This document shows positions 1-64,000 of a stretch of 64,000 nucleotides of DNA, one piece after another; position 1 is the stretch's first letter, and each line of letters starts with the position of its first letter. The DNA lies in contig NZ_BBXE01000013.1 in the NCBI RefSeq assembly GCF_001570565.1, forward strand, positions 762,984 to 826,983, read 5' to 3'. The notes under the pieces are model-generated. The model saw nothing but the letters and a program-made list of their open reading frames with translations, did not search any database and was not told where the DNA came from. Both the position numbers and the translations under genes were made by a program. The DNA comes from Herbidospora yilanensis (lineage in GTDB: Bacteria > Actinomycetota > Actinomycetes > Streptosporangiales > Streptosporangiaceae).

Positions 1-239
1 ACGATGCTGTGCTCCTGGAGGTTGTGGCCGACGCCGGGGATGTATGCGGTGACCTCGATGCCGTTGGTCAGGCGAACACGCGCGACCTTACGAAGCGCCG
101 AGTTCGGCTTCTTCGGGGTGGTGGTGTAGACGCGGGTGCAGACGCCGCGCCGCTGAGGGCTGCCCTTGAGCGCAGGAGTCTTGGTCTTGGAGACCTTGTC
201 CTGCCGGCCCTTTCGGACCAACTGCTGAATCGTGGGCAC
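1..239 (-). CDS. rpsL: 30S ribosomal protein S12 (5' part only)
   Basis: Small-subunit decoding-centre protein S12, the classical target of streptomycin-resistance mutations. The reverse strand from 239 reads GTG CCC ACG ATT CAG ([15 protein letters not shown]), the universal S12 start. It continues through [17 protein letters not shown] to the [11 protein letters not shown] region at the window edge. About 79 codons of roughly 124 are present, so the gene runs out of the window. It lies downstream of rpoC on the same strand, the usual actinobacterial order rpoB-rpoC-rpsL-rpsG. The GTG start is chosen because the protein family begins exactly there. Confidence 0.97.
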
Positions 240-564
240 TACAACAACTCCGTTTCGTGCCTTGGCCGGTGAATCGTGAACATGCTTATTCGCAGGTACT
301 GCCGGTGTCATGACCTGCTGGTTTTCCCTCTCCGCCGACCCACGCGGTCGGGCGTGTCGCGCTCTGGTGGCGCAACACCCCGGACCTGGAAATCGGGAAC
401 CAGGGGCACACGGCGCGCTTCGCTGGCAAGCTGCGCGCACGCGTGTTGGGCCCATGAACCCATGGGCACGAAAGAGAAGACTACCCAGCCGGTAGCGACA
501 CGTCAAAACGGTCGCGAGTACGGGTCGTCGGGATTCGCACCTTGAGTCCCGCGGCCCGCCTTCA

Positions 565-598
565 AACGCAGGCCGTGATTGAGTCCGTGTCAACTATA
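565..598 (-). promoter_or_regulatory. Possible rpsL promoter in the rpoC-rpsL gap
   Basis: The 428-nt gap 240-667 holds no convincing gene. On the minus strand, just past the rpoC terminator, there is a good -10-like TATAGT (598-593) and an overlapping TTGACA (593-588). The -35 for TATAGT would fall in the terminator T-tract and is poor. The best -10 for TTGACA at 17-bp spacing is TGCGTT (570-565), also weak. Either would give a long rpsL leader of more than 300 nt. I see nothing else in 240-560. Confidence 0.35.
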
Positions 599-615
599 CC
601 GCGCGAACAGAGGTG

Positions 616-650
616 AAAAAGCCGGAAGCCCGGCCGGGGCCGGGCTTCCG
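616..650 (-). terminator. Intrinsic terminator after rpoC
   Basis: On the minus strand a 10-bp perfect stem (GGAAGCCCGG / CCGGGCTTCC, 640-649 and 624-633) with a 6-nt loop is followed by GGCTTTTT. It starts 18 nt past the rpoC stop and has the classic hairpin plus U-tract form. It would end most rpoBC transcripts before rpsL. Confidence 0.85.
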
Positions 651-667
651 TGATGAACCTCTGGTGA

Positions 668-4543
<3,876 letters not shown>

Positions 4544-4557
4544 GTGCTATCTCCCCC

Positions 4558-8022
<3,465 letters not shown>

Positions 8023-8127
8023 CAGATGTCCTTCCGAGGGCTCGCGGACTGACTACACGCACGCCAGACGACCAAGGAAAGCGAGGTTACTCAGAGAAAC
8101 GGTCGTCAAAGGGCAGCGCAAAGGGGC

Positions 8128-8156
8128 AGTGTAGCCGATGGGCATACACCTGTCCA
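8128..8156 (-). promoter_or_regulatory. rpoB promoter
   Basis: TGGACA (8156-8151), a 17-bp spacer, then TACACT (8133-8128) on the minus strand. This is close to the actinobacterial housekeeping consensus TTGACA-N17-TANNNT. The expected start point is near 8121, leaving a leader of about 100 nt before the TTG of rpoB. A second TTGACG with a poorer -10 lies further upstream. The rest of the 446-nt gap 8023-8468 shows no gene. Confidence 0.7.
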
Positions 8157-8430
8157 CTCCGCTCTCGCTCTGCGCTCCACGTTGCTGGCAGCATCACCCG
8201 TCTGGGCTCAAACGTCAAGCCCGAGAGACGACATTTCGGCTAACCAATGGCCAGCACGCTGGGTTTTTCCCTTCCGTGAGACGACCGCCGGTTGTGAAGC
8301 CCTATCGACAACCCGCCGAGCCCAGTCGATACCCTGGACCCGAGTCCGCTAACGCTCTGTCACACGGAAGGCCCAACGATGACCGTTGATCGACCTTCCA
8401 ACGCCCTGGACATTCCCTAGGCCTCTCAAA

Positions 8431-8460
8431 CCAAAACCCAAACGTGACCAACAATTGGGT
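8431..8460 (-). terminator. Weak terminator-like hairpin upstream of the rpoB promoter
   Basis: Minus strand CCCAA (8459-8455), a 13-nt loop, TTGGG (8441-8437), then TTTTGGTTTG. The stem is only five pairs, so this is a tentative end of the preceding membrane-protein transcript. Confidence 0.3.
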
Positions 8461-8468
8461 CTCGCGGC

Positions 8469-8975
8469 TCAGCGGATGGGCGTGTTGCCGATCAACGTCG
8501 AGAGCCCGGACACGAGCCAGCGACCGTCCGTAACCACCATGACCAGGCGCGCTCTGTTCTGTACGACCTCCGCCGGACCCTCTGTCCGACTTGTGGTGGT
8601 GTTCAGGAAAACCAGCACTTTGACCCGTTCGGGACTGGCCTCCTCGACCGCCACGGCGGCCACCGTCGCCTGCTGCACCTTCTGCTGCCGGCGCACCTCC
8701 GGGACGAACGTGCCCGCCAGGTTGGCGTAGTGCTCGGCCAGCGGGCCGGTGGCGTGGCCGCGCGCCCGCGCGAGATCGGCCTCGATGGTCCGGTGATCGT
8801 AGGAGAGCATGTCGGCGGCGTACGCGCGCGCCGCCTGCGCCGCCTCCGAAGCCGCCGACGAGGTGTCCTGCACCCGTTTCAGGTCCAGATAGAGCCGCCC
8901 GAGCCCGCCCAGCGCCAGCACGGCCAGCACGACGAGCAGGGAGGTCAGCCGCAGAGCACGCTGGACGACGGCCAT
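8469..8975 (-). CDS. Mce-associated-like membrane protein (second of pair)
   Basis: 168 aa. One N-terminal membrane segment (about residues 9-28, LTSLLVVLAVLALGG) is followed by an extracytoplasmic domain with the pattern LSYDHRTIEADLARA...VLVFLNTTTS...RLVMVVTDGRWLVSG. This layout (TM helix, 'YD.RT...D' helix, SnoaL/NTF2-like sheet ending in 'W.V..L') is that of actinobacterial Mce-associated proteins. No mce genes are in the window, so its partner is unknown. The ATG at 8975 shares one base with the TGA of the upstream homologue (TGATG), showing translational coupling. The assignment is by pattern only. Confidence 0.72.
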   Translation of the reverse strand: MAVVQRALRLTSLLVVLAVLALGGLGRLYLDLKRVQDTSSAASEAAQAARAYAADMLSYDHRTIEADLARARGHATGPLAEHYANLAGTFVPEVRRQQKVQQATVAAVAVEEASPERVKVLVFLNTTTSRTEGPAEVVQNRARLVMVVTDGRWLVSGLSTLIGNTPIR

Positions 8976-9532
8976 CACGACACCAGCTCCGCGTTCGCGA
9001 CCAGCCAGCGGCCGCTCTCCTTGGCCAGATCCATGCGCCAGCGGTAGAAGCGCTCCTCGGGCTCGTCGTCCTTGCGGCCGGTGAAGTCGACGAGGACGTC
9101 GGCCACCACGAGCACCTGCGCGCGGGTCCCCTCGGCGTTCATGGACGCCAGCCCGGCGCCCCTGAGCACCCCCGTCTGGAGCACCTTGTCCTTCATCACG
9201 GTCTCGCGGGTGGCCGCCTGGTCGCGCTCGTAGCGGGCCCGGGTCTCCCCCGTCGACGTCGACATCACGCCGCGGAAGGCGGTGTCGAAGGTGCGGTGGT
9301 CGAGCGACATCAGGCTGACGGCGTGGGTGGAGGCGGCCGCGACGGCGGCGGCCTCGTCGGCCTCGCGGGCCAGGGCCGAGGCCCTGAGCGTCCACACCCA
9401 ACCGGCGGCCGCGCCGAGCAGCAGGACCAGGGCCAGCAGGGCCAGGTTGAGACGGCGGGGTGCCTCACGGCGGATCCTGGCCACGGGCGGATTGTACGTG
9501 GCCTCACCGGAGCGGCGGCTCGAACGGATCAA
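8975..9532 (-). CDS. Mce-associated-like membrane protein (first of pair)
   Basis: Up to 185 aa, a paralogue of the next gene. N-terminal TM (LNLALLALVLLLGAAAGWVW), then a soluble domain with SLMSLDHRTFDTAFRG and the closing pattern RWRMDLAKESGRWLVANAEL. The start is uncertain. TTG at 9532 is the first in-frame option and GTG at 9484 (VARIRREAPRR) is as likely; neither has a clear ribosome site. It lies between rplL and rpoB with the following homologue. The pair may form a hetero-oligomeric envelope complex, which is inference. Confidence 0.7.
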   Translation of the reverse strand: MIRSSRRSGEATYNPPVARIRREAPRRLNLALLALVLLLGAAAGWVWTLRASALAREADEAAAVAAASTHAVSLMSLDHRTFDTAFRGVMSTSTGETRARYERDQAATRETVMKDKVLQTGVLRGAGLASMNAEGTRAQVLVVADVLVDFTGRKDDEPEERFYRWRMDLAKESGRWLVANAELVS

Positions 9533-9576
9533 ACGGATCTGGGAACCGGCCTTCGGGCGTACCGAAAAGTGCTTGT

Positions 9577-9622
9577 GAAACGCCGGAAGCGGCCCGCCCA
9601 GGCACCTGGGGCAGACCGCTTC
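9577..9622 (-). terminator. Hairpin terminator after rplL
   Basis: Minus strand GAAGCGG (9622-9616) pairs with CCGCTTC (9592-9586). An inner stem CCAGG/CCTGG lies inside. The downstream sequence is CGGCGTTTCAC, with only a short T-tract. It begins 14 nt after the rplL stop and separates rplJL from the membrane-protein pair. Confidence 0.55.
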
Positions 9623-9636
9623 GCGGGTGAAGCCAC

Positions 9637-10029
9637 TTACTTGACGGTGACCTTGGCGCCGGCGCCCTCAAGGGCGGCCTTGGCCTTCTCCGCCTGCTCC
9701 TTGTTGACCTTGCCGTCGAAGACCGCCTTCGGAGCGCCGTCGACCAGGTCCTTGGCCTCCTTCAGGCCCAGGCTGGTAAGCGCGCGGATCTCCTTGATGA
9801 CCTGGATCTTCTTGTCGCCGGCAGCCTCGAGGATGACGTCGAACTCGTCCTGCTCCTCGGCCTCTTCGGCCGGAGCGGCGCCGCCGGGGCCGGCGACGGC
9901 CACGGCCGCGACCGGGGCGGCGGCCTTGACGTCGAAGGTCTCCTCGAACAGCTTCACGAAGTCGGACAGCTCAAGGAGGGTCATCTCCTTGAAAGCGTCG
10001 AGCAGCTCGTCGGTGCTGAGCTTCGCCAT
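9637..10029 (-). CDS. rplL: 50S ribosomal protein L7/L12
   Basis: 130 aa stalk protein that recruits translational GTPases. N-terminal dimerisation helix ([25 protein letters not shown]), a hinge rich in Ala/Gly/Pro (about residues 36-55), and a C-terminal domain [20 protein letters not shown]...[13 protein letters not shown]. Full length. It is 81 nt downstream of rplJ in the standard rplJL order, and a ribosome site (GGAGG) precedes the ATG. Confidence 0.98.
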
Positions 10030-10110
10030 GATGGTTCCTCCATAAGGATCGTGCTGAATAACGTGAAAAGGGACCGCGGTGTGCGTTTCCCCCCGCTCGC
10101 GCGGACCTGC

Positions 10111-10635
10111 TTACTCTCCGGACTCCTCGCGCTTCGCGCGCAGAGCCTCGGCCAGACGAGCCATCTGCGTGGGCAGCGCGGCGAAGGTGGCGGCAGCCGT
10201 GGACTGCTTGGCCTTCAGGGCGCCGGCCAGCTTCGCGAGGAGCACCTCACGGGACTCGAGGTCAGCGAGCTTGGAGATCTCGGCGGGCGTCATCGACTTG
10301 CCGTCGACGACACCACCCTTGATCACCAGAAGGGGGTTGGCCTTGGCGAACTCACGCAGACCCTTGGCGGCCTCCACCACGTCGCCCTTGACGAACGCGA
10401 TCGCGGTCGGGCCGTAGAGCAGGTCGTCGAGGGCAGTGATCCCGGCGTTGTTCGCCGCGATCTTGGCCAGCGTGTTCTTCGCCACGGCGAACTTCGCATG
10501 CCCACCGAGAGAGATGCGCAGCTGCTTGAGCTGGGCGACGGTGAGCCCGCGGTATTCGGTCAGAACGGCGGCGCTGCTGCCATCGAACTCAGCCTTGAGT
10601 TCGTCGACCGCGCCGGCCTTCTCCGCCTTCGCCAT
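10111..10635 (-). CDS. rplJ: 50S ribosomal protein L10
   Basis: 174 aa base of the L7/L12 stalk and translational autoregulator of rplJL. Starts [17 protein letters not shown], with core motifs [15 protein letters not shown] and AKNTLAKIA. An open frame continues upstream, but ATG 10635 is chosen because AAGGAGG directly precedes it and L10 proteins begin here. The upstream extension would cross the regulatory leader. Confidence 0.98.
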
Positions 10636-10840
10636 GGGCCTCCTTCCAGATGTCGCCGCCGGAAGGGATGAAGGCCCCAAGAAAACGGACGAGCCCCGGG
10701 CGCAGGGCGCACGGGGCTCTCAGCAAGCTCCACAGAAGGCTTGTCAGAGGCTCTCAGTCACACCTGCGCGGGTCGCCCACAAACGTGGGACCTTCGGTCA
10801 CCGGGATAGGCACCCGGAGACAACCGGCGGTCTTTGGCAG
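10636..10840 (-). promoter_or_regulatory. L10 (rplJ) leader with attenuator-like hairpin
   Basis: About 205 nt of structured leader between the rplJ promoter and its ATG. In other bacteria L10-L12 binds such a leader to repress rplJL. Near the end is a strong hairpin on the minus strand: GAGCCCCG (10719-10712) with CGGGGCTC (10698-10691) and an inner GCGC/GCGC stem, followed by GTCCGTTTTCTT, which looks like a terminator. Upstream lie shorter helices around CTGTGGAGC and GCTGAGAG. The L10-binding kink-turn was not verified; a covariance-model match would decide. Confidence 0.6.
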
Positions 10841-10845
10841 GACTA

Positions 10846-10874
10846 AGAGTACGGTGTCAAGCCCGCAACACCAA
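10846..10874 (-). promoter_or_regulatory. rplJL promoter
   Basis: TTGGTG (10874-10869), 17-bp spacer, TACTCT (10851-10846) on the minus strand, just past the stop of the lipoprotein gene. A TTGACA (10860-10855) lies inside the spacer. Position and fit support a dedicated rplJL promoter. Confidence 0.6.
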
Positions 10875-10875
10875 A

Positions 10876-11697
10876 TCAGCCGCCCACGGGCATGTTCTTG
10901 GGCAGCTCGCCGACCTGGTCGGCGGCCGGAGCGGCGATCTGGAGCTGCTCGTTGAACGACTTGAAGAGCAGGGTGGCCGAGAAGCTGGCACCACTCTCGG
11001 CGCCGTTGATGCCGATCTTGCGCGGCAGCCCGTCGGCGTCGATCCAGGCGTCGAACTTCACGTTCTTCAGAGCCGAGAGCTGCCCCTTGACCCGCTCCTG
11101 GGTCTCCTTCGGCAGCAGCAGCACGGCCGCGTCGACGGGGAAGCTGCCCGAGTAGTGGGTGGTGTCGACGCCGTTCACCGACTCGGTGCCGACGGCCTTG
11201 ACGTCCTTGGACGCGGTCAGCAGCGTGACGCTGGTCTTCAGGTCGATCTGCTGGGCCTGGTCGAGGAACTGCCCGGCGGCCTCCGCACCGCCGACCTGCT
11301 TCAGGTCGACCTTCACCCACGGCTTGTCGGTGCCGATGAGGGTCTTCAGCATGTCCATCTTCACGTAGGCGACCTCGTCGGCCAGGATCACCCGCAGCCC
11401 GCCGGGAACGGTCTGACCGCCGAAGGACACCTGGCTGAGGGTCACGTCGGAGGCGAGGGTGGGCTTCTGCTGGAACAGCATGCTGCCCTGGACGTTGCCC
11501 TTCTGGCCCTTGGGGTCGGCGAAGTCGAGCACGATGTCGGCGCTGTAGGAGTCGATCGACTCGGCCTTCTGCGCCGTCTGCTGAATGGCCTCGGCGGCGG
11601 AGAGCTTGACGTCCCCCAGCGGCTGGGCAGTCGTGGTCCCGCAACCGGCCACCGCCAGGGCGGCGACGACCCCGGCGGCCACTAAGAATCTGCGCAT
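10876..11697 (-). CDS. LppX/LprAFG-like lipoprotein
   Basis: 273 aa secreted lipoprotein. Signal peptide MRRFLVAAGVVAALAVAGC has a lipobox ending at Cys19. The mature domain (SIDSYSADIVLDFAD ... VTLSQVSFGGQTVPGGLRVIL ... KPWVKVDLKQVGG ... WIDADGLPRKIGI) matches the half-barrel fold of LppX/LprG lipoproteins, which bind lipids in the mycobacterial envelope. It sits between rplA and rplJ. In Streptomyces a lipoprotein of this kind also lies near rplJ, so the context is conserved. The ligand is unknown. Confidence 0.8.
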   Translation of the reverse strand: MRRFLVAAGVVAALAVAGCGTTTAQPLGDVKLSAAEAIQQTAQKAESIDSYSADIVLDFADPKGQKGNVQGSMLFQQKPTLASDVTLSQVSFGGQTVPGGLRVILADEVAYVKMDMLKTLIGTDKPWVKVDLKQVGGAEAAGQFLDQAQQIDLKTSVTLLTASKDVKAVGTESVNGVDTTHYSGSFPVDAAVLLLPKETQERVKGQLSALKNVKFDAWIDADGLPRKIGINGAESGASFSATLLFKSFNEQLQIAAPAADQVGELPKNMPVGG

Positions 11698-11789
11698 CTT
11701 GTCAATCCCTTCGTCGGCCCGAGCCTACGTGGGGCCGTTCTGGCGCGCGTTCCTGTCCTCAGGATCCGCACAGAAAAGACACAACCGTT

Positions 11790-12356
11790 CAAAGAAGATC
11801 TCAGTGATCCCCTTTCCTGATTCACCGGCGTCAGCCCCGGCAGGCCGAGCTCTTAAGTCGCCTCCACAGGCGTTTGGCGGCTCCGGGGAACTACCCGGCG
11901 ACGTCTGATCTAGACCGCACGCCACTCGGTTGCGTCCACGGAGGTGGTGTACGAGTTTCCGCTGGTAGCAGGCGTGGCGTTCGGAAAGCCCAGCTTCCTG
12001 CCTTTGCGCCTGCCGCCCCTGGAGTCGAAGAAGTTCTTGAAGCCGACGGCCCGCAGCCGACACGCTTCCTTCGGCACCCGAGAGGACAATCCCTCGTCTG
12101 TGAACCACGGGAACAGTTGCGGGTGGGCGGCACGCCACAGCCGCTCAAGGGCGGGAGCAGACCATGGAACCGGCGTCTGAAGTTCGTCTGGGATCCCGTA
12201 GGACTTTTCTGCATCACGCTGGGCGAGCGCGGCCTTGACCTTCTCCAGGCAGAAATTCTCCACGACCCGCGACAACCCGGCGTGCTGGGCAAGACGGGCA
12301 CCCTGTTCGGGAGTTGGCGCGAGTTCGATCCGATACCCCTGCCGGACTGCGGTCAT
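11790..12356 (-). pseudogene. Decayed IS605/IS200-type tnpB with internal deletion
   Basis: Remnant of a TnpB RNA-guided nuclease gene. The first ~140 codons from ATG 12356 encode the N-terminal domain (YRIELAPTPEQGARLAQHAG...VVENFCLEKV ... RAVGFKNFFDSRGGR..GRKLGFP). The frame then ends at 11910. In another frame, about 11890-11790, the sequence reads ACGGDLRARPAGADAGESG, which resembles the C-terminal tail of actinobacterial TnpB. The RuvC core (several hundred codons) is therefore missing. No tnpA is present. It lies in the rplA-lipoprotein gap, flanked by host sequence. The N-terminal call is good; the tail call is tentative. Confidence 0.65.
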
Positions 12357-12417
12357 TCGGAAACCTGCACCCAATGACGATCACACATGAGAGAGGAGGA
12401 CGCAGGTCGTTCGGTCA

Positions 12418-12455
12418 ACAGAAACAGCCCCCGTCCGGACACCGGACGAGGGCTG
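12418..12455 (-). terminator. Intrinsic terminator after rplA
   Basis: Minus strand CAGCCC(T)CGTCCGG / CCGGACG(G)GGGCTG, about 13 pairs with one mismatch and a 3-5 nt loop, followed by TTTCTGT. It starts 17 nt after the rplA stop and closes the rplKA operon. Confidence 0.8.
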
Positions 12456-12471
12456 ATCGGACCTGAATGGA

Positions 12472-13185
12472 TCAGGCGTCGAGTTCGGCGGTCACCCCGC
12501 GGGTGACGTTGGGGTCGACCGGGATGCCGGGGCCCATCGACGTCGCGAAGGTGACCTTCTTGAGGTAGCGGCCCTTGGCGGCCGACGGCTTGAGACGCAG
12601 CACCTCGTCGAGGGCGGCGGCGTAGTTCTCGAGGAGCTGACGCTCGTCGAAGGACGCCTTGCCGATGATGAAGTGGAGGTTCGCGTGACGGTCCACGCGG
12701 AACTCGATCTTGCCGCCCTTGATGTCGGTGACGGCCTTGCCGACGGCCGGGGTGACGGTGCCGGTCTTCGGGTTGGGCATGAGGCCACGGGGACCGAGCA
12801 CGCGGCCCAGGCGGCCGACCTTGCCCATGAGGTCGGGGGTGGCCACGACCGCGTCGAAGTCGAGGCGGCCCTTGGCGACCTCGTCGATCAGCTCGTCGGC
12901 GCCCACGATGTCGGCGCCGGCGGCACGCGCCTCCTCGGCACGGTCACCGGTCGCGAAGACCAGGACCCGGGCGGTCTTACCGGTGCCGTGCGGGAGGTTG
13001 ACGGTGCCGCGGACCATCTGGTCGGCCTTGCGCGGGTCGACGCCCAGACGCAGGGCGACCTCGACAGTGGCGTCGAACTTGGTGCTCGCGGTCTTCTTCG
13101 CCAGGCGGACCCCGTCGAGGGGGGCCAGCAGGGCGTCGCGGTCGACCTGAGCGGCCGCGTTCTTCCAGCTCTTGCTGCGCTTCAC
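12472..13185 (-). CDS. rplA: 50S ribosomal protein L1
   Basis: 237 aa L1-stalk protein and autogenous repressor of the rplKA operon. Begins [20 protein letters not shown]. Family motifs [17 protein letters not shown] and [15 protein letters not shown] are intact. GTG at 13185 is chosen over the longer open frame because AGGAGAG precedes it by 7 nt and L1 proteins start here. It is 114 nt downstream of rplK. Confidence 0.98.
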
Positions 13186-13299
13186 TGCGATCTCTCCTGA
13201 GAGGGAGTTCGTGGTGCGGGCCGCGCTCGGCCCTCCCACTGGTTTGTCGATGGTGACCGGTCGCTCGATCGGTCATGAGCCGCCATGAGGCCGGCTGTA

Positions 13300-13731
13300 C
13301 TACTCGGCGATCGTGATGCCCATGGAGCGGGCGGTGCCGGCGATGATGCGCTCGGCCATCTCGATGTCGTTGGCGTTCAGGTCGGGCATCTTCTGCTCGG
13401 CGATGGCGCGGAGCTGCTCCTTGGAGAGCTGGCCGACCTTGGTCTTCAGCGGGTTGTTCGAGCCGCTCTTCAGACCGAGGGCCTTCTTGATCAGCTCGGG
13501 CGCCGGGGGCGTCTTGGTGACGAACTGGAAGGTGCGGTCTTCGAAGATGGTGATCTCGACGGGGATGATGTTGCCCCGCTGGGACTCCGTCGCAGCGTTG
13601 TACTGCTTGACGAACTCCATGATGTTGACGCCGTGGGGACCGAGGGCGGTACCGACCGGCGGGGCGGGGGTGGCCTGGCCAGCGGGAAGCTGGACCTTCA
13701 CCAACGCCGCGATCTTCTTCTTGGGAGGCAT
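13300..13731 (-). CDS. rplK: 50S ribosomal protein L11
   Basis: 143 aa protein of the GTPase-associated centre, needed for RelA activation; its rRNA site is the thiostrepton target. [20 protein letters not shown] with the Pro-rich [17 protein letters not shown] segment, and the C-terminal rRNA-binding domain ending MERI-type helix plus GTARSMGI. Full length, ATG start with GAGAG upstream. Confidence 0.98.
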
Positions 13732-13852
13732 GACTCTCTCCGGGTCCTGTTTGGGTGATGCGTTCCCCCGGCGAATCGGAGGGGGAACATGTCGGCGAGC
13801 CGCCCTTCGCGAAGGAGCGGCTCGACCGAACGTCTAATTGTAGGCGACCGCC
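13732..13852 (-). promoter_or_regulatory. rplKA promoter/leader with two hairpins
   Basis: A -10-like TACAAT (13842-13837) lies just past the nusG stop, with a weak -35. The leader then folds into two strong hairpins. One is GAGCCGC/GCGGCTC with an inner CCTTC/GAAGG (13823-13797). The other is an 8-bp perfect GTTCCCCC/GGGGGAAC with an 11-nt loop (13788-13762). L1 controls this operon in other bacteria by binding the rplK leader, so these are candidate L1 targets. The L1 role is inference. Confidence 0.5.
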
Positions 13853-14620
13853 TCAGATCTTCGAGACCTGGTTGAACGACAGCTCAACGGGGGTCTCGCG
13901 ACCGAAGATCGACACCAGCACCTTGAGCTTCTGCGACTCGGGGCTGATCTCGCTCACCGAGGCCGGGAGCGTCGCGAACGGGCCGTCCATGACGGTGACC
14001 GATTCGCCGATCTCGAACTCGACGGTCGAGGCGGCCGACTTGGTGGCGGCCTTCTTGACCTCTTCGGTCGGCTCAGGCGCCAGCAGCTTGGCGACCTCGT
14101 CGAGGTTCAGCGGGCTGGGCTTGTTGGACAGGCCGACGAACCCGGTGACGCCCGGGGTGTTGCGGACCGCGGCCCACGACTCGTCGGTGAGCTCCATGCG
14201 GACCAGGACGTAGCCCGGCAGCACGCGCTCCTTGATCGGGGTCTTCTTGCCGCCCTTGAACTCGGTCACCGTGTGGGTCGGCACCTCGACCTGGAAGATG
14301 TAGTCCTCCATATTGAGGCTGCCGGTGCGGCTCTCGATGTTCTGCTTCACGCGGTTCTCGTAGCCGGCGTAGGAGTGGATCACATACCACTCGCCGAGCT
14401 GGCCGCGGAGCTGGCGCTTGAACTCCTCGACGGGGTCGACGTCGGGGAGGATGTCGCCGTCTTCGTCGACGTTCTCGTCGTCTGAGTCGGCGACGGAAGC
14501 CTCAGCCTCGGTGGCCTCGTCGGCTTCCGCAGCGTCGTCAGCGGCCGCGTCGACCTCTTCAACGGCCTCGTCGTCCCACTCGTCGCGGGAGTCGTCGGCC
14601 GACAGCGGGGACTCGGACAC
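13853..14620 (-). CDS. nusG: Transcription termination/antitermination factor NusG
   Basis: 255 aa. An acidic, low-complexity N-terminal extension (residues 1-70, rich in Asp, Glu and Ala) is followed by the NGN domain ([19 protein letters not shown] ... [15 protein letters not shown] ... [10 protein letters not shown]) and the C-terminal KOW domain ([19 protein letters not shown]). The acidic extension is usual in actinobacteria and absent from E. coli NusG. GTG start; AGAGGA lies about 10 nt upstream. It follows secE after 44 nt. Confidence 0.97.
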
Positions 14621-14664
14621 GATGGCTATTCCTCTTTCCGTCGGGTTTTACTGTGCTGGGCGGG

Positions 14665-14946
14665 TCAGGAACCGAAGACCGCCAGCACACCCTGCGTCAA
14701 AAGGAAGTCTAGTGCGGACACGATTCCGACCATGATCAGGCAGAAAACGAGGACCACGATGGTGTAGTTGATCAGCTCCTTGCGCGTAGGCCAGATGACC
14801 TTGCGGAGCTCCGCTACTGCCTGCCGATAGAAAAGGGCAGGGGTGGTGCGCTTGGCCTTCTTCTCGCCACTCGGCTTTTCCGGCTGAGCCGCGGCCTCGC
14901 CGCGCGTGTCGATCGCCACAGTCCTCACCTGATCCGTCGTGTCCAT
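14665..14946 (-). CDS. secE: Preprotein translocase subunit SecE
   Basis: 93 aa, single-spanning core subunit of the SecYEG channel. Basic amphipathic segment FYRQAVAELRKVIWPTRKEL, then one TM helix (about 61-82). The open frame continues upstream into the tRNA gene, so ATG 14946 is taken as the real start. Order tRNA-Trp, secE, nusG is conserved in actinobacteria. Confidence 0.96.
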   Translation of the reverse strand: MDTTDQVRTVAIDTRGEAAAQPEKPSGEKKAKRTTPALFYRQAVAELRKVIWPTRKELINYTIVVLVFCLIMVGIVSALDFLLTQGVLAVFGS

Positions 14947-14991
14947 CGCAACCGGCGGCTCATACGCCCTTAGTGCGCGGACCGCACTCCG

Positions 14992-15064
14992 CAGGGCACG
15001 AGGGACTCGAACCCCCAACCGCCGGTTTTGGAGACCGGTGCGCTACCAATTGCGCTAGTGCCCT
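14992..15064 (-). tRNA. tRNA-Trp (CCA)
   Basis: Cloverleaf on the minus strand: acceptor AGGGCAC/GTGCCCT, D-arm AGCGCAATTGGTAGCGC, anticodon stem CCGGT/ACCGG with loop CTCCAAA (anticodon CCA), T-arm GGGGGTTCGAGTCCCTC. The discriminator base is G as expected for Trp. CCA end not encoded. Confidence 0.97.
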
Positions 15065-15076
15065 AAGCCGTGCACC

Positions 15077-15105
15077 ACACTACAGGAGAACAGGCGAACT
15101 GTTCA
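15077..15105 (-). promoter_or_regulatory. Promoter of tRNA-Trp/secE/nusG
   Basis: TGAACA (15105-15100), 17-bp spacer, TAGTGT (15082-15077), placing the start point close to the tRNA 5' end. A second possible promoter, TTCGAC-N18-TACACT, is further upstream in the 182-nt divergent gap 15065-15246. Confidence 0.5.
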
Positions 15106-15246
15106 CCGCCGTTGTGGGCCACTAGACGTGGAAGTGTACGCAGGATCGGTCACTTCGTCGAACCAGTACGGCCGCGCAGGTCAACGGTACCGTCCGCATC
15201 GTGGATATGGCCGGGTGGCGGGATACCGGTCTGAAAACATGTGCGC

Positions 15247-16449
15247 ATGAGCCGAATCTCCGCGCGTGTCGCCGCCATCTCCGAGTCAGCCACCCTCGCC
15301 GTCGACGCCCGGGCGAAGGCCATGAAGGCCGCCGGCCGGCCCGTGATCGGTTTCGGCGCCGGGGAGCCCGACTTCCCGACGCCCGGCTACATCGTCGAGG
15401 CGGCCGTGGCGGCCTGCGCGGAGGACCGGTTCCACAAGTACACGCCGCCGGGCGGGCTGCCGGAGCTGAAGCAGGCCATCGCGGCCAAGACGCTGCGCGA
15501 CTCCGGGTTCGAGGTCGACGCGGGCCGGGTGCTGGTCACCAACGGCGGCAAGCACGCCGTCTACGCGGCCTTCGCGACCCTGCTCGACCCGGGTGACGAG
15601 GTGCTGGTCGTGGCGCCCTACTGGACCACCTACCCCGAGGCGATCAAGCTGGCCGGGGGTGTCCAGGTCGACGTGGTCACCGACGAGGGCAGCGGCTATC
15701 TGGCGTCGGTGGAGCAGCTTGAGGCGGCCCGGACCGAGCGGACCAAGGCGCTGCTGTTCGTGTCGCCGTCGAACCCGACCGGGGCCGTCTACTCCCCCGA
15801 GCAGGTCGAGGCGATCGGCCGCTGGGCGGTCGAGCACGACCTGTGGGTCGTGACCGACGAGATCTACGAGCATCTCGTGTACGGCTCCGCCACGTTCACC
15901 AGCATCGCGACCGCCGTCCCCGAGCTGGCCGACAAGGTCGTGGTGCTGAACGGCGTGGCGAAGACCTACGCGATGACCGGCTGGCGGGTCGGGTGGCTGA
16001 TCGGCCCCTCCGACGTGGTGAAGGCGGCCACCAACCTCCAGTCCCACTCGACGTCGAACGTGTCGAACGTGGCCCAGGCGGCGGCGCTGGCGGCCGTCTC
16101 CGGCGACCTGTCGGCGGTGGCCGAGATGCGGACCGCCTTCGACCGGCGGCGGCGGACGATGGTCCGGATGCTGAACGAGATCCCGGGCGTGGTCTGCCCC
16201 GAGCCGTTCGGGGCCTTCTACGTCTATCCCTCGGTCAAGGAGCTGATCGGCAAGGAGATCCGCGGACGCCGCGCGGCGTCGTCGGTCGAGCTGGCCGAGC
16301 TCGTGCTGGAGGAGGCCGAGGTCGCGGTGGTCCCGGGCGAGGCGTTCGGCACGCCGGGATACTTCCGGCTCTCCTACGCCCTGGGCGACGACGACCTCGC
16401 CGAAGGGGTCACCCGGCTGGGCAAGCTCTTCGGCGAGGCGCGCCAGTAG
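15247..16449 (+). CDS. aspC: Aspartate aminotransferase-like PLP enzyme (class I)
   Basis: 400 aa fold-type I aminotransferase, transferring amino groups between an amino acid (probably Asp) and 2-oxoglutarate. Residue landmarks: [10 protein letters not shown] (38-47), [26 protein letters not shown] with the PLP Asn, TDEIYEHL with the PLP Asp/Tyr, and the Schiff-base Lys239 in [16 protein letters not shown]-terminal Arg in YFRLSYAL would bind the alpha-carboxylate. ATG 15247 is used; a GTG two codons upstream is possible. No clear ribosome site. In actinobacteria this gene typically sits beside secE/tRNA-Trp. Substrate is inferred. Confidence 0.88.
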
Positions 16450-16679
16450 TCGAGCCCGGCCACGACGGTCTCCAGGCGCACCTCGCCCATGACGGCGACC
16501 GTGATCGCGAGGTCGGGCTCGCGGACCCCGGCGGCGGCCAGCGGAGGGATCAGCAGGGCCGCGAGACGGCTGCGCCACCGTCTGCGGCGGACCCGGCGTT
16601 CGACGCGTTCGGCCAGGTCAGGTGGGATGGCCAGGTCGGCGGTCTCGGCGGTCATGGCCGCCTTGAGGTCATCCAGCAC
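16374..16679 (-). pseudogene. Remnant of an ECF-associated membrane (anti-sigma-like) gene
   Basis: About 101 codons from GTG 16679, preceded by GAGGAGG at 8 nt. Begins LDDLKAAMTAETADLAIPPDLAERVERRVRRRRWRSRLAALLIPPLAAAG, the cytoplasmic and start-of-TM part of SigE-type partner proteins. It then jumps to a tail, LAITVAVMGEVRLETVV. The extracytoplasmic part is missing, so an internal deletion is likely. The frame overlaps the 3' end of the convergent aminotransferase by 76 nt. The start overlaps the original stop of the neighbouring sigma remnant, as in intact pairs. Confidence 0.55.
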
Positions 16680-16937
16680 TGGTCGCCTCCTCGCCCAGCA
16701 GGGTGCGCAGGCGGGCCATGGCCTTGGCCGTCTGGCCCGGCTGATGACCGTGTTGACGATGATGCGCCGGACGTAGGGTTCCGGATCGCGATCGTCGATC
16801 CGGGACCAGTTGCGGCAGGCCTTCTCCAGGGCGGCCTGCGGCACGTCTTCGGCCTCGTGGACGGACCCGCAGGTGAGGTACGCCGTCCGGAGCAGTGCGG
16901 TGCCCCGGGCGGCGACGAGTTCCGCGAATCCCGTCAT
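16669..16937 (-). pseudogene. ECF (SigE-type) sigma factor broken by internal deletion
   Basis: From ATG 16937 the frame encodes region 2 (FAELVAARGTALLRTAYLTCG...EAEDVPQAALEKACRNWSRI...PYVRRIIVNTVISRAR). It then becomes nonsense. One frame over, the sequence reads GQTAKAMARLRTLLGEEATSAG followed by TGA at 16669, which is the end of region 4 of this family. So roughly 80-90 codons between regions 2 and 4 have been lost with a frameshift. An intact relative lies at 17909-18403. Confidence 0.7.
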
Positions 16938-16973
16938 GCCCTCACATACGCCAGACCGGGCGGGGAGGTTGCC

Positions 16974-17912
16974 CTACTTCTCGACGCGGATGTGCTCGAT
17001 CACCTTGGCGATCTCGGCCAGAGCCGTCTTCTCGCCGAGCGAGGCGCTGTAGTCGGGGCTGAACAGGACCTGGACCACCTGGTCACCGGGAAGGTCACGG
17101 CTGGCGGTGAGGGTCGAGCCGGCGCCGAAGTCGAGCTTCTCGCCGCCTTCGCCGTAGCTGGAGACCCAGGTGCCGGGGGCGATCTGCTCGCCGTCGCGGC
17201 GCAGCAGGTTCTGGTCGACGCCGACGATCACCTGGATGGAGTACATGCCCTCCTCCAGGCCTGCGGTGACGTAGGGCACGGTGGCGGACTTCGGGCCGAA
17301 GCCGCCCACGTAGGAGTCGCCGCCCCACTTCACGCCCTCGGGGAGGTAGCCGACGTGGATGCCCATCCAGGTCAGGCCGTCGCCGAGGTCGCCCAGGGTC
17401 TCGATCTCCGGCTTGCCGCCCTCGTCCTCCGGAGGGGCCGTCGGGGAGACGGTCGGGGCGGGCACCCACGGGACCTTGATCTGGACGAGCGCCTTCGGGT
17501 CGGCGACCTCTCCGGCGGCGGGGCTGGTCTGGATCACCTTCTCGCCCGCGACCACTCCGGCCTGTTCGCTGCCCTCTCCCGGCGTCATGAGCATCGGGGT
17601 CAGGCCGGCCTGCTCCAGCAGCAGGTAGGCCTGCTTGGCGTTCATGCCGACCACGTCGGGCACCACGATGCCGGGCACCGCGATCGCGGGCGCCGAGGCG
17701 CCGCTCGCCGGTCCGGCGGACGGGGTGGTGTTCGTCAGCACGACGGGGACGGTGATCGCGACGGCGGCGGTCACCAGCACGGCCCCGGCCGTACGGAATC
17801 GGACGAGGGAACGGCGACGGCGGCGCCGGACGGCGCCGCCCATCGACGGCGGGGCGTAGACCTCGCCCACCTGGGCGCGCATCGCCTCTTTCAGTGCTTC
17901 CTCGACGTTCAT
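16974..17912 (-). CDS. Membrane-anchored PASTA-domain partner of an ECF sigma factor
   Basis: 312 aa. Cytoplasmic N-terminus (MNVEEALKEAMRAQVGEVYAPP, basic RRRRRRSLVR), one TM helix (about 41-60), a Pro/Ala linker, then a PASTA domain at about 83-146 (VPDVVGMNAKQAYLLLEQAG...VIQTSPAAGEVADP). A C-terminal extracytoplasmic domain of about 140 aa follows, which I do not recognise. PASTA domains bind muropeptides or beta-lactams in PknB. Its ATG overlaps the sigma factor TGA (ATGA), so the two are coupled and it is probably the sensor/anti-sigma. That role is inference. Confidence 0.75.
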   Translation of the reverse strand: MNVEEALKEAMRAQVGEVYAPPSMGGAVRRRRRRSLVRFRTAGAVLVTAAVAITVPVVLTNTTPSAGPASGASAPAIAVPGIVVPDVVGMNAKQAYLLLEQAGLTPMLMTPGEGSEQAGVVAGEKVIQTSPAAGEVADPKALVQIKVPWVPAPTVSPTAPPEDEGGKPEIETLGDLGDGLTWMGIHVGYLPEGVKWGGDSYVGGFGPKSATVPYVTAGLEEGMYSIQVIVGVDQNLLRRDGEQIAPGTWVSSYGEGGEKLDFGAGSTLTASRDLPGDQVVQVLFSPDYSASLGEKTALAEIAKVIEHIRVEK

Positions 17913-18403
17913 GCGGGCACTCCTTCGACCATCGCTTCTCGGATCCTGGCGAGCCCTCGCGCCGCCTGGCTCTTCACCGTGCCGACCGAGCAGCCGAGCA
18001 GGCTGGCGGTCTCGGCCTCCGACTGGTCCTCCCAGTAGCGCAGCACCAGGACGGCCCGCATGCGGGCCGGCAGTTTGCGCAGCTCGGCCAGCATCGCTTC
18101 GCGAAGACCGAGGTCGGGGCCGTCGACGGGGGTGTCGGGCGGCGCGGCGAAGGTGATCTCCTGGATCACGCGCCGGCGGCGCGAGCGGGTGATGGCGCTG
18201 TTGACCACCACCTTCCTGGCGTAGGCCTCCGGGTTGTCGGCCCGGATGCGCGACCAGTGGCGGTAGACCTTCTCCAGCGCGCCCTGCACGAGATCCTCGG
18301 CGTCGTGGGCGCTGGCCCCGCAGACGAGGATCGCGGTGCGGAGCAGCGCCGTGCTGCGCGCGGCCACGAACTCGTCGAAGGCCGCTTCGTCTTCATCGGT
18401 CAT
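17909..18403 (-). CDS. ECF RNA polymerase sigma factor, SigE family
   Basis: 164 aa. Region 2: FDEFVAARSTALLRTAILVCG...DAEDLVQGALEKVYRHWSRI...AYARKVVVNSAITRSRRR. Region 4: LRKLPARMRAVLVLRYWEDQSEAETASLLGC followed by GTVKSQAARGLARIREAM. The short N-terminus without extra domain matches the actinomycete SigE-like ECF group. ATG 18403 has GGGGAG upstream. It overlaps the PASTA membrane protein by 4 nt. Confidence 0.9.
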   Translation of the reverse strand: MTDEDEAAFDEFVAARSTALLRTAILVCGASAHDAEDLVQGALEKVYRHWSRIRADNPEAYARKVVVNSAITRSRRRRVIQEITFAAPPDTPVDGPDLGLREAMLAELRKLPARMRAVLVLRYWEDQSEAETASLLGCSVGTVKSQAARGLARIREAMVEGVPA

Positions 18404-18476
18404 GGGCTCCCCTTTCGCTCGTCCACAACGCGCGAAGCGGGTGAAGGGTTGAGTGCTGTTGCGGCAGGATATGGAG

Positions 18477-19490
18477 ATGCGGCGCCCACTCGACAGACTC
18501 CCCAAGGCACATCTCCACCTGCACTTCACCGGATCGATGCGCCATTCGACGCTCATCGAGCTCGCCCGCGAGCAGGGGCTCCACCTGCCCGACGCGCTGG
18601 TGCAGGACTGGCCGCCGCAACTGCACGCCACCGACGAGCGCGGCTGGTTCCGGTTCCAGCGGCTCTACGACATCGCCCGGTCGGTGCTGCGGCGGCCCTC
18701 CGACGTCTACCGGCTGGTCCGCGAGGCGGCCGAGGACGAGGCCCGTGAGGGCTCGCGGTGGCTGGAGATCCAGGTCGACCCGTCGGGTTACGCCTCGAAG
18801 TTCGGCGGGCTGACCGAGACGCTGGAGCTGGCGCTCGACGCGGCCCGGCTGGCGTCCGAGGCGACCGGGGTCGGGGTCGCGGTGATCGTGGCGGCCAACC
18901 GCACCCGCCACCCGCTCGACGCCCGCACCCTCGCCCGGCTGGCCGCGCAGTACGCCGGGAAGGGCGTGGTCGGTTTCGGGTTGTCCAACGACGAGCGGCG
19001 CGGCCGGGCGCGCGACTTCGACGCGGCGTTCCGGATCGCGAAGCGCGCCGGGCTGCTGGCGGTGCCGCACGGCGGCGAGTTGCTGGGCGCGGCCTCGGTC
19101 GCCGAGTGCGTCGACGACCTCGGGGCCGACCGGGTCGGTCACGGGGTGCGCGCCGCCGAGAGTGCCCGGCTGATGGAGCGGCTGGCCGACCGGCAGATCA
19201 CCTGCGAGGTCTGCCCGCTCTCCAACGTGGGTCTGGGGGTGGCGCGGGGTCCGGAGGACGTACCGCTGAGAAGGCTTTTCGAGGCCGGGGTGCCGATCGC
19301 GCTGGGCGCCGACGACCCGCTCCTGTTCGGCGCCCGGCTGCTGTCGCAGTATGAGCTGGCCAGGGATGTCTACGGCTTCTCCGACGCCGAGCTGGCGGAG
19401 CTGGCCCGCCAGTCGATCCGGTCGTCGACGGCCCCGGAGCCGGTCCGGAAGGAGATCATCGCCGACATCGACGCCTGGCTAGCGAACTGA
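18477..19490 (+). CDS. Adenosine deaminase-family amidohydrolase
   Basis: 337 aa Zn-dependent purine deaminase fold. Motif PKAHLHLHFTGS near the N-terminus supplies the metal His pair (14 and 16). Usual family members have PKAELH.HLEG, so the Glu is replaced by His12 and the HLEG by HFTG. Downstream are VPHGGE (His ligand and catalytic Glu), DRVGHGVRA (catalytic His), CPLSNVGLG and ALGADDP (metal Asp). Starts at 18471 and 18477 are both possible; AGGA is placed better for 18477. It may act on adenosine, adenine or a modified purine. Last 12 nt overlap the convergent gene. Confidence 0.82.
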   Translation: MRRPLDRLPKAHLHLHFTGSMRHSTLIELAREQGLHLPDALVQDWPPQLHATDERGWFRFQRLYDIARSVLRRPSDVYRLVREAAEDEAREGSRWLEIQVDPSGYASKFGGLTETLELALDAARLASEATGVGVAVIVAANRTRHPLDARTLARLAAQYAGKGVVGFGLSNDERRGRARDFDAAFRIAKRAGLLAVPHGGELLGAASVAECVDDLGADRVGHGVRAAESARLMERLADRQITCEVCPLSNVGLGVARGPEDVPLRRLFEAGVPIALGADDPLLFGARLLSQYELARDVYGFSDAELAELARQSIRSSTAPEPVRKEIIADIDAWLAN

Positions 19491-20186
19491 TCCGGCGATC
19501 CGGACCGCCTCCTGCATCGTCGGGGCGCCTTCCAGGCGGAGCCCGACGCGGCCGTGCTGCCAGATGAGGGTGGGGCCGGCCAGGCGGAGCGAGACCGGCG
19601 CCCCGCCTCCCACGGGCAGATATTCGACGCCGTGCTGCTGCGGGATCCAGACGCCCGGGCCGGCGCCGAGCCAGACCTGCTGCGGGAACGGCTCGCCGAG
19701 TTCCTTGTGCCAGACCTCGCGCAACGACCCGTCGTACTGGTCGAGGCGGATCCCGTCCCAGTACATGCTGACGACCTGACCGCCGTCGGCCACCCTTACC
19801 TGGTCGGGTTCGCCGAGCGCGGCCGGGACCACCAGCGGGAAGGCCACCGCCGCGCGCGCCTCGGCCAGGGCGGCGCCCGTCTCCGACGGGAGCGGCGAGG
19901 GGGAGCCCGACGGGAGCGGCGCGGAGCCGCCGACCTCGATCTCGACCCCGGCGAAGCGCAACACCCCGGCGACCGCCGCGCGGCCCTGCGGGGTCGCGGC
20001 GACCAGCACGACCAGAACGGCGGCCACGACCGCGACCAGCCGTTTCGTGGTGAAGCGGCGCTTGGGCGCGGGCTCGTGGAAGGCGGCCAGCACGCGACCG
20101 GCCATCGCCGTCGGCGGCGGCGGCACGTGGAGCGACTCGCCCAGAGCGCGGAGTTCGGCCTCGAAGGGGTCGTCAGAGGAGTTCAC
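19479..20186 (-). CDS. Putative anti-sigma membrane protein of the STAND-ECF operon
   Basis: 235 aa. Cytoplasmic N-terminus (DDPFEAELRALGESLHVPPPP), one TM helix (about 49-65, RLVAVVAAVLVVLVAA), then an extracytoplasmic domain (AVAFPLVVPAALGEPDQVRVAD ... VVSMYWDGIRLDQYDG ... PGVWIPQQHGVEYLPV). No ZAS zinc motif is seen. The topology and the 14-nt overlap with the ECF gene upstream suggest an anti-sigma role, which is inference. GTG start with GGAGG upstream. Confidence 0.7.
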   Translation of the reverse strand: MNSSDDPFEAELRALGESLHVPPPPTAMAGRVLAAFHEPAPKRRFTTKRLVAVVAAVLVVLVAATPQGRAAVAGVLRFAGVEIEVGGSAPLPSGSPSPLPSETGAALAEARAAVAFPLVVPAALGEPDQVRVADGGQVVSMYWDGIRLDQYDGSLREVWHKELGEPFPQQVWLGAGPGVWIPQQHGVEYLPVGGGAPVSLRLAGPTLIWQHGRVGLRLEGAPTMQEAVRIAGSVR

Positions 20187-20736
20187 GGTCCACCTCCTCC
20201 CTCAGCCGCCGCAGCCCCCGGTGGGTGCGGCTCTTCACCGACCCGATCGGGCAGTCGAGGACCTCGGCCGTCTCCGCTTCGGACAACTGCAGGAAATACC
20301 GGCAGACCACCGCTTCGCGTTCCCGATCAGGCAGCGCCCGGACCGCCGCGAGCAACCGCGCCGACCGGTCGCCCGCCACCGCCGAGTCCTGTGGATCGGC
20401 CGGGCCGTCGGCCTGCCGCACCGCCTCCAGCCGGACCGACAGATCGGCCCGGCGTCCGCGCGACCGGGTCGCGTTGTGGGTCTCGTTGGCCACGATGCGC
20501 AGCAACCAGGGCCGGAAGGCCGAATCGCGGCGGAACGACCTCAGATGACGATAGGCCTTGACGAACGCCTCCTGAACCACGTCCTCGGCCTCGTTCCCCG
20601 CGCCGAGCAGGAACGCGGTGCGGTGGGCTATCGCGGTGTACCGGGTGACGAGCGCCTCGTAGGCGGTCAGGTCACCGGCGAGCGAACGGCCGACCGCTTC
20701 GTCGTCGGTCAGAGGGGGAGGGTCATCGGCATTCAT
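20173..20736 (-). CDS. ECF RNA polymerase sigma factor
   Basis: 187 aa. Region 2: YEALVTRYTAIAHRTAFLLG...NEAEDVVQEAFVKAYRHLRSF...FRPWLLRIVANETHN. Region 4: LLAAVRALPDREREAVVCRYFLQLSEAETAEVL followed by GSVKSRTHRGLRRLREEV. A typical ECF of the SigM/SigW-like kind, different from the SigE-type factor at 17909. It is the third gene of a four-gene operon. Its ATG lies 14 nt inside the end of the upstream STAND gene, and its own 3' end overlaps the next gene by 14 nt. Confidence 0.92.
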   Translation of the reverse strand: MNADDPPPLTDDEAVGRSLAGDLTAYEALVTRYTAIAHRTAFLLGAGNEAEDVVQEAFVKAYRHLRSFRRDSAFRPWLLRIVANETHNATRSRGRRADLSVRLEAVRQADGPADPQDSAVAGDRSARLLAAVRALPDREREAVVCRYFLQLSEAETAEVLDCPIGSVKSRTHRGLRRLREEVDRELL

Positions 20737-22777
20737 CGGCGGGATGATTCCACCGCATCGCTCCGGAATTGGGAAGACCGCCCAAGGCGTAGCCGACGCC
20801 GCCGTCGAGGGACAGGCGCCGGCCTTCGGCGTAGGCGTCGAGGTAGTCGCGTTCGCCGAGCACCCGGCGGGCGCGCCGCTCGGTGCGGCCGCGTGACTCG
20901 ACGAAGCCGGGCGGGGCGAAGTGGGCCGACCCCAGCTCGGCCCACAACCGCTCCCCCACGCCCAGCAGGCGGGCCGCGCGGACGGCGTCGCCCATCGCGA
21001 CGGCGCACGCGGCGAGGCGTTCGACGGCCATCGCGCCGCCCATCACGTCGCCCAGCCGCCAGATCGTGCGCAGGGAGGTGCGGGCGTAACGGTCGGCGGT
21101 GGCGGCGTCGCCCCGGCCGAGTTCGGCGGCGGCCCTGATCTGGTCGCCCATCGAGCGCGACCACTCTTCGCCGAGCGCCTCGCAGGCGGCCCGCTGGCCC
21201 TCCAGGACGATCACCGCCTCGTCGGGGTCGCCCCGGCCGATCAGGGCCAGCGCGAGCAGCGCCATCGCCGACAGGCGGGCGACGTAGCGGCCGCCCACCC
21301 GGTCGAGGTGGTCGATGGCCTCCTCGGCGAGCAGGCGTACGGCGTCGAAGTCGCCCTGGAAGAGCGCCAGGCCGGCCGCGCCGGTGCAGGCGTGGCCGAT
21401 GGCGGCCGGGTCGTCCTGGGCGAGGGCGGCCTCGCGGGCCTGCGTGAGGCGGATGGCCATCTGGTCGCGGTCGCCCTGGGCGAAGGCGACGAAGGCGGCG
21501 GCCCACAGGGCGCGGGTGCGCTGCGGACTGTCCGCGGTGTTACGTTCCAAGGCCCGGTCGAGGTAGTGGCGGCCCTCGCGGGCGTGCCCGAGGCAGTACC
21601 AGACGAACCACAGGCGGCCCACCAGGTCGAGGCCGATCGGGCTGGCGATGCTCCGGTCGAGGGCCAGGCGCAGGTTCGGCATCTCGCCGCGTGCCCAGTC
21701 AGACCACGACGCCTGGTTGGGGCCGCACCAGTCGGCCTCGGCACGGCGGGCCAGGGAGACGTAGTGGTCGCGGTGGCGGAGCATCAGGTGCTCCTCCTCG
21801 CCGAGTTCGCGCAGCCACTCGCGGCCGTAGACGCGGACCGTCTCCAGCATGTGGAACCGGTCGCCGATCGAGCAGACGACCGACTTGTCGGCCAGTCTGG
21901 CCAGCGTGCCGGGCACGTTGGGCAGCCGGTCGTCGCCGCAGACGTACTGGGCCGCCTCGGTCTCGAACGACCCGGCGAACACCGACAACCGGGCCCAGAG
22001 CAACCGTTCGTCGGGGGTGCACAGTTCGTGGCTCCAGCCGACCGACGTCCGCAGCGCGGTGTGCCGGCCGGTGCGGCCCGGGTGGCCGGAGAGCAGCGCG
22101 AACCGGTCGTCGAGCCGGTCGGCCAGCTCTTTGGGGGTCATCGAGCGCAACCGCCGGGCGGCCAGTTCGATGGCCAGCGGCAGGCCCTCCATCTGATGGC
22201 AGAGCTGGGCGGCCTCCTCGGTGGAGGTGAAGCCGGGGACGACGGCGGCGGCGCGTTCGGCGAACAGGCGCAGGGCGTCGGTCTCGACGAGCGGGCGGAC
22301 CCGGTAGACACGTTCGGCCGGATGGCCGAGCGGCTGGCGGCCGGTGACCAGGAAGCGGACGCCGGGCGCCTTCGCCAGCACCTGGCCGACCAGGGCGCGG
22401 GCGGGCCCGACGAGGTGTTCGACGGTGTCGAGCACGATCAGCATCCGGCTGTCGGCGAGGTGCGCGGCCAGCACCTCGCCCTGGGGCCGGACCGACTGTT
22501 CCGGAAGGCCGAGCGCAGCGGAGACCGCGTGGGCGAGCAGATCGCCGTTGCGCTCGGCGGCCAATTCGGCCACCCGGACCGGCTCCAGGTGAACCCTGGC
22601 GTGTTGTGCCGCCGCACGGAATGCCAGACGCGTCTTCCCCACGCCGCCCGGACCGGCGAGCGTCACCACCGACGACTCGGTGATCAGTCGGCCGACCTCG
22701 GACAACTCCGCGTCTCGCCCGACGAAGGTACTGGTTTCCGCCGGAAGGTTCACGGCCGTCAGGGTTTCACGGCGCAA
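20723..22777 (-). CDS. STAND/NB-ARC ATPase with TPR-like repeats, no DNA-binding domain
   Basis: 684 aa. P-loop AGPGGVGKT (42-49), Walker B LIVLD (113-117), then RFLVTGRQPLG and EGLPLAIELAARRL, as in AfsR/LuxR-type signal-transduction ATPases. A winged-helix-like linker follows (WSHELCTPDERLLWARLSVF), then an alpha-helical repeat half rich in Ala, Leu and Arg. AfsR-type proteins carry an N-terminal SARP domain and MalT/LAL types a C-terminal LuxR helix-turn-helix; neither is present. TTG start directly abuts the TGA of the upstream paralogue (TGATTG). The downstream ECF gene overlaps by 14 nt. Confidence 0.82.
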   Translation of the reverse strand: MRRETLTAVNLPAETSTFVGRDAELSEVGRLITESSVVTLAGPGGVGKTRLAFRAAAQHARVHLEPVRVAELAAERNGDLLAHAVSAALGLPEQSVRPQGEVLAAHLADSRMLIVLDTVEHLVGPARALVGQVLAKAPGVRFLVTGRQPLGHPAERVYRVRPLVETDALRLFAERAAAVVPGFTSTEEAAQLCHQMEGLPLAIELAARRLRSMTPKELADRLDDRFALLSGHPGRTGRHTALRTSVGWSHELCTPDERLLWARLSVFAGSFETEAAQYVCGDDRLPNVPGTLARLADKSVVCSIGDRFHMLETVRVYGREWLRELGEEEHLMLRHRDHYVSLARRAEADWCGPNQASWSDWARGEMPNLRLALDRSIASPIGLDLVGRLWFVWYCLGHAREGRHYLDRALERNTADSPQRTRALWAAAFVAFAQGDRDQMAIRLTQAREAALAQDDPAAIGHACTGAAGLALFQGDFDAVRLLAEEAIDHLDRVGGRYVARLSAMALLALALIGRGDPDEAVIVLEGQRAACEALGEEWSRSMGDQIRAAAELGRGDAATADRYARTSLRTIWRLGDVMGGAMAVERLAACAVAMGDAVRAARLLGVGERLWAELGSAHFAPPGFVESRGRTERRARRVLGERDYLDAYAEGRRLSLDGGVGYALGGLPNSGAMRWNHPADECR

Positions 22778-24745
22778 TCACGTTTGAGGGGCTGCGGTGG
22801 ATAATTCTCTACCTCGGGCGGAAATTTCTAATGCGCGGTCGAGTCCCATCCTCCGGCCGCGCGCCAGCGCCGTCTGGTAGGCCTCCTCGCCCAGTTCGAG
22901 CACCGCTCTCCTGGCGCATTCGTCGTGGGCGGCGGTGAAGTGGCGGGAGCCGTACAGAGGAGAGCCGACCGACTCCCAGACGACCGCCGCCGCGCCCTGC
23001 AGCAGCGCGCCGCCGGCGGCGTCGCCGGTGCCGACGAGCACCAGCGCGAGCAGCTCGACGTCGAGCACCGTGCCGATCAGGTCGTTGAAGATCCTGCTGT
23101 ACGCCAGCGACTCGCGCGCCAGCCGCTCGGCCCCGGCGTGGTCGCCCGCCCCCCACGCGAGATAGGCCTCGAGGTAACAGACGTAGCCGAGCACCCACCT
23201 CTCGCCGTGGTCTTCGCACAACCGCCGGACGTCGCGGCAGATCACCCGGGCCGGTTCGAGCCGGCCGGTGAACGCCTGGGCCATGGCCAGCTCGATCTTG
23301 CCCATCAGCACGTGGGTGTCGAGCAGCCCCATGTCCTCGTATTCGGCCAGGGCGTGGAGCAGCAGCGGGATCGCCCGGTCGAGCTCGTCGGCCAGCATCG
23401 CCAGCGCGCCCAGCCGCTGCACCGCGCGGGCCCGCGACCGGTCGTCGCCGCGCTCGCGGCACTCGGCCAGCAGCGCCGTGGCCCTGGCGGCGTCGCCCAT
23501 CATGATCGCGACATAACCCGCCACCCACAGGGCCTTGGCCCGCTCGGGCGTGGGCGAGAGATCGGAGTCGAGGACCTGCTCCAGCCAGTGGCGGCCCTCG
23601 CCGAGGTGGCCGCAGCAGACCCAGTAGAACCACAGGGTGGCGGCCAGGTCGAGGCCGTCGCGCTCCTCACCGGGAGTGGAGACGCAGAACTCCAGGGCGG
23701 CCCGGAAGTTGCCGTGTTCGGCGTGGGTGCGGTCGTAGATCTTCTGCTGGCCGGGGCCGAACCACTGCGACTCGCCGCGCCGGGCCAGCCGCAGGTAGTG
23801 GTTCTTGTGCTTGCGCCGCAGCCGGTCGGTCTCCTCGGGGCCGAGCCGGTCGAGCCACTCCTCGCCGTAGTCGCGCACGGTGTCGAGCAGCCGGTACTGC
23901 CCTCCCGCGCGGACCACGATGGACCGGTCGACCAGACCACTGATCAACCCGAGCAGCGCGTGGGCGGGGAGGGCGCGGTCGGCGCACACCTCCTCGGCGG
24001 CGGCCAGCCCGAACGACCCGGCGAACACCGACAGGCGCGCCCACAACAGGCGTTCGGCCGGGGAGCACAACTCGTGGCTCAGCCCGATCGCGGCCCGCAG
24101 CCCGTCGAGCAGCCGGAACCGGTCGTCGAGCCGGCGCACCAGTTCCTCGACCGGGAACTCGGCGAGCCGCACGGCGGCCAGCTCGATCGCCAGCGGGATC
24201 CCGTCGAGCCGGTCGCAGAGCCCGGCGTCGTCGGCGACCACCCGCCCGGCCCGGTCGGACAGCAGTTCCAGCGCCTCCGTACGGTTCATCGGCGCCACCG
24301 CGAACAGATGTTCTCCGGCCACGTCGAGCGGCTGCCTGCTGGTGACCAGCACCCGCAACCCAGGAGCGCCGCGCAGCAGCAGCTCGGTCAGCTTGGCGCA
24401 CGCGTCGACGAGCCGGTCGGCGCCGTCGAGCACCAGCAGCACCCGCCGGTCGGCCAGATGGGCGGTCAGCACCTCGTCGGCCGGTCGGGCGGTGCGGTCG
24501 GTCAGCCGCATCGCGTCGGCGACGGCGTGACCGAGCAGGTCGGGCTCGCCCACTTTGGCCAGGTCGGCGACGAACACGCCGTCGGGGAAACCGGCCTGCG
24601 CCACGGCCGCGACCCGGCCCGCCAGCCGGGACTTGCCGACGCCGCCCACACCGGTGAGCGTCACCAGGCGGGAGACCTCGAGCAGGCGCGCGATCTCGGT
24701 GATCTCCGGCTCCCGGCCGATGAAACTGGTCACCTCGGCACGCAT
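22778..24745 (-). CDS. STAND/NB-ARC ATPase with TPR-like repeats (paralogue), operon head
   Basis: 655 aa, clearly homologous to the next gene: SFIGREPEITEIARLL, P-loop GVGGVGKS (32-39), Walker B LLVLD (103-107), LRVLVTSRQPL, DGIPLAIELAAVRLAEF, SHELCSPAERLLWARLSVF. The C-terminal half is helical repeats ending AYQTALARGRRMGLDRALE. No DNA-binding domain is found at either end. ATG 24745 has no ribosome site but a TACCAT box 6 nt upstream, suggesting a leaderless message. A long upstream in-frame extension (to about 25639) is antisense to the methyltransferase and is rejected. Confidence 0.82.
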   Translation of the reverse strand: MRAEVTSFIGREPEITEIARLLEVSRLVTLTGVGGVGKSRLAGRVAAVAQAGFPDGVFVADLAKVGEPDLLGHAVADAMRLTDRTARPADEVLTAHLADRRVLLVLDGADRLVDACAKLTELLLRGAPGLRVLVTSRQPLDVAGEHLFAVAPMNRTEALELLSDRAGRVVADDAGLCDRLDGIPLAIELAAVRLAEFPVEELVRRLDDRFRLLDGLRAAIGLSHELCSPAERLLWARLSVFAGSFGLAAAEEVCADRALPAHALLGLISGLVDRSIVVRAGGQYRLLDTVRDYGEEWLDRLGPEETDRLRRKHKNHYLRLARRGESQWFGPGQQKIYDRTHAEHGNFRAALEFCVSTPGEERDGLDLAATLWFYWVCCGHLGEGRHWLEQVLDSDLSPTPERAKALWVAGYVAIMMGDAARATALLAECRERGDDRSRARAVQRLGALAMLADELDRAIPLLLHALAEYEDMGLLDTHVLMGKIELAMAQAFTGRLEPARVICRDVRRLCEDHGERWVLGYVCYLEAYLAWGAGDHAGAERLARESLAYSRIFNDLIGTVLDVELLALVLVGTGDAAGGALLQGAAAVVWESVGSPLYGSRHFTAAHDECARRAVLELGEEAYQTALARGRRMGLDRALEISARGRELSTAAPQT

Positions 24746-24751
24746 TAACGA

Positions 24752-24816
24752 ATGGTAACTCTCTAGTGGGAGATGCCGCAGAAGAGAATCGGCGTCATTC
24801 TCCTGGGCACTAGACT
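24752..24816. promoter_or_regulatory. Divergent promoter region, STAND operon / methyltransferase
   Basis: In the 102-nt gap, the minus strand has TACCAT (24757-24752) ending 6 nt before the STAND ATG. The plus strand has TAGACT (24811-24816) about 30 nt before the methyltransferase ATG. Neither has a good -35, so expression may need an activator or alternative sigma factor. Confidence 0.4.
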
Positions 24817-24847
24817 CGCTCGGACCGCCACCGACGAATGAGGAGCC

Positions 24848-25576
24848 ATGTCTGGGTACGACCGTGTAGTCCAGCCCGCGGCCGGAGACGAAGCCCTGGA
24901 GAACCATCTGGGCGGCGACGAGGCGCGCAACTACCGGCAATACGAGTTCGACATGGTTGCCCCGCACGTCGGCCGGTCGATGCTGGAGATCGGCTCCGGT
25001 CTCGGCCACTTCGCCGAGCAGTTCCTGCCCCGCCTCGACCGTCTGGTGACGAGCGACTTCGACCCCTACTGCGTCGAGCAACTGGAGAAGCGGTTCGCCG
25101 ACAACCCCGACGTGGGCGTGCTGCAGTTCGGGCTGCCGACCGACATCCCGCTTGAGGACAAGGTCGACACGGTCGTGCTGATGAACGTGCTGGAGCACAT
25201 CGAGGAGGACGTCGAGGCGCTGCGTTCGCTGGCCCGCGTCACCCAGCCCGGCGGCAAGATCATCATCTGGGTGCCCGGCTACATGCAGCTCTACGGCGAC
25301 TTCGACAAGAAGGTCGGCCACGTCACCCGCTACACCCCGAAGACGCTCGGCGCGACGGTCCGCGAGGCCGGGCTGGGCATCCACACGCTGAAGCCGATCA
25401 ACTTCCTGGGCGGCATCGCCTGGTGGGCGGCCGTGCGCCGGGGCGGCGTCGGCTACCCCGACCCTCGGCTGGTCAAGATCTACGACCGGACGGTCGTGCC
25501 GGCCACGCGGTTCATCGAGCGGTTCGTCACCCCGCCGTTCGGCCAGACCGTCTTCTGCGTCGCGACGGTGAAATAA
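24848..25576 (+). CDS. Class I SAM-dependent methyltransferase
   Basis: 242 aa. SAM-binding motif I SMLEIGSGLGHFAEQF (about 44-59), the acidic end of strand 2 TSDFDPYCVEQL, motif III TVVLMNVLEHIEEDVEALRSL, and RVTQPGGKIIIWVPG. This is the UbiE/BioC-like small-molecule type. The region after about 155 (MQLYGDFDKKVGHVTRYTPKTL) is typical of proteins that methylate sugars or lipids, but the substrate is not known. ATG preceded closely by GAGGAG. Confidence 0.88.
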   Translation: MSGYDRVVQPAAGDEALENHLGGDEARNYRQYEFDMVAPHVGRSMLEIGSGLGHFAEQFLPRLDRLVTSDFDPYCVEQLEKRFADNPDVGVLQFGLPTDIPLEDKVDTVVLMNVLEHIEEDVEALRSLARVTQPGGKIIIWVPGYMQLYGDFDKKVGHVTRYTPKTLGATVREAGLGIHTLKPINFLGGIAWWAAVRRGGVGYPDPRLVKIYDRTVVPATRFIERFVTPPFGQTVFCVATVK

Positions 25577-25586
25577 CTCAGGCTTT

Positions 25587-25634
25587 TCCCACCCTTCTCC
25601 TTCGGGCGCCACAGACGGGGAGGAGAAGGTGTGG
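25587..25634 (+). terminator. Hairpin after the methyltransferase
   Basis: CACCCTTCTCC (25590-25600) pairs imperfectly with GGAGAAGGTGTG (25622-25633) across a 21-nt loop. A second small stem TGGCG/CGCCA follows. No T-run, so the fit is moderate. Confidence 0.45.
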
Positions 25635-25666
25635 CGCATGAGACGCCACGATGTGACCGATATGGG

Positions 25667-25686
25667 GCTTTTAGTGGGAGAAAAGC
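25667..25686. promoter_or_regulatory. Inverted repeat upstream of the two-component genes
   Basis: GCTTTT-N8-AAAAGC, 6 bp perfect arms, 18 nt before the response-regulator ATG. It could be an operator (for example for autoregulation) or a short hairpin in the leader. Confidence 0.4.
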
Positions 25687-25704
25687 ACCATACTTGAGCT
25701 CGCC

Positions 25705-26391
25705 ATGAGTGAGACCAGGATCCTCGTCGTCGAAGACGACCCGAACATCCGCGACATCATCGAGGTGGCCCTCCGCTTTCACGGGTTCACCGTCAGAGCG
25801 GTGGCCAACGGGCGCGACGCGCTGCGCGAGTTCGCCGACCGCAGGCCCGACCTCATCGTGCTCGACGTGATGCTCCCCGACATCGACGGGTTCGAGATCT
25901 GCCGCCGGGTCAGGGCCGAGGGCGCGACCACGCCGGTCATCTTCCTGACCGCGCGCGACACCGTCTCCGACACCGTGCGCGGGCTCACCATGGGAGGCGA
26001 CGACTACGTCACCAAACCCTTCTCGGTGGAGGCGCTGGTCGCCCGGGTGCGGGCGGTGCTGCGCCGGACGACCGTGCCCGACGTCGCGGAGCGCCCCAGC
26101 CGTGACGTGCTGCGGGTCGCCGATCTCGAACTCGACGAGGCCCGGTGGGAGGTGCGCCGCGGCGGGGTCAGGGTGGAGTTGTCGCCGACCGAGTTCCGGC
26201 TGCTCGCCTTCCTGATGGAACATCCCGGGCTGGTGCTGACCAAACGGCAACTGCTCGACCAGGTCTGGGGGTACGGCGGTTCGTCGCAGGTGCTGGAGAC
26301 GTACATCTCCTATCTGCGGCGGAAGCTGGACCCGCTCGGGCCACCTCTGATCCACACGCAACGTGGCGTGGGATACGCTCTGCGGCCCTGA
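25705..26391 (+). CDS. OmpR/PhoB-family response regulator
   Basis: 228 aa. Receiver domain with acidic pair Asp11/Asp12 (VVEDDPNI), phospho-acceptor Asp54 (LIVLDVMLPDIDG), conserved Thr/Ser (FLTARD) and Lys (DYVTKPFS). The C-terminal winged helix (about 130-228) contains LSPTEFRLLAFLMEHPGLVLTKRQLL and YISYLRRKLD. 18 nt before the kinase gene, so one operon. The signal is unknown. Confidence 0.95.
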   Translation: MSETRILVVEDDPNIRDIIEVALRFHGFTVRAVANGRDALREFADRRPDLIVLDVMLPDIDGFEICRRVRAEGATTPVIFLTARDTVSDTVRGLTMGGDDYVTKPFSVEALVARVRAVLRRTTVPDVAERPSRDVLRVADLELDEARWEVRRGGVRVELSPTEFRLLAFLMEHPGLVLTKRQLLDQVWGYGGSSQVLETYISYLRRKLDPLGPPLIHTQRGVGYALRP

Positions 26392-26409
26392 CGATCGGGG
26401 CCAGACGAA

Positions 26410-27804
26410 ATGGCGTTGACGATGTCGCTCCGCTCCCGGCTGCTGGCCGGGCTGCTCGTGGTGAGCACGATCCTGCTGGTCGTGTTGTCGGTCACGAGCG
26501 CGGTGGTGCTGGAACAGCACCTCACCAGCCGGCTGGAGAGCCAGTTGCTGGCCGCCACGGCGACCGCCACCCGGCGGGTCGACGCCGTGGAGTCGGTCAC
26601 GCAGGCGCTCGCCGGCTCGCCGTTCGCGGTCGCGCAGGTCAACCTCAAAAGCGGGCGGCCCGTGCTGATCAACGGCGACGTCCCGCAGTCGTCGAAGGTG
26701 CCGGGCATGCTCGCCGACCTGGGCGCCGACCGGCTCGGCGGGCACGCCGCGGCCGGCCGCACCTTCCAACTGGGCGACGACCTGCTCGCGAGCGCGGCCA
26801 AGGACCGTACCGGAACCAGCATCGCGGTCGTGGCGGTGCCGTTCGACGTCGTCGGCGACCCGGTCCGCCACCTGCTGCTGGCCGAGCTCGTCACCGGCGG
26901 GCTGCTGATCGCGCTGCTGGCGCTGGGCGGGCGGCTGCTGATCGTGTCGGGCCTGTCGCCGCTCGACCGGATGTCGCGCACGGCCCTGCGGATCGCGCAG
27001 GGCGGCGACCTGTCGGCCCGGATGCCCGAGGGCGCCACCGAGGTCGGCCGGCTCGGCAGCGCCATCAACCTGATGCTCGACCGCATCTCCGAGGCGTTCC
27101 GCGACCGCTGGACCTCCGAGGAGCGGGTCCGCCGCTTCGCCGCGGACGCCTCCCACGAGTTGCGCACCCCGCTGTCGACGGTACGCGGCTACGCCGAGCT
27201 CTACCGGGCCGGCGCGATCCCGCCCGAGGAGCTCCCCAAGATCATGGGCCGCATCGAGGACGAGGCCACCCGCATGGGCAACCTGGTCACCGAGATGCTG
27301 GAGCTGGCCCGCCTCGACAAGGGCGCGGCCCTCAGCCTGGCCGCCACCGACCTGGCCGAGGTGGTCAGGGAGGCCGCCGCCGACGCGGGCGCGCTGAACC
27401 CCGGCGCCCCTCTCGTCGTCGACGCCCCCGACTCGCTGGTCGCGGTGGTCGACGAGGCCAGGATCCGGCAGATCATGGTGAACCTGCTGGCCAACGTACG
27501 CGCCCACACCCCCGAAGGCACCGCCGCGCTGATCCACCTGGCGCAGGACGAGGCCCGGGTGCTCCTGGAGATCACCGACCAGGGCCCGGGGATGCCCGCC
27601 GAGCAGGTCGCCCGCGCGTTCGACCGGTTCACCCGGGGCTCGTCGGAACGCGCCACCGGCGGCGCGGGGCTCGGGCTGGCCATCGTGAAGGCCATCACCG
27701 ACGCGCACGGCGGGCGCTGCTGGATCACCTCGGCCCCCGGGAACGGCACGACCGTGCACGTGGCGTTGCCCACCGCGCGCACGGCCGTCATGAGCGAGGT
27801 CTAA
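26410..27804 (+). CDS. Sensor histidine kinase
   Basis: 464 aa. TM1 about 10-34, extracytoplasmic sensor about 35-154 (no known fold recognised), TM2 about 155-180, HAMP (GLSPLDRMSRTALRIAQGGD), H-box with His249 in ASHELRTPLSTVRGYAEL, then N, G1 and G2 boxes (IMVNLLANVRAHTP, ITDQGPGMP, GAGLGLAIVKAI). It pairs with the regulator just upstream. Its 3' end overlaps the convergent DUF916-like gene by 4 nt. Confidence 0.95.
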   Translation: MALTMSLRSRLLAGLLVVSTILLVVLSVTSAVVLEQHLTSRLESQLLAATATATRRVDAVESVTQALAGSPFAVAQVNLKSGRPVLINGDVPQSSKVPGMLADLGADRLGGHAAAGRTFQLGDDLLASAAKDRTGTSIAVVAVPFDVVGDPVRHLLLAELVTGGLLIALLALGGRLLIVSGLSPLDRMSRTALRIAQGGDLSARMPEGATEVGRLGSAINLMLDRISEAFRDRWTSEERVRRFAADASHELRTPLSTVRGYAELYRAGAIPPEELPKIMGRIEDEATRMGNLVTEMLELARLDKGAALSLAATDLAEVVREAAADAGALNPGAPLVVDAPDSLVAVVDEARIRQIMVNLLANVRAHTPEGTAALIHLAQDEARVLLEITDQGPGMPAEQVARAFDRFTRGSSERATGGAGLGLAIVKAITDAHGGRCWITSAPGNGTTVHVALPTARTAVMSEV

Positions 27805-28784
27805 CCGCGGGCTTCGGCGCGGCCCTCGTCGCGGGCGCGGGCCAGCAGGTTCTCCAGATGCCTGCGACGGCGGCGGGTGATCGCCCGGTAGGCGAAGAAG
27901 AGGGCCACGACCAGCACGACCAGGGCCAGTTGCGGCCAGGGGACGGTCCAGAGGGTCACGTCGGCGCTCATGGGGCTGCCGCCCTCGACCGAGGGGGTCA
28001 CGGTGACGTTCGCGGACATGGGGCCCAGGGCCCAGACGCCGCCGATCCTGGTCTCCACGGTCCGGCTGTCGCCGGGGAAGATCTCCGCCACGTCGGCCCG
28101 GCCGTCGCGTTGGGCCAGCCCGGTCAGGTCGCTGACCGCCACCGCGCCCGCGCCGCCCGCCGCGACGTTGCCCTTGTTGGTGGCCGTGTACTTCACCGTG
28201 ACGACGCCGGAGGAGAAGGGGTTCCACGGCTGCTCGTAGGTGGCCGACAGGCCGGTGACCGCCACTTCGGCCCTGATCGCGCCGGTGGCGCGCATCATGA
28301 CGCGGAAGCCGACCCGGCTCTCCACGGCGACGGTGCCGCTGGCGCTGGTGACGGTGGCGGCGATGCCGGCCGGGTGGTCGCCGGGGGCGGCGTCCTCCGG
28401 CACGGTGATGGTGAACGGCACGACCGTGGTCGCGTTGGCCCCGACCCTGATCTCCTTCTGGACGTCGATCCAGGTGCCGCCGTCCTTGGAGGTCTGGTCG
28501 GACTGGAGCATGTTGAAGCGGCCCTTGTCGGTCAGGTAGCCGTCGGCCGCTTTGAGGGCGAAGACCGCCTCGCCGTCGCTGAAGTTCCGCACCGCCAGGT
28601 GCTCGGTCACGGTCTGGCCGGGGTCGAGGGAGAGCTCGATCCAGCGGCGCCCGTCGGGACCCGCCGCGCTCGCGGGCTGGACCGACCAGGTCAGGGTGTC
28701 CTTTGCCGGTTCGGCCAGCGCGGCCGTCGACGTCAGGGGCACGGTGAGAAGCACCGCCGCGAGGACGGCGAGAACGCGGATCAT
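27801..28784 (-). CDS. DUF916-like (WxL-partner) membrane protein
   Basis: 327 aa. Signal peptide (MIRVLAVLAAVLLTVPLTSTAALA), two immunoglobulin-like beta domains (WIELSLDPGQTVTEHLAVRNFSD ... VPFTITVPEDAAPGDHPAGIAATV ... GVVTVKYTATNKGNVAAGGAG), one TM helix near 283-303 and a basic tail. In Firmicutes, DUF916/DUF3324 proteins are encoded with WxL surface proteins and hold them at the wall. A WxL-like small secreted protein lies directly upstream, matching that context. The family call is by pattern. Confidence 0.72.
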   Translation of the reverse strand: MIRVLAVLAAVLLTVPLTSTAALAEPAKDTLTWSVQPASAAGPDGRRWIELSLDPGQTVTEHLAVRNFSDGEAVFALKAADGYLTDKGRFNMLQSDQTSKDGGTWIDVQKEIRVGANATTVVPFTITVPEDAAPGDHPAGIAATVTSASGTVAVESRVGFRVMMRATGAIRAEVAVTGLSATYEQPWNPFSSGVVTVKYTATNKGNVAAGGAGAVAVSDLTGLAQRDGRADVAEIFPGDSRTVETRIGGVWALGPMSANVTVTPSVEGGSPMSADVTLWTVPWPQLALVVLVVALFFAYRAITRRRRRHLENLLARARDEGRAEARG

Positions 28785-28809
28785 GGCATGGTCCTCCGGC
28801 GGAAACGGG

Positions 28810-28842
28810 TGATGGGGGCCGCGGTGCCCGCGGCCCCCATCA
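28810..28842. terminator. 15-bp perfect GC hairpin between the WxL-like and DUF916-like genes
   Basis: Arms 28810-28824 and 28828-28842 (TGATGGGGGCCGCGG and its exact complement) with a 3-nt loop. It begins 6 nt past the stop of the upstream gene. No T-tract, so it may be a partial terminator or a 3' stabiliser giving more message for the small secreted protein than for its membrane partner. Confidence 0.6.
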
Positions 28843-28847
28843 GTGGA

Positions 28848-29468
28848 CTACTCGAACAGGGACAGGGTCAGCGTGGAGCTGTAGGAACCGGCGGCCACGT
28901 CGGCCGGGGTCTTCAGGAACAGGTCGGCGTTGACGGTGTAGGAGCCCCCGCTGACCTCGCCGGAGTCGAAGGTCGAGACGAGCAGCTCCTGGTCGACCAG
29001 ACCGACGTTGTTGCCGGGCTGGGTCGGCTCGTCGAGGACGGTCACGACCTCCTCGCCCTCGGCGACCAGGCCGGTCTCGCCGCCGTCGATCAGGTTCGGC
29101 TTCCAGCCCAGGTGACCGGCGCTGATGGGCGCCTGGCCGGCGTCGCCGGTGAAGTCGGAGGCGTTGCCGAGCACGGCCCACGCCGCGCCCTCGGGGATCT
29201 CCTCGCCGGTGCGGGTGTCGGTGACGGTCACGGTCGGGAGGGTGCCGGTGAATTGGCGCTCCTCCAGGGTCGAGCCCTCCTCGGCCAGGGCGACCGAGTT
29301 GGCGGCGATCGACATGGCCAGGACGCCCGGCTCCTCGATCGGGGCGATCTCAACGGTCACCGCGACGTCGGTGCTGTCACCGGGGTCGGCTGCGGCGGCC
29401 CCCGGGAAGGCCACGGCGGTGGTCATGGCGACGGCCGCCGCGAGCAGCCATTTGTGCTTGATTTTCAT
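28848..29468 (-). CDS. Small secreted WxL-like surface protein
   Basis: 206 aa. Signal peptide MKIKHKWLLAAAVAMTTAVAF...AAA, then an all-beta secreted domain: VAVTVEIAPIEEPGVLAMSIA, TGTLPTVTVTDTRTGEEIPEGAAWAVLGNASDFTG, and C-terminal GGSYTVNADLFLK...GSYSSTLTLSLFE. The W-x-(V/L) core strand and the final YxSTLTxSL strand resemble the two halves of WxL domains, which bind peptidoglycan non-covalently. ATG 29468 is chosen because GTGGAG lies 6 nt upstream. Lies 49 nt downstream of the GH43 gene, possibly in the same transcript. Confidence 0.68.
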   Translation of the reverse strand: MKIKHKWLLAAAVAMTTAVAFPGAAAADPGDSTDVAVTVEIAPIEEPGVLAMSIAANSVALAEEGSTLEERQFTGTLPTVTVTDTRTGEEIPEGAAWAVLGNASDFTGDAGQAPISAGHLGWKPNLIDGGETGLVAEGEEVVTVLDEPTQPGNNVGLVDQELLVSTFDSGEVSGGSYTVNADLFLKTPADVAAGSYSSTLTLSLFE

Positions 29469-29517
29469 TTGTTGCTCCACTTTGGGGGGTTTCTGAGATT
29501 ATGCGAGAAATGTGGCT

Positions 29518-32500
29518 TCAGTTACAGGAGAGAGCGGCGTAGTCCTTCGTGTGTTCGGAGGTCGTCTCCCCCTCGGTGGCGGTGACGGTGACCGAGCCGG
29601 CCGCGATCGACGCCACGCGTGTGGTGAACGACTGGTAGGCGTTGGCGCCCGGGGCGACGCCCGCGAACGACTTCGTGCCGAAGGCGGTCTCGACGGTGAG
29701 GTCCACCGCCGCGTCGTGGTCGTTGTGCGCCTGCACCGCGACGTACGCCTTGCCGGCCAGGCAGCGCGGGGTGACCGTGACGGTCACCGGGATCTCGGCG
29801 GGCTCCTCGGGAGCCGGTTCCTGGGCGAAGACCCGCCACTCCGTGACCGCGACCGCGGAGTAGGTGGTGCCGTTGCCGTTGGCCCGGATCGTGGCCCGCA
29901 CGCGGGAGGTGGTGACCGGGGTGAAGGTGACCGGGTTGAACGCGGTCGTGCTGGTGCCGTAGGCCGACGGGTTCGCGACGTCCTTCCAGGCCGACGCGGC
30001 CTCGTCCCAGTACTGGAGGACCCAGCCGTCGGGCTGGGCGACGCCGTCGCCGGTGCCCTGGTTGGAGTCGCGCCAGAACTTCAGCTCCGAGCTGACGATC
30101 CGGACCGGGCGGGACCATTCGTACTGCGTCCACTGGGTGGCCGGGCGGGTGCCCGACCAGGTGCCCCAGAGCTGCGCCTGGCTCGGGTTGGCCGGGTCGG
30201 CGTTGTCGTTGAGGGCGGTGACCGCGTTCCAGCCCGCCGTGTACGAGGCGGTCGGGGTCGCGATGGGCGCGACGTTGCCGTTGAGCGGCGCCGACAGGTC
30301 GGCCGGGATGACGATCGTCTTGGCGGTCTCGATGTTGCCCGCCCTGTCGGTCGCCCGGTAGGACACCGTGTGCTTGTTCGCGTCCGGCGCCGAGATCACG
30401 CCGCCCGCGAGCGGGGTCCACGGGCCGGTGCCGACGGCGTACTCGATGCCCGCCACGCCGGAGGTGGCGTCTGCCGAGAGGACCTTCACCGTCCGGTCGG
30501 CGTTGAGCGTGCCGACGCTGGTCGGCGAGACGGAGTCGATCTTCACGGCCAGGTCGGCGGTGTCGGAGACGTTGCCGGCCCGGTCGGTGGCCTTGGCGGT
30601 GACGGTGTGCTCGCCCTCGCCGGTCACGTTGGCGTCTGCCACACGGGTGTCGTTGGTGACCACCGGAGCCGCGCTGTCGACCTTGGTCTCGATGGTCATC
30701 CGGCCGCCGCTGTCGTCGACGGCGTTGACCCTGACCCGCACCGCGGAGCGGTACCAGCCGTTGCTGCCGGCGCTGCCGCTCGGGGTGAGCGTCAGCGTGG
30801 GCTTGGTCACGTCGCCTTCGCCGCCCTCCAGCGACAGGACGGTGACCTGGGCGGTGACCCGCGAGGCGGCGTAGCCGAGCACGGTCCCCTGGATGGAGAA
30901 CGTGCCGGGCGCGGCGACCTGCTCGGCGGTCAGCGCGTCCCAGAAGACCGGGATCTGCAGGGTCTCGCCGCCGAAGACGACCGGGACGGTGGCGGGCAGG
31001 TCACGCTCGCCCACCTCGACCCTGATCGCCGGCGGGGTGACCGAGTCCGGCTGCGCGGCCAGGATCTTCCACTCCTCCACGGCCACGCCGGAGTAGGTGC
31101 TGCCGTTGGTGGAGGCGTTGAAGGTCGCGCGCACCTGCGTGGTGGTGACGGGGTCGAAGTTGGTGTTCTGGAACCCGCTCGTGCTCGTCGGGTAGCCGCT
31201 CGGGTTGGGCACGTCGGCCCACTGGTTCGTCGCGAGGTTCCAGTACTGGATCTTCCAGCTGGCCGGGGCCGCGACGCCGACGCCGGTGCCCTGCGCCGAG
31301 TCGTTCCAGAAGTCGATCTGCGAACCGGAGATCCGCATCGGCTGGTCCCAGGTGTACTGGGCCCACTGCTGCGGCGGGTTGTTGCCGGTCCAGGTGCCCC
31401 ACATGTCCGGGGGCAGCGGGTTGGGCCGCACGATCTCGTCGTTGAGCGACTTGATCCAGTACTGGGTGGGCACCGGCGTGTTGGAGACCGTGGCCACCGC
31501 CTCCTGCGCGATGTTGGCGCGCGGGGTGAGGTCACGTCCCTTGACCGGGGTCGGCGTGACGAGCTTGATCCTCGGCGGGGTCTGGGTGTCGTCCCACTCG
31601 ACCGGGTCGATGGCGACCGAGCGGCGGAAGTGGTTGCCGCCCACGGCGTCGGCCGTGTGGTAGGCGATGTACCACTTGCCGTCGAACTCCAGGATGCCCG
31701 GGTGGCTGGTCGTCGAGGAGACCGGCCGCAGGATCGTGCCACGGTAGGTCCAGGGCCCCTCGGGGGCCGAGGCCGTCGCGTAGGCGATGCAGGCGTGGTA
31801 GTTCGCCGGGGTGCACGCGGAGGTCGGGCCGGCGTTGTTGCCGGCGTACGCCATGTAGTAGGTGCTGCCGCGCTTGAAGGCCCAGGCGGCCTCGAAGAAG
31901 CCGGTCAGGCCGGTGACGGTCCGGGTCGTGGTGACCGGGGTCTTCATGTCGGAGGCCAATTCCAGCATTCTCAGGTTGCTGAACGAGCCCCACCACAGGA
32001 ACACCCGCTGGCCGTCGATCAGGATCGTCGGGTCGATGTTGTGGATGTTGTTGGGCGTGGGGACCCGCTGGGAGACCAGCGGCCCGCCCGCGTAGTCGGT
32101 CCACGGACCGGTCGGCGAGGTGGACACGGCGACGCCGATGGCGAACTTGTCCGACGCCGTGCTCTCCCGCTCGTTGATCGGGACGTACCAGTAGTAACGG
32201 CCGTCGAGACCGCGGACCACCTGGCCGGCGTAGGCGCGGCCCGAGGTCGCCCAGGAGAAGACCGCCTCCGGCCGCATCAGCGACGGGAAGTGGGTCCACT
32301 CGCCGGCGGCGACGTCGGTGGTCTTGAAGGCCCCCCACTCGTTCATGATGAAGTCGTTGGTGGTGGGCCCGGCCTGGTCGTGGCCGGTGTAGATGTACAG
32401 CTCGTCCTTGCCGCTGGTGTTGCCCTCGGCGCCCGCCGGGACGACCAGGGGGGCCGGGTCGGCGGAGTAGTACGTGCCGTCCTTCAGGATCGGGTTGACG

Positions 32501-32607
32501 GTGCTGGTGAAGGTGTACGAGTCGGCGGCATGGGCCGGACCGGGGAGCCCGACCAGGCAGGTGGCCACAAGTGAGGCGGCGGCCGCCGCCCGTATGGCGA
32601 TCTTCAA
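29518..32607 (-). CDS. Secreted multidomain GH43-family glycosidase (arabinanase/arabinofuranosidase-like)
   Basis: 1029 aa. Signal peptide KIAIRAAAAASLVATCLVG..AHA, then a five-bladed propeller domain (about 30-370). It has SADPAPLVVP (Asp50, probable general base), NIDPTILIDG (pKa-modulating Asp) and GFFEAAWAFKRGSTYYMAYAG (probable acid Glu), as in GH43 enzymes. Two F5/8-type (discoidin-like) modules follow (SLNDEIVRPNPLPPDMWGTW ... ; ALNDNADPANPSQAQLWGTW ...), with Ig-like domains between. A ~85-aa C-terminal domain with two Cys is shared with the neighbouring giant glycosidase. TTG 32607 is preferred: AAGGAAG lies 6 nt upstream and the signal peptide begins there. Confidence 0.85.
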   Translation of the reverse strand: MKIAIRAAAAASLVATCLVGLPGPAHAADSYTFTSTVNPILKDGTYYSADPAPLVVPAGAEGNTSGKDELYIYTGHDQAGPTTNDFIMNEWGAFKTTDVAAGEWTHFPSLMRPEAVFSWATSGRAYAGQVVRGLDGRYYWYVPINERESTASDKFAIGVAVSTSPTGPWTDYAGGPLVSQRVPTPNNIHNIDPTILIDGQRVFLWWGSFSNLRMLELASDMKTPVTTTRTVTGLTGFFEAAWAFKRGSTYYMAYAGNNAGPTSACTPANYHACIAYATASAPEGPWTYRGTILRPVSSTTSHPGILEFDGKWYIAYHTADAVGGNHFRRSVAIDPVEWDDTQTPPRIKLVTPTPVKGRDLTPRANIAQEAVATVSNTPVPTQYWIKSLNDEIVRPNPLPPDMWGTWTGNNPPQQWAQYTWDQPMRISGSQIDFWNDSAQGTGVGVAAPASWKIQYWNLATNQWADVPNPSGYPTSTSGFQNTNFDPVTTTQVRATFNASTNGSTYSGVAVEEWKILAAQPDSVTPPAIRVEVGERDLPATVPVVFGGETLQIPVFWDALTAEQVAAPGTFSIQGTVLGYAASRVTAQVTVLSLEGGEGDVTKPTLTLTPSGSAGSNGWYRSAVRVRVNAVDDSGGRMTIETKVDSAAPVVTNDTRVADANVTGEGEHTVTAKATDRAGNVSDTADLAVKIDSVSPTSVGTLNADRTVKVLSADATSGVAGIEYAVGTGPWTPLAGGVISAPDANKHTVSYRATDRAGNIETAKTIVIPADLSAPLNGNVAPIATPTASYTAGWNAVTALNDNADPANPSQAQLWGTWSGTRPATQWTQYEWSRPVRIVSSELKFWRDSNQGTGDGVAQPDGWVLQYWDEAASAWKDVANPSAYGTSTTAFNPVTFTPVTTSRVRATIRANGNGTTYSAVAVTEWRVFAQEPAPEEPAEIPVTVTVTPRCLAGKAYVAVQAHNDHDAAVDLTVETAFGTKSFAGVAPGANAYQSFTTRVASIAAGSVTVTATEGETTSEHTKDYAALSCN

Positions 32608-32635
32608 GGTGCTCTTCCTTACCGTCGGCAAGGGC

Positions 32636-32662
32636 GGCGGCGCCCCCGCGGGGGACGCCGCC
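32636..32662. terminator. GC hairpin between the two secreted glycosidase genes
   Basis: GGCGGCG-CCCCC (32636-32647) pairs with GGGGG-(A)-CGCCGCC (32650-32662) across a 2-nt loop with one bulged base. It lies in the 66-nt gap and has no T-tract. A partial terminator or processing site is possible. Confidence 0.5.
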
Positions 32663-32673
32663 ACCAGGGGGTG

Positions 32674-35600
32674 CTAGCCGCAGTTGTGCGCGTTGTAGGG
32701 CACGGTCGCCGTCTCGGTGACCGACTGGCCGCCGGCGGTCCCGGTGACCTTCACGGTCGCGGAGCCGGCCGGGATCGACTTGGCGCGGGTGTTGAACGAC
32801 TGGAAGGCGTTCTTGCCGGGCGCCACGTCGGCCACGGTCTTCGATCCGTACGGCGTGATGAGCTCGATGGTGAGCGGCCCATCAGAGTCGTTGCGGACGT
32901 TGAGCGACAGGTAGACGTTGGTGCCCGTGCACTGCGTCTTCGGCGTGGCGGTGGTCGCGAACTGCGGACCGCCCTCGCCGACGACGAGCTTCAGCGTGGT
33001 CTGGGTGGTGCCCGCCTCGCTGACGTAGGACGGCAGGACCAGGTCGCCGATGATCGTGTACGTCCCGTCGGTGTTCACCACCTCGGGGTTGTACCGCCAG
33101 TTCACGCCGATGGCCTGGTTGTCACGCGAGCCGTCGTTGTACGACACCGAGACCTTGGTGGGCAGCACCGGCTGCTCACCGACCTCGACGTGCCGCTCGA
33201 ACGACTCGGCGCCCTGGATCGAGATGCCGCCCTGCGACATCTCGGGACGCACGTAGACACGCGCTTCGGCGATCAGGCCGTAGGCGTCGTTGGTGCCGTA
33301 CACCACGAACGGGTCGACGTTGGTCTCGGCGACCATGTCGGCGGTGATGGGCTGCCACGTGAACGCCACCTGGCCGGGTGCGCCGCTCGTGTACGTGGCG
33401 TCCAGCGTCGCCGGGAGGGTCGGGACGAGGCCGACGCCGGTCCGGATGAGCACCGGGGAGGCCACCGAGTCGACGGTCTCGCCGTTGGCCCGCCAGCGCA
33501 GCACGCCGGTGCCCGCGCCGCCGGTCATCAGGCCCCAGATCCGGATGCGGATCCGGCTGGTGCTGACCGGGGTGAAGTTGAACCTGTTGTAGGCGTTGGT
33601 GTTCAGGCCGGCCGCGTAGGTGGAGCCTCCGGTGAGCGTGACGGGCGTCCAGGTGGTGCCGTCGTTCGAGGTCTCGATGGCGTACGTGGTGGCCGTCGGG
33701 CGGCGGGTCCCGCCGTTGTCGTCGTACCAGTAGACGTCGGTCGAGGAGAGCCGGACCGGGGCGGTCCAGGTGTACTGGATGTAGGCCTCGGTGGCCGGGC
33801 TGGTGCCGTTGCGCGGCTGGCCCCAGTTGCCCCAGCCGTTGCCCGCGCCGGGGTTGGAGCTGGCCGGGGTGGTGTTCTCGTTCACCCGCGAGTGGTTCTC
33901 CCACGACGCGGTGCCGCTGGTGGTGATGGTCGCCGTGGCGCCGAACTCCGCGGAGACGGCCTTCTTGGCGAGGGTCACCGAGACGGTGGCGGTCGACCGC
34001 TTCTCGCCGTCGTCGGCGAAGAACCGCAGGACGTAGTCACCCTCGACAGTGCCGGTCACGCGGGTGGCCAGCGCCTTCGAGTCGGTGAAGATGACGCCCG
34101 CACCGGCCGGCGCCGAGACGGTCTCCCAGCCGTAGGTGAGCTCGTCGTCGTAGGGCACGCCGTCGTCGGAGGCGGTGCCGACGACGCGGGTCGACAGGTT
34201 GCCGTCCTGCGAGGCGTCCCGGACCGCGGTGACGGCCGGGGCCTGGTTGGTGACCTCCGGGACCTCGCGGCCCGAGTCGAACACCTGGATCTCGGAGATC
34301 GCGGTGTAGTAGGTCGGGCTGTTGGTGAAGACGACGCGCACCTTGTCGGCGGTCACCTTGTTGAACAGCGCCTCGTTGAACTTCGCGGTCGGAACGGCCG
34401 GGTTCTTGAACTGGCCCGGCACCTCCTTCCAGCCGCCGTTGCCGTCGGGCACCTGGATCCACCAGCGCGAGGGCTCGTGGTAGCCGCCGGCCTGACGGTC
34501 GGAGACGAAGAACGCCTTGATGTTGTCGAAGGTCTTGGCCGAGCCGAAGTTGAGCTCGACGTAGCCGTTCTTGTCGGTGGTGCCGTGGTTGCCCCAGTAC
34601 GGCTCGTTGGCGGTCACACCGTCGTTGACGGCCGCCAGCGCGACCGGACGCTCCAGCTCCTTGATGGCGCCGGGCGTGTAGTTCATCGAGGTGGTGCTGT
34701 AGCCGGGCGTGTGGAACTGACGCCAGGAGGCGGGGCGGGGGCCCTGCTGGGTGTACGACGAGGCGAGGGTCGCGCCCTTGGCCAGGTTGGCGGCGTCCTC
34801 GGTCAGGTCGATACCGGCCGTCTTGAGGTAGGAGACGACACGCTCGTCCTCGATGGGGGTGTTCACCGAGGCCGGGAAGTCGTCGCCCTCGGTGGCCGTG
34901 AAGGTGACGGTGACGCCGGCCGCGGGGGTGACGGTGTTGGTCTTGGGGTCGTAGGTGACCTTGCCCAGCTTGTCGACGGCGAACTTGCGCTCACCGTTGA
35001 GGAACAGGCTGTAGCCCGAGCCCAGGCCGTAGGCGGTGCCGTCGGGGTCCCAGACGAGGGTGACGTCCTGGCCGTGGTACTTCAGGTTGTTGACCATGAA
35101 GTGCTCGTAGCCGAAGTCGATCGGCCAGAGCTCGATCTTGTCGTCGGTGCGCGGCTGGATGCCGCCCATGTCCTCGACGAAGATGTAGTTCATGTTCCCG
35201 AGCATCACGTGGTTCGGGTTGTTCCTGTTGTACGTCTTGGTGGTCGGGTTCCAGTTCGAGTAGTACTCCGACTGGTTCGGCGCCCGCATGTCACCGGCCG
35301 GGTAGACGCTCCACGCCATCCAGTCGAGCAGGCGCTTGGCGTAGGCCGGGGTGATGTACTTGCCCGTCGGGTCGTAGTGCCGCAGGGCCGACCGCACCGC
35401 GCGGTACTGCACGGTGAAGTTGATGTTGGAGAAGTTGTTCGAGCCGCCGACCCCGTAGGCCGTCTTGTCGTACTGGTTGGCCGTGTAGAACGGGAAGATC
35501 GGGAAGTTGTCGCCGTAGGTCAGGAAGCGGAAGCCGTCGACGTACTTGGCGGCCTGGTCGACGGGGATCAGGTTCTCGGCGTAGACGTCGTAGAGGTTCG

Positions 35601-37407
35601 ACTCCTTGGCCGGGATCAGCCCGCGCGCGGCGGGCGGCAGCGGATTGGCCGTGCCGTTGGAGCTGGCCGCGCTGGTGGCGCCGTGCGAGGTGGCGGCCAG
35701 GAACATCCTCATGTCCGGGCTCCACAACTTGGTCAGGATCGCGTCCCGGATCCCGTTCGCGCTGGTGGCCATCTCGTCGACCTTGGCCTGGTCGGCGCCG
35801 GCGATCGAGTAGAGCTGCCGGGCGGCGTCGAAGGCGCCCCACACGTACGCCGACTCCGGACGCTCGATGGTGCGGGCGCCGGGCGCGCCGCTGCCGCTCT
35901 TCGGGAACCCGAAGGAGATGGCGTCCGAGTCGTTGCCGGGCATGTAGTTGGTGTCGTACGCGATCAGCTTGTCGCCGTTGCCGTCGTAGTGTTCGAGCTG
36001 GCCCCTGCCGTCGCCCTCGAAGTAGTGGGCGAACTTCTGGGCGATCTCCTTGCCGCCGCCGTGCACCCCGTAGGCCTCCAGGCCCGCGGTGCCGATGTAC
36101 TGCGAGTAGTGGTTGTTCCAGCTCGTGTGACCCGGGCTGTCCAGGAACGCCGAGGAGCCCGAGAGCTCGCCGATGTTGAGGATCTGGCCGTACGGCAGGT
36201 ACGGCGTCCGCAGCCACTTGGTGTCCTGCAGGTGCATCGGCTGCGTCAGGGCCACGGCGTTCTGGTAGAGGTTCACGCCCTCGATCGTCGTGGGGTACTG
36301 GTAGACGTAGCCGGTCGCGTTGGCGTCGAGCGTGTTGTAGCGCTCGCCCCACCAGCGGTAGACGATGGCCTTCTCCAGCGCCGGGTCGGGCACGTCGATG
36401 TAGGGCACGTCCTTGGCCCACTGGCGGTTGAAGGCGGTGATGCCGTCCTTGACCGCCTCGGCCGGGCTCTTCTGGGCGTAGGCCTTGTACTCGGTCGTCG
36501 CCTGCGGCAGCGAGTCCTGCGTGACCGCGCCGACGACCGACAGCGAGACCGAACCGCCCGCGGGGACGGTGATCTCCCGGTCGAGGTTGGTGCCCGTCCG
36601 GGTGAACCCGTCACCGGTCAGGTTGACCCTGATCTGGTTCCACGGGGTGTCGATCGTGCCGTTGTTGGAACCACTCGTGATGGTCCGCGTGCCGGTCAGC
36701 TCGGCGTTGCCCTCGCCCGCCTGGGTCGCGAGCGGGGAGGCCGCGCGGACCGTGAAGGTGGCCGCCGACTCGCCGGGGTTGGTGAAGGTGATCGCGGTGA
36801 CCGCGACGTTCTCGTACGTGATGAACTTCGTCAGATCGGCGGTGACGCCGGCGCCGCCGACCGTGTACCGGGTCTTGGCGTGCGAGGGCGCGTTGAACCG
36901 GTTGGCGTTCACCTCGGTCACGGTCTGGCCGGGAACGGTGACCGTGTAGAAGTTGCCGAGGTTGTTCGGGCCGCCGACGAAGGCGCTGCCGGCGAAGCCC
37001 ATGGTGGTGAAGTTGGCGTTGCTGGCGCCGCGCATGTAGAGCGAGCGGCCACGCGTCATCAGCACGGCCGAACCGATGGCGCCCCTGACGCCCAGGACGC
37101 GGTCGAGGTAGTAGTCCGTCCCGCCGGCGGCGAGGTCCTTGTCGAAGATGGACTGGTGCATGCTGGACGCGGTGAACGGAACGCCCGGCTTGACCTGGTT
37201 GGCGACGTCACCGACGTTGCTGTAGACCGGGTCGCCGATCTCCATCACGTGGTTCTGGCCATTGGTGTAGACACCGACGTCGCCTTCGTTTCCGGGGAGA
37301 ATCGGCGATGCGGCATGGGCGGCGGGAGGCAGGCTGACCAGGCCCGCCACGGTGAGCGCAGCCAGAGCGAGCCACGTGGGCGCCCTGCCTGTGCGTCTGG
37401 CACTCAT
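32674..37407 (-). CDS. Giant secreted (alpha/alpha)6-type glycoside hydrolase with discoidin and Ig-like modules
   Basis: 1577 aa. Signal peptide (RTGRAPTWLALAALTVAGLVS..AHA). Residues ~35-300 are a beta-sandwich domain and ~310-850 a helical toroid (WGERYNTLDANATGYVYQYP, QDTKWLRTPYLPYGQILNIGE, TYGDNFPIFPFYTANQYD, EDMGGIQPRTDDKIELWPID) of the MGH1/GH63-like type. Then come F5/8-type modules (FGSAKTFDNIKAFFV ; YIQYTWTAPVRLSSTDVYWY), bacterial Ig-like repeats and the shared C-terminal domain ending in a Cys pair. Its ATG immediately follows the GH127 stop (TAAATG). Exact family and substrate are not certain; context suggests arabinose-rich glycans. Confidence 0.8.
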   Translation of the reverse strand: MSARRTGRAPTWLALAALTVAGLVSLPPAAHAASPILPGNEGDVGVYTNGQNHVMEIGDPVYSNVGDVANQVKPGVPFTASSMHQSIFDKDLAAGGTDYYLDRVLGVRGAIGSAVLMTRGRSLYMRGASNANFTTMGFAGSAFVGGPNNLGNFYTVTVPGQTVTEVNANRFNAPSHAKTRYTVGGAGVTADLTKFITYENVAVTAITFTNPGESAATFTVRAASPLATQAGEGNAELTGTRTITSGSNNGTIDTPWNQIRVNLTGDGFTRTGTNLDREITVPAGGSVSLSVVGAVTQDSLPQATTEYKAYAQKSPAEAVKDGITAFNRQWAKDVPYIDVPDPALEKAIVYRWWGERYNTLDANATGYVYQYPTTIEGVNLYQNAVALTQPMHLQDTKWLRTPYLPYGQILNIGELSGSSAFLDSPGHTSWNNHYSQYIGTAGLEAYGVHGGGKEIAQKFAHYFEGDGRGQLEHYDGNGDKLIAYDTNYMPGNDSDAISFGFPKSGSGAPGARTIERPESAYVWGAFDAARQLYSIAGADQAKVDEMATSANGIRDAILTKLWSPDMRMFLAATSHGATSAASSNGTANPLPPAARGLIPAKESNLYDVYAENLIPVDQAAKYVDGFRFLTYGDNFPIFPFYTANQYDKTAYGVGGSNNFSNINFTVQYRAVRSALRHYDPTGKYITPAYAKRLLDWMAWSVYPAGDMRAPNQSEYYSNWNPTTKTYNRNNPNHVMLGNMNYIFVEDMGGIQPRTDDKIELWPIDFGYEHFMVNNLKYHGQDVTLVWDPDGTAYGLGSGYSLFLNGERKFAVDKLGKVTYDPKTNTVTPAAGVTVTFTATEGDDFPASVNTPIEDERVVSYLKTAGIDLTEDAANLAKGATLASSYTQQGPRPASWRQFHTPGYSTTSMNYTPGAIKELERPVALAAVNDGVTANEPYWGNHGTTDKNGYVELNFGSAKTFDNIKAFFVSDRQAGGYHEPSRWWIQVPDGNGGWKEVPGQFKNPAVPTAKFNEALFNKVTADKVRVVFTNSPTYYTAISEIQVFDSGREVPEVTNQAPAVTAVRDASQDGNLSTRVVGTASDDGVPYDDELTYGWETVSAPAGAGVIFTDSKALATRVTGTVEGDYVLRFFADDGEKRSTATVSVTLAKKAVSAEFGATATITTSGTASWENHSRVNENTTPASSNPGAGNGWGNWGQPRNGTSPATEAYIQYTWTAPVRLSSTDVYWYDDNGGTRRPTATTYAIETSNDGTTWTPVTLTGGSTYAAGLNTNAYNRFNFTPVSTSRIRIRIWGLMTGGAGTGVLRWRANGETVDSVASPVLIRTGVGLVPTLPATLDATYTSGAPGQVAFTWQPITADMVAETNVDPFVVYGTNDAYGLIAEARVYVRPEMSQGGISIQGAESFERHVEVGEQPVLPTKVSVSYNDGSRDNQAIGVNWRYNPEVVNTDGTYTIIGDLVLPSYVSEAGTTQTTLKLVVGEGGPQFATTATPKTQCTGTNVYLSLNVRNDSDGPLTIELITPYGSKTVADVAPGKNAFQSFNTRAKSIPAGSATVKVTGTAGGQSVTETATVPYNAHNCG

Positions 37408-39249
37408 TTAGACTTCCTCCAGGTACCGGGATCGGTCGGTTCGGGCGGTGTCGACGGGGAGCCAGACCCGCATGGTCGCGGGCCCGTGGTTGCCCCAGCG
37501 GTGATAGGCCACCAGCCGCAGGGTGATCGGCTCCTCGTCCGGGGACTCCTTCTCGGCCGTGTACGGCCAGCCGGTCGGCGCCCCTGAGATGAGCGCCGCC
37601 TTGACGTCGAGTTCGACGGCACCGTCGACCACGTGCTCCACGGGCTCCTCCGGCCTGACCACGACCTCGGCCAGCGGGGGCCGGTCCCCCACCGATTCGG
37701 CGCAGTAGACCAGCGGGCCCCGCTCGATGGCGACGCTGCCCCTGAGCGCGTCGATCCTGGAGTCGGGCACGGTCCATCGGGAGATGACGGGCAGGTCGAG
37801 GGTGACGACGTCGCCCGGACGCCAGCCGCCTTCGGCCTCCGCGACGGCGTAGCCGGGCGCGACCGCGCGACGCGTCCCGCCGTAGGAGAGGGTCGCGCCC
37901 TCGGCCCACGCGGGCACCCGGAGAGAGATCGATCCGGTCCCGCCCTCGGCCACCGTGACGGCGACCCGGCCCGACCACGGATAGTCGGTGTCCACGTTCA
38001 GCACGAGCCCGTCGTGCCGGATCTCCGAGGGCGTGTAGTGGTGGATCCGGACGCCGGACTCCTCGCCCGCCGCGAGGTAGGCGGCCAGCGAGGCGAACGT
38101 CCGGGAGATGTTGCTCGGGCAGCACGACACCGTGAACCACGGCGAGCGCAGCCCGCCCTCGGCGGCCAGGTTGATCCCGTCGAGCGGCTCGGCGGGCACC
38201 CGGACCTGGAGGGGGTTGGCGTAGAAGAACGACTTGCCGTCCAGCGCGGGCGAGGTGGCCAGCACGTTGTAGAGAGTGCGTTCGGCCAGGTCGGCGTAGC
38301 GGACGTCGCCGGTGGCCAGCAGCAGCCGGTGCGAGAGCATGAACGAGGCGACGCCGGCGCAGGTCTCCGAGTAGGCCCGGTCGGACGGCAACTCGAAGTC
38401 CTCGCCGAACGACTCGCCGAAGTGGCGCGACCCCATCCCGCCGGTCAGGTAGGTGCGCCGGGCGATCGTCGACTCCCACTGCGCCTCGACGGTCTTCAGC
38501 AGGTCGACGTCGCCGGTCTCGACCGCGACGTCGACGACCCCGGAGGCCAGGTAGAGCGCCCGCACGGCGTGGCCGTGGAACACCTTGGCCTGCCGGACCG
38601 GGACGTCGTCCTGGAAGTAGCCCCGGCCGAACTCGATGTCGGCCAGCGCGGGCAGCCCCCGGCGGTCGACGAACCGGCGGGCCATCTCCAGGTAACGTTC
38701 CACACCGGTCGCCCGGTAGAGCTCGACCAGGGCCATCTCGATCTCGGGGTGCCCGCAGGTCTCGGTGGTCTCCATGAACCGGTCGCACACGTGGTCGGCG
38801 ACCCGGCGTACGACCTGGGTCAGCTCGTCCTCGCCGTGGGTCCGTAAGCGGGCGACCCCGGCCTGGATGAGGTGCCCGTAGCAATAGAGCTCGTGGCCCC
38901 ACTCGAAGTCGGTGTAGCGGGCGTTCTTCCAGCGGGTGTTCAGGTAGCCGTCGGCCTCCTGGGCGCGGGCCACGATCCCGGCCAGTTCCGGCAGCGCCGG
39001 GTGGCCGGCCCAGGCCATGCCCTCCAGCAACTTGTAGATCTCCGAGTCGCTGAACTCCCGGCCACGACGTGGCACCTCGCCCCGGAAGTTGGCGACCCAG
39101 CCCTCCTTCTCCATCCACTCCTGGCAGTGGGCCATGGTGACCTCGCGGTTCAGGGCGATCCGGTCGCCCCAGAAACCGGGCGCGGGGCGCACGGCGTCCA
39201 GGCCGAGGGGGGACAACACGCCGGAGGAGGGCAGCACAGGACTAGCCAC
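37408..39249 (-). CDS. Beta-L-arabinofuranosidase, GH127 family
   Basis: 613 aa, no signal peptide, so cytoplasmic. The zinc/nucleophile set of Bifidobacterium HypBA1 (Glu338, Cys340, Cys417, Cys418) has clear counterparts: Glu295 and Cys297 in YSETCAGV, and Cys376-Cys377 in SCCPSN, at almost the same spacing. Other motifs: WKNARYTDFEWGHELYCYGH, QAKVFHGHAVRALYL, TGGMGSRHFGESFG. It would release L-arabinose from beta-linked arabino-oligosaccharides such as those on plant hydroxyproline-rich glycoproteins. GTG start has AGGAG 6 nt upstream and overlaps the permease end by 8 nt. Confidence 0.92.
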   Translation of the reverse strand: MASPVLPSSGVLSPLGLDAVRPAPGFWGDRIALNREVTMAHCQEWMEKEGWVANFRGEVPRRGREFSDSEIYKLLEGMAWAGHPALPELAGIVARAQEADGYLNTRWKNARYTDFEWGHELYCYGHLIQAGVARLRTHGEDELTQVVRRVADHVCDRFMETTETCGHPEIEMALVELYRATGVERYLEMARRFVDRRGLPALADIEFGRGYFQDDVPVRQAKVFHGHAVRALYLASGVVDVAVETGDVDLLKTVEAQWESTIARRTYLTGGMGSRHFGESFGEDFELPSDRAYSETCAGVASFMLSHRLLLATGDVRYADLAERTLYNVLATSPALDGKSFFYANPLQVRVPAEPLDGINLAAEGGLRSPWFTVSCCPSNISRTFASLAAYLAAGEESGVRIHHYTPSEIRHDGLVLNVDTDYPWSGRVAVTVAEGGTGSISLRVPAWAEGATLSYGGTRRAVAPGYAVAEAEGGWRPGDVVTLDLPVISRWTVPDSRIDALRGSVAIERGPLVYCAESVGDRPPLAEVVVRPEEPVEHVVDGAVELDVKAALISGAPTGWPYTAEKESPDEEPITLRLVAYHRWGNHGPATMRVWLPVDTARTDRSRYLEEV

Positions 39250-40006
39250 GCAGAGCTCCTGACATGAATCCGCGCACGTAGTGGCGCTGGAGGACGAGGA
39301 AGAGGATCAGGCACGGGATCGCCATGACCATGACGCCGGCCTGCAACATGCCGTAGTCGATGGCGCCGAACGTGTTCTGCGTCATGCTGACCACCGCGAC
39401 CGGCAGCGTGAAGCTGGCGCCGTCGTTGAGCAGGATCAGCGGGGCGAAGAAGTCGTTCCACGACGCCAGGAAGGCGAACAGCCCGACGGTGACCATGGCC
39501 GGCCGCACCGCGCGGAGCAGGATGCGGACGAACGCGCGGAACGTGGTGCAGCCGTCGACCAGCGCCGCCTCCTCCAGTTCCTTCGGCAGCGCCTCGAAGG
39601 CGTTGCGCATCATGAACAGCGCGAAGGGGAGCTGGAACATGACGAAGACCAGGGCCACGCCGACCAGCGAGTTCTGCAGCCCGATGTAGCCGAGCAGCAC
39701 GTACAGCGGGATCAGCACCGTCGCGTACGGCACCATCAGGATCGCCAGGGTGGCGAGGAACAGCAGGTTCTTGCCGGGGAAGGCGAACCGGGCGAAGGCG
39801 TAGCCGCCGAGCGCCGAGACGAACAGGGTGCCCGCGACGGTCATCACCGAGACGAGGGCGCTGTTGGTCAGATAGGTGCCCAGCCCTTCGCCGAACTGGG
39901 CCATCTCCACGTAGTTGCCCGGCTCCTCCATGGACGCCCACCCGCTCCACACCAGGGGGAACAGGAACAGGACGGCCAGGGCCGACATGGTCGTGTAGTA
40001 CCTCAC
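39242..40006 (-). CDS. Sugar ABC transporter permease (MalG type)
   Basis: 254 aa with six TM helices; somewhat short for the family (about 275). The EAA loop is EALPKELEEAALVDGCTTFRAF, which contacts the ATPase. GTG 40006 overlaps the TGA of the other permease (GTGA). No ATPase gene lies in the operon, so it probably uses a shared MsiK-type ATPase, as many actinomycete sugar importers do (inference). Confidence 0.92.
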   Translation of the reverse strand: MRYYTTMSALAVLFLFPLVWSGWASMEEPGNYVEMAQFGEGLGTYLTNSALVSVMTVAGTLFVSALGGYAFARFAFPGKNLLFLATLAILMVPYATVLIPLYVLLGYIGLQNSLVGVALVFVMFQLPFALFMMRNAFEALPKELEEAALVDGCTTFRAFVRILLRAVRPAMVTVGLFAFLASWNDFFAPLILLNDGASFTLPVAVVSMTQNTFGAIDYGMLQAGVMVMAIPCLILFLVLQRHYVRGFMSGALRG

Positions 40007-40938
40007 TCCGGCCTCCTGAGCACCCGCATCTGCAGGGCGTTGAGCGCGACGAGGGCGATCAGCAGCACGACCGACAACGCCGCGGCGCCGCCGAGGTCGA
40101 ACCGGAGGAAGGCGTCGCGATAGATGACCATGACCATCGAGACGGTGCTGTTGTCCGGGCCGCCGTTGGTGAAGATGAAGAACTGGTCGAAGGCCAGCAG
40201 CGAGCCCGTGATGCTCATGATCAGCATCAGCGCGATCGTCGGGCGCAGCAGCGGCAGCGTGATCCTTCGGAAGATCACCCAACGGCTCGCGCCGTCGGTC
40301 CTGGCCGCCTCGTACACCGCGACCGGGATGGCCTGCAGGCCGGTGAGCAGGATGAGCATGTTGAACCCGGCGAAGCGCCAGAGCACGAGCGTGATCGTGG
40401 AGAACAGCGCCATGTTCGGCGTGCCGATCCAGCTCACCGGCTCGTCGATGATCCCCAGGGTTCGCAGGATCGGGTCGATCGGGCCGAAGTCGCTGTTGAG
40501 CATGCCGTAGAAGAGCAGCGCCGCCGCCGCGAAGCCCACCGCGCCCGGCAGGAAGAACGCGGTGCGGAAGAACCCCACGCCGGGCCTGCGCTCCTGGACG
40601 AGCAGGGCCAGGCCGAGCGCGAACAGCGAGAGCACGACCGTGATGATCACGGTGTACTTCAGCGTGAACCACACGGCGTCGGCGAAGAGCGGGTTGTCGG
40701 CGATCTTGGTGTAGTTGGCCGGGGCGTTGAGCGTGGCCTCGCCCAGCAGCGGCCACCGGTTCAGTGACATCCAGCCGACGAGGACGAGTGGCGCCAGGAA
40801 GAGCACGACCACGATGAGGGCGGTCGGGCCGGCGTACAGCCAGCCCTGTGCTCCTTGACGGCGCCACCAGGGCGGGGGCGCGACGGCGGTGGAACCGCCG
40901 CGCGCCGCCCGCCCACGGGGGCGGGTCAGGGTGGTCAT
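40003..40938 (-). CDS. Sugar ABC transporter permease (MalF type)
   Basis: 311 aa. Cytoplasmic N-terminus rich in Arg/Gly, about six TM helices, EAA loop ALQAIPVAVYEAARTDGASR followed by WVIFRRITLPLLRPT. Partner of the MalG-type permease. ATG overlaps the stop of the binding protein by 4 nt (ATGA). Confidence 0.94.
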   Translation of the reverse strand: MTTLTRPRGRAARGGSTAVAPPPWWRRQGAQGWLYAGPTALIVVVLFLAPLVLVGWMSLNRWPLLGEATLNAPANYTKIADNPLFADAVWFTLKYTVIITVVLSLFALGLALLVQERRPGVGFFRTAFFLPGAVGFAAAALLFYGMLNSDFGPIDPILRTLGIIDEPVSWIGTPNMALFSTITLVLWRFAGFNMLILLTGLQAIPVAVYEAARTDGASRWVIFRRITLPLLRPTIALMLIMSITGSLLAFDQFFIFTNGGPDNSTVSMVMVIYRDAFLRFDLGGAAALSVVLLIALVALNALQMRVLRRPE

Positions 40939-42221
40939 GACTGAAGCGAGGCGTTGATCGCGGCGTTGAGTTCGGTCACCTTGGACGCGTCGCCGAACAG
41001 CGCCTCACGCGCCAGGCGGAGGAACGGTCCCTGCGGGTCGTTGAAGCTCTCGCCGAACTTCAGCGCCATCGGGGTCTGGCCCTTGCCGACCAGGGAGTTG
41101 ATCAGGACCACCCGGGGGTCCTCGGCCGAGTACTTGTTGTTGGCCAGGTCGACGCGGGCGAGCACGTCCTTGTTCTTGGCCATGACCTCGACCTGGGCCT
41201 CGTCGGAGACCGACCAGGCCAGGAAGTCCCAGGCGGCGTCGGCGTTCTTGCTCGTCGACGAGATGCCGACGGAGTCGCCGCCGACGAAGGTCGACTCGCC
41301 GCCGTCGGGGCCGGCGATCGGCGCGACGCCGATGTTCATGTCGGCGGGCATCGAGCCGAGCGTGGTCGACGGCATCGGCATGACGCCGATCTCACCCTTG
41401 GGGAAGAAGCCGGTCCACGTCGGGCCCTGCTCCTCCTTGGTGGTGGCGCCGGTGACGCCCTTCTCGAACAGGCCGCGGTAGATCGCGAACACGTCGGTCA
41501 TCGGCGACTTGTCGTTGAGGGACTCGGTGCCCTCGGGGTTCAGCGTCTGGCCGCCGGCCGCCCAGACCGAGGGCCAGAAGGTGAAGACGAAGCAGCCGCC
41601 GCAGTTGCCGCCGAAGAAGGTGCCGCTGACCTTGCCGTCCTTGCCGAGCTTCTCGTCGACGGCGGTGGCCTGCTCGGCGAACTCCTTGAGGGACGTCGGG
41701 CCCTTCTCCGGGTCGAGCCCGGCCTTCTCGTAGAGGTCCTTGTTCCAGAACCAGACCGACAGGTCGAGCGTGTGCGGGAGGGTGTAGTTCTTGCCCTCCA
41801 GCGTGCCGAGCTTCATGTGCGAGGGGGCGAGGCTGTCCTTGAACGGCAACGACGCGACCCGGTCGGTGATGTCCATGAACAGGCCCTGCGACGTGTAGTT
41901 GGGCACGAACACCACGTCGGAGGCGAAGATGTCGGGCAACTGTCCCGCGCCCGCGGCCGCGGCGACCCGCGGCTGGTAGTTGTCCGTCGGGATGACGGTC
42001 AGTTTCACCTGGTTCTTATGGCTGGCGTTGTAGGCCTGGACCAACCGCTCACTCTGCGCCTGGGTGGCGGCGCGGGTCCACATCGTGACCTCGACGCCCG
42101 CGTCCGAGGCGGCCGACTGGCCCGCCTGCGGCTGCTGTTCGCCACCATCCGAGCCGCCGCACGCCGACACTAATGACACCAATGCGACCACTGCAGCGCT
42201 GACCAGCACACGTGGCTTCAT
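40935..42221 (-). CDS. Sugar-binding lipoprotein of an ABC importer
   Basis: 428 aa. Lipoprotein signal with lipobox LVSAC (Cys21). Extracellular solute-binding protein family 1 fold: EVTMWTRAATQAQSERLVQAYN, PDIFASDVVFVPNYTSQGLF, WFWNKDLYEKAGLDPEKGPTS, TWTGFFPKGEIGVMPMPST, GGDSVGISSTSKNADAAWDF. Contains a CGGCF motif (near 208) that is unusual in this family. First gene of the arabinoside operon. GGAAGGAG precedes the ATG. Confidence 0.94.
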   Translation of the reverse strand: MKPRVLVSAAVVALVSLVSACGGSDGGEQQPQAGQSAASDAGVEVTMWTRAATQAQSERLVQAYNASHKNQVKLTVIPTDNYQPRVAAAAGAGQLPDIFASDVVFVPNYTSQGLFMDITDRVASLPFKDSLAPSHMKLGTLEGKNYTLPHTLDLSVWFWNKDLYEKAGLDPEKGPTSLKEFAEQATAVDEKLGKDGKVSGTFFGGNCGGCFVFTFWPSVWAAGGQTLNPEGTESLNDKSPMTDVFAIYRGLFEKGVTGATTKEEQGPTWTGFFPKGEIGVMPMPSTTLGSMPADMNIGVAPIAGPDGGESTFVGGDSVGISSTSKNADAAWDFLAWSVSDEAQVEVMAKNKDVLARVDLANNKYSAEDPRVVLINSLVGKGQTPMALKFGESFNDPQGPFLRLAREALFGDASKVTELNAAINASLQS

Positions 42222-42265
42222 GGCCTGCTCCTTCCGATACCCCCCGAACCAATGACCGAAATCAC

Positions 42266-42279
42266 CTAAAAGGTTTTCG
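42266..42279. promoter_or_regulatory. Candidate LacI-type operator O1
   Basis: CTAAAAGGTTTTCG, a near-palindrome that matches O2 at 12 of 14 positions. It sits directly downstream of the -10 of the binding-protein promoter, where a repressor would block transcription start. Confidence 0.6.
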
Positions 42280-42280
42280 T

Positions 42281-42309
42281 AACGTAGAAGAAACCTGCAT
42301 CACTGTCAA
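42281..42309 (-). promoter_or_regulatory. Promoter of the sugar transport/glycosidase operon
   Basis: TTGACA (42309-42304), 17-bp spacer, TACGTT (42286-42281) on the minus strand. A perfect -35 and a TANNNT -10. The start point would lie inside or next to operator O1. Confidence 0.75.
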
Positions 42310-42321
42310 CGGTTTGCCGGG

Positions 42322-42365
42322 TATGATGCCGATTGACCAGGAAGTGTCAGGCGAAAGGGTTTTCG
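42322..42365 (+). promoter_or_regulatory. lacI-type regulator promoter (-10) and operator O2
   Basis: TATGAT (42322-42327) is a good -10 for the regulator gene, although the -35 is weak. O2, CGAAAGGGTTTTCG (42352-42365), has perfect CGAAA/TTTCG arms and lies just before the GTG start, so the regulator may repress itself. Confidence 0.55.
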
Positions 42366-42368
42366 GGA

Positions 42369-43418
42369 GTGACGACGAGACGTGCGACCATAACCGACGT
42401 TGCCGCCCTTGCCGGCGTCTCCGTCGCGACGGCGTCCAAGGCGCTCAACGGCCGCGACGACGTCCGCGCCACCACCAGGCAACTGGTCATCGACGCCGCC
42501 GCCCAGCTCAGCTTCCAACCGAATGTGCTGGCCCAAGGCCTGCTCAGCGGGCAGACGCGCACCGTCGGGCTGCTCACGAGCGACATGGTCGGCCGGTTCG
42601 GCATCCCGGTCCTCCTAGGAGCGGAAAACGCTTTCGGAGCCGGGGAGATGGCGGTGCTCCTCTGCGACGCCCGGGGCGACGCGATCCGGGAGCAGCACTA
42701 CATCCGCACCCTGCTATCCCGCCGGGTCGACGGCCTCATCGTCGTCGGCGAGAGCACCGACCCCCGCCCGTCCATCACCAAGGACGTGCCGGTTCCGGTG
42801 GTGTACGCCTACGCGCCCTCAGACGACCCCGCGGACGTGTCGTTCGTCCCCGACGACGAAGGCGGCGCGCGGCTGGCCGTCCGCCACCTGATCGCGACCG
42901 GGCGGACCCGCATCGCCCACATCACCGGCCCCACCACTTACAAGGCCGCCACCGACCGGGCCGAGGGCGTGCGCGAGACGCTGGCGGAGGCCGGTCTGGA
43001 ACAGGTCGGCGAGACCCTCTCCGGCGCCTGGTCCCAGCGCTGGGGCCGGCTCGCGGCCGACATGCTGCTGCTGAACGACCCCCAGATCGACGCCGTGTTC
43101 TGCGGCAACGACCAGATCGCCGCCGGCTTCATCGAGGCCGCCAGGGAACGCGGCCGGCGGGTGCCTGACGACATCGCGGTCGTCGGCTACGACAACTGGG
43201 AGGTGCTGTCGGAGGAGACCCGGCCCACCCTCACCACGATCGACCCCGACCTGGAGCGCCTCGGCCACACCGCCGCCCAGCACCTGTTCGCCGCCATCGA
43301 CGGCAAGGCCACCCCGGGCGTGCACAGCATGCCCACCCGGCTGGTCATCCGCGACTCCACCGCGCCCGGGATTCCTGACACGCCCTGGCAGGTATCGCGA
43401 GGAGGATCTGAGGCATGA
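42369..43418 (+). CDS. LacI-family transcriptional regulator
   Basis: 349 aa. N-terminal helix-turn-helix ATITDVAALAGVSVATASKALNG, hinge helix NVLAQGLLSGQTRTVGLLTSD, then a periplasmic-binding-protein-like effector domain (VDGLIVVGEST ... GGARLAVRHLIATGRTRIAHITG ... AVFCGNDQIAAGF ... IAVVGYDNWEVL). The GTG at 42369 is used because the HTH begins right after it. Divergent from the sugar operon, with two related operators between them, so it most likely controls that operon in response to an arabinoside. Confidence 0.93.
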   Translation: MTTRRATITDVAALAGVSVATASKALNGRDDVRATTRQLVIDAAAQLSFQPNVLAQGLLSGQTRTVGLLTSDMVGRFGIPVLLGAENAFGAGEMAVLLCDARGDAIREQHYIRTLLSRRVDGLIVVGESTDPRPSITKDVPVPVVYAYAPSDDPADVSFVPDDEGGARLAVRHLIATGRTRIAHITGPTTYKAATDRAEGVRETLAEAGLEQVGETLSGAWSQRWGRLAADMLLLNDPQIDAVFCGNDQIAAGFIEAARERGRRVPDDIAVVGYDNWEVLSEETRPTLTTIDPDLERLGHTAAQHLFAAIDGKATPGVHSMPTRLVIRDSTAPGIPDTPWQVSRGGSEA

Positions 43419-43774
43419 CCACGATCGCGAAACTGATCGCAGTGAACATCGACTGCGCCGAACCCAAGACCCTCGCCGAGTTCTACGCCCAGATTTTCGG
43501 CTTCGAGGTCCAGCACTCCCAGGACGAGTACAGCGCCATCGGCGACGGCACCACGACCCTCTACTTCCAGCGGGTCGCCGAGCGGACCCCGGCCCCGTGG
43601 CCGGGGCCGGGCAAGCAGTTCCACTTCGACGTCCGGGTGCCCGACGTCGCCAAGGCGGTCGAGGAGTATCTCGCGCTGGGCGCCACCAAGCCCGACTTCC
43701 AGCCGGGCGGCGACCACTGGACGGTGATCGCCGACCCCGAAGGGCACCTGATCGACGTCTGCCCGGAACGTTAG
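43415..43774 (+). CDS. VOC (glyoxalase/dioxygenase fold) family protein
   Basis: 119 aa. Begins with a strand and helix typical of the fold (VNIDCAEPKTLAEFYAQIFGF). Later parts are KQFHFDVRVPDVAKAVEEYLALGA and WTVIADPEGHLIDVCPE. The His and Glu positions often used for metal are not all evident. The ATG overlaps the LacI stop (ATGA), so it is translated with the regulator. Substrate unknown. Confidence 0.85.
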   Translation: MTTIAKLIAVNIDCAEPKTLAEFYAQIFGFEVQHSQDEYSAIGDGTTTLYFQRVAERTPAPWPGPGKQFHFDVRVPDVAKAVEEYLALGATKPDFQPGGDHWTVIADPEGHLIDVCPER

Positions 43775-44916
43775 AGCCGCTCGATGATGGTGACGTTGGC
43801 CTGACCGCCGCCCTCGCACATCGTCTGCAGGCCGTAGCGACCGCCGGTGCGCTCCAGCTCGTGCAGGAGCTTGGTCATCAGGATCGCGCCGGTGCCGCCC
43901 AGCGGGTGACCCAGGGCGATCGCGCCGCCGTTCGGGTTGGTCTTGTCGGGGTCGGCGTCGAGCTCCTTCATCCACGCCATCGGGACCGGCGCGAACGCCT
44001 CGTTGATCTCGACCACGTCGATGTCGCCGATGCTCAGCCCGGCCCGCTTCAGCGCCTTCTTCGTCGCCGGGATCGGCGCGGTCAGCATGTAGACCGGGTC
44101 GTCGCCGGTGAGCGCCAGGGTGACGACGCGGGCCCTGGGGGTCAGGCCGTGGTCGCGTACGGCCTGCTCCGAGGCCACCAGGAGCGCGCCGGCGCCGTCG
44201 GAGATCTGCGAGGAGGTCGCGGCCGTGATCCGGCCGCCCTCGCGCAGCAGCTTCAGCGAGGCCATCTTCTCCAGTGTCGTGTCGGGGCGGGGGCCCTCGT
44301 CGTCCTCGACGCCGTTGACCGGCACGATCTGGTCTCTGAAGTAGCCGTTGGCGACGGCCTTGGCGGCGCGCTGGTGGCTCTCGTAGGCGTAGCGGTCCAT
44401 GTCCTCGCGGGAGAGGCCCCACTTCTCGGCCATCAGCTCGGCGCCCCGGAACTGGGAGATCTCCTGCATGCCGTAGCGCTCGACCCACTTCTCGCCGAAC
44501 GGGAACGGCATGCCCTTCTCCAGGGCCGCCGTGATGCTGGACCCCATCGGGACGATCGACATCGACTCGACCCCGGCCGCGACCACCAGGTCCTGCGTAC
44601 CGGACATGACACCCTGGGCGGCGAAGTGGATCGACTGCTGCGACGACCCGCACTGCCGGTCGATCGTGACACCCGCCACGCTCTCGGGCAGCCCCGCGCT
44701 CAGCCACGCGTTCCGCGCGATGTCCATGGACTGCGGCCCGAACTGCATGACGCAGCCCATGATCACGTCGTCGACGGCGGACGGGTCGACGCCGGTCCGG
44801 TCGATCAGCTCCTTCAGCGGATACGCGGCCAGATCGACCGGATGGACGGCCGACAACCCGCCCTTCTTCCTGCCGACGGGAGTACGAACCGCACCGACGA
44901 TGTACGCCTCTGCCAC
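43771..44916 (-). CDS. Acetyl-CoA acetyltransferase (thiolase)
   Basis: 381 aa. Nucleophile Cys89 in VTIDRQCGSSQQ, NEAFAPVPMAWM, the active-site His in ALGHPLGGTG, and the second Cys in MCEGGGQANVT. The chain length and motifs fit thiolase; beta-oxidation (FadA-like) and acetoacetyl-CoA roles cannot be told apart here. GTG 44916 is chosen since GGTGGAGG precedes it by 5 nt. A longer open frame upstream overlaps the next gene and is not used. Confidence 0.92.
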   Translation of the reverse strand: MAEAYIVGAVRTPVGRKKGGLSAVHPVDLAAYPLKELIDRTGVDPSAVDDVIMGCVMQFGPQSMDIARNAWLSAGLPESVAGVTIDRQCGSSQQSIHFAAQGVMSGTQDLVVAAGVESMSIVPMGSSITAALEKGMPFPFGEKWVERYGMQEISQFRGAELMAEKWGLSREDMDRYAYESHQRAAKAVANGYFRDQIVPVNGVEDDEGPRPDTTLEKMASLKLLREGGRITAATSSQISDGAGALLVASEQAVRDHGLTPRARVVTLALTGDDPVYMLTAPIPATKKALKRAGLSIGDIDVVEINEAFAPVPMAWMKELDADPDKTNPNGGAIALGHPLGGTGAILMTKLLHELERTGGRYGLQTMCEGGGQANVTIIERL

Positions 44917-44987
44917 GATGGCCTCCACCTGTGTCACGAAACCGAGCAACATTCGGTCGTTACTTCGGAGGCTACAACAGTCGCTTC

Positions 44988-46085
44988 CTAGACGCTCCCG
45001 GGCGGCAGCAGATCGGCGGGCTCGAAGACCTGGAATCCCCAATGGTCGACCACAGGACCGTCAAGGGCGGTCCCGAGGGCCAGGGCGACATTGCCGGGAT
45101 CGAGCATCCGGGCGTCACCGTCGAGCTCCTCGGTGGCGGTGACGGCGATCCTGACGACCTCGGTGGCATAAGGCATGAGCCCGGCGACGGCGGCGGGGAA
45201 ACGGTGCACCGGGGTCACCGAGACCCGGAAGCCGGCGGCCTCATAGACGCCGTCGGAGGACCAGCGCGACTTCCGCGTGTCGGCGGCGGACGCTTCGTCT
45301 GATTCGGCACCGGCCTCGGCTTCGTCCGCGTCCGCACCGGCTACGGCCTCGCCTGATTCGTCCCCGCCACCGGTCACGGCTTCGCCTGACTCGGCTCCGG
45401 CGTCGGTGCCGTCAGAGTCCGCCTGCGCACCGGCCACGGCTTCGCCCGGCTCGGCTCCGGCGTCGGTCGCGCTCTCGCCCGGCTCGGCTCCGGCGTCGGT
45501 CGCGGCCTTTTCGGACTCGCTCTCGGCGGCATCGGTCGTGTCCCCGGCTTCCGCCGCGGCGCTCCCGGAGATTTCGGATACGTCGTCAGCGGCGGCGCTT
45601 TCCGCGCGACCGTCGGCGGTCTCCGGAGAGGTGTCCTCCTCCGTGCCGAGGATCTTCTCCAGGGCCGGGGTCAGCTCCGACTCCTCGACCGCCGGGAGGT
45701 AGACCACGTACTCCAGCTCGACGTCCTCGGCCGGGTCGTCGGCCGAGCCCTCGCACAGGCAGTAGCCGCCCAGGCGGTAGGCCAGCCCGGCCGCCAGCAG
45801 CTTGTCGTAGTAGTCGACCGGCAGCGGGCGCTCCGCCACCACACGGTGCGCCCAGAGCTTCTCCTCGCCGTCGAGGCCGAGCTTCTTCTGGAGGTCGGGG
45901 GTGAGCTCGACGGCGTCGTGGATGCGGGTCGCGGCGGCCAGCACGTCGGCGCCGTCGATTTCGGCCTGCGGGTCGGCCAGCCGGACGATCTCCAGGATCG
46001 CCTCGGGCTTGGTCTTGGCAGGCACCACGACCGTGGGGCCGGTGCGAAGACGGCCAGGCAGCAGCAGATTGGAGAGAAGACCCAT
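44988..46085 (-). CDS. Uncharacterised protein with a long acidic Ala/Glu/Asp-repeat linker
   Basis: 365 aa, not recognised. N-terminal ~150 residues form an ordinary globular region (NLLLPGRLRTGPTVVVPAKTK ... LWAHRVVAERPLPVDYYDKL ... GYCLCEGSADD). Residues ~150-270 are very low complexity and acidic, built from (A)TDAGAEPGE-like repeats. The last ~95 residues are globular again (YEAAGFRVSVTPVHRFPAAV). No signal peptide or TM. It lies between the second sortase and the thiolase on the same strand. Confidence 0.75.
   Translation of the reverse strand: MGLLSNLLLPGRLRTGPTVVVPAKTKPEAILEIVRLADPQAEIDGADVLAAATRIHDAVELTPDLQKKLGLDGEEKLWAHRVVAERPLPVDYYDKLLAAGLAYRLGGYCLCEGSADDPAEDVELEYVVYLPAVEESELTPALEKILGTEEDTSPETADGRAESAAADDVSEISGSAAAEAGDTTDAAESESEKAATDAGAEPGESATDAGAEPGEAVAGAQADSDGTDAGAESGEAVTGGGDESGEAVAGADADEAEAGAESDEASAADTRKSRWSSDGVYEAAGFRVSVTPVHRFPAAVAGLMPYATEVVRIAVTATEELDGDARMLDPGNVALALGTALDGPVVDHWGFQVFEPADLLPPGSV
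45442..45507. repeat. 33-bp tandem repeat, two copies, inside the acidic-linker gene
   Basis: Two adjacent 33-bp units share a perfect 30-nt core (45442-45471 and 45475-45504). Degenerate further copies flank them. The unit is a multiple of three, so copy number can change without frameshift. Confidence 0.8.
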
Positions 46086-46106
46086 GTGCCCCTCCTTACG
46101 TAGAAG

Positions 46107-46919
46107 TCAGGACGAGGCTAGGCCGGTCCCTGTCATCGTCGCGTAAACGATGACATTGTCTACGTAGTGACGGGTGGTGCGGTTGTATGTTCCGCCACAT
46201 GTGATCAATCTGAGTTCGGCCATGTCGCTGTCGCCGTAGACCCGCTCGGTCGGGAACGTCGTCTTGTCGGCCTGCTCGATGCCGCCGACGGTGTAGATCG
46301 CGACGGTGCCGTCCTGCCGGATCACTTCGATGGTGTCGCCGTAACGCAGTTCGGCCAGCCGGTTGAAAACGGCCGGGGAGGTCGCGGTGTCGCGGTGCCC
46401 CACCAGGGTCGCCGGCCCGGCAGAACCGGGGGTCGGTCCGCCCCGATACCAGCCGACCAGGTTGGTGTTGGCCAGCGGCGGCGGCTCGATCGCACCGGTC
46501 TTGTCGAGACCCACCGAACGCACCGGCGCGTCGATGTTCAGCCGCTTGACGATCAGTCGCTTGGGCGACGACGGCTGGCTCATGGGGGCGATGGGCGTGA
46601 GCGGCGGCAGCGGCGCCGGCGCCTCCGGAACGGCCTGCGGAAGCTCGGGACCGCCACCCCGGCCCACCTCGGGCAGCATGCCGCCGGCGACCTTGAGGTT
46701 GACCCGGTCGGGCTCGCTGTACTCCTCCGGGTTGCCCAGGATGAACACGAGGCCGAGCCCGACCGTCAGGAGACCGGCGACCGCGGCGATGATCAGCACC
46801 AGCCGTACGAGCTGAGTGCCGTTCTTCCCCTCAGGCTCCGGCTGCGGAGCCGGAACCTGCTGGTAGTAGACGTAGCCCTGCGGCGGCTGGTTCGGATCCT
46901 GCGGGTAGTAGCCGGTCAC
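46107..46919 (-). CDS. Class F-like sortase (second of cluster)
   Basis: 270 aa membrane transpeptidase. Short Pro/Gln/Tyr-rich cytoplasmic N-terminus, TM about 38-62, Pro-rich stalk, catalytic domain from ~118. His175 in LVGHRDT and Cys241 in LRLITCGGTY are the catalytic pair. Arg247 and Arg250 follow in NRTTRHYVDN, one being the likely third residue. 6 nt downstream of a wall-protein gene with the TPDGGVATGGGG tail, its probable substrate. Confidence 0.9.
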   Translation of the reverse strand: MTGYYPQDPNQPPQGYVYYQQVPAPQPEPEGKNGTQLVRLVLIIAAVAGLLTVGLGLVFILGNPEEYSEPDRVNLKVAGGMLPEVGRGGGPELPQAVPEAPAPLPPLTPIAPMSQPSSPKRLIVKRLNIDAPVRSVGLDKTGAIEPPPLANTNLVGWYRGGPTPGSAGPATLVGHRDTATSPAVFNRLAELRYGDTIEVIRQDGTVAIYTVGGIEQADKTTFPTERVYGDSDMAELRLITCGGTYNRTTRHYVDNVIVYATMTGTGLASS

Positions 46920-46926
46920 CGGCGCC

Positions 46927-47817
46927 TCATCCCTGCTGCGGCCGTCGCCGGGAGCGCAGCATCAGTCCGCCGACGCCGGCCGCGAGCACGATCGCCGAGC
47001 CGGTCAGCACGAACAGCCGCCCGTCGGGGCCGAGCATGCCGCCGCCACCGGTCGCCACGCCGCCGTCGGGCGTCTCGACCTGGTCGTCGGGCACGTCGGC
47101 CGTGGCGGTCTCGGTCACCGTCTTGGTGGTCCGGGGCGTCGGGGAGGTGGAGGTGGAAGGACTCGGGGAGGAGCTCGACGAAGGGCTGGGCGAAGGGCTG
47201 CTGCTGGTGCCCGTGACGCTCAGGGTCGCGCTCGCCGGCGTCGGCAGCGGGGCCGTGGTCGGCAGGGAGCACACGAACTTGGCGGCCTCGGTGGTGCCGT
47301 TCATCAGCCGGATCGTGAAGTTCTTGGCGGTCAGGACGAGCTGTGTCGTCCCGGTCGAGGGGGTGATCGTGGCCGTGGGGGTCGGCAGTGCCGGGAGCGC
47401 GCCGCCGACGGAGATCGGTGCCGCCGGGGCCACGGAGGCCGAGGGCGTCACCGTGGCGATGGCCGCAGCGCTGCCGTTGCCCTTGATCTCGATCTCGGCG
47501 GCCACCTGGATCGAGTGGGTCGTCTCCAGGGCCACCGGCGCCGGGGGAAGCGCGGTGCCGCTCAGCGCGACGGTCGCGTTGAACCCGGTGGCGATGGTCG
47601 CGGCCGTCACCGAGGAGTTCAGGGCCACGGTCACGTCATAGTCGACGTCGGTTCCCTCGACCCCGGCCAGCCAGGGCTTGCAGATGTAGTTCACCGTCTT
47701 CGTGTCGGCGGTGGCGCTGCTGAGCAGGGGACCGAGACCAAGAAGAAGACCAGCACTGACCACACCGGCGGCGGCGGCCTTGGTAGCGATGCGTCGCCGT
47801 GCCTTGTACTTCAGCAC
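46927..47817 (-). CDS. Cell-wall-sorted surface protein, TPDGGVATG tail (first DUF6801-like)
   Basis: 296 aa. Signal peptide (RIATKAAAAGVVSAGLLLGLG), then a beta-rich domain (VNYICKPWLAGVEGTDVDYDVTV) resembling DUF6801 proteins with a Cys pair. A Ser/Pro/Thr linker (about 210-245) follows, then the C-terminal signal: TPDGGVATGGGG, hydrophobic stretch LTGSAIVLAAGVGGLML, and RSRRR. No LPxTG. GTG 47817 is preferred to ATG 47853 because GGAGAG precedes it. Confidence 0.8.
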   Translation of the reverse strand: MLKYKARRRIATKAAAAGVVSAGLLLGLGPLLSSATADTKTVNYICKPWLAGVEGTDVDYDVTVALNSSVTAATIATGFNATVALSGTALPPAPVALETTHSIQVAAEIEIKGNGSAAAIATVTPSASVAPAAPISVGGALPALPTPTATITPSTGTTQLVLTAKNFTIRLMNGTTEAAKFVCSLPTTAPLPTPASATLSVTGTSSSPSPSPSSSSSPSPSTSTSPTPRTTKTVTETATADVPDDQVETPDGGVATGGGGMLGPDGRLFVLTGSAIVLAAGVGGLMLRSRRRPQQG

Positions 47818-47935
47818 TGACTCTCTCCGTTTCAGATTCGATGACCGTTTCATGGCGGATGGGGAGATCCTAGGGACAAAGCCTGGGAGAAGGCAGAGAT
47901 AACCCCAACTCTGACGATAATCAGTAAAGATTTCG

Positions 47936-49045
47936 TCAAGACACCACGCGTCTCCTGAGCATCAGGCCTCCCACCATCGCGGCCAGCGTGACGGTGCCTC
48001 CGGCCAGCACCAACACCCGTCCGTCGGGCCCGAGAGACCCTCCTCCACCGGTCGCGACACCCCCGTCGGGGGTCTCGACCTGAGCGGTGACGGTCGCGGT
48101 CGCGGTGCGGGTGGAGCGGTCGACCGGCGTGGGCGCGGTCACCGTGGCGGTGGCGGTCACCGTGCCCCTGGGGGTCGGCGTGCCGCTGCTGCTCGGAGTG
48201 TGGCTCGGGGTCGAACTGGGGGTCGTGGACGACGTGGGGGTCGGGGACGGAACGACAGTGATCTTCAGCGCGACCGGGGTGGCCGTGTCGGGGAGGACGC
48301 AGTTGTAGAGGACGGAGTCGGTGGTGGCTCCCGAGGGCCTGACCCGCACCGCGAACTCACGGGCGGACACCTCGAACACCCCGGTCGCCGTGGGCGTGAC
48401 GACCCCCACGAGCGGCGGGATCGGCCAGACGGTCGCCCCCTGGGTGACGGCCGCGTTGACCGTCACCGTGGCGTTGGCGGTCGCCCCGGCGTACACCGAA
48501 GGCTCGTCGTCCGACCCGCTGGGGGTCTGGCTCGGCGTCAGGCTTGGAGTCTGGCTGGGCGTTTGGCTCGGGGTCTGGCTGGGAGTCTCGCTGGGGGTCG
48601 TACTGGGGGTCTGGCTGCTCGACCCGCTGGGCGTCGCGCTCGGGGTCTGGCTGGGGGTGGTGCTCGGTGTGGTGCTCGGTGTGGGGGTCGAGCCGTCGAG
48701 GGCCGGGCCGGTGGCGCGCAGCACGCCCTGGGCGGCGACCTGGTCTCCCACGGCCAGCGGGGTCGGCAGGCTCAGGACGGGCCCGCCGCTGGCCGTCGGC
48801 GTCCCGGGGACCATGCTCCAGACGACCGAGACGGGCGCGCTCGGGGTCGGCTGGTCGGGCGCGCCCAGGATCACCCGTACCTGGTAGGGCGCCGACGACG
48901 TCTCGGCGCCCTTGAAGCAGTCGTAGGTCGTCGTGCCGTCGCTGTTCCCGGCCAGCGCGGGGAGGCCGAGTAACAGCAGGGCGGCGGCGGCCCCGGCGCC
49001 CGCTCCGCGCGCGGCGAAACGGGCACGAGTCTTCAGCATCCTCAT
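47936..49045 (-). CDS. Cell-wall-sorted surface protein with (SQTP)n linker and TPDGGVATG tail
   Basis: 369 aa. Signal peptide (ARGAGAGAAAALLLLGLPALA). A beta domain is split by a long Thr/Pro/Ser repeat (about 118-178, TPSQTPSQTPSQTPS). A second Thr/Pro stretch precedes the tail TPDGGVATGGGG + LAGGTVTLAAMVGGLML + RRR. The tail is nearly identical to that of the next gene. The (SQTP) stretch would be extended and possibly glycosylated. Confidence 0.8.
   Translation of the reverse strand: MRMLKTRARFAARGAGAGAAAALLLLGLPALAGNSDGTTTYDCFKGAETSSAPYQVRVILGAPDQPTPSAPVSVVWSMVPGTPTASGGPVLSLPTPLAVGDQVAAQGVLRATGPALDGSTPTPSTTPSTTPSQTPSATPSGSSSQTPSTTPSETPSQTPSQTPSQTPSLTPSQTPSGSDDEPSVYAGATANATVTVNAAVTQGATVWPIPPLVGVVTPTATGVFEVSAREFAVRVRPSGATTDSVLYNCVLPDTATPVALKITVVPSPTPTSSTTPSSTPSHTPSSSGTPTPRGTVTATATVTAPTPVDRSTRTATATVTAQVETPDGGVATGGGGSLGPDGRVLVLAGGTVTLAAMVGGLMLRRRVVS
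48525..48690. repeat. Degenerate 12-bp tandem repeat coding the (SQTP) linker
   Basis: Plus-strand units of the type CTGGCTGGGAGT/CTGGCTCGGGGT are repeated about 13 times with drift, interrupted near 48615. Being in-frame they encode Ser-Gln-Thr-Pro-like quartets. Length variation between strains is likely. Confidence 0.8.
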
Positions 49046-49070
49046 CGCTTGCCCCCGGATACGCCGTCTA

Positions 49071-50507
49071 TCAGCGGACCTCGGTCAGGGTCGCGTAGAC
49101 GACGATGTTGTCGGTGTAGTGATGGGTCTTCGAATTGTAGGCACCACCACAGGTGATCAACCGAAGGCTTGAGGTGATGGTGTTCCCGTAGACGCGCTTG
49201 GTCGGGAAGGCCTTCTTGCTGACCTGCTCGACGCCGTCGACGGTGAAGACCGCCAGTTTACCGTCCGCCCGCAGGATGCTGATCTTGTTGCCGCGCTTGA
49301 TGTCCCGCAGCCTGCTGAACACCGCCGCGCCCGACCGGGTGTTGACGTGACCGAGGATGACGGCCGGGCCCTGGTCGCCGGGGGCGGGCCCGAACCTGTA
49401 CCAGGCGGTCTCCTTGGGCTTGGCCAGCGACGGGGTCGCGATCTCGCCCTTCTTCGTCACGCCGACGGTGCCGATCTTGGCCCGGTTGACGCCGACGGCC
49501 GGAATGCTGATCTTCAGCGGGCGCGACGACTTGGGCGCGGTCACCTTCGGCGCCGAACTCGCCTTCGCGGCGGGCTTCGGGATCTCGACGTTGACGCCCA
49601 CCCCGTTCGCCTGCGCCACGACCTGCGGCGACAGGGTCAGCGGGGCGACCGGCTGGGTGGCCGGCCCGGGCGGCGGCGCCGTCGGGTCGGCCGCGGTCAG
49701 CGGAACCCCGGGGCCACCCGGGCCCACGGTCGGCGGGATGACGTAGGAGTTGCCGGCGGCCTGGATGTTGACCTCGTCGGCCGGCTCCTCGATCGCCGGG
49801 GTCGGCGAGAGCACCATCAGCAGGCCGGCCATGATCGCCGCGATCCCGCTGAAGGAGCCGCCGACCAGCAGCGCCGTGAGGGTGCGCTTGGACATGCCGC
49901 CGGGCGGGGGCGCCTGCGCGGGGACCTGGACGACGGGCACGACCTGACCGGAGGGCGTACCGGCAACCGGAACCGCACCCACCGGAACACCGGCACCCGG
50001 AGCACCAGCGCCGGAAGCCGGACCCTGAGCACCAGCAGCCTGCCCGCCGGGAAGAGCAGCACCGGGCACACCGGCAGCCGGAACCCCAGCGCCGGGAACA
50101 CCGGCGCCCGGAACCTGGCTCACCGGCACCATCACGACGGGCACCATGCCCGGAGGCACCGACCCGCTCGGGACCATGACCACGCCACCCGGCGCGACCG
50201 CGCCGGGCACGTCACCACCGGAGACCGGAGCCCCAGAGGCCGGAGCCGCGGCATCCTGAGCCCCCGAAGCCTGAGCGTCCGAAGCCTGCGCCTCGGAAGC
50301 CGCCGAGCCATCGGCGTCGGCCGAGGTCTTGGGCTCGATGGGCATGGCCGGCTTGTCGCCGCTGTCGCCCTTCACGAGCTTGTGCCCGGTCGCCTTCAGC
50401 AGCCGGTCGTACGGGTGCTGCACGATCGCCCCGGGAGAGGCCGGCTTCGACTGCTCGTCCTCCGGCTCGGGGTCGGGCGTCGGATAGGGGTTGCGCTTGT
50501 CCGTCAT
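49071..50507 (-). CDS. Class F-like sortase with an elastin-like cytoplasmic region
   Basis: 478 aa. Unusually long cytoplasmic N-terminus (~205 aa): charged start, Ala-rich middle, then Val/Pro/Gly/Ala repeats (VPGAGVPGAGVPAAGVPG, about 100-200). TM about 208-234, Pro-rich stalk, catalytic domain from ~325. His387 in LGHVNT, Cys453 in LITCGGAY. The only Arg after the Cys is the last residue, Arg478, so the usual catalytic Arg is not obvious (contrast the sister sortase). ATG 50507 overlaps the previous TGA (TGATG) and has GGGGAG upstream. Confidence 0.88.
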   Translation of the reverse strand: MTDKRNPYPTPDPEPEDEQSKPASPGAIVQHPYDRLLKATGHKLVKGDSGDKPAMPIEPKTSADADGSAASEAQASDAQASGAQDAAAPASGAPVSGGDVPGAVAPGGVVMVPSGSVPPGMVPVVMVPVSQVPGAGVPGAGVPAAGVPGAALPGGQAAGAQGPASGAGAPGAGVPVGAVPVAGTPSGQVVPVVQVPAQAPPPGGMSKRTLTALLVGGSFSGIAAIMAGLLMVLSPTPAIEEPADEVNIQAAGNSYVIPPTVGPGGPGVPLTAADPTAPPPGPATQPVAPLTLSPQVVAQANGVGVNVEIPKPAAKASSAPKVTAPKSSRPLKISIPAVGVNRAKIGTVGVTKKGEIATPSLAKPKETAWYRFGPAPGDQGPAVILGHVNTRSGAAVFSRLRDIKRGNKISILRADGKLAVFTVDGVEQVSKKAFPTKRVYGNTITSSLRLITCGGAYNSKTHHYTDNIVVYATLTEVR

Positions 50508-51946
50508 CACCGCTCCCCGGCGTGGGCCGCGCGCCTGCGCAGCAGCTTGAGTCCGCTGACCATGCCGCCCATCAGCAGCAGCGCACCGACCGCCAGCACC
50601 GCGGCGCCGGGGTTCGACCGTTCGGGCGCCTCACCGGTCTGCGCGCCGCCCAGCGGCGTGATGGCCACCTGCGCCACGGTCGGGGTCGAGGTCAGCGTCA
50701 CGGTCGTGGTGGCCGTGGGGGTCGGGGTGCCCTGCACGATCACCGACACCAGCGGCGTGAAGTTCTCCTGCGGGGTCGGCGGCCTGCTCACGTTGCCGGA
50801 AGGGCTCGGCGAGCCGCTCGGTGAAGTCGAGGGCGTCGTCGACGGGGTGGTCGACGGCGTGGTCGACGGGGTGCCCGAGGGGGTCTGCGACGGGTCGCCG
50901 GACGGGTCGGGCGACGGGGACTGCGAGGTGCCGCCGCCGGTCACCGTCAGCGGGATGAGCGGGAACTTCGGCTCGGGGCTGCAGACCGTGCGGTAGGGCG
51001 AGGCGTTGAGGTTGTCGGCCGTGTTGGCGTACACCTTCCAGGCGTCGACGCGGGCGAACTTGTCCTGGGTCTGGTTCTTGATCTTCACGGTGTACTTGCC
51101 GTAGGGCAGGTCGGTGGCCGCGGTGAACTTCTCCAGCACCCGGCGCTCGCCGGCCACCTGCCAGTAGGCGTTGTAGCGCTCGGAGGCCTCGTCGGGCGGG
51201 TTGCCCTGGTCGGTGACGAGCGTGAACTCGCTCATGTCGTTCTTCTTGTCGCCGAAGAGGTCGACGCCGGTGCCGACGAAGGTGAAGGTCGCCTCGTCGC
51301 CCTCGTTCTTGGCCTCGCGGAGGTCCTGCTCGTAGTGCGTCTTGCCGAAGTAGGCCAGCGGGTCGTTGACGTGGTTCCAGCCCGGCCCGTACCAGTGCGA
51401 GAAGTCGCCGACCGGCTGGAAGTCGTTGTTCCAGGTCGACTCGACGTCGGCGAGGTCGAGGATGATCGGCCCGACCTCGATCGACCCGGAGCCGGCCCGC
51501 TCGGCGGTCGCCAGGCCCGGCGAGACCAGCCCCAGCGACAGCGGCTTGCCCGTGCGCAGGTCGTCGGCCGGGACCAGGCGGGTGCCGGTCGAGTCGATCG
51601 CGCCCTGGCCGGTCCACACGCCGTGCGCCTTCACGCGGGCGGTGACCGCGAGGTGGCCGCCCTTGTCGTGGTTGGGGTTCAGCGGGTCGGGGACCTTCAC
51701 GCTGCGCTGCGCGTCACCGAGTTGCCAGTTGATGACGAGCTGCTGCCCGACCGTCAGTTCCTTGGAGGACAGAGAGATCGACGCCGCGATCGTCTGGTTG
51801 TCGGCCAGTGGGCCGACACACTTGAAGTAGTAGGGACCTTCTGCCGAACCCTGGCTGGTGCCGGGGAAGACGATCAGTGCGCCAGCAGTGGCAATTCCCA
51901 CCGCTCCCAGGGCGGCCCACCGCCGACGCGTCCGTTCCCACCGCAT
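50507..51946 (-). CDS. Cell-wall-sorted surface protein with TPLGGAQTG tail (operon head)
   Basis: 479 aa. Signal peptide from WAALGAVGIATAGALIVF. Beta domain with Cys (FKCVGPLADNQT), a second module (ATFTFVGTGVDLFGDKKND...DAWKVYAN) like a carbohydrate-binding jelly-roll, a (Ser/Thr-Pro) linker (about 345-395), then TPLGGAQTGEA + hydrophobic + RRR. The tail fits TPxGGxxTG with the other two wall proteins. ATG 51946 has GGAG 8 nt upstream. Head of the sortase cluster. Confidence 0.82.
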   Translation of the reverse strand: MRWERTRRRWAALGAVGIATAGALIVFPGTSQGSAEGPYYFKCVGPLADNQTIAASISLSSKELTVGQQLVINWQLGDAQRSVKVPDPLNPNHDKGGHLAVTARVKAHGVWTGQGAIDSTGTRLVPADDLRTGKPLSLGLVSPGLATAERAGSGSIEVGPIILDLADVESTWNNDFQPVGDFSHWYGPGWNHVNDPLAYFGKTHYEQDLREAKNEGDEATFTFVGTGVDLFGDKKNDMSEFTLVTDQGNPPDEASERYNAYWQVAGERRVLEKFTAATDLPYGKYTVKIKNQTQDKFARVDAWKVYANTADNLNASPYRTVCSPEPKFPLIPLTVTGGGTSQSPSPDPSGDPSQTPSGTPSTTPSTTPSTTPSTSPSGSPSPSGNVSRPPTPQENFTPLVSVIVQGTPTPTATTTVTLTSTPTVAQVAITPLGGAQTGEAPERSNPGAAVLAVGALLLMGGMVSGLKLLRRRAAHAGER

Positions 51947-52066
51947 TGCACACACTCCGATATCGCGGCATACCAAACCGAAGGTAGATCTTATGGGGTT
52001 AAGGAAGGTGATTGGTGGGAACGTGGCGCACTTGTGATGCGCCCCCCAGCATGTTCCGAGAAGTAA

Positions 52067-52081
52067 CAGAATAGTATTCTG
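52067..52081. promoter_or_regulatory. 15-bp perfect palindrome at the acyl-CoA dehydrogenase promoter
   Basis: CAGAATA-g-TATTCTG, 7-bp perfect arms around one central base, 6 nt before the ATG at 52088. It contains a -10-like TAGTAT (52072-52077). The shape fits a TetR-family operator of the type found on fatty-acid/acyl-CoA genes. No ribosome site is seen, so the message may be leaderless. Confidence 0.65.
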
Positions 52082-52087
52082 CTAGTC

Positions 52088-53233
52088 ATGGAGCGAACCC
52101 TCTTCGAGGAGGAGCACGAGCTCTTCCGTGACACCGTCCGCGACTTCATGAGCCGCGAAGTCATCCCGAACCACGCGCAATGGGAGAAGGACGGCATCGT
52201 CCCCCGCGAGATCTGGAAGAAGGCCGGCGACCTGGGCATGTTCGCCATGTCGGTCCCCGAGGAACACGGCGGCATCGGGATCACCGACTTCCGGTTCAAC
52301 GTGGTGGTCATCGAGGAGATCATCCGCGCCGGGGCCAGCGGCCTGGGCTTCGGCCTGCACAACGACGTGATGGCGCCCTACTTCGTCGACCTGACCAACG
52401 ACGAGCAGAAGGCCCGCTGGCTGCCGGGCTTCGTGAGCGGGGAGCTGATCACCGCCATCGCGATGACCGAACCGGGCGCGGGCAGCGACCTCCAGGGCAT
52501 CCGGACCACCGCCGAGAAGGACGGCGACGACTACGTCCTGAACGGCCAGAAGACCTTCATCACCAACGGCATCAACTCCGACCTGGTGGTCGTGGTGGCC
52601 AAGACCGACCCGGCGGCCGGGGCGCGCGGCACCACGCTGTTCGTGGTCGAGCGCGGCATGCCCGGTTTCGAGCGGGGCCGCAACCTCGACAAGGTCGGCC
52701 TCAAGGCGCAGGACACCGCCGAGTTGTTCTTCGAGAACGTCCGGGTCCCGGCCGCCAACCGGCTCGGGCCCGCCGACGGCCAGGGGTTCTTCCAGCTCAT
52801 GGGCAACCTGCCGCAGGAACGCCTGTCGATCGCGGTGGTGGCGGTCGCCGCCGCCGAGGCCGTGCTGGAGACGACGATCGACTACTGCCGCAACCGCCAG
52901 GCGTTCGGCCGGAATCTGGGCAGTTTCCAGAACACCCGGTTCGTGCTGGCCGAACTGGTCACCGAGGTCGAGATCGCCCGCCTGTTCGTCGACACCTGCG
53001 TGACCGCGCTCAACGCCGGGACGCTGACCCCGGTCGACGCCGCCAAGGCCAAGTGGTGGACCACCGAACTGCAGAACAAGGTCATCGACCGCTGCCTGCA
53101 ACTCCACGGCGGCTACGGCTACATGACCGAGTACCCGGTGGCCAAGGCCTGGCTCGACGCCCGCGTCCAGACCATCTACGGCGGCACCACCGAGATCATG
53201 AAGGAGATCATCGGCAGATCATTCGGGTTCTGA
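52088..53233 (+). CDS. Acyl-CoA dehydrogenase
   Basis: 381 aa, FAD-dependent alpha-beta dehydrogenation of acyl-CoA. Motifs in order: FRDTVRDFMSREV, PEEHGGIGITDFRF, AIAMTEPGAGSDLQG, FITNGINSDLVVVVAKTD, NRQAFGRNLGSFQNTRF, CLQLHGGYGYMTEYPVAKAW, and the catalytic Glu369 in YGGTTEIMKEIIGR. Full length. Chain-length specificity cannot be read. Confidence 0.96.
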   Translation: MERTLFEEEHELFRDTVRDFMSREVIPNHAQWEKDGIVPREIWKKAGDLGMFAMSVPEEHGGIGITDFRFNVVVIEEIIRAGASGLGFGLHNDVMAPYFVDLTNDEQKARWLPGFVSGELITAIAMTEPGAGSDLQGIRTTAEKDGDDYVLNGQKTFITNGINSDLVVVVAKTDPAAGARGTTLFVVERGMPGFERGRNLDKVGLKAQDTAELFFENVRVPAANRLGPADGQGFFQLMGNLPQERLSIAVVAVAAAEAVLETTIDYCRNRQAFGRNLGSFQNTRFVLAELVTEVEIARLFVDTCVTALNAGTLTPVDAAKAKWWTTELQNKVIDRCLQLHGGYGYMTEYPVAKAWLDARVQTIYGGTTEIMKEIIGRSFGF

Positions 53234-53271
53234 ACCGATCAAAAGCGGCGGTAAAGCTTCATACTGGCCCC

Positions 53272-53436
53272 ATGGAAATCACCGGGCTGATCCTGCTGGT
53301 CTTCCTGGCGTTCCTGGCGGCGTGGCTGCTGAACAAGGTGCGCCGGTTCTTCCGGCTGGGCGCCGTCGCCTACGGCGGCGTAATGATCGTCTTCATCATC
53401 GCCATGCTCCTGATCTGGGGCCAGACCATCCGATGA
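53272..53436 (+). CDS. Small two-TM membrane protein
   Basis: 54 aa: MEITGLILLVFLAFLAAW, a short basic loop (NKVRRFFRLG), then a second helix (VAYGGVMIVFIIAMLLIWG). Its TGA overlaps the ATG of the next gene (ATGA), strong evidence that it is real. 38 nt after the dehydrogenase. Function unknown. Confidence 0.75.
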   Translation: MEITGLILLVFLAFLAAWLLNKVRRFFRLGAVAYGGVMIVFIIAMLLIWGQTIR

Positions 53437-54347
53437 GACCCGCCTTCGATCCGGCTCTGCCGCCCGCCGACCGGGCGCTCATGGCCGCCTCACCCGAGTT
53501 CCTCCACCCGGTCCCCGGCCGCCCCCGCTGGGGCGGCCGGATCGGCGCCGACGCCTGGGCCGCGCTGCTGTCGGCCTCGTTGTGGGGGTTCCTGCCCGTC
53601 GTGATCGGCCGCCTCCACGGCCGGTGGTGGTTCCCGCTCGGCGCGACCCTCCAGGTCGTCCAGCTCATGATCTGGTTCTTTTACGGCTTCGCCCCCGCCT
53701 TCACCATGAGCCTCGCGGTCGAGGCGGTGGCATTCCTCGTCCTGCTCGCCCTGTCGGGCGAATCGCCCGTCGCCGGACTGGCCCGCGAACACCAGGGCCG
53801 CTACATCGCCGACCTGCACCTCCGCGACGCCGAGTTGCTGGAGCGCACCCAGAAGGCGGTCGCCGCCGTGCTCGAATCGAGCGTCAACCGGGCCGGCCTG
53901 CTCGACGACATCGCCAACAGCGTCACCCTCCCCCGCCAGGAGTGGGAGATCGCCGAGACCCTCGCCGAGATGACCCGGCTGCGCCGCGAACAGCGGGCGG
54001 CCCGCGAGGGCAGGGTCACCGACCGCATCAGAGACATGCTCGACGCCCACCAGAACGCCATGCAGGTGGCCACCGACTCGCTGACCGAGCGGATCGAGGC
54101 GCTGGAGGACTACGCCCTGCGGGTGCTGGCCGCCGACGACGCCTACCAGGAGTGGCAGACCCTCCAGGACCTGGCCGACGACGGCGACGCCTACACCGAA
54201 CTCCTGGCCCGGACCGTCCGCGACCGCCTGGCCACCGAGGAGATCGACGCGCTGACCGAGAAGGCCGCCAAGGTGGAGGCGGCGCTGCGCCAGAGCGTGC
54301 GCGACGCCCGCAAGGCCGGCCTGGTCCTGCTGCCGAAGGCGGGCTGA
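53433..54347 (+). CDS. Membrane protein with long coiled coil, uncharacterised
   Basis: 304 aa. Start ATG 53433 overlaps the preceding stop. Two or three hydrophobic segments (about 38-60, LLSASLWGFLPVVIG; and 68-108), then a highly charged helix-rich stretch (about 125-300) with heptad-like spacing (LAEMTRLRREQRAAREGRVTD, LTEKAAKVEAALRQSV). Not recognised. Coupled to its neighbours, so likely a complex with the small TM protein and the next gene. Confidence 0.8.
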   Translation: MRPAFDPALPPADRALMAASPEFLHPVPGRPRWGGRIGADAWAALLSASLWGFLPVVIGRLHGRWWFPLGATLQVVQLMIWFFYGFAPAFTMSLAVEAVAFLVLLALSGESPVAGLAREHQGRYIADLHLRDAELLERTQKAVAAVLESSVNRAGLLDDIANSVTLPRQEWEIAETLAEMTRLRREQRAAREGRVTDRIRDMLDAHQNAMQVATDSLTERIEALEDYALRVLAADDAYQEWQTLQDLADDGDAYTELLARTVRDRLATEEIDALTEKAAKVEAALRQSVRDARKAGLVLLPKAG

Positions 54348-54348
54348 C

Positions 54349-55182
54349 ATGCCCAAGGTCTCCCCCAGGGCCCGCCGCCTCTACGTCCGCGTCCCGGTGT
54401 GGGCCAACGCGCTCGGCGGCGTCCTCCTGGTCACCCAGGTGATCACCGGCATCTCCCTGGCCGCGAACTCGGGCGCCACCCCTGCCGCGCTCCCCGACCG
54501 GCCCCCACCCCCGACTCCGGTCACCGCGATCACCGCCACAGCCGAACCGACCCCCACCCCGACGCCGACGCCGACCCCGACGCCCTCCCCCACGCCGGCG
54601 GTCGACCGCATCCCCGAAGGCACCGTCGTCCGCCTCAGGACATACTCCGGCACCCCCTCGCAGGTGGTCGGCGAGGTCCGCGACCGCAAGGCCCGCCTCC
54701 GCTACGCCGAACTCGGCAAGCCCTGGAAACCCGCCAAGGGCCGGCCGGAGGGCCCGTTCTCCGACGGCCGCTACTCCACCCGCCAGACCTTCGTCACCGA
54801 GGAGTACGGCCCCGACCTGGACAACGAGTGGTTCGCCGACATCGACGCCCAGCGCCTGTGGAGCGACCTCGACGCCGGCGACAGCCCTTACGACGCCGCC
54901 GTCGCGATGCTCGACTACAAGCAGGCCAACAACTTCCCCCGCGGCACCAAGGGCAAGGACGTCGCCTCGCAGCGGGTGCGCGACGGCTGGCTGGTGGCCC
55001 GCGAGATGCGCATGCCCCCCAGCGAACTCGGGCGCAAGGCCGAGTTGGAGCTGGCCGTCGCCATCGCGGTGGAGACCGGCGCCGACCGCCCCTCGGTCGT
55101 CTGGATCACCATCCCGGAGACCCACAAACGCCTGTGGCCCGACATCTCGACGGTCGTCAGTTCGCTGCGCGTGCTCCGATGA
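54349..55182 (+). CDS. Membrane-anchored protein with (TP)n linker, uncharacterised
   Basis: 277 aa, 1 nt after the coiled-coil gene. One N-terminal TM (about 19-38), then a (TP)10-like stalk (residues ~62-85) and a folded domain (RIPEGTVVRLRTYSGTPSQV ... YSTRQTFVTEEYGPDLDNEW ... MLDYKQANNFPRGTKGKDVA). Not recognised. The topology suggests an exported domain. The last 26 nt overlap the convergent hydrolase gene. Confidence 0.75.
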   Translation: MPKVSPRARRLYVRVPVWANALGGVLLVTQVITGISLAANSGATPAALPDRPPPPTPVTAITATAEPTPTPTPTPTPTPSPTPAVDRIPEGTVVRLRTYSGTPSQVVGEVRDRKARLRYAELGKPWKPAKGRPEGPFSDGRYSTRQTFVTEEYGPDLDNEWFADIDAQRLWSDLDAGDSPYDAAVAMLDYKQANNFPRGTKGKDVASQRVRDGWLVAREMRMPPSELGRKAELELAVAIAVETGADRPSVVWITIPETHKRLWPDISTVVSSLRVLR

Positions 55183-55891
55183 GGAGCATCTGCGCCACCA
55201 GCTCGGGGTCGTCGGTCATCGGGACGTGCCCGCAGTCGGGCAGCAGGTGCACCCGCTTCTGCGCCCACCGGCCGGCCCTGACCGCCTGCCGCTTCGGCAT
55301 CAGGCGGTCTTTGTCCCCCCAGGCGATCGTGATCGGCACCTTCGGCGGCGCGGGCGGCGGCATCCAGTAGAAGGCGTCGAGCGTCTCGAAGAAGCCGGGC
55401 GCCTCCTTCAGCGCCTGCCATCCGGCGTGGAGCACCTCGTCGGACACCCGTTCGGGATGGGCGACGACCAGCCCCAGGCCCTTCCGGCTGATCGGCCCCG
55501 CCCGCATCACCTTGAGGACACTGCGGAGCCAGAGCAGCTCGGTACGTGACCAGAACCCGGCCGGGGAGATCGCGGTGGCCGTGCGGCAGACCCCGCGCGA
55601 GGCCATGTCGAGGGCGAGGTAGCCGCCGAGGGAATTGCCCGCGACGTGGGGTTCCTCGATGCCGAGGTCGTGCCAGAAGGCCTCGACGGCGTAGGCCAGC
55701 GACTCGGCGGTGGAGATCGTGCCCGGCGGCAGGGGCGGGGAGGCGCCGAACCCGGGCAGGTCGACGGCGATCACGTCATGGTGCCGCGCGAGCAGGCCGA
55801 TGACCGGCTGCCAGGCCTGCCAGTGGTGCCCGATCCCGTGCATCAGCACCAGGGGCGGGCCGGCTCCCGTGCGGCGGTAGACCAGCTCCAT
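55157..55891 (-). CDS. Alpha/beta-fold hydrolase
   Basis: 244 aa. Oxyanion region LMHGIGHHWQAW, nucleophile Ser87 in AGNSLGGYLAL, acid Asp193 or Asp195 in WGDKDRLMP, base His222 in CGHVPMTDDPELVAQ. MhpC-like, soluble. The substrate may be an ester or C-C bond; unknown. Confidence 0.92.
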   Translation of the reverse strand: MELVYRRTGAGPPLVLMHGIGHHWQAWQPVIGLLARHHDVIAVDLPGFGASPPLPPGTISTAESLAYAVEAFWHDLGIEEPHVAGNSLGGYLALDMASRGVCRTATAISPAGFWSRTELLWLRSVLKVMRAGPISRKGLGLVVAHPERVSDEVLHAGWQALKEAPGFFETLDAFYWMPPPAPPKVPITIAWGDKDRLMPKRQAVRAGRWAQKRVHLLPDCGHVPMTDDPELVAQMLLIGARAAN

Positions 55892-55929
55892 GGGTTCGAG
55901 TCAAACACCGAAACCAGGGGAAAGCCAGC

Positions 55930-58203
55930 TCAGCGACCGCCGACCGGAATCTCGAACCAGACGGCCTTCCCGTCGGGGGTGGGCCGGGAACCCCAGCGCC
56001 GGGCCAGTTGGTCGACCAGGTAAAGCCCTCGCCCGCCTTCGTCGTTCTCGCCGGCACTGCGGATGCGGGGCAGCCGCAGGTCCTGGTCGAACACCTCGAC
56101 CCAGATCGACTCGCCGCCGCGCCGGAGCCGGAGCGTGAACTTCTTCTCGGGGTCGGCGGCGGCGTTGAGCGCGGCGATGCCCTCACGGCCGAGGTCGAGA
56201 TCGAGGTCGACCTCGAGATCGGGGAAGTCCCATGACTCGTCGAACGGCAGCGGCGGCCCGTCGAGCACGAGCTCGCGGCGCGGCGCGCTGGCCGACGCGG
56301 CGTGGAGCACGACGTTGGTGACCACCTCGGAGACGAGCAGGCAGGCCAGCTCGCCCTTCTCCTCGGGGATGTTCCAGCGTGCGAAGGCGTTGCGGGCCAT
56401 CCGCCGCGCCTCACCGACCATGATCGGCTGAGCGGGGTAGTCGGACTCCTCGAACTCCAGCTCGCCACCACCCGACCGGACGACCAGGATCGCCATGTCG
56501 TCGTCGATCTCGCCGGGCACCGCCTTCGTCGCGGCGTCGGCGATGCGCTCGACGTCCTCGTCGGCGATCTTGGAGATCTCGTCGCACAACACCCGCACGG
56601 CCGCTTCGAGATCGCGCGAGGGCGTGCCCGACTCGCGGTGCGGACGCCGGTCGACCAGGCCGTCGGTGTAGAGGAGCAGGGTGGCGCCCGGGGGCAGCAC
56701 CCGCGTCTCCTCCTTGTAGACCAGGTCGGCGTGGACGCCGGTGGCCCGCACGCCCAGGGGCTTGCCGACGTCGCCGATGTCGAGCTCGGTGACCGAACCG
56801 TCGACGATCAGCAGGGGCGGCGAGTGACCGGCGTTGGCGAACGACAACTCGCGCGACCAGGCGTCGTAGACCATGTATTGGCAGGTGACGATCGGCGGGC
56901 TGGTGACGTCGGCGCCGTAGTCGTCTTCCTCGGGAGAGGCCAGTATGCGGGTCCACTCGTCGAGGCGGGCCAGGATGTCGGCCGGGGGCTTGTCGTCCTG
57001 CGCGAAGGCGCGGAGGGCGGCGCGGAGCTGGCCCATCACGGCGGCGGCCTTCGCGCCGCGGCCCTCGACGTCGCCGATCACGATGCCGACGCGACCGGCG
57101 GAGAGCGGGATCACGTCGTACCAGTCGCCGCCGACCTGGGTCTGGATGCCCTGGCCGTGGCTGGAGAGCGGGGCGGCCGGGAGATAGCGGACGGCGATCT
57201 CCAGCCCGTCGAGCTTCGGCAGCTCGCGCGGCAGCAGGTGCTTCTGGAACGACTCGGCGGTGTGGCGTTCCTCCTCGAACAGGAGGGCGTTGTCGACGGC
57301 GATGGCGACCCGGGTGGCGATGGCCCCGACGAAGTCGCGGTCGAAGGCGTCGTAGTGGGGCGAGCGCCGGTCGGTCAGGTTGGACATCGACAGGTACATC
57401 AGGCCGAGGGACTCGCCGCGCGCGCACAGCGGCGCCACGATCGCCGAGGTGACCCCGACCTCGCCGTCGACCCGGGCCGCGCCCTCGCTGAGGGAGGGGT
57501 AGCTGACCTGGGAGAAGTCTTCGACCAGGATGGTCTCCTGGCGGCGCAGCGCGCTGTCGGCGAAGTGGCCGATGGGATAGCGGACCTCGGCGCCGACGGG
57601 CTTCCAGCTGTCGGCCGGGGGCTGGAAGCCGCCGACGTGGGTGGAGACCTTGCGGACCAGCCGCTCGCCCTCCATCAGCTCGATGAAGCAGTGGTCGGCG
57701 AACTGCGGGACCAGCATCTCGGCGACCCGGTTGAGCGTCTCCTCGACGTAGAGCGAGCCGGCCAGCCGCTCGCCGATGCGTTCGAGCAGGCCGAAGCGGT
57801 CTTTCTCCCGCTCGTTGCTCTTCATCGCCTCGCGCGCGGTGATCACGATGCCGGTGACCGACCCGGAGGTGTGCCGCATGGGCACCGCCTGCGCCCGGAC
57901 GTAGATCAGCGTGCCGTCGTGGCGGACGACGTCGAAGGTCCCCTCCCACACGTTGCCCTTGAGCACGTGTTTGGCGAGCTCGACGCCCAGCGGGTGGTCA
58001 CGCTCCATGATGCTGATGGAGATCGTGTCATCGCGCCCGTGGGCGTAGCCCGGCCGGCCGAACAACTGCTCGGCGAAAGGGTTCCAGTAAAGAACGTTGC
58101 TGAACCGGTCGGTGACGACGACGGCCAACTCCGCCTGGTCGAGCACCGCGCCCGCGGAGAGGTGGTCGGTCGTGTCCTGCGACAGGTCCCCCCAGCGCTT
58201 CAT
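55930..58203 (-). CDS. PAS-GAF-PP2C (SpoIIE-type) phosphatase with HATPase domain
   Basis: 757 aa cytoplasmic regulator. PAS about 20-125 (LAVVVTDRFSNVLYWNPFAEQLFG), GAF about 150-310, PP2C about 340-560 (VGGDWYDVI, GDVEGRGAKAAAVMG, LLYTDGLVDRR, DDDMAILVVR), HATPase about 590-757 (LLVSEVVTNVVLHA; GGRGLYLVDQLARRWG). Such proteins control anti-anti-sigma factors by dephosphorylation and may also phosphorylate them. An acidic insertion (about 55 aa, with DLEVDLDLDLGREG) separates the N and G boxes, which is unusual. No sigma-B gene is adjacent. Confidence 0.92.
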   Translation of the reverse strand: MKRWGDLSQDTTDHLSAGAVLDQAELAVVVTDRFSNVLYWNPFAEQLFGRPGYAHGRDDTISISIMERDHPLGVELAKHVLKGNVWEGTFDVVRHDGTLIYVRAQAVPMRHTSGSVTGIVITAREAMKSNEREKDRFGLLERIGERLAGSLYVEETLNRVAEMLVPQFADHCFIELMEGERLVRKVSTHVGGFQPPADSWKPVGAEVRYPIGHFADSALRRQETILVEDFSQVSYPSLSEGAARVDGEVGVTSAIVAPLCARGESLGLMYLSMSNLTDRRSPHYDAFDRDFVGAIATRVAIAVDNALLFEEERHTAESFQKHLLPRELPKLDGLEIAVRYLPAAPLSSHGQGIQTQVGGDWYDVIPLSAGRVGIVIGDVEGRGAKAAAVMGQLRAALRAFAQDDKPPADILARLDEWTRILASPEEDDYGADVTSPPIVTCQYMVYDAWSRELSFANAGHSPPLLIVDGSVTELDIGDVGKPLGVRATGVHADLVYKEETRVLPPGATLLLYTDGLVDRRPHRESGTPSRDLEAAVRVLCDEISKIADEDVERIADAATKAVPGEIDDDMAILVVRSGGGELEFEESDYPAQPIMVGEARRMARNAFARWNIPEEKGELACLLVSEVVTNVVLHAASASAPRRELVLDGPPLPFDESWDFPDLEVDLDLDLGREGIAALNAAADPEKKFTLRLRRGGESIWVEVFDQDLRLPRIRSAGENDEGGRGLYLVDQLARRWGSRPTPDGKAVWFEIPVGGR

Positions 58204-58245
58204 CCGACGACCACTCCTAGGAGAACAGAGCTGGACCCGTTGGGA

Positions 58246-58944
58246 TCAGCGCTTGGAGACGAAAACGTGTGCTGCGACGTCGCGCGGAAGCTCCGCGAGG
58301 TTGTTGTCAGCCTGTTCGTCACCAGTCACCCGCACACCGTCGTCGCTCGCCGCGAGCGTCACCTCGCGTCCGGGTTGTATCCCAACTTGCTTGAGTTTAA
58401 GCATCACAGCGGGATCGCTTTGCACTTGTTCGCTAATTCGGCGCACGACAACGGGTATATCTCTTGGCCCCGCGACGTCGGCCATAGGCGAGACCTGCTC
58501 AATTTCCGTCAAACCGGACGCGCCCAGTTCTTCGAGCCCCGGGATGGGGTTCCCGTGAGGGCAGACGGTCGGGTTTCCGAGGAGGGCGACGAGCCGCACC
58601 TCGACCTGTTCCGACATGACGTGTTCCCAGCGGCACGCCTCGACGTGGACGTCTTCCCACGGCATGCCGATCACCTGGATCAGCAGGCACTCGGCGAGGC
58701 GGTGCTTGCGCATGACCCGGATGGCCTGCTTGCGGCCCGCCTCGCTCAGGGTGAGGTGGCGGTCGCCCTCCACCTTGACGAGCCCGTCGCGCTCCATGCG
58801 GGCGACGGTCTGGCTCACGGTGGGACCACTCTGCTGCAGCCTCTCGGCGATCCGGGCGCGCAGCGGGACGATCCCTTCCTCTTCGAGCTCGAAGATCGTG
58901 CGGAGATACATCTCCGTGGTGTCGATCAGGCCGTGTGCGGTCAA
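58246..58944 (-). CDS. DtxR/IdeR-family metal-dependent repressor
   Basis: 232 aa. Winged helix (LRARIAERLQQSGPTVSQTVARME), dimerisation/metal domain with all likely ligands in place (Met12, His81, Glu85, His100, Cys104, Glu107, His108 by analogy with DtxR), and a C-terminal SH3-like domain (GREVTLAASDDGVRV). This suggests an iron-sensing rather than Mn type. Start TTG 58944 has GGGAGG 7 nt upstream. Lies downstream of the exporter gene. Confidence 0.93.
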   Translation of the reverse strand: MTAHGLIDTTEMYLRTIFELEEEGIVPLRARIAERLQQSGPTVSQTVARMERDGLVKVEGDRHLTLSEAGRKQAIRVMRKHRLAECLLIQVIGMPWEDVHVEACRWEHVMSEQVEVRLVALLGNPTVCPHGNPIPGLEELGASGLTEIEQVSPMADVAGPRDIPVVVRRISEQVQSDPAVMLKLKQVGIQPGREVTLAASDDGVRVTGDEQADNNLAELPRDVAAHVFVSKR

Positions 58945-59057
58945 CGGTCATCCTCCCGGTCCTGTTCGATGCTACGACCCGCAAGCGCGTTCCCGCCGAC
59001 CTTACTGGTCCAGAACGGCACCTTGGGCAACAGCCGGACGGCCGAAAACCTTCCGAG

Positions 59058-60296
59058 CTAGGAACCGACCCGGTAGTTCCGGAACGACTTGACCGAAAGC
59101 CCGACCGCGAAGACGCTCACGGCGCACAACAAGCCACCCCCGACCCAGGCCGGAACCAGCCCGAACGCCGAAGCGGTGGCCCCCGCCCTCAGGTCGCCCA
59201 GGCGCGGCCCGCCGGCCACCACGACGAAGAAGACGCCCTGGAGGCGTCCCCGCATCTCGTCCGGCGCGTACGTCTGGAGGATCGTCTGCCGCCAGACCGC
59301 CGAGACCAGATCCGCGAAACCCCCGACCGCGAGCAGGGCCACGCACAACCACAGGGGTTCGGCCAGGCCCGCCAGAGCCACGCTGAGGCCCCACAGGGCG
59401 ATCACGACGGTGAGGGCCACCCCCTGACGGCGCACCCGCCCCACCCAGCCGGAGAAGACGCCGCCGACGACCGAGCCGAGGGCGATCGAGGCCGACAGGG
59501 CGCCGAAGGCGAACTCCGAGCCGTCGAAGCGTTCGGCGGCCATCTGGGGGAACAGCGCCCTCGGCAGGGCGAAGGCCATCGCCACGATGTCGACGGCGAA
59601 GCTCATCAGCACGATCGGGCTGGTCATGATGTAGCGCAGACCCTCGACCACGGCCCTGGGGCCGGGGGCGGTCACCTCGCCGAGGGGTGCCAGCCGGGGG
59701 AGGCGGTAGGCGGCGTACAGGGTCGCGGTGAAGAGGACGGCGTCGATCGCGTAGGCCGCCGAGAAGTCGGTGGTGGCCAGGATCACACCGCCGAGCAGCG
59801 GCCCGAGCACCGAACCGAGGCTGGAGAACAGGAAGCTCAGCGTGTTGGCGGCCGGCACCAGCTCGGTCGGCACCAGCCTCGGCACGATGGCCTGCCGGGT
59901 GGGCGAGCTGACCGCGAAGCCGCTCGACTGCACGAACACCGCCACCATGATCACCCACAGGCTCTTGGCGGTGAGCGCGTTGACGAGCAGGGCGATCGTG
60001 GCGCCCCAGGTGAACAACGAACTGATCAGCAGCAGCCTGCGCCGGTCCATCGCGTCGGCGACCGCGCCGCCCCACAGGCCGAAGACGACCAGCGGGACGA
60101 GGGCGACCGGCCCCATCATGCCGACCCAGAACGACGACTCGGTGATGGAGTAGATCTCGGCCGCGACGGCGACCCCGGTGAGCTGGAACCCGATGAACCC
60201 GACGGCCTGCCCGGCCAGGAGTCTGCGGTATTCGGGGATGGCCACCGGCCGGGTGTCCGCGAAGTGCCGTCCGAGTGCCGCCCTCACCTTGCTCAC
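59058..60296 (-). CDS. MFS transporter (EntS-like, MFS_3)
   Basis: 412 aa, about 12 TM helices. PEYRRLLAGQAVGFIGFQL, the loop motif GAVADAMDRRRLLLISSL (motif A), VSSPTRQAIVPRLVP, and a matching second half (YAPDEMRGRLQGVFFVVVAG). The family includes siderophore and drug exporters. The next gene downstream on the strand is a DtxR-type iron regulator, so siderophore export is a fair guess. The GTG start 60296 has no strong ribosome site. Confidence 0.88.
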   Translation of the reverse strand: MSKVRAALGRHFADTRPVAIPEYRRLLAGQAVGFIGFQLTGVAVAAEIYSITESSFWVGMMGPVALVPLVVFGLWGGAVADAMDRRRLLLISSLFTWGATIALLVNALTAKSLWVIMVAVFVQSSGFAVSSPTRQAIVPRLVPTELVPAANTLSFLFSSLGSVLGPLLGGVILATTDFSAAYAIDAVLFTATLYAAYRLPRLAPLGEVTAPGPRAVVEGLRYIMTSPIVLMSFAVDIVAMAFALPRALFPQMAAERFDGSEFAFGALSASIALGSVVGGVFSGWVGRVRRQGVALTVVIALWGLSVALAGLAEPLWLCVALLAVGGFADLVSAVWRQTILQTYAPDEMRGRLQGVFFVVVAGGPRLGDLRAGATASAFGLVPAWVGGGLLCAVSVFAVGLSVKSFRNYRVGS

Positions 60297-60352
60297 GGGG
60301 GGACACCCTACTCATGGGGGAAATATCACATTTTTCCGGGTTCATCCGGATG

Positions 60353-60991
60353 TCAGGGCGCCAGGCGTTCCACCGTCCAGCCGTCGCCCGCGCGGCGGTA
60401 GCGCAGCCGGTCGTGCATGCGGTCGCCTCTTCCCTGCCAGAACTCGATCTCGCTCGGCACCACCACGTAGCCGCCCCAGAAATCCGGCACCGGCGGATCT
60501 TCCGGCCATCTCTCCGCGAGTTCCCGGTAGCGGTTCTCCAGGTCCTCCCTGCTGCCCACGACCGCCGACTGTCGTGAGGCCCAGGCGCCGATGCGGGAGC
60601 CGTAGGGGCGGGACTGGAAATAGGCCGCGGTGTCCTCGCGGGACAGGCGGCGGACACGGCCCTCCACACGAACCTGGCGGCTGATGACATGCCAGGGGAA
60701 CACCAGGGCGGCGCGGGGGTTCTCGGCGAGGTCGCGGCCCTTGCGGGACTCGTAGTTGGTGAAGAACGTGAAACCTTGCTCGTCGGCGCCTTTCAGCAGA
60801 ACTGTCCGGGCCGAGGGTCTTCCCCCGGCCGACGCCGTGGCGAGCACCATGGCATTGGGCTCCGGAACTTCGGCGCTCACCGCGTCGTCGAACCAGACGG
60901 CGAACTGCGTCATCGGATCGTCGGCCACGTCGAGCAGAGGTTCGCCCTGGTAGTTGCGCCGGAGCCCGGCGAGGTGCGATGCGCTGTCCAC
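60353..60991 (-). CDS. pdxH: Pyridoxamine/pyridoxine 5'-phosphate oxidase
   Basis: 212 aa FMN enzyme making PLP. N-terminal [16 protein letters not shown], split-barrel with [20 protein letters not shown] and [21 protein letters not shown]-terminal signature [18 protein letters not shown] and [19 protein letters not shown]. Full length. GTG start. Transcribed divergently from the citrate synthase gene. Confidence 0.96.
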
Positions 60992-61162
60992 GGAACGGTA
61001 TTCTTGCGCGCTTGACAGACGTCGGACACACCAGCCCTAACCAGGGACGACGGCGTTTGGGAGGGACCGGAGGCGACCCGCCACAACCCTGGGGGTTAAA
61101 TTGACCCGCCGGTATCTCGACATCAAGGCTTTGGACTTCACAAGAGAGGGAGGCGGCCGGGA

Positions 61163-63543
<2,381 letters not shown>

Positions 63544-63554
63544 CCCGGAACCAG

Positions 63555-63583
63555 GCCGCGTGGGCGCCCGGCGCCCACGCGGC
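63555..63583. terminator. Bidirectional terminator-like inverted repeat
   Basis: 14-bp perfect arms (63555-63568 and 63570-63583, GCCGCGTGGGCGCC and complement) around one base, between convergent serC and the BlaI-type gene. No T-run on either side. Confidence 0.65.
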
Positions 63584-63589
63584 GCCGGG

Positions 63590-64000
63590 CTATTCCGGCG
63601 ACGGCGGCGGAACCCAGCCGGGCGGCTGCTCCACCGGAGCCCGGCCGGCCCGGCGTGCCAGTTCGTCGAGCAGCCGCAGGGCGTCGTCGAGGTCGACGCT
63701 CTGCGCGAACCTGGACAGCACCGGAGAGCGGTCAGGGCTCTCCGCGAGGGCCGTCAGCATCAGTTCGGTCAGATGCTCCTCACGCGACTTCGTGGCGCCG
63801 TAGCGGAACGCCTTGCGCTCGGCGGTCCGGAACAGCAGCCGTTTTCGCACCAGCCGTTCGGCGACCGTCTGGATGGTCGTGTACGCCCACGGTTTCTCGG
63901 CCCGCTGGTTCAGCAGCGCCTGTATTTCGCGGATGAGCAGCGACTCCTTGGCGTCCCACAGAACGTCCATGATCGCGCGCTCCAGGGGCCCCAGGTTCAC
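63590..64000 (-). CDS. BlaI/MecI-family transcriptional regulator (reaches window edge)
   Basis: 136 aa visible. Winged helix: LGPLERAIMDVLWDAKESLLI, AYTTIQTVAERLVRKRLL, then LFRTAERKAFRYGATKSREEHLTELM. It belongs to the BlaI/MecI group that is normally cleaved by a BlaR-type sensor. The first codon visible is GTG at the very edge; this matches the usual N-terminus (L..LE..IM..LW), so it may be complete. Upstream partner not in view. Confidence 0.88.
   Translation of the reverse strand: MNLGPLERAIMDVLWDAKESLLIREIQALLNQRAEKPWAYTTIQTVAERLVRKRLLFRTAERKAFRYGATKSREEHLTELMLTALAESPDRSPVLSRFAQSVDLDDALRLLDELARRAGRAPVEQPPGWVPPPSPE

Follow-up and report, generated by a model that had tools for sequence, protein, structure and literature searches.

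Do two STAND ATPases that lack a DNA-binding domain, and whose genes adjoin those for an ECF sigma factor and a membrane protein, use that sigma factor as their output? The first-pass annotation proposed such an arrangement for a locus in the window, by which we mean the whole 64,000-nt stretch of Herbidospora yilanensis DNA that was analysed. A layout joining STAND/NB-ARC proteins with an ECF sigma factor was not found in the open-licence literature, as judged by titles and abstract openings. Our analysis favours, with some reserve, two regulatory modules that occupy one locus over a single new signalling system. The 4 genes were present on the minus strand at the places claimed, in the order STAND1-STAND2-ECF-membrane protein, and both of the 14-nt overlaps described, STAND2 with ECF and ECF with the membrane-protein gene, were seen. 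The features of the locus are as follows.

24848..25576, plus strand: divergent class I SAM methyltransferase (MT) gene, conserved left border; Pfam Methyltransf_11, E 3.9e-14
24746..24847, minus strand: MT/STAND1 intergenic region, from sequence reading
22778..24745, minus strand: STAND1, NB-ARC/AAA NTPase with TPR-like repeats, 655 aa, without HTH
20723..22753, minus strand: STAND2, NB-ARC with TPR-like repeats, 676 aa from a probable GTG start, without HTH
20746..20776, minus strand: promoter-like element of the ECF gene in two parts, CTTCC and then TGCGGTGGAATC, nested in the STAND2 3' end
20173..20736, minus strand: ECF sigma factor, 187 aa, ATG start; Pfam Sigma70_r2 1.9e-14, Sigma70_r4_2 7.7e-15
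19479..20186, minus strand: membrane partner, presumed anti-sigma, 235 aa
18453..19490, plus strand: adenosine deaminase family gene (ADA), convergent right border; NCBIfam NF006849, E 2.9e-177

The 3' end of the ADA gene overlaps the end of the membrane-protein gene by 12 nt, and an MT orthologue (E<=1e-80) was found in 88 of the 150 family genomes. A simple promoter scan of the stretch returned zero sigma-70 sites; it missed a -10-like TACCAT at 24752-24757, six bases upstream of the STAND1 ATG, which is possibly a leaderless promoter, and TACGATTCG occupies the equivalent position upstream of STAND1 in L006, L008, L009, L010, L011 and L048. Translational coupling of the 2 STAND genes through TGATTG had also been proposed. 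The string is indeed present at the STAND1 stop, but the TTG start, and hence the coupling, was not confirmed: one of the 6 genomes of the window's genus (L082) has GCG where the window has TTG, and STAND2 of the Acrocarpospora loci L010, L011 and L048 aligns from a GTG equivalent to window position 22753, which is the earliest start codon in their STAND2 frame. These observations make GTG 22753 a better STAND2 start than TTG 22777, and conservation of the TGATTG coupling was rejected.

The constant unit of the locus is the ECF sigma factor together with its membrane partner. Sigma70_r2 and Sigma70_r4_2 both exceed their cut-offs within the 187-aa protein, placing it in the ECF class, and in the PDB it matched other ECF sigma factors best. 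Whether or not STANDs are present, the ECF stop is overlapped, by 1-20 nt, by a start codon in the partner's frame; this was so in 90 of 90 loci (two overlapping draws in which both genes were matched, loci with no membrane-protein match or with the ECF gene on the other strand being left out of the count), and the membrane protein is the neighbour of the ECF gene in 7 of 7 loci from other families. The pairing claimed for the two was, by both measures, invariant. As aligned for 25 orthologues, the membrane partner consists of a cytoplasmic N-terminus and an outer domain, with a single hydrophobic stretch placed by eye around residues 49-64. Its overlapping gene resembles that of other ECF/membrane anti-sigma pairs. 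It differs from them in matching no Pfam or NCBIfam family, hence no known anti-sigma family or domain, and no PDB chain convincingly (best E 0.25), which counts against the reading of the locus as two modules; an anti-sigma function is presumed here from its anatomy and from its being constantly co-encoded with the sigma factor.

Among orthologues of the same ECF gene, ACG is the apparent start codon in 24 of 76 distinct loci (92 loci from two overlapping draws), mostly behind a Shine-Dalgarno sequence. These loci resemble the Streptomyces sigR-rsrA pair described in PMC5472188, where sigR, an ECF gene upstream of its anti-sigma partner, combines a conserved ribosome-binding site with a non-canonical GTC start that is repressed by IF3. 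The sigma factor there is a different ECF, and its start is GTC as compared with an ACG read from sequence alone in the orthologues; the window's own ECF gene starts with ATG and so lies outside the sigR-like non-canonical start class. If the ACG start, which is predicted in many genera, is real, it would make this a further sigma factor, after sigR, whose supply is limited by a weak start codon; annotation restricted to ATG, GTG and TTG can misplace such ECF genes.

The 2 STAND proteins are neighbouring homologues, as had been described (41% identity over 656 columns): Pfam NB-ARC/AAA-type NTPase models match both, STAND2 passing the NB-ARC cut-off and STAND1 falling just under the cut-offs, and TPR matches are weak in each. 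In an alignment of 46 of the 72 STAND frames (70 and the two of the window), from which 18 fragments and 8 near-identical copies belonging to the window's genus were excluded, AAA_16 matched 46 of 46 and NB-ARC 35 of 46 members (E<=0.001), as expected of STAND NTPases, and residues G32, G35, G37, K38, D107 and P184 are invariant. The absence of a DNA-binding domain was borne out, in that Pfam detected no HTH in either window protein and the alignment leaves little space for one at the N- or the C-terminal end; an HTH hidden in the C-termini was looked for by sequence and was not found. SARP/AfsR regulators carry an N-terminal HTH and an activation domain, and LALs are LuxR-type large ATP-binding regulators. 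AfsR has an N-terminal SARP DNA-binding part, which the window STANDs lack; these begin a few residues ahead of the conserved F(V/I)GR in the NTPase core, and Pfam matched no N-terminal HTH or activation domain in them. Even so, the nearest solved relative of the STAND profile is the SARP-type AfsR (PDB 8k60/8jke), with which the NTPase and TPR parts align at E 1.9e-24. The window STANDs share NTPase and repeats with LAL regulators as well, but the C-terminal LuxR HTH (Pfam GerE), which is present in 8 of 46 full-length STANDs from this locus, is absent from the window copies.

STAND1 has probably lost its own output domain, since the STAND1 orthologues of L119 and L125, which are the nearest relatives of the STAND1 proteins of the window's genus and the Acrocarpospora-type genus, both carry a C-terminal LuxR HTH; the window copies stop roughly where the HTH of orthologues starts. 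STAND2 falls in a 25-row clade with an HTH motif in no row, as flagged by a motif that can overlook an HTH (the second STAND of L119 was missed by it and found by Pfam). Some STAND fragments from the L143 group, outside the 46-member alignment, have an HTH at their end as well. Because HTH-less STANDs are seen both with and without the ECF gene, and because an HTH-bearing STAND pair adjoins the ECF gene in L119, loss of the HTH was not a simple replacement by the sigma factor.

The distribution of the genes bears most directly on whether the sigma factor is the output of the STANDs, and it does not support that proposal. Among 47 ECF loci, 22 have full STANDs, 2 have remnants and 23, with ECF and partner, have none, and 13 further loci have STANDs and no full ECF gene, L132 among these keeping short relics of ECF and partner. 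STANDs and ECF are both missing from four loci, of which L141 retains an ECF relic of 35 residues. In these counts L123 (two STANDs and ECF, flanking MT on the other strand) was scored as STAND plus ECF and L124 (no MT in its stretch) as ECF without STAND, and 24 loci with MT and neither ADA nor ECF within the stretch covered were omitted, of which L154 has STAND matches. On a species tree of 56 loci there were at least 10 changes for ECF and 5 for STAND, and no positive association between the two, as judged from 4 independent pairs, whose low power could miss a weak link. Neither module requires the other across the family, and one regulatory cascade was rejected as the default interpretation.

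Conservation of the layout is the main evidence on the other side. The 4-gene order is kept in 6 of 6 genomes of the window's genus and in 5 of 5 of the Acrocarpospora-type genus, so that the order is, as the first-pass annotation required, conserved outside this genome. The STAND2-ECF overlap is confined to the window's genus (6/6); in the Acrocarpospora-type genus the STAND2 stop precedes the ECF start, and in other genera the STAND-to-ECF distance is about 20-500 nt. The 7.85-Mb genome itself has 64 sigma-70 region-2 matches and 12 STAND matches, and judged from this genome alone the adjacency could be due to chance; conservation in two genera indicates more than chance. Values of dN/dS among the 6 genomes (STAND1 0.17, STAND2 0.23, ECF 0.17, membrane protein 0.24) point to purifying selection on all 4 genes in the window's genus. 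One might suppose that the STANDs are functionless, decaying leftovers of a LuxR-type regulator, given the lost HTH and the fragments or remnants in sister genera (L090, L097, L107, L132, L143 and its group), but intact full-length copies in the two genera have dN/dS of 0.17-0.41 with conserved P-loop residues, and we regard this as very improbable.

That the 4 genes occur together in 11 of 11 genomes of two genera counts against two modules and suits a lineage-specific wiring, in which the HTH-less, co-expressed STAND pair of Herbidospora and Acrocarpospora contacts the sigma factor or its membrane partner. Such a wiring would fit the absence of an HTH from both selected STANDs, the overlap in the window's genus and gene junctions without terminator-like sites (2 such sites in the stretch as compared with 1.2 expected, none at the junctions). 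HTHs are also nominally rarer beside ECF genes (2 of 29 proteins in ECF-bearing loci vs 6 of 17 otherwise, nominal p 0.04, with five of the six from one clade), which again weighs against two modules. However, the ECF pair and the STANDs are each retained in the absence of the other, 11 of the 17 aligned STANDs at loci without a full ECF gene lack an HTH as well, and the ECF gene has a putative promoter element of its own. STAND-sigma contact may occur in this lineage, and the wiring as a whole is unlikely; slightly less likely again is that the pair traded its DNA-binding output for contact with the co-expressed ECF or partner in the Herbidospora-Acrocarpospora line. If true, this would give an envelope-stress sigma factor a cytoplasmic ATP-switch input.

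The promoter element lies within the 3' end of STAND2, where the 12-mer TGCGGTGGAATC (20746-20757) ends 9 nt upstream of the ECF ATG. A 12-mer matrix built on 15 STAND-less Nonomuraea loci (sites were picked by pattern, so that these training loci match by construction) scored this position 10 bits above any other in the 64-kb window, and in 17 of the 18 other named loci that have a STAND match the element is likewise the locus-best site. Taken alone the 12-mer carries little weight: the genome contains one copy of its reversed control too, and with one mismatch allowed there are 49 places vs 27 for the control. We found the bipartite form a single time in the 7.85-Mb genome (reversed control 0), and the window shares it with STAND-less Nonomuraea; the ECF gene very likely has its own promoter, nested in the STAND2 3' end. 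Separate STAND and ECF transcripts, an outcome that the first-pass annotation had named as refuting its proposal, are thereby made likely. We also observed that Asn is encoded by AAT in 22 of 22 cases in the last 20 STAND2 codons of 11 genomes of the two genera, vs 6 of 129 elsewhere in both STANDs, which indicates that this DNA is under constraint for something other than protein.

The element is not universal. In the family draw, the region upstream of ECF lacks it in 18 of 22 loci without STANDs and in 3 of 22 with full STANDs. Of the named STAND-less loci, those from genera other than Nonomuraea also lack it there (13 of 13), and no upstream motif common to all genera was found. Its presence in 19 of 22 full-STAND vs 4 of 22 STAND-less loci (nominal p 1e-5, kinship not corrected) is also predicted by a functional STAND-ECF link; it favours the lineage-specific wiring and counts against two modules. 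The element bears, too, on a reading in which the sigma factor, or a stress response common to both, controls the STAND genes, which would then form a linked regulon and not an upstream sensor. The genes are adjacent and in the same orientation, but the bipartite element, if it is the sigma factor's target, occurs in this genome only at ECF and not before STAND1, where the upstream sequence resembles a -10 near the ATG; we give a linked regulon little probability.

Comparably little attaches to the possibility that the STAND pair is an NLR-like defence module parked at a variable locus. The STAND fold is common to NLR-like proteins (PDB matches), and copies vary in number and decay at the locus. 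Conflict-type proteins adjoining an ECF sigma factor have been described before. The caspase-like and TRADD-N parts of those proteins are absent here (Pfam, eight genes), no effector domain was matched by Pfam, several locus members carry a LuxR HTH, and the window STANDs are AfsR/LAL-like. An anti-phage (Avs-like) STAND or other defence system was rejected on a best PADLOC match of E 0.0029 to generic models, and phage origin on a best PHROGs match of E 0.00054 to an entry of unknown function.

The reading as two modules thus draws on the separate occurrence of STANDs and ECF pair with no positive tree association, on ECF-partner coupling whether STANDs are present or not, on the LuxR HTH of STAND1 relatives, and on the nested element with its AAT bias. 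The first module would be the ECF sigma factor and its membrane partner; from the partner's anatomy and constant coupling, its short cytoplasmic N-terminus most likely tethers the sigma factor at the membrane, and its outer domain may sense an envelope signal whereupon the sigma factor is freed. This module would use its own putative promoter, now inside the STAND2 3' end. The second would be the tandem AfsR/LAL-type STAND NTPases, of which STAND1 at least would descend from a regulator with a LuxR HTH. The Herbidospora-Acrocarpospora line appears to have lost the HTH and kept the pair under purifying selection; being still selected, these HTH-less proteins presumably act by protein contacts, through a predicted ADP/ATP switch in NB-ARC with a ligand or partner at the TPR face. 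STAND transcripts may run on into ECF and so bring about co-expression.

In summary, regulator genes that are neighbouring and even overlapping can be separate modules. The locus provides a series of STANDs with and without HTH, under selection in two genera, which raises the prospect of a role without DNA binding, and it provides a candidate promoter that lies within the end of a coding sequence.

On the minus strand of the window, whose source genome measures 7.85 Mb, we observed a four-gene series flanked on one side by a divergently oriented methyltransferase gene (MT) and on the other by a convergent gene for adenosine deaminase (ADA):

24745-22778, minus strand: STAND1, NTPase
22777 or 22753 to 20723, minus strand: STAND2, NTPase
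20736-20173, minus strand: ECF sigma factor, regions 2 and 4
20186-19479, minus strand: membrane protein, no family match

The 14-nt overlaps reported by the first-pass annotation, STAND2 with ECF and ECF with the membrane protein, were both read in the sequence. The hexamer TGATTG, said to couple STAND1 to STAND2, is likewise present, but the TTG start of STAND2 is doubtful, because that position is GCG in 1 of 6 genomes of the genus and STAND2 begins, in 3 named Acrocarpospora loci, at the codon equivalent to GTG 22753. At 22775-22780 (minus strand) the two STAND genes share a reading frame, with a single TGA between them; by coordinates this is so in 10 of 11 genomes of two genera (L084 is the exception; L numbers denote orthologous loci from named relatives or the family draw), and it is probably a coincidence. 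Among named relatives, four Herbidospora species come closest (ECF identity 91–97%). Locus L007 has ~380 nt more between MT and STAND1 than L006, L008 and L009, and L110 has ~1.4 kb more between MT and ECF than its sister loci. Three ECF-like genes of the window lie within a stretch of ~4.4 kb: at 16974-18631 (minus strand) another SigE-type gene adjoins, with a 4-nt overlap, a gene for a PASTA-domain protein, and at 16374-16937 (minus strand) an ORF with a region-2 match resembles a shortened third, SigE-type gene running into another tail. This ORF may be decayed, since the SigE-like paralogue at that place is longer in L007–L009 than in L006.

STAND1 and STAND2 are homologous, as had been claimed (41% identity); models of the AAA_16/NB-ARC type recognise them, TPR models do so weakly, and AfsR is their best solved relative. 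The claim that they lack a DNA-binding domain was also supported by sequence, no helix-turn-helix (HTH) appearing among their domain matches. Across the family, Pfam detected a LuxR HTH in 8 of 46 full-length STANDs of this locus; individual checks of ten STANDs placed an HTH in both of L119 and in one each of L125, L143 and L160, and a motif search added L149, L167 and L171. In a quick tree with SH-aLRT support only, STAND1 groups with support 100 in a clade of 11 rows, among them the HTH-bearing L119 and L125, so the window STAND1 most likely lost its own; STAND2 falls in a 25-row clade (one row a paralogue) with the HTH motif in none. Both genes are under purifying selection (dN/dS for STAND1 and STAND2, respectively: 0.17 and 0.23 in Herbidospora, 0.41 and 0.31 in the Acrocarpospora-type genus). 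Further same-family STAND genes, away from ECF, lie between ADA (or PASTA) and an aminotransferase gene in L018, L021, L022, L024, L038, L041, L045 and L051.

The ECF gene and its membrane partner are the constant unit of the locus. In all 90 loci, STAND-bearing or not, taken from two draws that overlap, a start codon in the partner's frame overlaps the ECF stop by 1–20 nt (14 nt in 69), and the partner is kept in 10 of 10 ECF loci outside the family. The protein has one hydrophobic stretch, judged by eye, and invariant residues in its outer part. No STAND match was seen beside these outside ECF genes, either in 3 Amycolatopsis (9-kb flanks) or in 7 others (2.2–3.5 kb loci).

The annotation had proposed the sigma factor as the output of the STAND proteins, and the distribution of the genes does not support this. 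Of 150 genomes drawn evenly from the family, 47 contained an ECF orthologue (E<=1e-40) and 88 contained MT (E<=1e-80); we compared the 47 ECF loci, the window's included, with 41 MT-positive loci lacking ECF. Between MT and ECF, 22 of the former have full STANDs, 2 remnants only and 23 none, with L123 counted as STAND-bearing and L124 as STAND-free. Among the 41, full STANDs occur between MT and ADA in 13 and neither gene in 4; the other 24, in which ADA lies outside the fetched stretch, are unclassed (one, L154, has STAND matches). L141 keeps a 35-residue ECF relic, and in L132 two full STANDs and two fragments are followed by relics of both ECF and its partner. A species tree from MT and ADA (56 loci) requires at least 10 changes for ECF and 5 for STAND, and in independent pairs the association ran on average in the same direction in 0.3 of 4 and in the opposite in 1.7 of 4, which is no positive link, at low power. 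In L028, L104, L115 and L118, GGAAACTACCTTTTGTCGC upstream of ECF resembles the first STAND1 codons of L051, L107 and L132 and is possibly, to judge by this resemblance, a relic of a deleted STAND gene; the pattern occurs in 4 of 8 such loci, and local spacer alignments mostly show the MT promoter side.

Within the 3' end of STAND2, immediately before the ECF ATG, junction reading located a promoter-like element, CTTCCC plus TGCGGTGGAATC, which also precedes ECF in STAND-less Nonomuraea. With a matrix built on 15 Nonomuraea loci, the minus-strand site 20746-20757 reached 21.3 bits and the runner-up among ~128,000 window sites 11.2. Of 18 other named loci with STAND matches, 17 have the element as their top-scoring site, beside the ECF start (exception L032); none of the 13 named loci that lack STANDs and lie outside Nonomuraea does. 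An exact copy of the 12-mer is found at one place in the window's genome, and so is its reversed control; with one mismatch the places number 49, against 27 for the control. The bipartite form occurs once, at ECF (control 0), and in 13 other genomes it gave 12 matches, 9 at ECF, with 3 genomes lacking one (control 0). Over 11 genomes, all 22 asparagines encoded by the last 20 STAND2 codons use AAT, compared with 6 of 129 in the remainder of both STANDs; this bias indicates that the tail LPNS..RWN is shaped by the overlapping DNA. The STAND genes would thus stand upstream of a putative ECF promoter into which the STAND2 frame runs. In the family draw the element was found in 19 of the 22 loci with full STANDs, in both loci with remnants and in 4 of the 22 without STANDs (L124, unclassed there, lacks it). 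This tracking of STAND presence (nominal p 1e-5, kinship ignored) counts against complete independence of STANDs and ECF. A direct link between STANDs and sigma factor that exists in Herbidospora and Acrocarpospora alone is, in our estimation, unlikely.

The codon at the Nonomuraea ATG position, in 76 distinct loci, is ATG in 42, ACG in 24, CTG in 8, and GCG and ATC in 1 each. Shine-Dalgarno matches of at least 5 bases precede 21 of 24 ACG but 5 of 42 ATG codons (p 1e-9, kinship ignored), at 5–7 nt in 20 ACG loci and 11 nt in L047. No in-frame ATG, GTG or TTG lies within 60 nt upstream in 14 of the 24; in the other 10 one lies 33–48 nt upstream, before the Shine-Dalgarno sequence. Outside the family, ACG is found in 3 of 3 Amycolatopsis loci and, behind GGAGGAGG, in L204 from another family; six further loci gave no clear picture. 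On these grounds ACG is probably the translation start of ECF in many genera (L021, L022, L027, L032, L046, L047, L049, L050, L101 and L115 are examples). The predicted start recalls Streptomyces sigR, whose GTC start is, according to PMC5472188, repressed by IF3, leaving the anti-sigma factor in excess; a literature search returned no ACG-started sigma factor among the matches listed. In Herbidospora the ECF start is instead an ATG that lies 6–8 codons upstream of the aligned position and follows the element by 9 nt. This shift would create the 14-nt STAND2/ECF overlap, which would then be derived, with no sign of an ancient coupled operon. The locus appears to be composed of two modules, the STAND pair and ECF with its membrane partner, which are probably two transcription units, with read-through possible.
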